Below are positions 1-34,902 of a DNA stretch of 34,902 bases, one piece after another; within the stretch, counting starts at the first letter, position 1; each line of letters begins with the position of its first letter. The DNA is from Candidatus Zambryskibacteria bacterium RIFCSPLOWO2_01_FULL_39_39 (GTDB taxonomy: Bacteria > Patescibacteriota > Minisyncoccia > Phycocordibacterales > WO2-35-19). The stretch spans positions 23,022 through 57,923 of the forward strand of contig MHWB01000003.1 of the NCBI GenBank assembly GCA_001823925.1. The letters are read 5' to 3'. The notes under the pieces were generated by a model. The model ran no database searches. It was not told the DNA's origin and was given only the letters and a program-made list of their open reading frames with translations. Made by a program: the position numbers and the translations under genes.

Positions 1-5
1 CCCTT

Positions 6-599
6 CTAGATCTTGTTTCGAGGCTGTTCTTGGTTCTTGATGAATTCTTTCAGCCATCGGAAATCTTCCTCATCTTTTTTCAGGGCGGACTCCTTGGCTT
101 TCTCCGCCCTCTCCATCAGATTTTTGTAATCCTCTGATTGGATTGGCGCGAGCGATTCCTTGGTGATGGCGAGAACTTTGTCCTGCCACTCTCGGTAATT
201 GCTTGGAGCGAGTTTGAAACCTGCTTTTGCAATGGCTATGACGTTGTCGAAGTACGCAAGTGTGGCTTTTTGCGTAGGTGTTTGCAGGGCATTTCTTGCT
301 GAGAAGGTGCCACTGGTCGCTTTGAGAGCATCGAATTTTGCAAAAGCAATCATGCGGAATGTAGACGACTCATTCTCCACAACTCCCCTGAGTTTAACCA
401 GGGCGTCTTTGAGTTTCTGGTCAGCTCTGAGCCGATCCCCTGCTGTTTCTGTGATGACTTTGTCAACTTGCTCCATAAGGGAGCGGACTTCGGGGGTGAT
501 CGCATCAACCTCACCTTTTTCGTTGGGGGTGAAGGTTTGCGCAGTTGCCGCCATCATGAAGATAGCGATAATCAGGAGCGAGGCGAAAAACTTGGTCAT
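6..599 (-). CDS. Secreted protein of unknown function
   Basis: This 197-residue protein starts with a typical signal peptide: Lys at position 3, a hydrophobic core (FFASLLIIAIFMMAATAQ) and likely cleavage after an Ala-x-Ala-type site near residue 16-18. The mature part is hydrophilic, rich in Glu, Lys and Ala, predicted mostly helical, with no Cys and no motif I recognise, and it ends in a charged tail. The start was chosen at 599 rather than an in-frame ATG at 662, because the sequence just upstream carries an SD-like AAAGGATC about 7 bases away and the signal peptide then sits at the N-terminus. It is transcribed away from tuf from its own promoter. Probably an exported helical protein; function unknown. 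Confidence 0.7.
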   Translation of the reverse strand: MTKFFASLLIIAIFMMAATAQTFTPNEKGEVDAITPEVRSLMEQVDKVITETAGDRLRADQKLKDALVKLRGVVENESSTFRMIAFAKFDALKATSGTFSARNALQTPTQKATLAYFDNVIAIAKAGFKLAPSNYREWQDKVLAITKESLAPIQSEDYKNLMERAEKAKESALKKDEEDFRWLKEFIKNQEQPRNKI

Positions 600-645
600 A
601 TGAAAGATCCTTTTGGGCCCTAGTTGGGCGCTTTTTCTACCCTCT

Positions 646-674
646 ATTATAGCATACTCCATTTAGAAATGCAA
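646..674 (-). promoter_or_regulatory. Sigma70-type promoter of the secreted-protein gene
   Basis: Read on the minus strand there is TTGCAT (669-674), exactly 17 bases, then a perfect TATAAT (646-651). The start codon at 599 lies about 45 bases downstream. Confidence 0.7.
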
Positions 675-684
675 GTCTAAATGG
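659..684. repeat. Inverted repeat in the divergent promoter region
   Basis: CCATTTAGA (659-667) and TCTAAATGG (676-684) form a perfect 9-base inverted repeat with an 8-base centre. It covers the -35 element of the minus-strand promoter and lies 30 bases upstream of the likely tuf -35. It could be an operator for a dimeric regulator or just a hairpin. Confidence 0.5.
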
Positions 685-713
685 GGATAAGTAAAAATGC
701 TAAAATTTGGCAG

Positions 714-741
714 TTGACTTCTTTTTGGGTTTTGTTAATAT
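714..741 (+). promoter_or_regulatory. Likely tuf promoter
   Basis: TTGACT (714-719), a 16-base spacer and TAATAT (736-741), followed by an A/T-rich leader of about 70 bases with no SD in front of the tuf ATG. Confidence 0.55.
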
Positions 742-818
742 ATAACATATTGATAAATAAGCGACTTTTACTTTGTCGCAATTTTTAGAAATTAATAATA
801 AATTTTAATCAAAATATT

Positions 819-2024
819 ATGGCAGCAGAAGCTTTTGATCGTTCAAAACCACACATTAACGTTGGAACCATAGGTCACGTTGACCACGGTAAAACAACTC
901 TAACCGCAGCTATCCTCAAGATTTTAGACATGAAGAAGGCCGAAGGGTACGGTGCTCGTGTAGAAGCGGTTGACAATATTGATAACGCGCCTGAAGAGAA
1001 GGCTCGAGGTATTACCATTGCTCTCCATCACAGCGAATACTGGACCCCAAAGAGACATTATGCCCACATAGACGCTCCGGGACACGCCGATTACATTAAG
1101 AACATGATTACGGGAGCCGCTCAAATGGATGGTGCTATCTTAGTGGTAGCCGCTACCGATGGAGTAATGCCTCAAACTAGAGAGCATATCCTTTTGGCTT
1201 ACCAAGTGGGTGTGCCCAAGATAATCGTATTTCTAAACAAGTGCGATATGGTACCTGAACAGGATTTGATTGATTTGGTGGAAGAAGAAATTCGCGAACT
1301 TTTGACCAAAAATCATTATGACGGCGCTGCTACCCCTATTATCAGAGGTTCTGGTCTTAAAGCTTTGGAAGATGCTGACGCAAATGGTGAATGGGCTAAA
1401 AAAGTGGCTGAATTGGTAGATACTCTTGACTCCTATATTCCAATGCCTGTCCGTGACCTAGATAAGCCATTTCTAATGCCAATTGAAGACATTTTCTCAA
1501 TTGAAGGTAGAGGTACTGTGGTTACTGGTAAAATCGAGAGAGGTGTCGTAAAAGTTGGTGAAGAAATGGACATCATAGGTCTTAAAGCTGCGCAAAAAAC
1601 CACTATTACTGGTATTGAAATGTTTAACAAACAGCTTCAACAGGGTGAAGCCGGAGATAATGCCGGAATCTTGCTCCGTGGTTTGAAGAAAGAAGACGTA
1701 CACCGAGGTCAGGTTATCGCTAAGCCGGGAACAGTTACACCCCACACAGACTTTGAATCAGAAGTTTATATTCTCAAAAAGGAAGAGGGGGGCAGACACA
1801 CACCATTCTTTACCGGATACAAACCTCAGTTTTATATCAGGACTACTGACGTGACCGGAGAAGTGACTTTGAAAGAGGGGGTAGAAATGGTTATGCCGGG
1901 AGACACCGTTACCTTCAAAGTAAAGTTGGTGGCGCCGGTAGCTTTGGAAGAGAAACAGAGATTTGCTATCCGTGAAGGAGGTAAGACCGTGGGTGCGGGA
2001 GTAGTAACGAAAATTGTTGCATAA
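819..2024 (+). CDS. tuf: Translation elongation factor Tu
   Basis: EF-Tu is the GTPase that delivers aminoacyl-tRNA to the ribosome. The 401-residue length is normal for bacteria. All G motifs are visible: GHVDHGKT (residues 19-26, P-loop), the RGIT switch I sequence, DAPGH (switch II with the catalytic His), NKCD near residue 140 and the GSGLKAL guanine-specificity segment. The beta-barrel domains II and III follow, including [13 protein letters not shown] and the [17 protein letters not shown] segment. One small oddity is DAPGH where most bacteria have DCPGH. No SD precedes the ATG. It heads a short transcription unit with rpsJ, 23 bases downstream, as in many S10-cluster arrangements. Confidence 0.98.
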
Positions 2025-2047
2025 TTTTGTGACTCGTCTCAAAGAAA

Positions 2048-2428
2048 ATGGCAGAGAGTACATTAAAAAAAGAAAAAAAGACAACCAAAACAGTCAAGGC
2101 TAAAATCAAAAAGGAGGAGCCTATTTCTAAGTTGCGTATCAGAGTGATGGCCTATGAGTATAAAATACTTGATTTGTCGGTTAAGCAGATCATTGATACA
2201 GCCTTGCGGTATGATGCCAAGATTGTGGGGCCGGTACCTTTGCCAACAGAAATCAAAAAATATACCGTCAATCGTTCGCCTTTCGTCTACAAAAATGCTC
2301 GTGAACAGTTTGAAATGCGAGTGCACCGAAGGGTAATTGACATCATAAACCCTTCCCCAAAAATAATGGACTCTTTGACCAATCTCTCTCTACCTAGTGG
2401 TGTCAACATAGACGTAAAGATAATCTAA
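2048..2428 (+). CDS. rpsJ: Ribosomal protein S10 (uS10) with a basic N-terminal extension
   Basis: Small-subunit protein S10, which also serves as NusE in antitermination in other bacteria. The conserved core begins around residue 27 (KLRIRVMAYEYKILDLS) and contains the S10 signatures GPVPLPT, the YTVNRSPFVYKNAREQFEMRVHRR loop region and the C-terminal LPSGVNIDVKI. The core is about 100 residues, as expected; the first 26 or so residues are an added Lys/Thr/Glu-rich tail, probably disordered and RNA-contacting. It follows tuf closely and is terminated immediately downstream, so here it is transcriptionally separated from rplC. Confidence 0.97.
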   Translation: MAESTLKKEKKTTKTVKAKIKKEEPISKLRIRVMAYEYKILDLSVKQIIDTALRYDAKIVGPVPLPTEIKKYTVNRSPFVYKNAREQFEMRVHRRVIDIINPSPKIMDSLTNLSLPSGVNIDVKII

Positions 2429-2432
2429 AAAC

Positions 2433-2466
2433 AAAAAACCGCCGCGTCAGACGCGGCGGTTTTTTG
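2433..2466 (+). terminator. Intrinsic terminator after rpsJ
   Basis: CCGCCGCGT (2439-2447) pairs perfectly with ACGCGGCGG (2451-2459) around a 3-base loop and is flanked by A6 and T6. This strong hairpin starts a few bases after the rpsJ stop. Confidence 0.93.
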
Positions 2467-2518
2467 TTGCAGAAAATACACCAAAGGAGTATAAAGGAGA
2501 AGGAAAGAGAGGTGGATT

Positions 2519-2968
2519 TTGTCTGAAGCAATTGGGGATTTTGTTGGTCCAGTGCCATATGCCTACATGGCGGGAAAAATGGCCAAAATTTTGGATAAAT
2601 ATCTGAAAGAGCGTTGTCTGCTGAAAAAAGAAATACCTCCGGGTATTTTGGCAGACGCCAATAAACTTTGCAAACTTGTTTTGGAGGGAGCTCGGTTTAT
2701 TGACTCTTCAAATCCACCCGTGAGTTTGGGTGCATATACGATGGCCATAACGGTTGTGGAGAGGGTCGTGGGCCATTATCCCGACAAAGAAGATATTTCG
2801 CACCTCGTATTTGGTTGTAGGTTAATTCGCCTTTTTGCAGAACAGATAGAAAAATCGGAGAATGCCGAATGTCTTCGGACTTCGGCCTTGACCGTCGAGT
2901 TTATGTCAAAATTCTTCTCTGAACTCCATAAGCTGGGGGAGGAAGTCGCGTATCCTCACTACGACTGA
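2519..2968 (+). CDS. Unknown protein inserted in the ribosomal cluster
   Basis: I do not recognise this 149-residue protein. It begins with TTG; the upstream run of purines (AAGGAGAAGGAAAGAGAGG) gives an SD and supports this start, although an ATG 16 codons further in is possible. It is soluble, predicted mostly alpha-helical, with four Cys residues (KERCLL, KLCKL, FGCRL, AECLR) that do not form a close metal-binding pattern, and no signal peptide or membrane segment. It is flanked by strong terminators on both sides, so it is expressed independently of the ribosomal genes. SD use and the TTG start resemble the thymidylate-cluster genes at 26-30 kb rather than its neighbours. Confidence 0.7.
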   Translation: MSEAIGDFVGPVPYAYMAGKMAKILDKYLKERCLLKKEIPPGILADANKLCKLVLEGARFIDSSNPPVSLGAYTMAITVVERVVGHYPDKEDISHLVFGCRLIRLFAEQIEKSENAECLRTSALTVEFMSKFFSELHKLGEEVAYPHYD

Positions 2969-2979
2969 CGAGCGCTTTG

Positions 2980-3012
2980 GGGCAGTGCTGGGAACAACAC
3001 TGCCTATTTTTT
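2980..3012 (+). terminator. Intrinsic terminator after the unknown gene
   Basis: GGCAGTG (2981-2987) pairs with CACTGCC (2998-3004), extendable by further pairs with one mismatch, and is followed by TATTTTTT. Confidence 0.85.
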
Positions 3013-3036
3013 AAGATATATTAAAATGCTTCGGAC

Positions 3037-3090
3037 TTGTGTTTTGATTAGATGTTTGCTAATCTATCAGAAAGCCAAACGGCGTTTTTT
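3037..3090 (+). promoter_or_regulatory. Likely promoter and short leader of the rplC operon
   Basis: TTGTGT (3037-3042), a 17-base spacer and TAATCT (3060-3065) would start transcription near 3072. The roughly 20-base leader contains GCC-AAAC-GGC followed by G and T6 just before the ATG, a small hairpin plus U-run reminiscent of the stronger one in front of secE. There is no SD. Confidence 0.45.
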
Positions 3091-3092
3091 AT

Positions 3093-3716
3093 ATGAAATT
3101 TATACTGGCAAAAAAGGTAAATATGACCCAAATTTTTAGGGAAGATGGTAAGGTACAACCGGTGACCGTTTTAAGTGTGGAGTCGCAGGCTATCTCTCAA
3201 ATTAAAACCAAAGAAAAAGATGGTTATAGCGCGGTGCAATTAAGCGCCGGTTTACGTAAAGACAAAAATATTTCAAAGCCGGTAAAGGGGCATATCAAAG
3301 ATCTGGGTACATCTTCAGTTTTAAAAGAGTTTAGAATAGAGGACGTTTCTTCTTTGAAAGTGGGAGACAAAATTTTGATAGATACCTTTGTGGCTGGAGA
3401 TAATATAAATATTTCCGCTATATCAAAAGGCAAGGGCTTTCAAGGGGTAGTTAAAAGACATGGTTTCCACGGTGGTCCTCGAAGTCACGGCCAAAAACAT
3501 TCTGAAAGAGAGGCTGGTTCTATCGGTGGTGGTGGCCGGGCTGGAGGCAGAGTTATAAAAGGCATGAGAATGGCCGGACGAATGGGTAGCGACAGGATCA
3601 CCGTCAAAAACTTGAAAGTGGTAGGAGTTGATAAAGAAAATAATGAGATGATGGTTTCTGGTGCAATACCGGGCAGGAGAGGGACATTGGTGGAAATTCG
3701 AAGCGCGAAATCCTAA
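3093..3716 (+). CDS. rplC: Ribosomal protein L3 (uL3)
   Basis: Large-subunit protein L3, an early assembly protein near the peptidyl transferase centre. The 207-residue length is typical. It starts MKFILAKKVNMTQIF, the usual N-terminus. The long central loop is visible as SKGKGFQGVVKRHGFHGGPRSHGQ, followed by the Gly-rich GSIGGGGRAGGRVIKGMRMAGRMG segment and the C-terminal IPGRRGTLVEIR. It leads the rplC-rplD-rplW-rplB-rplS run, whose gaps are 1 to 26 bases. Confidence 0.98.
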   Translation: MKFILAKKVNMTQIFREDGKVQPVTVLSVESQAISQIKTKEKDGYSAVQLSAGLRKDKNISKPVKGHIKDLGTSSVLKEFRIEDVSSLKVGDKILIDTFVAGDNINISAISKGKGFQGVVKRHGFHGGPRSHGQKHSEREAGSIGGGGRAGGRVIKGMRMAGRMGSDRITVKNLKVVGVDKENNEMMVSGAIPGRRGTLVEIRSAKS

Positions 3717-3736
3717 ATTCGAAATAATATAAAAAT

Positions 3737-4405
3737 ATGGAAGCGACAATATACAACCAGATGGGAAAGGAAACAGGAAAAGTAAAACTTCCAGAGGCGG
3801 TCTTTGGTTTGTCTTGGAATGCGAGCGCAGAGCGCTTGGTGCATCAAGTGAGTGTCTCTATGATGGGTAACGCCAGGACTCCGATTGCTCACACAAAAAC
3901 AAGGGGTGAAGTCGCTGGTTCTGGTATAAAACCTTGGAGACAAAAGGGCACCGGTCGTGCTAGGCATGGTTCTCGTCGGAGTCCCATCTGGGTTGGCGGA
4001 GGTGTTACTCACGGACCAAGAAACGACAAAAACTATTCAACAAAAATAAATAAAAAAATGAAGACCAAAGCTCTTTTCGCAGTGCTTTCGCATAAATTTA
4101 AAGATGGAGAAGTGGTTTTCCTTGACAGTCTTTCTTTCAAAGCTCCAAAGACCAAAGAAGCTAAAAATGTTATAACTTCTTTGTCAAAAATAAAAGAGGT
4201 TAGCTCAATCGGAAGAAGGAAAAACGCCGCCTTTATCGCACTAGAAACAAAAAATAAAAACGTTTTAAAAAGTTTTAGTAATTTTGGCAATTTAGAAACG
4301 GGATTAGTAAAGGATTTAAATGTTTTAGATCTTTTACGATACAGATATCTCGTCATAACTGATCCGGAGAAATCATTAGTCACACTTTCTGCTCGTTTAA
4401 AATAA
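3737..4405 (+). CDS. rplD: Ribosomal protein L4 (uL4)
   Basis: Large-subunit protein L4, 222 residues, lining the exit tunnel. The diagnostic loop TRGEVAGSGIKPWRQKGTGRARHGSRRSPIWVGGGVTHGP is present (residues about 53-93), together with the downstream KMKTKALFAVLSHK segment. In gamma-proteobacteria L4 represses its own operon through the S10 leader; no such leader is visible here. It starts 21 bases after rplC at an ATG preceded by an A/T-rich run without SD. Confidence 0.97.
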   Translation: MEATIYNQMGKETGKVKLPEAVFGLSWNASAERLVHQVSVSMMGNARTPIAHTKTRGEVAGSGIKPWRQKGTGRARHGSRRSPIWVGGGVTHGPRNDKNYSTKINKKMKTKALFAVLSHKFKDGEVVFLDSLSFKAPKTKEAKNVITSLSKIKEVSSIGRRKNAAFIALETKNKNVLKSFSNFGNLETGLVKDLNVLDLLRYRYLVITDPEKSLVTLSARLK

Positions 4406-4406
4406 T

Positions 4407-4694
4407 ATGGCAACAGATTTAAAAGCAAAATACGCAAACATACTCCTAAGGCCTCGTATCACCGAGAAAGCTAGTTTTATGATGGAAACAAACGTCCATT
4501 CGTTTGAAATCTCTCCTTTGGCAACCAAAAAGCAAGTGGCGGAAGCGGTCAAAGCCTTCTATAAAGTTTCTCCTGTTAAGGTGAATATAGTTAAAAATCC
4601 AACTAAAAAAGTTTTTATAAGGGGCAAAAAAGGTAAGAAAGCTGGAGTAAAAAAGGCTTATGTATACTTGAAAAAAGACGATAAACTAGAATAA
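4407..4694 (+). CDS. rplW: Ribosomal protein L23 (uL23)
   Basis: 95-residue L23, located at the tunnel exit, where it docks the signal recognition particle and trigger factor in other bacteria. The family pattern RPRITEKAS, the middle segment ATKKQVAEAVKAFYKV and VNIVKNPTKKVFIRGKKGKK are clear. Only one base separates it from the rplD stop, so translation is likely coupled. Confidence 0.96.
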   Translation: MATDLKAKYANILLRPRITEKASFMMETNVHSFEISPLATKKQVAEAVKAFYKVSPVKVNIVKNPTKKVFIRGKKGKKAGVKKAYVYLKKDDKLE

Positions 4695-4695
4695 T

Positions 4696-5544
4696 ATGGC
4701 AATCAAAACTTACAAACCAACATCCAAATCTAGACGACACATGTCTGTGGTGTCTTATAAATCGATTTTAACTAAAAATAAACCCACCAAGTCTCTTACT
4801 TATGGTTTTAAAAGAGTGGTTGGCAGAAACAATGTTGGCAGGATAACTGTGCGCCATAAAGGTGGAGGACACAAAAGACTGTTTAGAGATGTTGATTTTA
4901 AATATAACAAAATAAACATTCCTTATAAAATTGCTTCCATAGAATACGATCCAAATCGCACTGGATTTATTGGTCTAGCGGTTTATAGAGATGGAGAGAA
5001 AAAGTACGTACTGTTACCTAAAAATATTAAAGTAGGTGAAGAACTTCTAACTTCTGAAAATGCAGAAATAAAACTAGGCAATCGGACCCAACTAAAAAAT
5101 ATCCCGGTTGGTACTTTTGTTTACAATGTTGAGTTGAAATTTAAAGGGGGTGCCAAGATCGCTCGTTCTGCGGGGAACTTTGTTCAAGTTATAGCCAAAG
5201 ATGGGGGTGAAGTAGATCTCAAGATGCCGTCTAGCGAAGTCCGAAAAGTAAAAGAAAACTGCTTTGCCTCTATCGGTGAAGTTTCAAATGAAGAAAAAAG
5301 ACTTGAAAATTTTGGCAAAGCTGGACGCAGTAGATGGAAAGGCATAAGACCTACGGTTCGAGGTACGGCCATGAACCCAGTTGACCACCCACACGGCGGA
5401 GGTGAGGGTAGACAAGGTAGGGGTCGCAGACGCGCTATCTCTCTGTGGGGCAAGCCTACGGGCAAGGGTCAAAAGTCTCGTCGAACCAAAAAATATTCAA
5501 ATAAATTTATTGTCAGCCGAAGGAAAGTAGGTAAACAGAGATAA
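4696..5544 (+). CDS. rplB: Ribosomal protein L2 (uL2)
   Basis: Large-subunit protein L2, 282 residues, needed for subunit association and peptidyl transferase activity. Recognisable parts are the N-terminal YKPTSKSRRHMS, GRNNVGRITVRHKGGGHKR, the SH3-like RTGFIGLAVYRDGEKKYVL section, and the near-invariant C-terminal MNPVDHPHGGGEGR with the essential His, ending in a Lys/Arg-rich tail. One base separates it from rplW. In most bacteria rpsS follows rplB; here rplS follows, so the S10 cluster is cut at this point. Confidence 0.98.
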   Translation: MAIKTYKPTSKSRRHMSVVSYKSILTKNKPTKSLTYGFKRVVGRNNVGRITVRHKGGGHKRLFRDVDFKYNKINIPYKIASIEYDPNRTGFIGLAVYRDGEKKYVLLPKNIKVGEELLTSENAEIKLGNRTQLKNIPVGTFVYNVELKFKGGAKIARSAGNFVQVIAKDGGEVDLKMPSSEVRKVKENCFASIGEVSNEEKRLENFGKAGRSRWKGIRPTVRGTAMNPVDHPHGGGEGRQGRGRRRAISLWGKPTGKGQKSRRTKKYSNKFIVSRRKVGKQR

Positions 5545-5570
5545 ATAACACGATACCTAAAATCAAAAGT

Positions 5571-6017
5571 ATGAATAATATAAAAATTTCGGGAGTTAAT
5601 ATGGAGGAAAGGAAAAAACTGGATATAAGATCTGGAGATACGGTTCGTGTTACCCAAAAAATAGTTGAAAAAGATAAAAAGACAGGCAAACCAAAAACCA
5701 GATTGCAGGACTTTGAAGGTCTCTGTCTGGCGGTAAAGCATGGCAAAGAAGCGGGAGGTACTATTACTTTGAGAAAGGTGGCTTCAGGTGTTGGAGTAGA
5801 GAGGATTTTCCCCATCTATTCACCAATGATAGAAAAAATAGAAGTAACTAAACGATCTAAAGTGCGTCGCGCCAAGCTTTATCACATCCGCGAAAAGGCA
5901 GCAAAAGATGTCAGACGCCAAATGAGAAATGTTAGGGAGGTGCCAGAAGTAGAAGTGGCTACTCTTCCAGAAGCAGTGGTTCCATCTGAAAATCTCGACC
6001 TCACCCCAACCAAATAA
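5571..6017 (+). CDS. rplS: Ribosomal protein L19 (bL19)
   Basis: Large-subunit protein L19, which contributes to inter-subunit bridges. The core (residues about 12-115) contains the L19 signatures RSGDTVRVTQKIVE, RLQDFEGLCLAVKHG, GTITLRKVASGVGVERIFPIYSP and KIEVTKRSKVRRAKLYHIRE. A Glu/Pro-rich tail of about 30 residues is added at the C-terminus. Elsewhere rplS is usually found with trmD and rpsP; its position behind rplB is unusual. A terminator follows at once. Confidence 0.97.
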   Translation: MNNIKISGVNMEERKKLDIRSGDTVRVTQKIVEKDKKTGKPKTRLQDFEGLCLAVKHGKEAGGTITLRKVASGVGVERIFPIYSPMIEKIEVTKRSKVRRAKLYHIREKAAKDVRRQMRNVREVPEVEVATLPEAVVPSENLDLTPTK

Positions 6018-6026
6018 ATTTAGTTT

Positions 6027-6062
6027 GCCCCTCTCCTAGCTCTAGTAGAGGGGCTGTGTTTT
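6027..6062 (+). terminator. Terminator of the rplC-rplS operon
   Basis: GCCCCTCT (6027-6034) pairs with AGAGGGGC (6047-6054), followed by TGTGTTTT. The arm CCCCTCTCCTAG also resembles the arm of the dispersed CCTCACCCCC repeat found at 25.1 and 26.2 kb. Confidence 0.75.
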
Positions 6063-6066
6063 CCCA

Positions 6067-6107
6067 GAAGATGACCTTTGAAGACCCTGCCCCAAAAGGT
6101 CATCTTC
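6067..6107. repeat. 13-base perfect inverted repeat between rplS and tRNA-Leu
   Basis: GAAGATGACCTTT (6067-6079) and AAAGGTCATCTTC (6095-6107) are perfectly complementary around a 15-base loop. No T-run follows on either strand within a few bases, so it is not a classical terminator; it may protect the rplS 3' end or be a dispersed palindromic element. Confidence 0.7.
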
Positions 6108-6165
6108 AAAATTCCATTTATTTATTTGAAAAAAGACAAAAAGTGGTTATACTTTGTTTGTATTT

Positions 6166-6247
6166 GCTCGGGTGGGGAAATTGGTAGACCCAGTACCTTG
6201 AGGTGGTACCGTCGCAAGACATGCTGGTTCAAATCCAGTCCCGAGCA
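6166..6247 (+). tRNA. tRNA-Leu (anticodon GAG)
   Basis: Acceptor arms GCTCGGG (6166-6172) and CCCGAGC (6240-6246) with discriminator A. The D-arm contains AAATTGGTAGA. The anticodon stem GTACC/GGTAC encloses the loop TTGAGGT, giving anticodon GAG. A variable arm typical of class II tRNAs and a T-arm CTGGTTCAAATCCAG follow. CCA is not encoded; the next bases are CTA. Confidence 0.93.
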
Positions 6248-6298
6248 CTAGCGGGAAAAATTTTTTGTGGTAGAGTGACGGCATTAATTATCAAATAT

Positions 6299-6940
6299 AT
6301 GCTTTACACTAAAAAGGGGGATGATGGGACGACCAAGACTTTTGGGTGTGACCAGAGGGTTTCTAAGAGCTCCTCTATTGCAGAGGCGCTCGGAAGTTTG
6401 GATGAAATAAATTCATTTCTTGGACTTTGTAAGGTGCAATCTGCCTATCTGGATTTTAAATTAGGAGAGACTAGTCTTTCCGATATTGTCCACGAAATGC
6501 AAAAAAATCTTTTTATTATTCAAGCAGAATTGGCTGGCGCTCCAAAATCTATTGAAGAAAATAAAGTCAAAGAGTTGGAAGAAATTGTAGATAGTATTGA
6601 GAAAGAATTGCCTCCTATCAAATCTTTTTTCATTTCTGGCGGGCCAGCTGATATTACCAAGTGGCAACAGGGAGGAGCGGGTTTGGGGGCCATATTTGAT
6701 ATTGCTCGCACGACTGCGAGGAGAGCTGAAAGGAGAGTTATCGCTGTGACCGAAGAAATGATACAGCCGACACTTTTAGTTTCTGGTGAAGCAGACAATC
6801 AATCTACTGATGGTAATAGAAAACAAATTAGCAAACACACCAGAAGTTATTTAAATAGGCTCTCCAGCGCTCTGTATGCTCTGGCTCGGTATTCAAATCA
6901 TAAAGTGGGCATTATGGAAGAAGCACCGGATTATAGGTAA
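6299..6940 (+). CDS. PduO-type ATP:cob(I)alamin adenosyltransferase
   Basis: This enzyme transfers the adenosyl group of ATP to cob(I)alamin, making coenzyme B12. The 213-residue protein begins at an ATG (MLYTKKGDDGTT); a longer frame would start inside tRNA-Leu and is rejected. The ATP-binding N-terminal signature KKGDDGTTKTFG, the helix ALGSLDEINSFLGL and the segment ARTTARRAERRVIAV with the family's key Arg residues are present, as is the C-terminal LNRLSSALYALAR. Helical bundle, cytosolic. No B12 riboswitch fits in the 51-base gap after the tRNA. With no B12 biosynthesis gene in view, it probably acts on salvaged corrinoid for an adenosylcobalamin-dependent enzyme encoded elsewhere, such as class II ribonucleotide reductase. 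Confidence 0.92.
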   Translation: MLYTKKGDDGTTKTFGCDQRVSKSSSIAEALGSLDEINSFLGLCKVQSAYLDFKLGETSLSDIVHEMQKNLFIIQAELAGAPKSIEENKVKELEEIVDSIEKELPPIKSFFISGGPADITKWQQGGAGLGAIFDIARTTARRAERRVIAVTEEMIQPTLLVSGEADNQSTDGNRKQISKHTRSYLNRLSSALYALARYSNHKVGIMEEAPDYR

Positions 6941-6991
6941 TCCACAGAATTTAGTGTTTACGTTTCCAAATAATTTCTGGATAATAGATGT

Positions 6992-7117
6992 ATGGAATAT
7001 GTTATTTGTGATTTCTGCGACAAAGGATTTAAGAGAAAAAAATCTCAAATAAAACTGGCAGTAAGACATTATTGTTCAATACGATGTTCAGAACAAGCTA
7101 GGAAGAAAGGAAAATGA
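6992..7117 (+). CDS. Zinc-finger fragment, split-off N-terminus of an HNH protein
   Basis: A 41-residue reading frame with one zinc finger: Cys-x2-Cys (ICDFC) and Cys-x3-Cys (YCSIRC). Its TGA overlaps the ATG of the next gene (ATGA at 7114-7117). It aligns with the first finger of the intact neighbour at 7485 (YCKVC then YCSISC), and this frame plus the next reproduce that neighbour's domain order. A -1 shift at GGAAAATGA would fuse them exactly. It is therefore probably the detached N-terminus of a duplicated gene, translated by coupling or lost. Confidence 0.65.
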   Translation: MEYVICDFCDKGFKRKKSQIKLAVRHYCSIRCSEQARKKGK

Positions 7118-7488
7118 TTGAATGTTTTGTTTGTAAAAAACTAGCATACAAATCATTAAAAGATCTAAGAAATTCAAAAAGTAAAAAGTATTTTTGTAGT
7201 CAAACTTGCGGTAACGTGTGGATAGGAAAACAACAAAGGGCTGAAAATAACCCAAACTGGGCAGGAGGAACATCTTCATACAAGATTTTGTTAAAGAGAA
7301 CAGACTCTAAGCGGGCATGTGTTTTGTGCGGAAAAGATGATCATAGAATACTCTGTGTTCATCATGTAGATAAAAATAGAAAAAATAATAAAGTACAAAA
7401 TTTAATGTGGTTATGTAGAAATTGTCATTTTTTAATTCATCACTATAAAAAAGAATTGCACAGATTATTTAATAAACAAAAGATATGA
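7114..7488 (+). CDS. Zinc-finger HNH endonuclease, copy 1 (C-terminal part)
   Basis: 124 residues. The N-terminal finger has CFVC and YFCSQTC; the region ENNPNWAGGTSSYKILLKR links to an HNH domain with CVLCGKDDHRILCVHHVDKNRKNN, then NLMWLCRNCHFLIH. The His-His, Asn and His of the beta-beta-alpha-metal fold are all present, with two CxxC pairs for structural zinc. Such proteins resemble phage and homing HNH nucleases that cut DNA. It overlaps its neighbours by four bases on each side (ATGA), so the three frames form one unit. Target and role are unknown. Confidence 0.85.
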   Translation: MIECFVCKKLAYKSLKDLRNSKSKKYFCSQTCGNVWIGKQQRAENNPNWAGGTSSYKILLKRTDSKRACVLCGKDDHRILCVHHVDKNRKNNKVQNLMWLCRNCHFLIHHYKKELHRLFNKQKI

Positions 7489-8006
7489 CAGTTTCATACT
7501 GCAAAGTTTGTAATAATAAATTTTATCCAAGACCGTCTAATATAAAAAGAGGTTGGGGTGTATATTGTTCCATAAGCTGTAAAAACATAGGGACTCAAGT
7601 TATTAGACAAAAAGTTTTTTGTTTTATTTGTAAAAAGGAATTAATGAGAACAACTGCACAACTAAGCCATTCAAAAAGCGGAAATTTTTTTTGCAGTAAA
7701 TCTTGTCAGACTAAATGGAGAAACACTGAATTTATTGGTCCAAAACATGCTAATTTTAAAGATGGTAAAAATTCTTATCAAAGTGTATTAAAACGATATA
7801 AGATCAAACAGATTTGTAATTACTGTGGAGAAAAAGACACCAGAATATTAGCTATCCACCACATTGATGAAAATCACAAAAATAATGACATAAATAATTT
7901 AACTTGGCTTTGCCACAATTGTCATTCATTGGTGCATTATGATAGTGTAGAGAAGCAGAAGTTTCTAACAAAACACAAGAAACAATGCAAACAATGGTGG
8001 TCGTAG
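7485..8006 (+). CDS. Zinc-finger HNH endonuclease, copy 2 (intact)
   Basis: 173 residues with two treble-clef-like fingers (YCKVC/YCSISC and FCFICKK/FFCSKSC), a linker GPKHANFKDGKNSYQSVLKRY and an HNH domain (CNYCGEKDTRILAIHHIDENHKNN, then NLTWLCHNCHSLVH). It is clearly a paralogue of the preceding pair of frames. The last codons (Trp-Trp-Ser-stop) lie inside tRNA-His: the stop TAG at 8004-8006 is bases 8-9 region of the tRNA. This suggests insertion of the unit immediately upstream of, or against, the tRNA gene. Probably a selfish or mobile nuclease unit. Confidence 0.85.
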   Translation: MTVSYCKVCNNKFYPRPSNIKRGWGVYCSISCKNIGTQVIRQKVFCFICKKELMRTTAQLSHSKSGNFFCSKSCQTKWRNTEFIGPKHANFKDGKNSYQSVLKRYKIKQICNYCGEKDTRILAIHHIDENHKNNDINNLTWLCHNCHSLVHYDSVEKQKFLTKHKKQCKQWWS

Positions 8007-8070
8007 CTCAACTGGCTAGAGCGCCTGCTTGTGGAGCAGGAGGTTGCCGGATCATCCCCGGTCGACCACC
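7996..8070 (+). tRNA. tRNA-His (anticodon GTG)
   Basis: G-1 is at 7996 and pairs with C73 at 8070, the histidine identity element. The acceptor stem is GTGGTCG/CGACCAC; D-arm GCTC...GAGC; anticodon stem CCTGC/GCAGG with loop TTGTGGA gives GTG. The T-stem GCCGG/CCGGT encloses ATCATCC rather than the usual TTCRAxx loop. CCA is not encoded. The 5' end overlaps the stop of the HNH gene by 11 bases. Confidence 0.92.
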
Positions 8071-8199
8071 CACGATGAAAAACTATTCTCAAGGCAATAA
8101 AGAGCATCCGAATCGTAAAGAATTGTTATAAGTCTTTCACCTATTCGACCCCAAAAATAATGAGACTAATTCTATTGAGTGACTATAAAATTTTTAACT

Positions 8200-8400
8200 T
8201 TATAATAAAAAAGTCCCACGTTCGCTCTGCCACAGACTTTCGATTTTTTGAATGTCTACAATTTTTACTCGGCATTTTGTGCCACATTTAGGACAAGTGG
8301 TGTCGACTGTCCTTCCATAATTTTTCTCTGTGATGGTCAGTCGAATTATCGCCTTGCAAGTCGGGTTGTGACATGGAAATTGTCGGTATTCTTTTTCCAA
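8200..8400 (-). CDS. Small zinc-ribbon protein
   Basis: 66 residues with four Cys in two pairs, CHNPTC near residue 10 and CPKCGTKC near residue 36, the pattern of a zinc ribbon. It is soluble and without other domains. The start is a TTG preceded by an excellent SD (AAAGGAG, 6 bases away), and a plausible promoter (TTGATA, 17 bases, TAATTT) overlaps the palindrome GTTGATAAATCAAC further upstream. Zinc ribbons this small bind nucleic acids or proteins; the role is unknown. The 129 bases between it and tRNA-His hold nothing I can identify. Confidence 0.75.
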   Translation of the reverse strand: MEKEYRQFPCHNPTCKAIIRLTITEKNYGRTVDTTCPKCGTKCRVKIVDIQKIESLWQSERGTFLL

Positions 8401-8480
8401 GGTAGCTCCTTTCCGTAATGAAATTACCTTTTTGATGTTGATTTATCAACTTATTCGAACATAGGTGCCATGGGTGTAAG

Positions 8481-9188
8481 TTAAGCAAGTTCTAGCTTAT
8501 GTAAAAATGTTTGGAGCTCAATGCCAACTATTTCTCGATGGCTACCTATGGCTAGTTTGCCGAGCTCAATATTTCCAATGCGGATGCGTTTCAAATCTTT
8601 AACTTCTTGGAAGAGTGCGACACACATTCGCCGTATCTGATGTTTTTTGCCCTCGGTTAGAATTACTTTGAAAGTGTCATCGCCTAAAATTTGCACCTTG
8701 CATTTTGCTGTTTTTTCGCGGTCGATTTTTACTCCAGCTTCCATTTTTTCTTTGAAACTACTACGTAAGGTACCCTTCACTTTTACCAAATATTCTTTTT
8801 CGTGGTTGTGAGTTGGTCCTAGGAGTCTTTCTGTAATGCGCCCATCGTTGGTTAAGATGATGAGACCACTTGATTCTTTATCGAGCCTTCCGACCGGAAA
8901 GATATCTTTGATAGAGAGCTCGTGCTTGATTTCTTTTTCACCCTTTTCGGCAGAGTGGGTGACTACTCCTTTTGGTTTGTTGTAAGCCACATAGATGTAA
9001 GGCTTTTGTTTACCGCGAAATCGTACTTCTACCTGATCCTTTTCTGTCACCTTATCTCCAAGCACGGCTAGTTTGTCATTGATAAAGACTTGTTTTTTGG
9101 TGATAAGTAAATCAGCGCCTCTTCTGGTAGAATGCTTTTTAAGGGCCAGATATTTGTTGATTCGCATAGGGAACTTGGGATTTTCCAT
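8481..9188 (-). CDS. Pseudouridine synthase of the RsuA/RluB/RluF family
   Basis: Converts a specific uridine of 16S or 23S rRNA to pseudouridine. About 235 residues in two domains: an N-terminal S4 RNA-binding domain (MRINKYLALKKHSTRRGADLLI...VFINDKLA) and the catalytic domain with the motif GRLDKESSGLIILTNDG containing the catalytic Asp, followed by KEYLVKV and GKKHQIRRMC. Start uncertain: ATG at 9188 was preferred; an ATG at 9209 and one at 9167 are also possible. TATACT just upstream of 9188 suggests an almost leaderless transcript. The exact target uridine cannot be told from sequence alone. Confidence 0.9.
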   Translation of the reverse strand: MENPKFPMRINKYLALKKHSTRRGADLLITKKQVFINDKLAVLGDKVTEKDQVEVRFRGKQKPYIYVAYNKPKGVVTHSAEKGEKEIKHELSIKDIFPVGRLDKESSGLIILTNDGRITERLLGPTHNHEKEYLVKVKGTLRSSFKEKMEAGVKIDREKTAKCKVQILGDDTFKVILTEGKKHQIRRMCVALFQEVKDLKRIRIGNIELGKLAIGSHREIVGIELQTFLHKLELA

Positions 9189-9253
9189 AATTATAGAGGA
9201 GTATAGCATTATTTATGGGGCGGATCTTTTTGTAGAATGTTATTATATATATA

Positions 9254-9712
9254 ATGCTTTCAAATATAGACACAAAAGTTATAAGTTTTTTTAGGAAGAT
9301 TTATTTGCCTTTCTCGCGGTTTAGTTTGTTTGTAGTATTTTTTTGGTTTGGGATTTTGAAGGTCTTGGGACTTAGCTCAGCGAGTGGGGTAGTGGAGCGA
9401 CTTTTTGAACAAACTATTCCGTTTATGAGTTTTGGGCTTTTCTTTATTTTGTTTGGTTTGTTTGAGTGTTTGATTGGTATTTTGTTTTTGGTAAAGGGAT
9501 TTGAGAGGATTGTAATCCCACTTCTTTTTGTGCATATGATAACTACTTTGGGCCCGCTATTTTTGTTGCCAGAAGAAACTTGGGTCAAATTTTTGGTCCC
9601 CACTCTTGAAGGCCAATATATAATAAAAAATCTGGTTATTGTCGCTGTCGCTATTGGTATCGCTGCTCACTTAGAACCAGCGTCTCCCGGGAACAACTCT
9701 CAGGTAAAATAA
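9254..9712 (+). CDS. DoxX/DUF417-like four-helix membrane protein
   Basis: 152 residues with four hydrophobic segments (about 18-38, 57-82, 87-103 and 125-140). FVVFFWFGILKVLG early, then SFGLFFILFGLFECLIG and a C-terminal VIVAVAIGIAAHL, match the general layout of DoxX and YkgB/RclC-type proteins, which are linked to quinone or thiol/oxidative-stress functions in other bacteria. It lies directly upstream of csoR in the same direction and starts the copper/redox region. Family assignment is tentative; membrane location is clear. Confidence 0.6.
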   Translation: MLSNIDTKVISFFRKIYLPFSRFSLFVVFFWFGILKVLGLSSASGVVERLFEQTIPFMSFGLFFILFGLFECLIGILFLVKGFERIVIPLLFVHMITTLGPLFLLPEETWVKFLVPTLEGQYIIKNLVIVAVAIGIAAHLEPASPGNNSQVK

Positions 9713-9742
9713 AAGAGTAATCCACAGTTTTTGTTTGTTTAT

Positions 9743-9771
9743 TTGACATATACCCATGGGGGGTATATGCT
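9743..9771 (+). promoter_or_regulatory. csoR promoter with embedded CsoR-type copper operator
   Basis: TTGACA (9743-9748), a 17-base spacer and TATGCT (9766-9771). The spacer holds TATACCCATGGGGGGTATA (9749-9767), a perfect 7+7 inverted repeat with G/C-rich core, the pattern bound by CsoR repressors (TACCC...GGGTA). Binding between -35 and -10 would block transcription; Cu(I) would release it. This is the textbook position for autoregulation of csoR and co-regulation of copA. Confidence 0.85.
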
Positions 9772-9777
9772 TGTAAT

Positions 9778-10041
9778 ATGGTTACACCAAAATCAAGAAT
9801 AATGCGTAGGCTCAAAATAATAGAAGGTCAAGTCAGAGGCTTGCAGGAAATGACCGAAAAGGGTGTTTATTGTATTGATATCATTACCCAGACTTCTGCG
9901 GTCAAGCGGGCACTCTCTTCAATTGAAGATGTAATAATGGAAAACCATTTGAACTCTTGTGTCGTGCCCCAGATCAAAAAGGGTAATGACAAAAAAGCCA
10001 CCAAAGAAATATTAGAAGTTTACCGCCTTAAGAGAAAATAA
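9778..10041 (+). CDS. csoR: Copper-sensing repressor CsoR
   Basis: An 87-residue all-helical regulator of the CsoR/RcnR family. The Cu(I) ligands are present at Cys32, His57 and Cys61 with the spacing of Mycobacterium CsoR (Cys-x24-His-x3-Cys). The N-terminal RRLKIIEGQVRGLQEM is the family's DNA-contact helix. Apo-CsoR would bind the palindrome 10-30 bases upstream and Cu(I) would release it. The presence of the Cys-His-Cys triad argues for copper rather than nickel, sulfane or formaldehyde sensing. copA follows after 45 bases. Confidence 0.95.
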   Translation: MVTPKSRIMRRLKIIEGQVRGLQEMTEKGVYCIDIITQTSAVKRALSSIEDVIMENHLNSCVVPQIKKGNDKKATKEILEVYRLKRK

Positions 10042-10086
10042 TTTTACACTGTTCTTACGATCGTAGAAACATTGTAATCAAGAAAT

Positions 10087-12402
10087 ATGACTACTCAAAC
10101 GTATAGGATAAAAGGAATGCACTGCGCCTCTTGCGCCACTATTATTGAAAAGACTTTCAAAAAAGTTCCAGGAGTACATCTAGCAGAGGTTAATTATGGG
10201 ACAGAAAAAGTAAAATTAAATATTGATGAAACTAAAACAAGTCCAGAGAATCTCTCCAAAAAAATAGAACCGCTTGGATATTCTCTTGTGACTCAAAATG
10301 CGGAGAGTATGGGAATGAACGAAGATGAACATGCGGCCCATCTGGGACTTAATCGATCAAAAAAAGAAAAGTTGGCTGAACTCGCAGAAATGAAAAGTAA
10401 AGTAATATCAGCAATACCTCTAGCCGTGTTTAGTATTTTTGTAATGGTGTGGGAAATTGGCGCTAAGTTTAATCTATTTTTAGAGATACCTTATTTCTGG
10501 GAAGAATTTTTTCATCATCTTTCTCCAATAATGGCTGCATATATGTTGTTTGTTGTTGGTAGGCCATATCTTTTGGGTTTCTACCGTTTCTTGCGTTATG
10601 GAAAGGCAAATATGGATACTCTGATTGGTATAGGTACCCTGACGGCATTTTTGTATAGCTTTACCATTACTGCTTTTGAAGAAACCTTAAAACCTTTTAT
10701 TAATGTTGAGCAAAGTTATTACGAGGTTACTATTATTGTTATTGCCTTTATCTCTCTCGGAAAATATTTAGAAACTAGATCAAAATTAAAAACCGGAGAC
10801 GCGATTGAAAAACTCTTAAATCTGCAAGCCAAGACGGCTCTGGTTGAGAGGGATGGAAAAGAGCTAGAAGTGCCCATAGGTGAAGTTGTTCACGGAGATC
10901 TGATTATTGTAAAACCGGGTAGCTCTATTCCTGTTGATGGCGTAATTACCGAAGGTGCTTCCTTTGTAGATGAATCAATGATCTCTGGCGAGCCGATGCC
11001 TGTTTCAAAAAAGATAGGAGATAGCGTGGTAGCGGGGACAATAAACACCAGTGGCTCTTTTACTTTCAGGGTGACCAAGGTTGGCTCGGAAACTTTACTT
11101 GCCAAAATAATAAAAATGGTAGAAGACGCCCAAGGAAGTAAAGCGCCGATTCAGGCTTTGGCAGATAAAATTTCGGGTGTTTTTGTGCCCATTGTTTTAG
11201 TACTTTCTTTTGTCTCTTTAGGATTGTGGCTCTTGGTTGGGACAGGGTATTTGGGGTTTTCGCAAGCGCTTTCGTTTGGTCTGGTTTCTTTTGTGGGCAT
11301 CTTGGTGATTGCTTGTCCTTGTGCTTTGGGGCTGGCTACTCCTACAGCTATCATTGTTGGGGTTGGTAAAGGCGCACGCGAGGGGATCTTGATTAAAGAT
11401 GCCGGCACGCTTGAAAAACTTCACAAAGTAAATGTGGTAGTGGTTGATAAAACGGGCACGCTTACTTATGGAAAACCCGAGCTTGTATCAATTCAAAATT
11501 TTTCGCAAGGTCAGACCTTGGGAATTTTAGAAAGGTCTGACCTTGAACTTGTCGCCATTCTTGCTTCGCTTGAAAATAAATCAGAACATCCGATAGCTCA
11601 CGCTATTGTCTCTAGTGCAAAGGGGAAAAATATAAACCTCTTTTCTGTTCAAACTTTTGAAGCAATTAAAGGTAAGGGGGTTAAGGGCACTATTCTAAAT
11701 GTAGAATATTATGCAGGCAATACCAAACTTATAAAAGATTTAAATATTCCTTTTTATACAACATCAATTGAGAAGGAAACAATGGAAGGGAAAACTCCTG
11801 TTATTCTAGCTATCAGAGAGAGGGTACTTGGGGTGGTGATGGTTGCTGACGCTGTAAAGCCAGAAGCTATAGAAGCGGTCAAAAATCTCCACAAACTCGG
11901 CATAAAAGTAGTAATGCTAACCGGGGACAATAAAAATACGGCCGAATTTATTGCAAAGCAGGTTGGTATAGACGAAGTGGTTGCTGAAGTAATGCCAGAA
12001 GATAAACTAAATAAAATAAAAGAATTACAAGCAGAAGGTAAGATTGTGGCTATGGCGGGTGATGGGGTAAATGATGCGCCAGCCTTGGCGGGTGCCGATG
12101 TTGGGATTGCGATGGCTACAGGGACGGATGTGGCGATTGAATCGGCCGGTATCACGCTCCTTCATGGCGATATTTCAAAACTTGTAAAGGCTATAAAACT
12201 TTCAAAAATCACCATGACTGGAATAAAGCAAAATCTTTTCTGGGCGTTCTTTTATAATGTGGTAGGCATACCTTTAGCTGGCGGACTGTTTTATCCAATT
12301 TTTGGTATTCTTCTTTCGCCAGTTTTTGCTGGTTTTGCGATGGCCATGTCTTCGGTATCTGTGGTTGGAAATTCCCTTCGCTTAAAAACTAAAAAGTTGT
12401 AA
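10087..12402 (+). CDS. copA: Cu(I)-exporting P1B-type ATPase CopA
   Basis: 771 residues, pumping Cu(I) out of the cytosol. Order: one HMA domain with GMHCASC (Cys13, Cys16), membrane segments, actuator domain with SGEPMPV, the transport motif CPC (410-412), DKTGTLT (phosphorylated Asp454), SEHPIA in the N-domain, then GDGVNDAPAL, and the P1B-1 C-terminal pattern (YN...P and MAMSSVSVVGNSLRL) that marks Cu(I) pumps. An extra segment just before LASLENKSEHPIA (around residues 474-487) is encoded by a 14-base inverted repeat and looks inserted in frame. Regulated with csoR. No SD. Confidence 0.97.
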   Translation: MTTQTYRIKGMHCASCATIIEKTFKKVPGVHLAEVNYGTEKVKLNIDETKTSPENLSKKIEPLGYSLVTQNAESMGMNEDEHAAHLGLNRSKKEKLAELAEMKSKVISAIPLAVFSIFVMVWEIGAKFNLFLEIPYFWEEFFHHLSPIMAAYMLFVVGRPYLLGFYRFLRYGKANMDTLIGIGTLTAFLYSFTITAFEETLKPFINVEQSYYEVTIIVIAFISLGKYLETRSKLKTGDAIEKLLNLQAKTALVERDGKELEVPIGEVVHGDLIIVKPGSSIPVDGVITEGASFVDESMISGEPMPVSKKIGDSVVAGTINTSGSFTFRVTKVGSETLLAKIIKMVEDAQGSKAPIQALADKISGVFVPIVLVLSFVSLGLWLLVGTGYLGFSQALSFGLVSFVGILVIACPCALGLATPTAIIVGVGKGAREGILIKDAGTLEKLHKVNVVVVDKTGTLTYGKPELVSIQNFSQGQTLGILERSDLELVAILASLENKSEHPIAHAIVSSAKGKNINLFSVQTFEAIKGKGVKGTILNVEYYAGNTKLIKDLNIPFYTTSIEKETMEGKTPVILAIRERVLGVVMVADAVKPEAIEAVKNLHKLGIKVVMLTGDNKNTAEFIAKQVGIDEVVAEVMPEDKLNKIKELQAEGKIVAMAGDGVNDAPALAGADVGIAMATGTDVAIESAGITLLHGDISKLVKAIKLSKITMTGIKQNLFWAFFYNVVGIPLAGGLFYPIFGILLSPVFAGFAMAMSSVSVVGNSLRLKTKKL
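11506..11545. repeat. In-frame palindromic element inside copA
   Basis: CAAGGTCAGACCTT (11506-11519) and AAGGTCTGACCTTG (11532-11545) are perfectly complementary around a 12-base loop. Each arm is itself nearly palindromic (AAGGTCAGACCTT). The element encodes a peptide close to QGQTLGILERSD in the ATP-binding domain, next to the conserved SEHP motif, and keeps the frame open. Confidence 0.85.
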
Positions 12403-12435
12403 AATAAATATAAATTATCAATTAATTTTAAAAAT

Positions 12436-12690
12436 ATGATGTACGGATTATATAATGGTTATGATGGGTGGGGCATTGGAAACATGATGGGATTTTTTAG
12501 TGGAGGCATTATGATGGTTGTCTTTTGGGTTTTACTCATCGCTTTCATTGTGTGGATGATACGCGAGATTAGTGGTAAAAATTCCCATTCTCGCTCCGAT
12601 TCAAACGCTCTTGAAATTTTAAAAGAACGCTATGCCAAAGGAGAAATAGATAAAAGAGAATTTGAGGAGAAGAAAAAAGATATTAGTTAA
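12436..12690 (+). CDS. Small membrane protein with SHOCT domain
   Basis: 84 residues: a Gly/Met/Tyr-rich N-terminus (MMYGLYNGYDGWGIGNMMG), one membrane helix (about 24-43) and a C-terminal SHOCT-type helix pair (ALEILKERYAKGEIDKREFEEKKKDI). SHOCT domains are short oligomerisation modules often attached to membrane segments. The Met-rich start could contact copper, but that is only suggestive. It lies 33 bases after copA, so probably belongs to the CsoR regulon. Confidence 0.8.
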   Translation: MMYGLYNGYDGWGIGNMMGFFSGGIMMVVFWVLLIAFIVWMIREISGKNSHSRSDSNALEILKERYAKGEIDKREFEEKKKDIS

Positions 12691-12707
12691 AAACGTCTGT
12701 AGTTTAT

Positions 12708-13124
12708 ATGTTAGCTTTATTTAAAAAAATAATAACATTACTTATTCTGGCATCATTTGTAATGCTACTGATTTTTGGTATCTTCACTATGATACACAGT
12801 CCAGATGGACAAATGTTGGGTGAATGCCCTTTTTCATTTGTTGGGACAGCAAATTGTATTCAAAATACTCTTGCCACAGCGATTCACTATCTATCTTCTT
12901 ATCAATCATTTCTAAATGTAACAGTAGATTACGGGTCAATGACCTTGTTAGTCTCTCTCATTATATTTGCAGGTCTATTTTCTATACTCTTTATAGACCC
13001 AAATATATTTAAACTCAATTCTTTTATAAAAAGAGGTTCTTATGATCCTCCGCAAATTTCTTCTGAGGTTAGAAAAATAATACGCTGGCTTTCTCTTTTG
13101 GAAAATAGTCCATCTCCTCTCTAA
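12708..13124 (+). CDS. Membrane protein of unknown function with a Cys pair
   Basis: 138 residues with an N-terminal membrane helix (about 7-29) and a second one (about 79-96). The loop between them holds MLGECPFSFVGTANCIQ, that is two Cys eleven apart, plus HSPDGQM, and would face outside. I do not recognise the family. It sits 17 bases after the SHOCT gene and before a terminator, so is likely the last gene of the csoR-copA unit. The paired Cys fits the thiol/copper theme of the region. Confidence 0.65.
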   Translation: MLALFKKIITLLILASFVMLLIFGIFTMIHSPDGQMLGECPFSFVGTANCIQNTLATAIHYLSSYQSFLNVTVDYGSMTLLVSLIIFAGLFSILFIDPNIFKLNSFIKRGSYDPPQISSEVRKIIRWLSLLENSPSPL

Positions 13125-13165
13125 GCAACATTTCAAACTTTTTTTATAGGGTTTTGAAGTGTTGC
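13125..13165. repeat. Inverted repeat at the end of the copA unit
   Basis: GCAACATTTCAAA (13125-13137) pairs with TTTGAAGTGTTGC (13153-13165), one T-G wobble in 13 pairs. Because A6 rather than T6 follows, it is not a plus-strand terminator on its own; it overlaps the approach to the real terminator. Confidence 0.6.
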
Positions 13166-13166
13166 A

Positions 13167-13193
13167 AAAAAGTCCTTAGCAAGGGCTTTTTCT
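13167..13193 (+). terminator. Terminator of the csoR-copA unit
   Basis: AAAAAGTCCTT (13167-13177) pairs with AAGGGCTTTTT (13181-13191) around a 3-base loop, one wobble, with the T-run on the 3' side. Confidence 0.8.
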
Positions 13194-13215
13194 CTATTAT
13201 CTAATCATAAATTCT

Positions 13216-13725
13216 ATGAAAACAAAAAAAATTATTATCCTTACTATTCTCGCTATCTTAGGACTATTTGTTTGGGGTTATTTCTCGAAAGGTGATACAA
13301 CCGCTTCAGTGCAAGGTGTTTCAAAATCTAATTCTTCCGAAAGTTCACTCACTGCTTCTGAAGTTTTTTATAATTTCGGAACAATCTCAATGAAAAATGG
13401 CGATGTTAGTAAAGAATTTATTATTACTAACTCCACTCTTCAAGATATTACTCTAAAAACAGTTCTTACTTCTTGTATGTGCACCAGCGCCTTCATCATT
13501 GAACCCAGTGGTGGGATTAAGGGGCCATTCAAAATGCCTGGTATGGGCTTTGTCCCACCAGCTAATGAAATAATTGGAGCGGGTGAGAGTCGTGTCGTTC
13601 GAGTTGTTTATAATCCAAATGCTCATGGCCCCGCTGGTGTCGGGCAGATTGATAGGTTCGTTAATTTGACTGATAGCCTTGGTGGAAAACTTCAATTAGA
13701 AATAAAAGCGTTCGTAACTCCTTAA
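13216..13725 (+). CDS. Membrane-anchored DUF1573 protein
   Basis: 169 residues. An N-terminal membrane anchor (about 5-22) is followed by a Ser/Thr-rich linker and a DUF1573 domain: FYNFGTISMKNGDVSKEFIITN, then the typical TSCMCTSA with two Cys, and a C-terminal beta-strand segment. DUF1573 domains are Ig-like and extracytoplasmic; the SCxC motif is thought to bind metal or take part in redox. It is first in a run with the CcdA-like protein (4-base gap) and the CxxC membrane protein (1-base gap), which supports an envelope thiol or copper role. Confidence 0.88.
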   Translation: MKTKKIIILTILAILGLFVWGYFSKGDTTASVQGVSKSNSSESSLTASEVFYNFGTISMKNGDVSKEFIITNSTLQDITLKTVLTSCMCTSAFIIEPSGGIKGPFKMPGMGFVPPANEIIGAGESRVVRVVYNPNAHGPAGVGQIDRFVNLTDSLGGKLQLEIKAFVTP

Positions 13726-13729
13726 TATT

Positions 13730-14509
13730 ATGAAAAAACTTCTTATAAGTGTTGGGGCAGTACTCGTTGTTATTTTGGGAATTGTTATTCTAAAAAACAG
13801 TGCTGGATCTGGAGCTCTAATTTACAGTTTAAGTAATGAAGGGTCGTGGCTCTTGCCACTGGTAGTCTTTTCTTCGATTTTAGACAGCGTCCACCCATGT
13901 TCTTTCTCTATTCTTCTCATCACGATTGCATTCTTGTTCGGTATGCAAATGACTCGAGGGAAAATTCTTAAGATCGGTGGTACATACATAGCTGGTATTT
14001 TTGCTTCCTATCTGCTGATAGGACTTGGCATACTCAAAATATTACATCTATTCAATACTCCTCACTTCATGGGCAAACTGGGAGCGACACTTCTCATCTT
14101 GTTCGGTATTATAAATCTCCTTAATCATTTTTTCCCAAGATTTCCGATTAAGCTTAAACTTCCAGAATCTCTATATACCACTATGGCCAAGCTCATGGAG
14201 AAGTCTTCTTTTCCGGCAGCTTTTGTCTTAGGTCTCTTGGTTGGTATTTGTCAGTTTCCATGTATGGGTGGACCATACCTCTTGGTTATTGGTCTGCTTC
14301 GCGACCAAGTGACATACCTCAAAGGGTTTGGCTATCTGCTTCTTTACAACATTATCCTGATTTTACCCCTCATAACAGTACTTTGGATATCGGCCGATAA
14401 AATATTGGTAGAAAAAATGCAAGAATGGAAAATGAAAAAAACATCAAATCTCAAACTTTGGGCAGGTCTTCTAATGATTATTATTGGCGTATTAATTTTC
14501 TTCATCTAA
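13730..14509 (+). CDS. CcdA/DsbD-type thiol:disulfide membrane transporter
   Basis: 259 residues with about seven membrane helices. It matches the CcdA/DsbD transmembrane family, which carries reducing equivalents from cytosolic thioredoxin to the cell surface. The redox Cys are visible: Cys57 in SVHPCSFS in an early helix, and Cys174 and Cys178 in CQFPCMGGPY in the middle helix, the usual two positions for the buried pair. The Pro residues next to the Cys are also typical. It is sandwiched between DUF1573 and a CxxC membrane protein, its likely electron acceptors. Confidence 0.88.
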   Translation: MKKLLISVGAVLVVILGIVILKNSAGSGALIYSLSNEGSWLLPLVVFSSILDSVHPCSFSILLITIAFLFGMQMTRGKILKIGGTYIAGIFASYLLIGLGILKILHLFNTPHFMGKLGATLLILFGIINLLNHFFPRFPIKLKLPESLYTTMAKLMEKSSFPAAFVLGLLVGICQFPCMGGPYLLVIGLLRDQVTYLKGFGYLLLYNIILILPLITVLWISADKILVEKMQEWKMKKTSNLKLWAGLLMIIIGVLIFFI

Positions 14510-14510
14510 T

Positions 14511-14912
14511 ATGATTATTATCACTATAATTTCTATTCTCGGTCTTAGTTTATTAGTGTCGAGAGTTAATCGATTTTTGCCTTTTAGAATTTGTCCGATT
14601 TGCGCTGGGGTTTCTCTCACTTGGATCTGGTTGGTCACTGGATATTTTTTGGGTTATCAAATTGATCTTCTGATCCCGGCTCTGTTTATGGGTGGGTCGG
14701 TGGTTGGTATCTCTCAGCAATTGGATAAAAAATTAAAAATAATCTTTATTTCTCTAGGATTCATTGTTGCTTACAGTATTCTTTCGGAAAACTGGGTAAC
14801 TCTTCTTGTTTTTCTAGCCATTATTCTACTAATTTTGTTTTTATTTAATAATAAAAATAAAAAATTAAATTCAAATAAAGAATTAGAAGAAAAGATAAAA
14901 AATTGCTGCTAA
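14511..14912 (+). CDS. Small CxxC membrane protein
   Basis: 133 residues with four hydrophobic segments, a CPIC motif (FRICPICAGVSLTWIW, residues about 26-41) at a membrane boundary and a terminal Cys-Cys (KIKNCC) after a basic Lys/Asn-rich tail. I do not recognise the family. One base separates it from the CcdA-like gene, so translation is likely coupled; the CxxC may be a partner of CcdA or a metal site. Confidence 0.7.
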   Translation: MIIITIISILGLSLLVSRVNRFLPFRICPICAGVSLTWIWLVTGYFLGYQIDLLIPALFMGGSVVGISQQLDKKLKIIFISLGFIVAYSILSENWVTLLVFLAIILLILFLFNNKNKKLNSNKELEEKIKNCC

Positions 14913-14961
14913 GTTTAAAGTAAAATTGAAGGGTTGTTAATTATAAATTAAACCATAAATC

Positions 14962-15943
14962 ATGGAAAAAAATAAATTAGAAAAAATTCTTTCACTACCT
15001 ATTGCTATTATCATTGCTGGGGCAATGCTTTCTCTGGCTTGGATGTATAACACTAGGATAAAGATTCCGGACAGTTTACAGAAAGTAAGTGTAGGGTCGG
15101 AAAAAACTCAAATTCAAAAAACTGAATTGGAAGAAAAAGTATTGCCGACAAGAGTAGAGCTGCCGATTACTTGGGGAAATATTGGAGTTAGGCTTGTAGA
15201 ATCTGGCACAATTGATGGAGAAAAATTCAAGGCTCTTTATGAAAGTCGAGAACAGTTTACAGAAGAATATGAAAAATTACTGCTTGGAGATAGTAAAGAG
15301 AAACTCAAAATTAACGAAGAAAATGCCGGGTACCTGTTAAATTTATTTTGGGCTCTTGGACTTTCAAATAATAACCCTATACTTTCTGACAAAACATCCG
15401 TCTTATAGTAGCCAAAACGGGAGGGTAGCGAGTGGTTTTGCTTCTACTGGGGGTTGGACTATGGCAAAAGGTAATGCCATGGATCATTACAGTCGCCATA
15501 AGTTTTTTGATCTAACGCTGGAACAGCAAGCTCTGGTAGATAAAGTGTCTCGTGGCATTTACAGACCTTGTTGCAATAACTCTACTCACTTTCCAGATTG
15601 TAACCATGGTATGGCTATGCTCGGGCTTTTGGAACTCTTGGCTTCGCAAGGAGCAAGCGAACAGAAGATGTGGAAAGCCGCTCTAGCAGTTAATTCATAT
15701 TGGTTTCCGGACACCTACACCATTATTGCTAATTATATGAAAGCCAAAGGTGTTGAGTGGCAAGATGTAAATCCGCAGGAAATTCTTGGAAGGAATTATT
15801 CTAGCGCTTCTGGGTATGCAAAAATATCATCACAAGTGGCCCCATCAGCACAAAGAGGAAGCAGTAACGGGTGCGGTGTAGATGCTGGACAGCCGATACA
15901 AGCTGCTCCTCAACAAAGACAACAAAATGGTTGTGGGATATAA
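14962..15943 (+). pseudogene. Anchored Cys-rich protein of unknown function, interrupted by a frameshift
   Basis: Two overlapping frames together make one plausible protein of about 326 residues. The first (14962-15408) has an N-terminal membrane anchor (SLPIAIIIAGAMLSLAWMY) and a helical domain ending ...LFWALGLSNNNPIL. The second continues ...ASGFASTGGWTMAKGNAMDHY and contains RPCCNNSTHFPDCNHGMAMLGL, a dense Cys/His/Asp cluster that looks metal-binding, and ends with two NGCG copies. Dropping one A from AAAA at 15391-15394 joins them as SDKHPSYSSQNGR. It may be a real frameshift, a sequencing error or programmed slippage. The anchor resembles that of the DsbA-like protein at 17281. Family not recognised. 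Confidence 0.7.
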
Positions 15944-15951
15944 TTTATTTT

Positions 15952-16572
15952 GTGCCTAACTACTTACAATCAAAATCAAATGTTCTCTATTCTACGATTG
16001 CAAGATTTTACAATATTGGTTTATGGCTTTTCGGTTATAATCTTGCGGTGCGTTATTTTATTGGACTCATTCCATTTCAAAAAACAGCCAGGATAAATAT
16101 ACTTGATGCTGGTTGTGGAACAGGCCTTTACACATTCGCTCTTCTAAAGCAATTTCCGAATGCAATGATTGTAGCATTTGATTTAAACACCAATATGATA
16201 GAGATAATGAAAAATACCTTACGACGAAAAAATTTGAACACTCAAGTAAAAGTGTTCAACGGAGATATAACCAAACCACTTCCACTTCAGTATGAACAAT
16301 TTGATCTTATTATAACTGGTGGCGTCTTGGAGTATGTAGATCCGAATATGGCAATCAAAAATCTTGTTCCTCATCTAAAGAGTGGTGGGTATTTTCTAAA
16401 TTCACCTGTTAAAGATGATCTGTTTGGTAGAATAGTAGCGAAACTTTACCGGTTTAAACCACACTCTCGTTCTACTAACACTCATGCTTTCACGAATAAT
16501 GGCTTTATTATGAAAAGTATGCGAAGTCTCCCTGTACTTAAAGAAGCCTATTTATTTCAAAAGCAGAAATAA
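15952..16572 (+). CDS. Class I SAM-dependent methyltransferase
   Basis: 206 residues from a GTG start chosen because the longer in-frame ATG (15871) would overlap the previous gene by more than 70 bases with an implausible sequence. Motif I is ILDAGCGTGLYTFAL (SAM binding), followed by an acidic residue at the end of beta-2 (VAFDLN), NGDITKPLP and the post-II region FDLIITGGVLEYV; the substrate-binding C-terminus is short. The substrate is unknown. It directly follows the Cys-rich gene. No SD. Confidence 0.85.
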   Translation: MPNYLQSKSNVLYSTIARFYNIGLWLFGYNLAVRYFIGLIPFQKTARINILDAGCGTGLYTFALLKQFPNAMIVAFDLNTNMIEIMKNTLRRKNLNTQVKVFNGDITKPLPLQYEQFDLIITGGVLEYVDPNMAIKNLVPHLKSGGYFLNSPVKDDLFGRIVAKLYRFKPHSRSTNTHAFTNNGFIMKSMRSLPVLKEAYLFQKQK

Positions 16573-16596
16573 AAATCATTCTAAACACCAATTTTT

Positions 16597-17082
16597 ATGG
16601 AATTCACAAGCAAAAAATTTAATGAAATAAAGAATGATGCCGAAGATTTTTATAAAGCGATAGGTAAAATCCATTGTCCATATTTTGGAGATAATATCTA
16701 TTTTAATGTAAAAGGTTGGGATCATTTGATATTTAAAAGTTGGAACAACACTCGTATTATAAGTGATCAATTTGCCAGATTACGACACATAAAACTTGCT
16801 CCAGAAGTGATACGACAATCGAAGACACTTCAAGGAGAATGGATAACAAAAAAGATTGAGAGAATAAAAACAAATAGTCGTTGGGAAAAAGTTCTTAAGT
16901 TGATTACGTACTATGAATTTATTGCAGTAATGGAATCACATAATTCGAAAATAAGAGTAAAAGTTATAATAAAAGAAGTCGAAGGAGGTGAGAAGTTTTT
17001 TTGGAGCCTTATTCCATTTTGGGGAGTTGATAAAAATACCAATGAGAGAGTTATGTATGGTGGGAATCCTGAAAGTGATTAG
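16597..17082 (+). CDS. Unknown protein, possibly a BECR-fold nuclease
   Basis: 161 residues, soluble, no signal peptide. The layout - an N-terminal helix, IHCPYFGDNIYFNVKGWDHLIF, a helical part with RLRHIKLAPEVI, then YEFIAVMESHNSKIRVKVIIKEVEGGEKFFWSLIPFWG - loosely recalls small RNases of the Barnase-EndoU-ColicinE5/RelE group found in phage and mobile DNA (candidate residues His in WDH and His in RHIKL). That is a guess from pattern only. It is A/T-rich and sits between the methyltransferase and a structured non-coding region. Confidence 0.45.
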   Translation: MEFTSKKFNEIKNDAEDFYKAIGKIHCPYFGDNIYFNVKGWDHLIFKSWNNTRIISDQFARLRHIKLAPEVIRQSKTLQGEWITKKIERIKTNSRWEKVLKLITYYEFIAVMESHNSKIRVKVIIKEVEGGEKFFWSLIPFWGVDKNTNERVMYGGNPESD

Positions 17083-17104
17083 ATATTTTAAAATGAATCA
17101 AAAA

Positions 17105-17185
17105 ACACCGTTTTCACGGTGTGCTTTGATGGTACTTGGCTGCGGTTTAGTATAACCGCGGGAGAGCCAAAGCCCTCACAAGCAC
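17105..17185 (+). ncRNA. Candidate structured RNA element
   Basis: Several nested helices fit one fold: ACACCG/CGGTGT (17105-17110 and 17117-17122), then GTGCTT (17121-17126) with AAGCAC (17180-17185) enclosing CTTGGCT (17135-17141) with AGCCAAAG (17165-17172, one bulge) and an apical GCGGTT/AACCGC (17142-17147 and 17154-17159). The first and second helices share two bases. It does not fold as a tRNA (no T-arm) and I do not recognise a riboswitch. It could be a small RNA, a 3' end of the upstream gene or a leader. Confidence 0.4.
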
Positions 17186-17211
17186 CACTGTTAGTATAAC
17201 ATATTCAAGTG

Positions 17212-17252
17212 TTGTATCAAACCATTGGGGATATCTAAAAATATGATACAAT
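17212..17252 (+). promoter_or_regulatory. Promoter of the DsbA-like gene flanked by an inverted repeat
   Basis: TTGGGG (17225-17230), 16 bases, TACAAT (17247-17252). TTGTATCA (17212-17219) and TGATACAA (17244-17251) are a perfect 8-base inverted repeat that brackets the promoter and overlaps the -10, a reasonable operator arrangement. Confidence 0.5.
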
Positions 17253-17280
17253 CTGTTCATTAAATATAATTGTAATTTAT

Positions 17281-18018
17281 ATGAATGAACAAGAAAAGAA
17301 GACAAAAGCTGAGGTTATAACAGCTCCAATTGCCATTATTATCGCCGGTGCGCTTATTGCCGGAGCGGTGTATTTTTCTGCAAACAAAGGGCCCGCGTCT
17401 TCGGCTCTAAATGATGGTGCAGTTGCAAAACAACAACTTCTCAAAGGAGATTTGAACCAAATGGCCGCAATCTCGGCAAGTGATCACATTCGTGGCAATC
17501 TAAATGCGGAAGTTTTAATTGTTGAGTATTCAGATACCGAGTGTCCATTTTGCAAAGTACTTCACAATACTATGAATGAAGTTATGGATGAGTACGGGGG
17601 GACAGGAAAAGTGGCGTGGGTCTTTCGTCATTTTCCTTTGGATAATTTACATCCCAAAGCTCGCAGTGAAGCAGTGGCTCTTGAATGTGCTAACGAGCAA
17701 GGCGGTAATGATAAATTTTGGGCATACGCTGATCGTCTTTTTGAAGTGACTCCGTCAAACAACAGACTTGACTCTGCCGAACTTCCTAAAATAGCAGAAT
17801 TTGTGGGACTTAATATCAGCCAATTTAACACTTGTCTTGCGAGCGGGAAATACACCAAACGCATTGATGATGATATAAAAAATGCACAGGCGACAGGCGG
17901 TAATGGGACTCCGTGGAGCATCGTGGTTGCTAAAAATGGCAAAAAATATCAGCTTTCGGGTGCCCAACCTCTTGCGTCAATCAAACAATTGATTGAAACA
18001 GCCCTACAAGAAAAATAA
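17281..18018 (+). CDS. Membrane-anchored DsbA-like thiol:disulfide oxidoreductase
   Basis: 245 residues. An N-terminal anchor (TAPIAIIIAGALIAGAVYF, about 16-34) places a thioredoxin-fold domain outside the membrane. The active site is CPFC (Cys88, Cys91) after EYSDTE, the helical insertion follows (HFPLDNLHPKARSEAVALECANEQ) and the cis-Pro loop is GNGTPW. It would introduce or isomerise disulfides in exported proteins. An additional Cys in LALEC and one in NTC are present. The HMA-DsbD gene starts two bases after its stop, so the two form an operon. Confidence 0.93.
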   Translation: MNEQEKKTKAEVITAPIAIIIAGALIAGAVYFSANKGPASSALNDGAVAKQQLLKGDLNQMAAISASDHIRGNLNAEVLIVEYSDTECPFCKVLHNTMNEVMDEYGGTGKVAWVFRHFPLDNLHPKARSEAVALECANEQGGNDKFWAYADRLFEVTPSNNRLDSAELPKIAEFVGLNISQFNTCLASGKYTKRIDDDIKNAQATGGNGTPWSIVVAKNGKKYQLSGAQPLASIKQLIETALQEK

Positions 18019-18019
18019 A

Positions 18020-19057
18020 ATGGACAGAAATGGCTCGCAAAAGACCCATACCTTCCATATTCACGGCATGCATTGCAATGCTTGTATCCTTATGACTGAA
18101 AGTGAGCTTAAAGATCTACCCAATGTGACTTCTGCTAAATCAAGTCTCAAAAATCATTCTGTTGAAATAGTTGGAGACTTTGGTAATAAGACACCAGAAC
18201 AGATTGTAGAAGAGCTTACAATTCCACTCAAGTCGCATGGCTATACTGTTTCTATAGAAAAACAACAACATGTAGCAAAATGGTCTGATTTTAAGGTTGC
18301 TTTGCCTATTGCCGTTGGATTTGCGGTTTTGTTTATAATTCTTCAGAAGCTGGGTATTGTAAATCTTGTAAATTCTGAAAATATAACGTATGGCACTGTA
18401 TTTATGATTGGTATTATTGCCTCGCTCTCTACTTGCATGGCAGTCGTTGGTGGGCTTGTGCTCTCTATGTCAGCAACATTTGCAAAAGAAGGAGAGAGGG
18501 TGAGGCCCCAACTCATGTTCCATATTGGTAGAATTGTTTCCTTCTTTATTCTTGGTGGAGTTATCGGTATGATTGGTTCTGCTTTTACTCTCAATACTTC
18601 TGCTACGTTTATTTTAAGTTTGATAATTGGCATAGTAATGCTAATCCTGGGCATAAATCTTCTTGGAGTATTTCCATGGGCAAAGAAACTTCAGCCGTCT
18701 ATCCCCAAGTTTATTGCAAAGCATGCACATGGAGTATCGAAGCTCAATCATTCTGTCACCCCGCTTCTTTTAGGGGTTGCCACGTTCTTTTTGCCGTGTG
18801 GCTTCACCCAATCAATGCAGATTTTTACCCTTTCAACTGGTAATTTTTTACAAGGAGGGTTAACTATGCTCTCATTTGCTCTGGGCACACTTCCTGTTCT
18901 TGCTTTGGTTAGCTTCAGCTCGTTTAGTATAAAAGACAGTAGTAAGAAAGGTATCTTCTTCAAATCAGCAGGTCTTATCGTTATTATGTTTGCTTTATTT
19001 AACCTCTTAAACTCGTTGGTGGTGATTGGCTTTTTACCACCAATTTTTAATTTTTAA
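18020..19057 (+). CDS. HMA domain fused to a DsbD/TauE-like membrane protein
   Basis: 345 residues: an N-terminal heavy-metal-associated domain with GMHCNAC (MHxxxC copper-binding loop), then six or seven membrane helices of the DsbD_2/cytochrome-biogenesis type, including SLSTCMAVVGGLVLSM and FFLPCGFTQSMQIF, each with a Cys in a typical position. An in-frame ATG at 17993 exists but overlaps the previous gene; 18020 was preferred. Proteins of this architecture often end in a cupredoxin domain; here the cupredoxin is a separate gene 4 bases downstream. Likely role: moving copper and/or electrons across the membrane. Confidence 0.9.
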   Translation: MDRNGSQKTHTFHIHGMHCNACILMTESELKDLPNVTSAKSSLKNHSVEIVGDFGNKTPEQIVEELTIPLKSHGYTVSIEKQQHVAKWSDFKVALPIAVGFAVLFIILQKLGIVNLVNSENITYGTVFMIGIIASLSTCMAVVGGLVLSMSATFAKEGERVRPQLMFHIGRIVSFFILGGVIGMIGSAFTLNTSATFILSLIIGIVMLILGINLLGVFPWAKKLQPSIPKFIAKHAHGVSKLNHSVTPLLLGVATFFLPCGFTQSMQIFTLSTGNFLQGGLTMLSFALGTLPVLALVSFSSFSIKDSSKKGIFFKSAGLIVIMFALFNLLNSLVVIGFLPPIFNF

Positions 19058-19061
19058 ATTT

Positions 19062-19451
19062 ATGAAAGGAATTGTCACATCTGTTATCGTCGCTCTTGTC
19101 CTTATCGGAGGGGCTTTTATACTTACAAAAAGTAGAGGCAGTTTTGAACCCGTAATAAATGCAAATAATGTAAGTATTGAAAATGGGGTGCAGATTATTG
19201 AAATAAAGGCTAAGGGTGGCTATCTGCCAAGAACGAGCACTGCCAAAGCGGGTATCCCAACTATCTTAAGATTTGATACAAATAGCACTTTTGATTGCTC
19301 ATCATCGGTGCGGATCCCAAGTATGGATATAAGTCAAAGCTTACCCCTATCGGGCACAACTGATATAGATATAGGTATTCAGAAGGTGGCAACTCTCCAA
19401 GGAACTTGCAGTATGGGTATGTACCCTTTTGAAATTATCTTTCAAAGCTAG
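19062..19451 (+). CDS. Membrane-anchored cupredoxin-like protein
   Basis: 129 residues with an N-terminal anchor (about 4-22) and a small beta-barrel. The pattern GGYLPRTSTAKAGIPTILRF, Cys in FDCSSSV and the C-terminal CSMGMYPFEI match the cupredoxin-like domains that accompany DsbD_2 proteins; Cys and Met residues in CSMGM are probable copper ligands. ATG at 19062 fits the anchor; an upstream ATG at 19026 lies inside the previous gene. It likely receives copper from the HMA-DsbD protein. Confidence 0.85.
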   Translation: MKGIVTSVIVALVLIGGAFILTKSRGSFEPVINANNVSIENGVQIIEIKAKGGYLPRTSTAKAGIPTILRFDTNSTFDCSSSVRIPSMDISQSLPLSGTTDIDIGIQKVATLQGTCSMGMYPFEIIFQS

Positions 19452-19507
19452 GATAAGTTATAAAAGAGAGCAATCCACACAAATGGAGCGCGGGGGTTTT
19501 ATTTTGA

Positions 19508-19513
19508 TATAAT
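19508..19513 (+). promoter_or_regulatory. -10 element upstream of the 88-residue gene
   Basis: A perfect TATAAT within TTGATATAAT; the -35 is weak. About 38 bases upstream of the ATG at 19551. Confidence 0.4.
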
Positions 19514-19550
19514 ATGAGTATGGGGGAATTTATTTTTATTTAATTTCAAT

Positions 19551-19817
19551 ATGGAACCAACAAACACAGACTATAAACAGATGCTTTCTGAAATAATCAA
19601 AAAACAGATTGTTATTTTGGGACCCCAGATTGCAGTGCTCAAGGCTCGGGGCGTACCAGGGCTAAAAGTCTCAGATGAGGGAGAAGTTTTGGAAGTTTCT
19701 GGCCCAGAGCAAGTTATTTTGCAAAAACTGATAGACGAATACGTGGCTCTTTCTGGAGAGATTGTTAAGAGTGCTGTCAATTATATCTTTGAAAAATATC
19801 CCTCAATCAAACATTAA
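19551..19817 (+). CDS. Small soluble protein of unknown function
   Basis: 88 residues, two predicted helices around a short beta hairpin (VPGLKVSDEGEVLEVSG), no Cys, no membrane segment. I do not recognise it. It is 25 bases upstream of a small membrane protein and a sensor kinase and shares their direction, so it may be part of the same signalling unit. Confidence 0.65.
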   Translation: MEPTNTDYKQMLSEIIKKQIVILGPQIAVLKARGVPGLKVSDEGEVLEVSGPEQVILQKLIDEYVALSGEIVKSAVNYIFEKYPSIKH

Positions 19818-19842
19818 TTTATTTAATAAAGTTAAATAAAAT

Positions 19843-20238
19843 ATGAAAAAGTTTTTATTATTAAGTAGCGCTCTAATCATAACTCCTGTTTCGGTCTTGG
19901 CTCAAAAATTTGGTGGTCAAATACCTGATGACGGTTTTGCTTATGCTTCGGTATTTGCCGGTAATTTCTCCTTACTCCTTTCTATAATCATAGGCATCAT
20001 AGCAATCTTCATTGTTTTTAGAGCAGCCAAAAAGCTTGGGGGAGGACTGTTTGGATCAGTGCTTAATTATATCGGTATCGGTGTCTCCCTTATTGTTTTG
20101 GGGACTATTTCTACAATTGTTGATCCTTGGTATACAGGATTTGACTTTAACATAGCAAGTACTGTCTTTTTTGCGATGGGGTATATATTTGCAGTAATTG
20201 GCGCCAACAAGCTTCTTAAGGGCATAATGAATAATTAA
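19843..20238 (+). CDS. Membrane protein upstream of the sensor kinase
   Basis: 131 residues: a signal peptide (MKKFLLLSSALIITPVSVLA), a short outside segment, and three further membrane helices (about 43-62, 68-88, 105-126). The stop is immediately followed by the kinase ATG, so the two are almost certainly co-translated. It may be a membrane partner or sensing unit of the kinase. Family not recognised. Confidence 0.7.
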   Translation: MKKFLLLSSALIITPVSVLAQKFGGQIPDDGFAYASVFAGNFSLLLSIIIGIIAIFIVFRAAKKLGGGLFGSVLNYIGIGVSLIVLGTISTIVDPWYTGFDFNIASTVFFAMGYIFAVIGANKLLKGIMNN

Positions 20239-22014
20239 ATGAGTACCGCGCCCTCTTTGAGCGCCGCAGTGTTTCTGTTTTTGATCCCGGTACTTTTGAT
20301 ACTGGTTGTTTTTATTTTTTATTTTTATAGTTCTCTCAAAAAAAGAGAAAAAGAAATCATAAAGGAAAGAGAAGAATCAACTCGCCATCTCTATGAACTT
20401 GCTATTCTTAAAGAATTGGGGGAGCGGACAGGATATTCTCTGAATGTAGAGGAAATACTCCAGATTATTACGGGCTCTTTGCGTCAATTTATAGATTATA
20501 CGGCGGTTGGATATGTGGTTATTACTCCAGAAAAACTAAAAATAAATACTCACATTGAAAAACCAGTGAGCAATTTGTTTATAAAAGAAATGAAAGACAG
20601 GATGGTCGCCTCACTTTCTGCTCTGACCAACAAATCTTTAGACACTTTTGTGTTAGATGAAATTGTTTCCGGAGCGATTGTCGTTGACGAAATTAAACAA
20701 AGTATAGGTTCTTTATTTAATATCCCTATTGTTATTGGTGGCAAGGTTGTAGGAGTTTTGTCGGTCGCGCACATTGATCCGGGTCTATATAAAGAGGCGG
20801 ATATGACCATTCTCTATAAAATCACTGGCCAAGCTTCGGAGGCTGTTACGCGTTTGGAAGATGTGGTTAAGATGGAAAAAGGTAAATTAAATGCCATGGT
20901 AGAGAGTATGGAAGATGGAGTTCTAATGGTTGATCCTGAATATAGGATTGTAGTTGCCAATCCAGCAGTCAAAAAAATTATAAAATTTAGTCTGTCGGCT
21001 GACGAAGGAAAAGACATAAACATTTTTGATTTCGTCGACAGTTTGGGTGGCAAGTTTGATATTCATGGCAGATTAGAAGAAGCTTTGGTCAATAAACATT
21101 CTTTTGTCTCGGATAGGATAAATATAGGAGACTCCTTCTTTAATATAGGAGTTTATCCAGTATTGCATTCACCGACAAAGGGGGGTAGTCAAATGCTGGG
21201 GGCGGTGGCGGTTTGGAACGACATTACTCGCGATATCGAGTTGGAAAGAGTCAGAGAAGAATTTACAGGTATGATTGTTCACGAACTCCGTTCGCCCCTT
21301 GATGGTATCAAAAAAATCATAGAGCTCGCGGTTTCTGGATCGGTTGATAAAAATTCGGACCAGTTTAGAGAATATCTAAATATGGTTCACCAGAGCTCGT
21401 CTTCTATGCTCGAGTTGGTAAATGATATTTTAGACCTTTCCAAACTCCAATCAGGAAAATTTGAAGTTAATAAAGAAGAAGCTAATATCAAAGAAGTGGT
21501 GGCAAACAGAATTTCATTTTATAAAATTTCTGCTGATACGAGAGGAGTTGCTCTGGTAGCTAATCTTAATCACAACCTACCAGAACTCTCTTTGTTTGAT
21601 CCACAAGCAATCAAACAAATTTTAAATAACTTTTTATCAAATGCTTTGAAATTTACAAAAAATAGCGGCTCTGTCGTAGTTTCGGCATTTGTTTACGACC
21701 CATTGGAGTTTTTCCCAAAAGATTTGGATAAATCAAAAATACCAGTATTTCCAGAAACAACAGATATAAATGTAAAAACAGCTTCTTTATGTGTCGTTGT
21801 CTCTGATACTGGTTTGGGTATACCAGAAGATAGTATGAAAGATTTATTCCACACTTTTAAGCAGGCCAGATTAAATCCGGTGGATAAGGAAAGTAAGGGT
21901 ACTGGTCTGGGGCTTGTGATCGCCAAGGGCATAGTAGAGGCTCATGGTGGAGAAATAGGGGTGGTGTCAAAAGAAGGAATGGGTACAAGTTTCTTCTTTA
22001 CAATCCCTTTATAA
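20239..22014 (+). CDS. Sensor histidine kinase with GAF and PAS domains
   Basis: 591 residues. One membrane helix (about 9-31) is followed by a coiled-coil linker (KKREKEIIKEREE), a GAF-like domain (about 50-205), a PAS domain (about 215-335), HisKA with the phosphorylated His348 in VHELRSPLDG, and an HATPase_c domain with the N box NNFLSNALKF, DTGLGIP and GTGLGL. With almost no extracellular part it probably senses a cytosolic or membrane signal through GAF/PAS or the neighbouring membrane protein. A response regulator follows after 38 bases. Confidence 0.95.
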   Translation: MSTAPSLSAAVFLFLIPVLLILVVFIFYFYSSLKKREKEIIKEREESTRHLYELAILKELGERTGYSLNVEEILQIITGSLRQFIDYTAVGYVVITPEKLKINTHIEKPVSNLFIKEMKDRMVASLSALTNKSLDTFVLDEIVSGAIVVDEIKQSIGSLFNIPIVIGGKVVGVLSVAHIDPGLYKEADMTILYKITGQASEAVTRLEDVVKMEKGKLNAMVESMEDGVLMVDPEYRIVVANPAVKKIIKFSLSADEGKDINIFDFVDSLGGKFDIHGRLEEALVNKHSFVSDRINIGDSFFNIGVYPVLHSPTKGGSQMLGAVAVWNDITRDIELERVREEFTGMIVHELRSPLDGIKKIIELAVSGSVDKNSDQFREYLNMVHQSSSSMLELVNDILDLSKLQSGKFEVNKEEANIKEVVANRISFYKISADTRGVALVANLNHNLPELSLFDPQAIKQILNNFLSNALKFTKNSGSVVVSAFVYDPLEFFPKDLDKSKIPVFPETTDINVKTASLCVVVSDTGLGIPEDSMKDLFHTFKQARLNPVDKESKGTGLGLVIAKGIVEAHGGEIGVVSKEGMGTSFFFTIPL

Positions 22015-22052
22015 AAGTGATACTATAAATACATTACTTTAATTAAAATCAC

Positions 22053-22436
22053 ATGAAGAAAATACTTGTAATAGATGATGATCAGTTTTTTGCTAAGACA
22101 CTAGAGGGAGCTTTACCTAAAGAAAAGTATGAGCTCATTGCGGCTGAAGATGGAGAGGTGGGACTTCAAAAGTTAAAATCCGAAAAACCAGACCTTATTA
22201 TCCTTGATCTCATGATGCCAAAACTTGATGGCACTGCTTTTTTGAAAAAACTCCAAGAATCTACCGATTTGCCAAAGGTGCCAATTTTAGTTTCTTCCAA
22301 TCTTTCTAGTGTCAAAAAAATCAGTGATGTGATGGCGATGGGAGCGGTAGGTTATGTTATAAAATCAGATGAGAGTTTGCAGTCTATTGTTCAAGATATT
22401 GAACGAGTGCTTGGTGAAGAAGGGAAGAAAGAATAG
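22053..22436 (+). CDS. Receiver-only response regulator
   Basis: 127 residues, a single CheY-like receiver: acidic pocket IDDD (8-10), phosphorylated Asp52 in ILDLMMP, Ser81/82 and Lys104 (IKSD). No DNA-binding output domain, so it must act by protein contact or as a phosphate relay. Probable partner of the preceding kinase. Confidence 0.95.
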   Translation: MKKILVIDDDQFFAKTLEGALPKEKYELIAAEDGEVGLQKLKSEKPDLIILDLMMPKLDGTAFLKKLQESTDLPKVPILVSSNLSSVKKISDVMAMGAVGYVIKSDESLQSIVQDIERVLGEEGKKE

Positions 22437-22446
22437 TTGCACAAAA

Positions 22447-23016
22447 TTAAAATATTTTTGATATAAAATGACCGAAATAAACGGTCAGTATAATGCTAGG
22501 GATAAGGCCAAGCACTGTCCCTATAACATAATCTCCAGTCTTTATTTTGGAGACACCCATTAAAATATTGAGGACATTAAAAGGCATAATTGGCGCTATT
22601 CGTAAGATTACCAGATCCCAAGCGCCACCAGACTCTAATCTTTCGTTGTATCTACCCAAAGACTTTAAGTATTTATGTTCCAAAATATTTTCTACTTTTG
22701 TTTTACCAAGTCTGCGTGATATTTCAAAGACTATAATTGAGCTTAAAAATCCGCCAATCGCGCTATAAATAAAACCATATTTAAAACCAAACAAAATACC
22801 AGCAACAGCCATAAAAGGGGTTGAGGGGATAAAAATAGTGCCCAAGGTATAAAGCGCGACAAAAATAAGTGGTGCCCAAATGCCAAAATCTTTCAAAGAC
22901 TGTCTTATTTGTTCCAGATCAAATCTGTCGCCAAACACTTGATAAATAAAAAGCGAACTAATCACTAAAACCAAAAATAAAACAAAAACAATTCTTTGCA
23001 ATTTCTGCCAAACCAT
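22447..23016 (-). CDS. TVP38/TMEM64 (DedA-like) membrane protein
   Basis: 189 residues with an N-terminal membrane helix and about four more. The VTT domain is visible: FIPSTPFMAVAGILFGFKYGFIYSAIGG, then FEISRRLGK and RIAPIMPFNVLNILMGVSKIK with the conserved Pro and Arg, ending in a C-terminal helix. Members are linked to lipid scrambling or membrane homeostasis. It converges with the response regulator (10-base gap) and diverges from folD. Confidence 0.9.
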   Translation of the reverse strand: MVWQKLQRIVFVLFLVLVISSLFIYQVFGDRFDLEQIRQSLKDFGIWAPLIFVALYTLGTIFIPSTPFMAVAGILFGFKYGFIYSAIGGFLSSIIVFEISRRLGKTKVENILEHKYLKSLGRYNERLESGGAWDLVILRIAPIMPFNVLNILMGVSKIKTGDYVIGTVLGLIPSIILTVYFGHFISKIF

Positions 23017-23030
23017 ATCATTATAATAAC

Positions 23031-23897
23031 ATGATTTTACACGGGTTTCCTGTCAAGGAGAAAATAAAAGAAGTATTGATAGAAAGGATAAAAAAGCTTG
23101 AAAAGAAGTCATTTTTGGCGATTGTTCAAGTGGGAGATAGAGCTGACTCAAACGTTTATGTGAGACAAAAGCAAAAATTTGGAGAAGAAATAGGGGTGAA
23201 AGTTTTAATAAATAAATTTGATGTAGACATAAAAGAAGAAGATTTAACTAGGGAAATTAAAAAATTAAATGAAGATGAAAGTGTAAATGGTATTATTGTG
23301 CAACTGCCTTTACCCAAACACATTGATACGGAGAAAATAATAAATTTAATTTCAATACAGAAAGATGTAGACGGGTTAGTGTCAAGGACGACCCTTAAAC
23401 TGCCCCAGTCCCAAAGGGTTGTCCTTGACACTATTTCCGCCACTGCTCGCGGAGTTTTGGCTCTGCTTGATTATTACGAAATCACAGTTAAAGATAAAAA
23501 GGTAGCGGTGATAGGTCAGGGTATTTTGGCAGGCAAACCAATAGCTCTGGAGTTAGAAAAGAGGGGGGCAGAAGTTTTTAGGTGTGATGTAGATACCCCA
23601 AATATTTCGGAGATCACAAAGGGGTGCGATATTTTAATTTCGGCAGTTGGTAAAGCGGGGCTAATAACAAAAGAGTTTGTAAATCCTAAACAAGTAGTTA
23701 TTGATGTTGGTATAAATAAAATAACGCCCCCTAACCCCCTCTTACTTCAAGAGGGGGAACAAAAATCAAAAATAGTGGGAGATGTAAATTTTGAAGAGGT
23801 TTCTCCTATTGTTTCCTCCATTACTCCAGTACCTGGCGGCATCGGCCCTCTTACGGTCGCTTGCCTCTTTGAAAACCTCCTTGATTTATGTGAGTGA
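23031..23897 (+). CDS. folD: Methylenetetrahydrofolate dehydrogenase/cyclohydrolase FolD
   Basis: 288 residues, interconverting 5,10-methylene- and 10-formyl-tetrahydrofolate. The catalytic Tyr/Lys motif YVRQKQK, NGIIVQLPLP, KDVDGL, SATARGVLALL, the NADP loop GQGILAGKPIA and the C-terminal PVPGGIGPLT are present. Two segments do not fit the family and coincide with palindromic DNA: VSRTTLKLPQSQRVVLDT after KDVDGL, and TPPNPLLLQEGEQKSK inserted between DVGINK and VGDVNFEEV. The frame stays open, so the protein may carry these as surface insertions. Supplies one-carbon units with GlyA, ThyA and DHFR encoded further on. Confidence 0.95.
   Translation: MILHGFPVKEKIKEVLIERIKKLEKKSFLAIVQVGDRADSNVYVRQKQKFGEEIGVKVLINKFDVDIKEEDLTREIKKLNEDESVNGIIVQLPLPKHIDTEKIINLISIQKDVDGLVSRTTLKLPQSQRVVLDTISATARGVLALLDYYEITVKDKKVAVIGQGILAGKPIALELEKRGAEVFRCDVDTPNISEITKGCDILISAVGKAGLITKEFVNPKQVVIDVGINKITPPNPLLLQEGEQKSKIVGDVNFEEVSPIVSSITPVPGGIGPLTVACLFENLLDLCE
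23379..23431. repeat. In-frame palindromic element 1 inside folD
   Basis: GTGTCAAGGACGACCCTT (23379-23396) and AAGGGTTGTCCTTGACAC (23414-23431) pair over 18 positions with one G-U wobble, loop 17 bases. The outer TGTCAAGG/CCTTGACA is shared with the palindrome in argS (33752-33780). Confidence 0.85.
23726..23759. repeat. In-frame CCCCCTCTT-type repeat inside folD
   Basis: CCCCCTCTT (23735-23743) and AAGAGGGGG (23749-23757) enclose ACTTC; the preceding CCCCCTAA resembles the left part of the intergenic repeats at 24781, 25093 and 26225. In frame it encodes PPNPLLLQEGE, a peptide typical of translated copies of such repeats. Confidence 0.8.
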
Positions 23898-23910
23898 TTA
23901 GTGCTATAAT
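23881..23910 (+). promoter_or_regulatory. Promoter of the SIMPL gene
   Basis: TTGATT (23881-23886, inside the end of folD), 18 bases, TATAAT (23905-23910), followed by GGGGTTA as at the secE promoter. Confidence 0.6.
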
Positions 23911-23938
23911 GGGGTTATAATAATTAAGTATTAAAAAT

Positions 23939-24772
23939 ATGTTTAATCAAATGATGGGAGAGGAGGGGGCTAAAAGAGTGTCCAAGTGGACAGCCATTTC
24001 GCTCATGCTTCTCTCGGCTTTTCTTTTAGTAAAAGTAATAGGGGACTTCAAGAGATTGCCAAACATAGGCAAGGAGGTCTATCCGCAATCAACCATTACA
24101 GTGAGTGGTAAGGGCGAGGCTTTTGCTATTCCTGATATCGCTTCTTTCTCCTTTTCGGTCACCGAGGCGAGTGAATCGGTAGAATCAGCTCAGAAAATGC
24201 TTGATGAAAAAATTGCTAAAGCTTTGGTGGTTTTGAAAGAAGCTGAAGTCGCAGATAAAGATATAAAAACCACTGACTACAATGTTAATCCTAAATACGA
24301 ATGGAACCAGTATCCATGTCCTCCGGGCGTGATGGTTTCAGATCTTTCTTACCCCTGCCGTTCTGGAAAAAACGAACTTATCGGTTATGATGTGAGCCAA
24401 AGCATTACTGTTAAGGTGCGGGATGTGAAAAAAGTGGGAGATTTGGTAAGTAAAATAGGCGCTATAAATGTATCAAACATAAGTGGTGTAGAATTTACAG
24501 TTGATGAGAGAGAAAAATATGTAGCAGAGGCCAGAGAAAAGGCTATCACCGAAGCCAAAGCAAAAGGTAAAGAGTTGGCCAAACAGCTTGGGGTAAGACT
24601 TAATAAAATTTTGTACTTCAACGAAAACGGTAACTATCCTATTTACTATGGAGAAGGAAAGGGTGGTGGCGCTGATATGATGGTCTCATCTGTGGCTCCA
24701 GCCAGAGCAGAATTACCACAAGGCGAAACTAAGATCACTTCTGACGTTAGCATTACTTACGAGATTAGGTAG
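23939..24772 (+). CDS. Membrane-anchored SIMPL-domain (DUF541) protein
   Basis: 277 residues: a membrane anchor (about 18-36) and an extracytoplasmic SIMPL domain: ITVSGKGEAFAIPDIASFSFSV, then KDIKTTDYNVNPKYEW, GYDVSQSITVKVRDVKKVGDLVSKIG and KAKGKELAKQLGVRLNKIL. Two Cys (YPCPPG and YPCRSG) about 15 apart in an insertion loop may form a disulfide. The function of this family is poorly known (envelope stress and oxidative tolerance in some bacteria). Confidence 0.92.
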   Translation: MFNQMMGEEGAKRVSKWTAISLMLLSAFLLVKVIGDFKRLPNIGKEVYPQSTITVSGKGEAFAIPDIASFSFSVTEASESVESAQKMLDEKIAKALVVLKEAEVADKDIKTTDYNVNPKYEWNQYPCPPGVMVSDLSYPCRSGKNELIGYDVSQSITVKVRDVKKVGDLVSKIGAINVSNISGVEFTVDEREKYVAEAREKAITEAKAKGKELAKQLGVRLNKILYFNENGNYPIYYGEGKGGGADMMVSSVAPARAELPQGETKITSDVSITYEIR

Positions 24773-24776
24773 CCCT

Positions 24777-24820
24777 CGAACCTCACCCCCCAACCCCTCT
24801 CCTTGCGAAGGAGGGGGGAG
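24777..24820. repeat. Dispersed CCTCACCCCC palindromic repeat, copy 1
   Basis: AACCTCACCCCCCAACCCC then CTCTCCTT-GCG-AAGGAGGGGGG. Arms pair over about 11 bases. It lies just after the SIMPL stop. It is a diverged relative of the two identical copies downstream. Confidence 0.85.
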
Positions 24821-24831
24821 CTGCGAGTCAT

Positions 24832-24859
24832 TTGACATTAGATTAGTGGGGTGTATAAT
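24832..24859 (+). promoter_or_regulatory. secE: Promoter of the secE-nusG-rplK operon
   Basis: TTGACA (24832-24837), 16 bases, TATAAT (24854-24859): both elements are perfect consensus. The transcript leader would be about 50 bases. Confidence 0.85.
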
Positions 24860-24881
24860 GGGGTTACAATTTAATAATAGA

Positions 24882-24903
24882 GAGACCCCGCAAGGGGTTT
24901 TTT
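24882..24903 (+). terminator. Hairpin plus T6 in the secE leader (possible attenuator)
   Basis: ACCCC-GCAA-GGGGT with a GNRA tetraloop and T6 ending at 24903, 15 bases before the secE ATG and about 25 bases after the promoter's expected start site. Because a consensus promoter lies just upstream, it would act on the operon's own leader, as an attenuator or a 5' stabilising hairpin. Confidence 0.65.
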
Positions 24904-24918
24904 CTAAACAAAAATATT

Positions 24919-25095
24919 ATGTCAATAATCAATTACTTTAAAGAAACAAAAGGGGAGTTGAGCCATGTCAATTGGCCAACCAGAAGACAGTCAATTATTT
25001 TTTCTTTGGTCGTCATTATTATTTCTGTCCTCACCGCATTCTTTTTGGGGTTGTTTGATTTTATCTTCTCTAAGATATTAAATTTATTTATATAA
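24919..25095 (+). CDS. secE: Preprotein translocase subunit SecE
   Basis: 58 residues, the small essential subunit of SecYEG. The amphipathic helix FKETKGELSHVNWPTRRQ carries the signature ELxxVxWPTR, followed by the single membrane helix (about 25-49). Very short but normal for bacterial SecE. It starts at ATG 24919 without SD and its TAA stop (25093-25095) is the first triplet of a palindromic repeat. nusG follows, the classical order. Confidence 0.95.
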   Translation: MSIINYFKETKGELSHVNWPTRRQSIIFSLVVIIISVLTAFFLGLFDFIFSKILNLFI

Positions 25096-25138
25096 CCTCA
25101 CCCCCAACCCCTCTCCTAGATGCAGGAGAGGGGAGAAA
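25093..25138. repeat. Dispersed CCTCACCCCC palindromic repeat, copy 2
   Basis: TAACCTCACCCCCAA then CCCCTCTCCT (25108-25117), loop AGATGC, AGGAGAGGGG (25124-25133) and AGAAA. Identical over 46 bases to 26225-26270. It begins with the secE stop codon and fills most of the gap to nusG. Confidence 0.95.
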
Positions 25139-25154
25139 AAGGGAATTAACTCAT

Positions 25155-25700
25155 ATGTCTAAACAACAAATACAAGAAAGCCGAAATTGGTATGCTATAC
25201 ATACATACTCTGGCTATGAAAATGCCGTAATGCGCAACTTAAAACAGCGCATCGAATCTTTGGGCATGGAAGACAAAATTTTTAACGTTTTGGTGCCGAC
25301 TGAAAAGAAAATAAAAATAAAAGGTAATAAGCGAGTGGAAGAAGAAGAGAAAATCTATCCGGGTTATGTCTTGGTGGATATGGTGGTAACCGATGATTCG
25401 TGGTATGTGGTTAGAAATACCCCAAGGGTTACTGGTTTTGTCGGCGCCGGAGTCTTCCCGGTACCCCTTAATCCAAAGGAAGTGGAAGATCTTTTCAAGA
25501 GGATGAATTCAGAAAAAGTAAGACACAACATTGATCTCTCTTTAGATGATGCGGTCAAGATCGTTGACGGTCCATTTAAAGATTTGGAAGGTAAAGTTGG
25601 GGAAGTAGATGAAGAGCGAGGTAAGGTCAAAGTCTTGGTGCCAATGTTTGGCAGAGAAACGCCAGTGGAGCTAGATTTCTTGCAAGTGAAGAAGATATAG
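25155..25700 (+). CDS. nusG: Transcription antitermination/elongation factor NusG
   Basis: 181 residues, binding RNA polymerase and linking it to the ribosome. The NGN domain starts NWYAIHTYSGYENAVMRNLKQR and contains VLVPTEKK, YPGYVLVDMVV and VRNTPRVTGFVG; the C-terminal KOW domain reads VKIVDGPFKDLEGKVGEVDEERGKVKVLV. Full length and normal order. It lies between secE and rplK as in most bacteria. No clear SD. Confidence 0.97.
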   Translation: MSKQQIQESRNWYAIHTYSGYENAVMRNLKQRIESLGMEDKIFNVLVPTEKKIKIKGNKRVEEEEKIYPGYVLVDMVVTDDSWYVVRNTPRVTGFVGAGVFPVPLNPKEVEDLFKRMNSEKVRHNIDLSLDDAVKIVDGPFKDLEGKVGEVDEERGKVKVLVPMFGRETPVELDFLQVKKI

Positions 25701-25804
25701 GTTAATATCATATTTCGCCAAAAGTAAATTTGTAAAAGTCCTCGGGTCGCCTATTTCATGGCTTAACCAGACTTTTGAAATTCACTTCTGGCTTCACAAT
25801 CAAA

Positions 25805-26227
25805 ATGGCAAAAAAAATAACAAAAAAAATAAAAATAGTGATAGCTGCTGGTAAAGCAACCCCAGCGCCTCCTGTGGGGACAGCTCTGGGGCCTGCTGGT
25901 ATAAATATTGGTGAATTTGTCACCAAGTTTAATGAAGCGACCCGTGGTATGGAAGGATTGGTGCCAGCCGAAATCAATGTCTATGAAGATCGGACTTTTG
26001 ACTTTATTCTCAAAACTCCACCCGCTTCCAGTCTTATAAAAAAGGCACTTGGTATTGAAAAGGGCGCCGGTAAAACTCCGAGTCAAAAGGTAGGTACTAT
26101 CACTCGTAAACAACTTGAAGAAATCGCTCAAATCAAAATGGTTGATTTAAATGCCAATGACCTAGAAGCTGCTGTTAAAATTATTGCTGGCACTTGTAGA
26201 TCAATGGGGGTGGAGATGAAAGGATAA
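25805..26227 (+). CDS. rplK: Ribosomal protein L11 (uL11)
   Basis: 140 residues, the GTPase-associated-centre protein. Starts [43 protein letters not shown] with the family's Pro-rich hinge; the C-terminal RNA-binding domain is [36 protein letters not shown] and ends [13 protein letters not shown] 25805 preferred over 25775, giving the standard N-terminus. The 100 bases after nusG hold an AAAAGTC/GACTTTT inverted repeat but nothing else I can name. In most bacteria rplA follows; here a repeat and a terminator follow. Confidence 0.97.
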
Positions 26228-26270
26228 CCTCACCCCCAACCCCTCTCCTAGATGCAGGAGAGGGGAGAAA
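26225..26270. repeat. Dispersed CCTCACCCCC palindromic repeat, copy 3
   Basis: Identical over 46 bases to the copy at 25093-25138; again the first three bases are the stop codon (here of rplK). Confidence 0.95.
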
Positions 26271-26291
26271 GACAAAAACAAACAAATTAAG

Positions 26292-26330
26292 AAACAAAAA
26301 GACTTTTAAAACAAGTCTTTTTGTTTTGTT
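26292..26330 (+). terminator. Terminator of the secE-nusG-rplK operon
   Basis: AAACAAAAAGACTT (26292-26305) pairs perfectly with AAGTCTTTTTGTTT (26313-26326), 14 A/T-rich pairs with T-rich 3' side. Confidence 0.8.
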
Positions 26331-26379
26331 AAAAATATGTAAGATGGGGATGGGAGTTGTTTGAAAGGAGAAGAATTTA

Positions 26380-27033
26380 ATGAGTGACAACAATAAAGTG
26401 GCAACGTTGCGCATTAAAGATTTGGAAAACTTAAATCTAATGCGTGACCCGTCTTTTCGCGTGATGACAGACAGGGAAGGTGTGCTTTCGTATCGCAAAT
26501 GCTACCAAGGCACAGACAAAAGGGTTGGCTTTGTGGGTGGGGTTTACGATAGATTAAGTGATGCGCATGTCAAGTACTTGCTCAAGTGTCTTGAGGGGTG
26601 CGATATTTTGATTGTTGCGCTTGACGATGATGAGTTGACCAGGAAACGTAAGAATGATCCATTGCGCCCTTGGGATTCGGAACAAAAGAGGGCAAGGATT
26701 CTCTCTTGGTGTGGTCTGGCGCATATTATCACTTTCCGTCATGTCAACGAGCATCCGTATGATCTCATTAAGACTCTTAATCCAGATATTTTGTTCACTT
26801 CCAGTACCACAAAAGATGTGAATGATGAAGATCGACAGCGACTTCAAGAATACTGCGGCGAAGTGGTTGTTTTTGAACCTCAATCTCCCGAGCATACCTC
26901 TGACGAGTTTTTGCGCATTGAAGCTTATCATATGAACAGAGCGGCCAAGAGAATTGTGGAAGCTGTAAATGACATGGTGGGCCAATACGGCTCGGAAGTA
27001 ATTCTGCAGAAAAAAAGGGAAACCAGTGGATAA
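26380..27033 (+). CDS. Nucleotidyltransferase-like (cytidylyltransferase fold) protein
   Basis: 217 residues. After about 45 residues the segment VGFVGGVYDRLSDAHVKYLLKCLEGCDILIVALDDD matches the Rossmann-like nucleotidyltransferase core of RfaE/TagD-type enzymes. The usual LHxGH signature reads LSDAH, so the first catalytic His is Ser. The middle part (LRPWDSEQKRARILSWCGLAHIITF) matches the family's region where RxxxL contacts are found. Substrate unknown. Strong SD (AAAGGAGAAG). It overlaps the next gene by 8 bases, so the two are coupled and probably work together. Confidence 0.7.
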   Translation: MSDNNKVATLRIKDLENLNLMRDPSFRVMTDREGVLSYRKCYQGTDKRVGFVGGVYDRLSDAHVKYLLKCLEGCDILIVALDDDELTRKRKNDPLRPWDSEQKRARILSWCGLAHIITFRHVNEHPYDLIKTLNPDILFTSSTTKDVNDEDRQRLQEYCGEVVVFEPQSPEHTSDEFLRIEAYHMNRAAKRIVEAVNDMVGQYGSEVILQKKRETSG

Positions 27034-27868
27034 TCTCATCGCCTATATTCCGGTACTCAATCAGCAGTATGCAGAGTGGCTGAAGGGACACCAGAGGCCA
27101 TCTCTCTTTCTGATTGATCAGGGGCTTGCGGAAAAACTAGTCCCTCGTTTGGCACGAAATATTATTGCGCGCTCTACCGCAAGGGTACTCGACAATATTT
27201 TGAGCGAAATGCTTGTGCACGATGTGAGTATTCTCACGGTTGTGTATCCAAGAATAATCTGTTATCAACCAGTTATGCCCAACGATGATGTCTCTCATGC
27301 ATATGCTCACGAGTATCGCCTAACGGGCCAAACTTTTGAAAATGTGTGGGGTCGTTGGGACATGACTGCGGTAACAAGGCAGGAGCCGGTGATACCAGAT
27401 TTGGAAGTAAGTTCCGAAGAGATCGACCGCTTGCGGATGGAGTCAGCCAGAAAACTCGCTCAAGCGAGTCCAGATTGGTGGAGACAAATTGGAGCGCTGG
27501 CGTTTCGAGACGGAGAGGTGATCGCTTGCGCTTACAATGCCCACAAACCAAATGAGTACGAGACAGCGCTCTTCAGTGATCCGCGCATAAACTTCGACGC
27601 CGGTGATCCTCTTGGGGCTGAAGTATACCTTTCTCTGCATGCAGAAAAAGGTCTTATTGGTGTCTGTGCTCGTGAGGGTGTGAGATTGAAGGGGGCGTCC
27701 GTCTACGTAACAACTTTTCCTTGCGCAGATTGTGCGCGTTATTTAGCGGAAACCCAGATCAAAGAATTGTTCTTTTCTGATGGATATAGTGTTCTTGGGG
27801 GTCTACGGACTCTCCAAGCCGCTGGTATCCGTATTGTGCAGGTAAAAAAAGTCCCCGAGTCCGCTTAA
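27026..27868 (+). CDS. Deoxycytidylate (dCMP) deaminase-like protein with an extra N-terminal domain
   Basis: 280 residues from a GTG start. The C-terminal half is a zinc deaminase of the CDA/dCMP fold: HAEKGLIGVC (zinc His and catalytic Glu) and TTFPCADCARYL (PCxxC zinc ligands). IGALAFRDGEVIACAYN is the usual first strand pair. The first 130 residues (IAYIPVLNQQYAEWLKGHQRPSLFLIDQ...) are not part of the usual family and I do not recognise them. dUMP from dCMP would feed thymidylate synthase encoded 1.1 kb away. A base-modifying or tRNA-editing role is an alternative. Confidence 0.75.
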   Translation: MDNLIAYIPVLNQQYAEWLKGHQRPSLFLIDQGLAEKLVPRLARNIIARSTARVLDNILSEMLVHDVSILTVVYPRIICYQPVMPNDDVSHAYAHEYRLTGQTFENVWGRWDMTAVTRQEPVIPDLEVSSEEIDRLRMESARKLAQASPDWWRQIGALAFRDGEVIACAYNAHKPNEYETALFSDPRINFDAGDPLGAEVYLSLHAEKGLIGVCAREGVRLKGASVYVTTFPCADCARYLAETQIKELFFSDGYSVLGGLRTLQAAGIRIVQVKKVPESA

Positions 27869-27890
27869 CGCGAGCTCGGGGCATTTTGTT
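27852..27890 (+). terminator. Terminator overlapping the deaminase stop
   Basis: CCCCGAG (27853-27859) pairs with CTCGGGG (27875-27881), then CATTTTGTTTT. The left arm encodes the last residues of the deaminase. It also faces the minus-strand HIT gene, but the T-run favours the plus strand. Confidence 0.85.
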
Positions 27891-27894
27891 TTCA

Positions 27895-28371
27895 TCACTC
27901 GGGTACTTTGTAGCCGAGAACCGACGTAATGAAAGAGTCTGGATATTTGGGGTCCATCACTTCCTCTTTGGAAGCGCCGGATACTATATGTGCGTGGAGA
28001 TGGGAGACTGTGGCTCCTGTGTAAGTCATTTCCCCAAATCGCATTATGGCAGTGGCACCCACTATGTCATTTTCTGCGCAGAATTCAGAAAACAGCGAAA
28101 GTAGTTCATCACCAGCCCCTAGTGCAAGTTCAGAGATAGAAGATATATGATATGCGTAAATTCCCAAGTAATGATGCTTGGCCCCAGAGTATGGATGATC
28201 ATTTGCGGTGATCGCCCAAAATCTACCAAATTTGATTACTGGGGCGTCGTGCCATTCGGCAAGATTTTCCCAGCAAAATGGGCAGATTCCCAATCTGATA
28301 CATTCCTCCATCCTTGCTCTTTGGGATTCTACTCTCGTGTGAGAAAGTTCAAAAAGTTGTTCTTTACTCAA
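27895..28371 (-). CDS. HIT-family nucleotide hydrolase
   Basis: 158 residues. The histidine triad is HLHAH in TGATVSHLHAHIVSG; CPFC (ICPFCWENL) near residue 30 suggests a zinc-type N-terminus as in many Ap4A or AMP-conjugate hydrolases. The start is TTG with a good SD (AAGGAG, 8 bases away). Encoded just downstream of DHFR on the same strand, although a terminator lies between. May clear dinucleoside polyphosphates or nucleoside phosphoramidates. Confidence 0.9.
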   Translation of the reverse strand: MSKEQLFELSHTRVESQRARMEECIRLGICPFCWENLAEWHDAPVIKFGRFWAITANDHPYSGAKHHYLGIYAYHISSISELALGAGDELLSLFSEFCAENDIVGATAIMRFGEMTYTGATVSHLHAHIVSGASKEEVMDPKYPDSFITSVLGYKVPE

Positions 28372-28404
28372 GATTTTCTCCTTCCGTTTGCCTTTATAGC
28401 ATTT

Positions 28405-28450
28405 TTTATAAAAAAAGAAAACCGCCAGACCTATGTGAGGTGGGCGGTTG
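28405..28450 (-). terminator. Terminator after DHFR
   Basis: On the minus strand the DHFR stop is followed by a hairpin with GGCGG/CCGCC at its base and ACCT/AGGT near the loop, then TTTTCTTTTTTT. Confidence 0.8.
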
Positions 28451-28456
28451 TGAAAG

Positions 28457-28999
28457 CTACTTTCGTTTAAAGATAAGATAGCCAGAGTTGATTGTGTCCT
28501 TTTCGGCTCCGGCTTCTCCAGCTTTGAAACGTTTAAAATAAATATTCATCCAATCACTCAAGTTGTATTTTGGGAAAAAGGCATCTCCCTCAAACTTTTC
28601 GTAAAGTATTGTTGTGTGGAGGAAATCTGTCACCGGTAAGGCTAAAGCATAAATCTCTGCTCCACCGATGATCCACACAGTCTCTGATTTTGCCTGTTGC
28701 ACCGCTTCCTCGAGCGAGTGAGCAACAATCACCCCCGAATTTTCGATGGTAAATTGGGGGTTGCGAGTTAACACTATATTTTGTCGATTCGGTAGGGGTC
28801 GAAATTTAAAGGGAATGGAATCCCAAGTTTTTCGACCCATCACCACCGAGTGACCCACAGTGAGCTCGACAAACCTTTTCATGTCAGAGGGGACCTTGCC
28901 TCTCCATGGCATGTCCCCATTTTTTCCAATAACACTTTTACCATCCTGTGTGCAGACAGGAGAGGCATAACTAATTTTGACGATTTTTCCTTTAAGCAT
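28457..28999 (-). CDS. folA: Dihydrofolate reductase
   Basis: 180 residues, reducing dihydrofolate to tetrahydrofolate with NADPH. Signatures: IGKNGDMPWRGKVPSDMKRF (substrate loop, with Asp in place of the usual Leu before MPW), VVMGRKTWDSIPFKFRPLPNRQNIVLTR (NADPH binding) and VWIIGGAEIYALALP. Strong SD (AGGAGA) before the ATG. It follows thyA on the minus strand after only 8 bases, so the pair is an operon, logical since ThyA makes the dihydrofolate that this enzyme recycles. Confidence 0.97.
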   Translation of the reverse strand: MLKGKIVKISYASPVCTQDGKSVIGKNGDMPWRGKVPSDMKRFVELTVGHSVVMGRKTWDSIPFKFRPLPNRQNIVLTRNPQFTIENSGVIVAHSLEEAVQQAKSETVWIIGGAEIYALALPVTDFLHTTILYEKFEGDAFFPKYNLSDWMNIYFKRFKAGEAGAEKDTINSGYLIFKRK

Positions 29000-29007
29000 G
29001 CTCTCTC

Positions 29008-29967
29008 CTAGAGTGTGGTTGGGATCTTCATCCCCGGATGTGATTGATAATCCGAAATCTCGAAATGGTCTGCCGTGAAGTCAAAGATGTTACTAATCCT
29101 CTGCCCCTCGTCAGTTAAATTGAGAGTAGGAAATGGAAACGGTTCTCTTTCCAAAAGTTCATCCACTCTGTCTACTTGATTTGTGTAAATCTGTGCATCA
29201 TCCACGACATGGATATATTTGTAAGGTTCGTATCCACATACGTGAGCAAGCATTATGGTGAGAGCGGCGTATTGAATGATGTTTGACACTACTCCGACCG
29301 GCACATCTCCAGATCGCTGGGTCATCGTGAGTGCCAGCTTCCTGCCCTCAATCACCGTCGCTTGGATTTTGGTGCCATGGCACGGCGCCACAACTACCTG
29401 TCGTCTCAGCTTACCATGTTGCATATCAAGCGGGGGAAACCAAGTGCTGATAACGTGTCCATTCAAATAGGGTCCGTCTTTGAGAGATTGGACCAGATTT
29501 TCTACTTGGTTGAATGGTCTGGGCGCATAGCATCCTTGCCCCGTAAATTCTGCAGACTTTTCCCACTCGAAATGGGGCAGTTTAGCAAGAATTGGTCCGT
29601 AAGAACCAGGACCGAGGTTACCAGTCTTGAGACCAAAATTGGCGCATTTTTCGGGGGAAACCCAATCTGCCCACCAATTGCATCCAGAAGCCAGCATTTC
29701 ATCAAGTGTCTGTACTCCTTGCATGAAGAGGATGATTTCTGTAATGGCGGTTTTCCAAAACGGAATCTTCCGTTCAGTGATGATCGGAAATCCGTTCTCA
29801 AATTTGAAAACCATTCGCGGTGTTTCCAAGTTGGTCCAACGTCCCGCATCTTGATGCGGATTTTTGGCCAGAAATGTCTCTGGCGATTGACGGATGAATC
29901 TCAATACATTTGCGTATTGCCTGTCCGGAATTCGTTCCGAGTAAGGCTTATAGGGAATTGTCGTCAT
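29008..29967 (-). CDS. thyA: Thymidylate synthase ThyA
   Basis: 319 residues, methylating dUMP to dTMP with 5,10-methylene-tetrahydrofolate. The catalytic Cys is in VVVAPCHG; the dUMP/folate contacts are visible in TMTQRSGDVPVGVVSNIIQYA (usual QRSxDxxLGxPFN) and VVDDAQIYTNQVDRV (usual GDxHxYxNH). These are somewhat divergent from E. coli ThyA, notably GVVSNI for GxPFNI. The internal ATG at 29967 was preferred over 30000 because AAGGAG lies 9 bases upstream of it. Not a flavin-dependent ThyX. Confidence 0.92.
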   Translation of the reverse strand: MTTIPYKPYSERIPDRQYANVLRFIRQSPETFLAKNPHQDAGRWTNLETPRMVFKFENGFPIITERKIPFWKTAITEIILFMQGVQTLDEMLASGCNWWADWVSPEKCANFGLKTGNLGPGSYGPILAKLPHFEWEKSAEFTGQGCYAPRPFNQVENLVQSLKDGPYLNGHVISTWFPPLDMQHGKLRRQVVVAPCHGTKIQATVIEGRKLALTMTQRSGDVPVGVVSNIIQYAALTIMLAHVCGYEPYKYIHVVDDAQIYTNQVDRVDELLEREPFPFPTLNLTDEGQRISNIFDFTADHFEISDYQSHPGMKIPTTL

Positions 29968-30039
29968 ATCAAAGGACTCCTTCCTCTTTGTATTCTCCAT
30001 AAAAATAGAAAAAAATCAAATTTGTGTTATATTTTGGAA

Positions 30040-31224
30040 ATGAAAGACATACAAATAAAGAAACTTATAGAGGCAGAAAAGAAGAGACAGAAAGGGGTGA
30101 TAAACCTCATTGCATCGGAGAATTATATGTCTAATGATGTATTCGAGGCCCGAGGATCAGTTTTTGATAATAAATATTCGGAAGGTTATCAATCCGCGAG
30201 GTATTATCAAGGCCAAGAGAACACAGATAAACTTGAAATTATTTGTATGGAAAGATTGCTCAAGGTTTTTGGTTTAAAAAAAGATAAGTGGCATGCAAAT
30301 GTGCAACCACTTTCTGGGGCACCTGCAAATTTAGCAGTTTATTTGGCCCTCGTTCCGCAAGGAGAAAAGATCATGGGTCTGCCTCTTTCTTATGGTGGGC
30401 ATTTAACTCATGGGCAAAAAGTTTCAATTACTGGAAAGGTGTGGCAACAGGTGCCAATCAGTATTGATTTAAAAACAGAACTTATTGATTACAAAAAAAT
30501 GAAAATTGATGCAGTGCGAGAGAAACCAACTCTTATTGTCGTGGGGTTTACTGCATATCCGCGAATTGTTGATTTCAAAAAGTGTAGAGAGATTGCAGAT
30601 AGCTGTGGCGCTATTTTAATGGTTGACATGTCTCATTTTGCTGGTCTTGTTGCTGGCAAAGTATATCCTAGTCCATTCCAATATGCCGATGTGGTTACCT
30701 CGACTACCCACAAGACTCTTCGGGGTCCGCGTGGCGCTGTCATCTTTGCTAAAAAAGATTCTAGAGAAATTAATAAAAAAATAGACAAAGCCGTTTTTCC
30801 CGGGCTTCAAGGTGGGCCTCATATGGCTCAAATCGCCGCTATTGCGGTGGCTTTAAAAGAAGCCGGCTCTGTGTCTTTCAAAAAATATGCAAAACAAGTT
30901 GTGAAAAATGCAAAAGTTTTTGCTGAAGAATTAAAAAAATTAGGCTGGAGAATTATTTCGGGCGGTACTGATACCCACCTTATTTTGATGGATACTTGGA
31001 TGGACGGTAAAGGAGTGAGTGGCAAAGAAGCCGCCGTCAGGCTTGAAAAAAATAACATCATCTGCAATTTCAACACCATCCCCACTGAAACCCGTAGTCC
31101 GTTTGATCCATCAGGTATTCGCCTTGGTACTCCGGCTGAAACTACTCGTGGTAAAAAAGAAAAAGATTTTGTGCTGATTGCCAGAAAGATTGATAAAATT
31201 TTAAGAGCAAAAATGGTAAAATAG
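30040..31224 (+). CDS. glyA: Serine hydroxymethyltransferase
   Basis: 394 residues, a PLP enzyme turning serine and tetrahydrofolate into glycine and 5,10-methylene-tetrahydrofolate. Key parts: LIASENYMS near the start, SEGYQSARYYQGQENTD, the substrate loop LPLSYGGHLTHG, VDMSHFAGLVAG (PLP Asp) and STTHKTLRGPRGAVI (PLP Lys). The long upstream open frame (from 29362) is antisense to thyA and is rejected. Divergent from thyA with a 72-base gap containing TTATATT; no SD. It provides the one-carbon unit for ThyA. Confidence 0.97.
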   Translation: MKDIQIKKLIEAEKKRQKGVINLIASENYMSNDVFEARGSVFDNKYSEGYQSARYYQGQENTDKLEIICMERLLKVFGLKKDKWHANVQPLSGAPANLAVYLALVPQGEKIMGLPLSYGGHLTHGQKVSITGKVWQQVPISIDLKTELIDYKKMKIDAVREKPTLIVVGFTAYPRIVDFKKCREIADSCGAILMVDMSHFAGLVAGKVYPSPFQYADVVTSTTHKTLRGPRGAVIFAKKDSREINKKIDKAVFPGLQGGPHMAQIAAIAVALKEAGSVSFKKYAKQVVKNAKVFAEELKKLGWRIISGGTDTHLILMDTWMDGKGVSGKEAAVRLEKNNIICNFNTIPTETRSPFDPSGIRLGTPAETTRGKKEKDFVLIARKIDKILRAKMVK

Positions 31225-31294
31225 AAAATTATCATACACACATGACTGACGGTCGTCACTAATCTGTGTAGGTGTGGAAGAGTGGTGTTTTTGA

Positions 31295-31300
31295 TATAAT
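31295..31300 (+). promoter_or_regulatory. -10 element next to the exonuclease start
   Basis: Perfect TATAAT only 7 bases before the ATG at 31308, which suggests a leaderless or nearly leaderless mRNA. Confidence 0.5.
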
Positions 31301-31307
31301 TCATATT

Positions 31308-31841
31308 ATGAAAGCAAATGAAAGGAAAATTGCTATGACGGATTTGGAGACAAGCGGCGATGTTTTTGGGGTACATGAAATACTGGAAATCGGTCTGGTG
31401 GTTTTTGACCAAAATACTTTAGAAATAATTGATACCTTAAATATTAAAACTAAACCTCTAAATATAGAAAATGCAGTACCAGAAGCCATGGTCGCAAATG
31501 GTTATAAAGAGGAAGATTGGCAAGATGCCGTTTCGCTCAAAGAGGCGATACAACAATATGCCGATAAAACTAGAGATGCTATTTTTTGCGCTTACAACGC
31601 TACTTTTGATTGGGGTTTTATGAACGATGCTTTTAGAAAGACGGGAGTGAAAGACATGATGGATTATCATCGACTGGATTTACTTTCTATCGCTTGGACT
31701 AAAAGTTTAAAAGATAAAGAAAAATGGAGTTTAAAAACCGCTTGTGAAATATTTAATATTCCACCTGAGCCAGAAGTCCATAGGGCTATAAATGGTGCCA
31801 TGACCGCTTACCAGCTTTTTAAAAAATTGAATAACAAATAA
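31308..31841 (+). CDS. DnaQ-like 3'-5' exonuclease with an altered active site
   Basis: 177 residues of the DEDDh exonuclease superfamily: Exo I MTDLETSG, ExoII AYNATFDWGFM and ExoIII region HRAINGAMTAYQLF. In canonical members the last motif is HxAxxDA; here Gly stands where the metal-binding Asp should be. The other acids (Asp, Glu of Exo I, Asp of Exo II) are present. Either an inactive or substrate-binding homologue, or a nearby Asp compensates. Likely RNA or DNA end trimming or proofreading. No accessory domain. Confidence 0.85.
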   Translation: MKANERKIAMTDLETSGDVFGVHEILEIGLVVFDQNTLEIIDTLNIKTKPLNIENAVPEAMVANGYKEEDWQDAVSLKEAIQQYADKTRDAIFCAYNATFDWGFMNDAFRKTGVKDMMDYHRLDLLSIAWTKSLKDKEKWSLKTACEIFNIPPEPEVHRAINGAMTAYQLFKKLNNK

Positions 31842-31843
31842 AC

Positions 31844-31871
31844 TTGACATGATTTAACTGTTGTATATACT
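31844..31871 (+). promoter_or_regulatory. Promoter of the toxin-antitoxin/argS unit
   Basis: TTGACA (31844-31849), 16 bases, TATACT (31866-31871), 8 bases before the antitoxin ATG. Nearly leaderless. Confidence 0.7.
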
Positions 31872-31879
31872 TTGGTTAT

Positions 31880-32152
31880 ATGAAAACCGTATTAAATGTT
31901 AAAATAGATCCAAAACTCAAAAAGGAATCTCAAAAAACTGCCAAAGAGGCTGGCATCCCTTTAAGTTTAGTGGTTAATAGTGCGCTCCGTAGATTTGTCG
32001 CAAACAGATCAGTGCTTATATCTGTACCACTCAAGCCTAGTAAATGGTTGCAAAAAGTATTAAAGGAAACCGAAAAAGATTTGAAAGAAGGTAAAAATAT
32101 TGAAGGACCTTTTTGTTCTGTTGAGGAATTTATGAAAGGTTTGAAATCATAA
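31880..32152 (+). CDS. RelB/DinJ-type antitoxin
   Basis: 90 residues: an N-terminal ribbon-helix-helix (TVLNVKIDPKLKKESQKTAKEAGIPLSLVVNSALRRFV) for DNA binding and dimerisation, then a charged C-terminus (KETEKDLKEGKNIE...SVEEFMKGL) that would wrap the toxin. It neutralises the toxin encoded 5 bases downstream and probably represses its own promoter. Confidence 0.88.
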   Translation: MKTVLNVKIDPKLKKESQKTAKEAGIPLSLVVNSALRRFVANRSVLISVPLKPSKWLQKVLKETEKDLKEGKNIEGPFCSVEEFMKGLKS

Positions 32153-32157
32153 AAAAT

Positions 32158-32421
32158 ATGGCCTTTATTTCTAGGCACAAAAAATTTACCAGACAGTTTA
32201 ATCATCTTCCAAAGAAAATTAAGGAAAAGTTTGAGGAAAAATTGAGAATTTTTATTATAAATAATTATACGTTAGAATTAAATAATCATTCCCTCTATGG
32301 CGAATGGTTTAATCATAGAAGCATAGATATAACAGGGGATGTAAGAGCAGTTTTTAAAGAAGAGGGAGATTTTATAATTTTTAAAGCAATCGGCACACAC
32401 CATCAACTTTATGGAAAATAA
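32158..32421 (+). CDS. YafQ/RelE-type mRNA-cleaving toxin
   Basis: 87 residues of the RelE/ParE superfamily, YafQ branch: FTRQFNHLPKKIKEKFEEKL, HSLYGEWFNHRSIDITGDVRAVFKE, and the C-terminal IGTHHQLYG with the catalytic-type His. Such toxins cut mRNA in the ribosomal A site. Its last four codons overlap the argS start (32411-32421), so toxin and argS are translationally coupled. Confidence 0.9.
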   Translation: MAFISRHKKFTRQFNHLPKKIKEKFEEKLRIFIINNYTLELNNHSLYGEWFNHRSIDITGDVRAVFKEEGDFIIFKAIGTHHQLYGK

Positions 32422-34108
32422 AATGAATATTCAAGAAAAAATAAAAGATTGGATTGAAGAAACTTTAAAAATAGAGGAAAGTTTTGTGTTGGCTCACCCC
32501 AAAGATATTAAAAATGGCGACTACTCTTTTTTTGCTTCTCCAAAACTTGCGAATGAATTCGGCCGAGCCTTAAGTGAAAACAAAATTCCTGAAATCGAAA
32601 AAGTAGAGGTAGTTGGCAGTTTTATAAACTTTTATTTATCCAAAAAATTTTTTACCGAATCCATCAAAGAAATTTTAGAGAAAGGAGAGGAATGTGGACA
32701 AACAGATTTACTTGAGGGCCAGAAGATAATAATTGAACACACCCAACCAAATCCTTTTAAAGAATTCCACATTGGTCACCTGATGAACAATGCTATTGGC
32801 GAATCGGTGGCGAGGATTATTAAAGCAAACGGAGCAGATGTCAAAACCGCTAGTTATCATGGTGACAAGGGTTTACACGTCGCTAAAGCGGTTTGGGCAA
32901 TGAATAAGGGTATTGAGTATGAAAAGGCGTATGCGTACGGAAATAAAGCCTATGAAGAAGACGAAAATACCAAACAAGAAATAATTGCTCTAAATAAAAC
33001 TATATATGATGGCAAGATCACTGAAATATGGAAAATTTGTAACGATGGCTTTAATAAGTTTAAAAATTATTTTTTGACTATATGTAGGAGATTGGATACT
33101 ACTTTTGATTATCAATTCTGGGAAACTGCTTCTGGAGAAGTCGGAAAGAAAATAGTCTTGGAAAATGTGGGCAAAATTTTTGAAAATGGAGAAGGGGGAG
33201 CGGTGATTTTTAAAGGGGAAAATTTTGAGCCTAAAACCCATACTCGGGTTTTTATAAATTCTGAAGGTCTACCAACCTACGAAGCCAAAGAGGTTGGGTT
33301 AGCAAAAATTAAAAAAGAACTTTTTGCTTATAATCAATCAATTACTGTAACCGGGAATGAGCAAGACAGTTTTTTTGATGTGACAGAAATAGCTATTGGT
33401 GAAGTTTTGCCAGAACTCAAAGGTAAACTCAAACATCTTTCTCATGGCATGCTCCGATTACCGACAGGCAAAATGTCTTCAAGAACGGGGGATGTTATCA
33501 CCACTGAATCTCTCATTGATCAAGTCAAAGAAAAAGTTAGAGAGAAAATTGCAGAGCGAAATTTGAGTGAAGAAGAAAAAGAGGAAATTTTAGAAGTGGT
33601 GGCGATCGGGGCTATAAAGTATTCAATACTAAGACAAGCAATCGGGGGTGATATTATTTTTGATTTTGATAAATCAATTTCTTTTGAGGGAGACTCCGGA
33701 CCATATTTGCAATATGCGTGTGTGCGCGCCAATTCAATCTTGGAAAAAGCAGACATGTCAAGGTTGAACCTTGACATGTCAGAGGCGGTCTTTGACACTT
33801 GGGAGACGACGGAGTTGGAAAAGTATTTGTATAGATTTACGGAGGTTGTGGAAAGAGCTGGTACCCATTCGACAGGTTCGATAAACTCACTGCAGGCAGG
33901 CTCAGGGCAGGTAGAGTATGCGCCACATCATATTGTCACTTATCTCACCGAGCTGGCTTCCATCTTCAATAGCTTTTATGCAAAAGAAAAAATAATAGAC
34001 CCGTCTGATGGAGCTTCTCCTTACAAGATCGCTCTTACCCAAGCAGTCGCTTACACTCTTAAATCAGGTCTCCGTCTCCTCGGTATCAAAGTGCCAGACA
34101 AGATGTAG
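32411..34108 (+). CDS. argS: Arginyl-tRNA synthetase
   Basis: 565 residues, class I, charging tRNA-Arg. The N-terminal Add1 domain contains NGDYSFFASPKLA and VVGSFINFYLS; the catalytic core has HTQPNPFKEFHIGHLMN (HIGH) and GKMSSRTGDVITTESLID (KMSKS-like, with KMSSRTG); the C-terminal helical domain has YLQYACVRANSIL, ELASIFNSFYA and GLRLLGIKVPDKM. Two segments in the C-terminal domain look inserted: DMSRLNLDMS (33752-33780 palindrome) and GTHSTGSINSLQAGSGQVE (repeat at 33866-33911). Start could be ATG 32411 or 32423. It shares a transcript with the toxin-antitoxin pair. Confidence 0.95.
   Translation: MENKMNIQEKIKDWIEETLKIEESFVLAHPKDIKNGDYSFFASPKLANEFGRALSENKIPEIEKVEVVGSFINFYLSKKFFTESIKEILEKGEECGQTDLLEGQKIIIEHTQPNPFKEFHIGHLMNNAIGESVARIIKANGADVKTASYHGDKGLHVAKAVWAMNKGIEYEKAYAYGNKAYEEDENTKQEIIALNKTIYDGKITEIWKICNDGFNKFKNYFLTICRRLDTTFDYQFWETASGEVGKKIVLENVGKIFENGEGGAVIFKGENFEPKTHTRVFINSEGLPTYEAKEVGLAKIKKELFAYNQSITVTGNEQDSFFDVTEIAIGEVLPELKGKLKHLSHGMLRLPTGKMSSRTGDVITTESLIDQVKEKVREKIAERNLSEEEKEEILEVVAIGAIKYSILRQAIGGDIIFDFDKSISFEGDSGPYLQYACVRANSILEKADMSRLNLDMSEAVFDTWETTELEKYLYRFTEVVERAGTHSTGSINSLQAGSGQVEYAPHHIVTYLTELASIFNSFYAKEKIIDPSDGASPYKIALTQAVAYTLKSGLRLLGIKVPDKM
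33752..33780. repeat. In-frame 29-base palindrome inside argS
   Basis: GACATGTCAAGGTT (33752-33765), G, AACCTTGACATGTC (33767-33780): a perfect palindrome around one base. Encodes DMSRLNLDMS in the anticodon-binding domain without breaking the frame. Shares TGTCAAGG/CCTTGACA with the folD element. Confidence 0.9.
33866..33911. repeat. Possible second in-frame repeat inside argS
   Basis: CATTCGACAGG, TTCGATAAACTCACTGCAGG, CAGGCTCAGGGCAGG: resembles the widespread TTCGACAGGCTCAGG-type environmental-genome repeat. It encodes a Gly/Ser/Thr-rich stretch absent from ordinary ArgRS. Confidence 0.5.
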
Positions 34109-34119
34109 ATCTTTAATAT

Positions 34120-34159
34120 TTTTATATAAAAAATTCCGGCAAGAAGTTGTTTTGCCGGA
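34120..34159 (-). terminator. Terminator of the HAD gene (minus strand)
   Basis: TCCGGCAA (34135-34142) pairs with TTGCCGGA (34152-34159). On the minus strand a T-run (ATTTTTTATATAAA) follows; on the plus strand there is none directly after it. Confidence 0.8.
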
Positions 34160-34160
34160 G

Positions 34161-34853
34161 TTATAAATAAAGTCTACCGAGCTCACCATCGTGGTGTTTT
34201 TCAATCCAAAATGGGAGGTCATCAATAGACTTGAGCATATTTTCCAGTTTCATCGGGTATTGCTCAACGTGTTCAATCATGTAAGGGCCGGTCTGAACAA
34301 CTAGCGTCTCAATCTCAGCTGCTCTTCCGGCAACCGTATCACTTGGGGTATCACCGACAAAAACACAGTTCTCTTTTCCAATTCCTTGTTCTTGCAAATG
34401 TTCCAGAGCGAATCTAAATACTCGCGGATCCGGTTTGTGGTATGGACTGTCTCCTTTTGCTGTAATTACTGTAAACTCGCGCAACACATCAATCTGATCC
34501 AGCACTTCCATCAAATTTTCTCTGTTGCGTGAAGTAATCAGGGCAGTTTTGAAACCGTTTTTTCTTAGCCACACCAACACTTCTCTTGCGCCCGGTATTA
34601 GTGGTGGTGGCGAAACTTTGTCAAATTTCTCCCATGCGATGTATATACGCTCCGCAAGCGCCATATTTATATCCAAACCATGGGCAAGTAATTCAACACC
34701 GGGGACACCCCATTTGTTGAATAGTTTGGTGCGGGTATCCCTACCGAAGGGGATATCGTTAATTGCACAGATGAGCTGAATCTTGCGCAAGCCCTCTCTA
34801 AATGAATCTAGGAGAACTCCGTCAAGATCTGTAATAACAGCTTTGAGTATCAC
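34161..34853 (-). CDS. HAD-family phosphatase, phosphoglycolate-phosphatase-like
   Basis: 230 residues. HAD motifs in order: DLDGVLLDS (nucleophile and acid Asp), ITSRNR (motif II Ser/Thr), KPDPRVF (motif III Lys) and VFVGDTPSDTVAGRAA (motif IV Asp pair). The helical cap between motifs I and II is of the phosphoglycolate/pyrophosphatase type. Substrate unknown, a small phosphate ester. Start is GTG with strong SD (AAAGGAG, 9 bases away). It converges with argS, from which it is separated by a terminator. Beyond it to the window end only its SD region is visible. Confidence 0.92.
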   Translation of the reverse strand: MILKAVITDLDGVLLDSFREGLRKIQLICAINDIPFGRDTRTKLFNKWGVPGVELLAHGLDINMALAERIYIAWEKFDKVSPPPLIPGAREVLVWLRKNGFKTALITSRNRENLMEVLDQIDVLREFTVITAKGDSPYHKPDPRVFRFALEHLQEQGIGKENCVFVGDTPSDTVAGRAAEIETLVVQTGPYMIEHVEQYPMKLENMLKSIDDLPFWIEKHHDGELGRLYL

Positions 34854-34902
34854 AGATTGTTTCTCCTTTCTTTTTAGTTCGCAGTCTGGCGCAATACTAT
34901 AC

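Follow-up and report, generated by a model that had tools for sequence, protein, structure and literature searches.

The window analysed here, a stretch of 34,902 nucleotides (GC 39%), comes from a Patescibacteria-type genome (G000) of about 800 kb in 13 contigs that is 98.9% complete. It carries a folD gene (23031..23897, + strand) that encodes 288 amino acids and hosts two palindromic insertions. One of these (23720..23759, + strand) is a palindromic element of a dialect found with DUF559 genes, having the head AATAACGCCCCCTAAC and the arms CCCCCTCTT and AAGAGGGGG, and is translated as ITPPNPLLLQEGE. The arms (23735-23743 and 23749-23757) enclose a loop of 5 nt, and the hairpin folds with -16.4 kcal/mol (z -4.4). 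An earlier note on this DNA had claimed that the peptide PPNPLLLQEGE is translated in frame within folD. This is what the sequence at 23727-23759 gives (CCC CCT AAC CCC CTC TTA CTT CAA GAG GGG GAA), and the predicted FolD peptide spanning the hairpin insert is ITPPNPLLLQEGEQK. The folD genes of two genomes from the same genus (G001 and G003) both lack its 13 extra codons. In solved FolD structures (3p2o), the insert falls at a short turn that joins the strands ..VVDVGINR and KIVGDVDF...

Were folD a pseudogene, the earlier note had conceded, its claim would fall. The gene is, however, intact and under purifying selection. Both PF00763 (1.5e-33) and PF02882 (2.7e-47) match FolD over their full length, with matches that span the hairpin insert. 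Amino-acid identity to the folD genes of the same genus is 67-68%, with dN at 0.23-0.24 and dS at about 2.1-2.3, for a dN/dS of about 0.1, with the caveat that dS is near saturation; the codon-position pattern in this comparison is as expected for a coding gene. The presence of the insert in the mature FolD protein is inferred.

The second palindrome (GTGTCAAGGACgACCCTT...AAGGGTtGTCCTTGACAC; 23377..23433, + strand) folds more strongly, with -36.5 kcal/mol (z -9.3), and is translated as SRTTLKLPQSQRVVLDT. It belongs to a different family from the hairpin insert, resembling the AAGG-loop-CCTT palindromes that adjoin the RAYT genes of this genome. In the stretches searched, it has one relative, which lies within ligA (contig C10, about 58877). 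The two same-genus relatives have a much shorter folD loop at this position, and neither insertion is present in them. Thus, the gene does hold two different palindromes, as had been proposed, one a DUF559-associated hairpin and the other a RAYT-like doublet. Given the likeness of the second to the RAYT-adjoining palindromes, folD may be hosting repeats from two nuclease systems.

The earlier note also took the folD hairpin to be the same kind of element as the repeats downstream, and suggested a genome-wide search for the motif. In the window, the pattern CCCCTCT-N3..30-AGAGGGG occurs 4 times, against 0.00 expected from shuffles. Across the whole genome it has 23 copies with an exact hairpin, and the reversed pattern, used as a control, has 0. 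A covariance model of the family, built from 18 copies, extends this to about 62 non-redundant places; besides these searches, about 153 kb of the genome's own stretches were used. This one model recovers the folD copy together with those at about 24780, 25095 and 26227, so that the likeness in kind stands. Identity does not, as the folD stem (CCCCCTCTTA) is a sub-dialect of the CCTCACCCC repeats.

These three downstream copies are intergenic, on the + strand and of the CCCCTCTCC dialect: 24780..24817 (model match at contig C3, 47794-47849, E 3.2e-9), 25094..25134 (C3, 48109-48164, E 3.4e-14) and 26226..26266 (C3, 49241-49296, E 9.1e-14). The last lies directly at the stop codon of a 150-aa open reading frame (25775-26227; rplK by eye). 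A further intergenic copy, having a longer spacer between head and hairpin, lies at 5999..6053 (+ strand; hairpin 6028-6053). Candidate places discarded as spurious were an antisense open reading frame at C7:3020 and the N-terminal extensions of ligA and of an XerC/D-like integrase; the place at C3:56641 was discarded as a weak match (E 0.66). Elsewhere in the window, at 7114-8006, are two neighbouring paralogous open reading frames having zinc-finger/HNH-like patterns.

The consensus of the 18 copies is ACCTCACCCCCAACCCCTCTCC...GGAGAGGGGAG. On one side of the hairpin lies a head, AACCTCACCCC or AATAACNCCCCC, and in several copies this head is separated from the main hairpin by an additional one, small and variable. 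The dialects of the stem (CCCCTCTCC, CCCTCCCC, CCCCCTCTTA, CCCCTCTCTTA, CCCCCCTTA and CCCCTCACC) differ in sequence with pairing kept, and three of ten stem pairs are altered on both sides. The repeats occur singly, as doublets that face outward (uvrB and truB hold examples), and flanking DUF559 genes. An Rfam scan of the window returned only a tRNA, with no Rfam family matching the repeat. In the 18 copies, GTAG is not among the invariant columns, being sporadic and confined to the spacer, and their consensus has no CGTC end tag.

An absence of other copies within genes would have counted against the earlier note's proposal that a mostly intergenic repeat has been inserted in frame. About 18 repeat places lie inside 14-15 coding regions of this genome, all in frame, and the proposal is therefore supported. 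The genes are uvrB (two copies), uvrC, a beta-CASP RNase, folD, a GH15-like enzyme, trmD, mnmA, tsaD, tsaE, fmt, tgt, truB (two copies), an intein-bearing protein (two copies), and a few others. In-frame copies were, of course, sought through open frames, and insertions that break the frame are possibly undercounted. The other repeat places appear to be true gene borders, as judged from start and stop context rather than from homology. In the intein (L097, contig C4, 10500-13616), an NYN nuclease domain replaces the usual homing endonuclease, and two palindromes lie within the N-terminal splicing part.

Empty sites are observed within the genus for several in-frame insertions, including those in folD, tgt and leuS. 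Two genomes with 92-94% DNA identity (G004 and G007) differ in tsaD, where only G004 has an 81-nt copy of the family (27 codons), and hold two different palindromes in the mnmA loop. In the uvrB, truB, tsaD and mnmA genes of relatives, other, unrelated palindromes occupy the same loops, which favours tolerance of the loop over conserved function. Further families of in-frame palindromes were seen in the same loops of sister species (for example, CTCGAGAGCAACTCTCGGAGCGC..., with the peptide SREQLSERDWREKE), at L128 (tsaD of G005), L133 (uvrB of G006) and L119 and L120 (uvrB of G004 and G007).

A search with PF04480 showed that G000 has eight DUF559 genes, which is unusually many for its 800 kb. 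Each of the eight adjoins hairpins of the folD-insert family. Inverted repeats of head plus hairpin bracket the genes (for example, C3:13765-14339 and C11:68853-69328). The four commonest dialects among solo copies, that of folD included, account for 41 of 52 solo places, and each matches a hairpin beside one of these DUF559 genes. The folD stem dialect itself recurs in the repeat that adjoins the DUF559 gene at C13:16254-16574. For the smaller dialects CCCCTCACC and CCCCCCTTA, no exactly matching DUF559 gene was found in this genome.

In tgt (L094) and leuS of G000, a whole DUF559 domain lies in frame, with a copy of the repeat on each side in inverted orientation; the corresponding empty sites in the genus are 4-5 tgt genes and five leuS genes without DUF559. 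A DUF559 unit is likewise present in G004 and absent from G007. At this one near-identical empty site, no target-site duplication is visible; about 50 nt differ, and the exact ends are unresolved. The repeat heads face outward around the units of G000 and inward in the genus g261, and unit architecture is therefore not uniform. In some units (L395 on contig C9 of G004; L103 on C11 of G000), a TATAAT-like box lies between the left head and the hairpin, so that the repeat may supply the promoter of the DUF559 gene. One DUF559 gene is split over two frames (G003:C6:8996-9216), a decaying copy; a tandem pair with equal scores (G369:C13:33253-34138) is a recent duplication.

DUF559 is a small PD-(D/E)XK nuclease with the invariant residues E, D, E-x-D-G, H, D and R. 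Its profile matches the PDB entries 3r3p, a "Mobile intron protein" (E 2.4e-5), and 3hrl, and the relatives of the domain include Vsr and I-Bth0305I, an EDxHD homing endonuclease. In Caulobacter, the DUF559 protein VsrA is required for a DNA-damage response in vivo (PMC12907096). Its role and the homology to homing endonucleases make nuclease activity in DUF559 plausible.

The association with hairpins is observed well beyond this genome. At 50 DUF559 loci from Patescibacteria, the eight of G000 included, perfect GC-rich hairpins within 250 nt are found on the upstream side of 41 and on the downstream side of 39, compared with 9.6% of control windows. At 76 named loci, mostly from Bacteroidota with others from Cyanobacteriota, Chloroflexota, Pseudomonadota and elsewhere, hairpins within 300 nt are found upstream of 57 and, likewise, downstream of 57 (control windows, 10.7%). 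Over the two sets, 75-82% of DUF559 flanks thus have such a hairpin. Both samples are non-random, consisting of best-scoring matches. Among the 76, 48 lie in open frames longer than 700 aa, including LeuRS, MetH, RecG, IleS and ValS-like proteins; this is not a population estimate, as sampling was biased towards relatives of the query. Units with hairpin ends lie in frame inside tgt, LeuRS, MetH, RecG and IleS. Several named loci come from isolates (Flavobacterium cucumis, Leeuwenhoekiella marinoflava, Dysgonomonas and Marinilabilia), which excludes errors of binning as the source of DUF559 loci in enzymes.

In two phyla, a DUF559 domain occupies the LeuRS loop that follows WIGKSEGAEVEFEI and precedes VFTTRPDT (L205 of G095, L206 of G116 and L102 of G000; L221, L222, L228 and L242 in Bacteroidota). 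In ten LeuRS-DUF559 proteins, the HIGH and KMSKS motifs and the nuclease residues are all invariant, and both the DUF559 domain and its linkers have low dN (dS is saturated). An AlphaFold model of LeuRS-DUF559 made with ten sequences is poor (mean pLDDT 59); it agrees no more than weakly with a separate DUF559 domain and loose linkers, and carries no weight as evidence here. In a tree of 88 domains, the Patescibacteria residents of LeuRS and Tgt form one clade (SH-aLRT 96) that includes one Bacteroidota domain (L217) and is separate from the Bacteroidota residents of LeuRS. Placing the LeuRS location on this tree needs seven changes, of which at least two are forced by well-supported branches; DUF559 has thus probably entered this loop more than once. 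In Tgt, the same DUF559 site is occupied in two genera (L402 of G008 and L094 of G000), with an empty tgt in the relatives from G000's own genus, and this could reflect either homing or repeated entry.

The folD palindrome is, then, probably a non-autonomous solo copy of a mobile element that has hairpin ends and carries DUF559, with DUF559 inferred to be its mobiliser. The full-length unit would be a DUF559 gene between two inverted repeats, each a head plus a GC-rich hairpin. By analogy with the action of RAYT/TnpA-REP proteins on REPs and REPINs, the nuclease would recognise these hairpins, probably in an extruded or single-stranded state during replication, and cut or nick there, allowing single or paired repeats to be copied into new sites. 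Insertions in genes would survive only if the frame is kept and the site is a tolerant surface loop; the survivors would then be translated as Pro/Gly-rich linkers. The repeat family, the in-frame copies and empty sites, the differences in presence and absence, the DUF559-hairpin association and the matching of dialects are matters of observation. The mobilising role of DUF559, including the cutting step, is inferred without data on transposition, cleavage or expression, and DUF559 could be a mere passenger.

Passengers are just what the DUF559 genes would be if these were ordinary REPs moved by Y1 (RAYT) transposases, the genes being carried between REPs. RAYTs have been proposed to mobilise REPs (PMC3116915, PMC8266576), four RAYT-like genes are present in G000, and Y1_Tnp is found in 38 of 47 genomes checked. 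None of those four genes, however, has the repeat family within 1.5 kb; their palindromes are different (GTCAAGGTTGAACCTTGAC and the like). Nor do any of 32 Y1 loci examined have C-rich hairpins of the DUF559 type on both sides, and nine DUF559-bearing genomes among those checked lack Y1_Tnp. In G000 and eight relatives, repeat count rises with DUF559 count (rho 0.71, p 0.03), and its correlation with Y1 count is not significant (rho 0.51, p 0.16). This test is weak, of course, as it has only nine genomes and these are related. Further, one relative (G006) has no DUF559, yet holds 17 repeats, implying that repeats persist or move without a resident DUF559 gene. On adjacency, dialect and presence across genomes, RAYT was judged less likely to be the mobiliser, and this explanation is regarded as unlikely.

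Two other explanations dispense with a dedicated mobiliser or with the translated insert. The repeats might form in place, through slippage during replication or repair templated by a hairpin, and be retained for a role at the level of RNA (in mRNA stability, termination or pausing), with DUF559 unrelated. The stems do fold strongly, and many copies lie directly 3' of stop codons, where REPs can affect mRNA. Local origin is nevertheless very unlikely, given a head sequence and dialects common genome-wide, paired units, differences in presence and absence, and the unrelated palindromes in the same loops of sister species. No orthologous repeats that retain their position in different genera, with compensatory changes, were found. 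Alternatively, the insert might exist in DNA and not in protein, removed by mRNA splicing or skipped by ribosomes, as with the byp elements of yeast mitochondria. Bypassing elements of comparable size exist in Magnusiomyces mitochondria, and stable hairpins do lie inside coding regions here. Neither process, however, requires that the frame be kept. Every intragenic copy found is in frame and free of stops (a count biased by the open-frame search), the tsaD polymorphism of 81 nt is a multiple of three, and in LeuRS whole DUF559 domains are read through, with low dN in domain and linkers. On these grounds, removal or bypass is very unlikely.

The DUF559-borne element preferred here has likenesses to several known systems. 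Rickettsia palindromic elements (RPE) also lie in frame in housekeeping genes, and the literature on Rickettsia and REPs describes repeats within genes including uvrB and truB, both affected here as well, and a class tagged with CGTC, which is reported to lack a transposase gene (PMC3733652). The present family differs in its sequence, its lack of the CGTC tag, and its tie to DUF559. With the REP/REPIN-RAYT system, in which REPs flank a RAYT nuclease gene (PMC3116915), it shares hairpin singlets and inverted doublets, a small nuclease gene flanked in inverted orientation, and repeat and nuclease families matched genome by genome. Here, however, the nuclease is a PD-(D/E)XK protein rather than a Y1 protein of the HUH type, no GTAG tag is conserved, and the nuclease gene also lies in frame within core enzymes. 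The EDxHD homing endonucleases (I-Bth0305I; PDB 3r3p) offer a homologous domain in host genes, and the same LeuRS loop is hit repeatedly. Unlike them, these units have hairpin repeat ends and many unrelated targets, and no intron or intein takes the insert out. MITEs, too, are non-autonomous copies whose inverted ends are in common with a gene-carrying element of the same genome; in this case, the parent gene is neither a DDE nor an HUH transposase (and a transposase role has not been demonstrated), the ends are hairpins of 20-26 bp, and no target-site duplication was seen at the one near-identical empty site available. Neither a DUF559-hairpin element nor hairpin-flanked DUF559 domains inside core enzymes were found in the literature searched, which was covered through titles and abstracts and excluded paywalled work.

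The wider claim is that DUF559 with inverted hairpin repeats constitutes a separate and widespread class of bacterial mobile element, which seeds REP-like palindromes across genomes and leaves stop-free, unspliced domains in LeuRS, IleS, MetH, RecG and Tgt. On this the balance is even. REP-like palindromes are common in bacteria, and the CGTC/RPE class has no known mobiliser; DUF559 is a concrete and directly testable candidate for the enzyme family that mobilises palindromes. Palindromes in frame within genes were long a Rickettsia curiosity, and are now found in a second, unrelated bacterial group. If this reading is right, many core enzymes would owe their extra annotated segments to it, and it would offer a natural experiment on the tolerance of protein loops to insertion.
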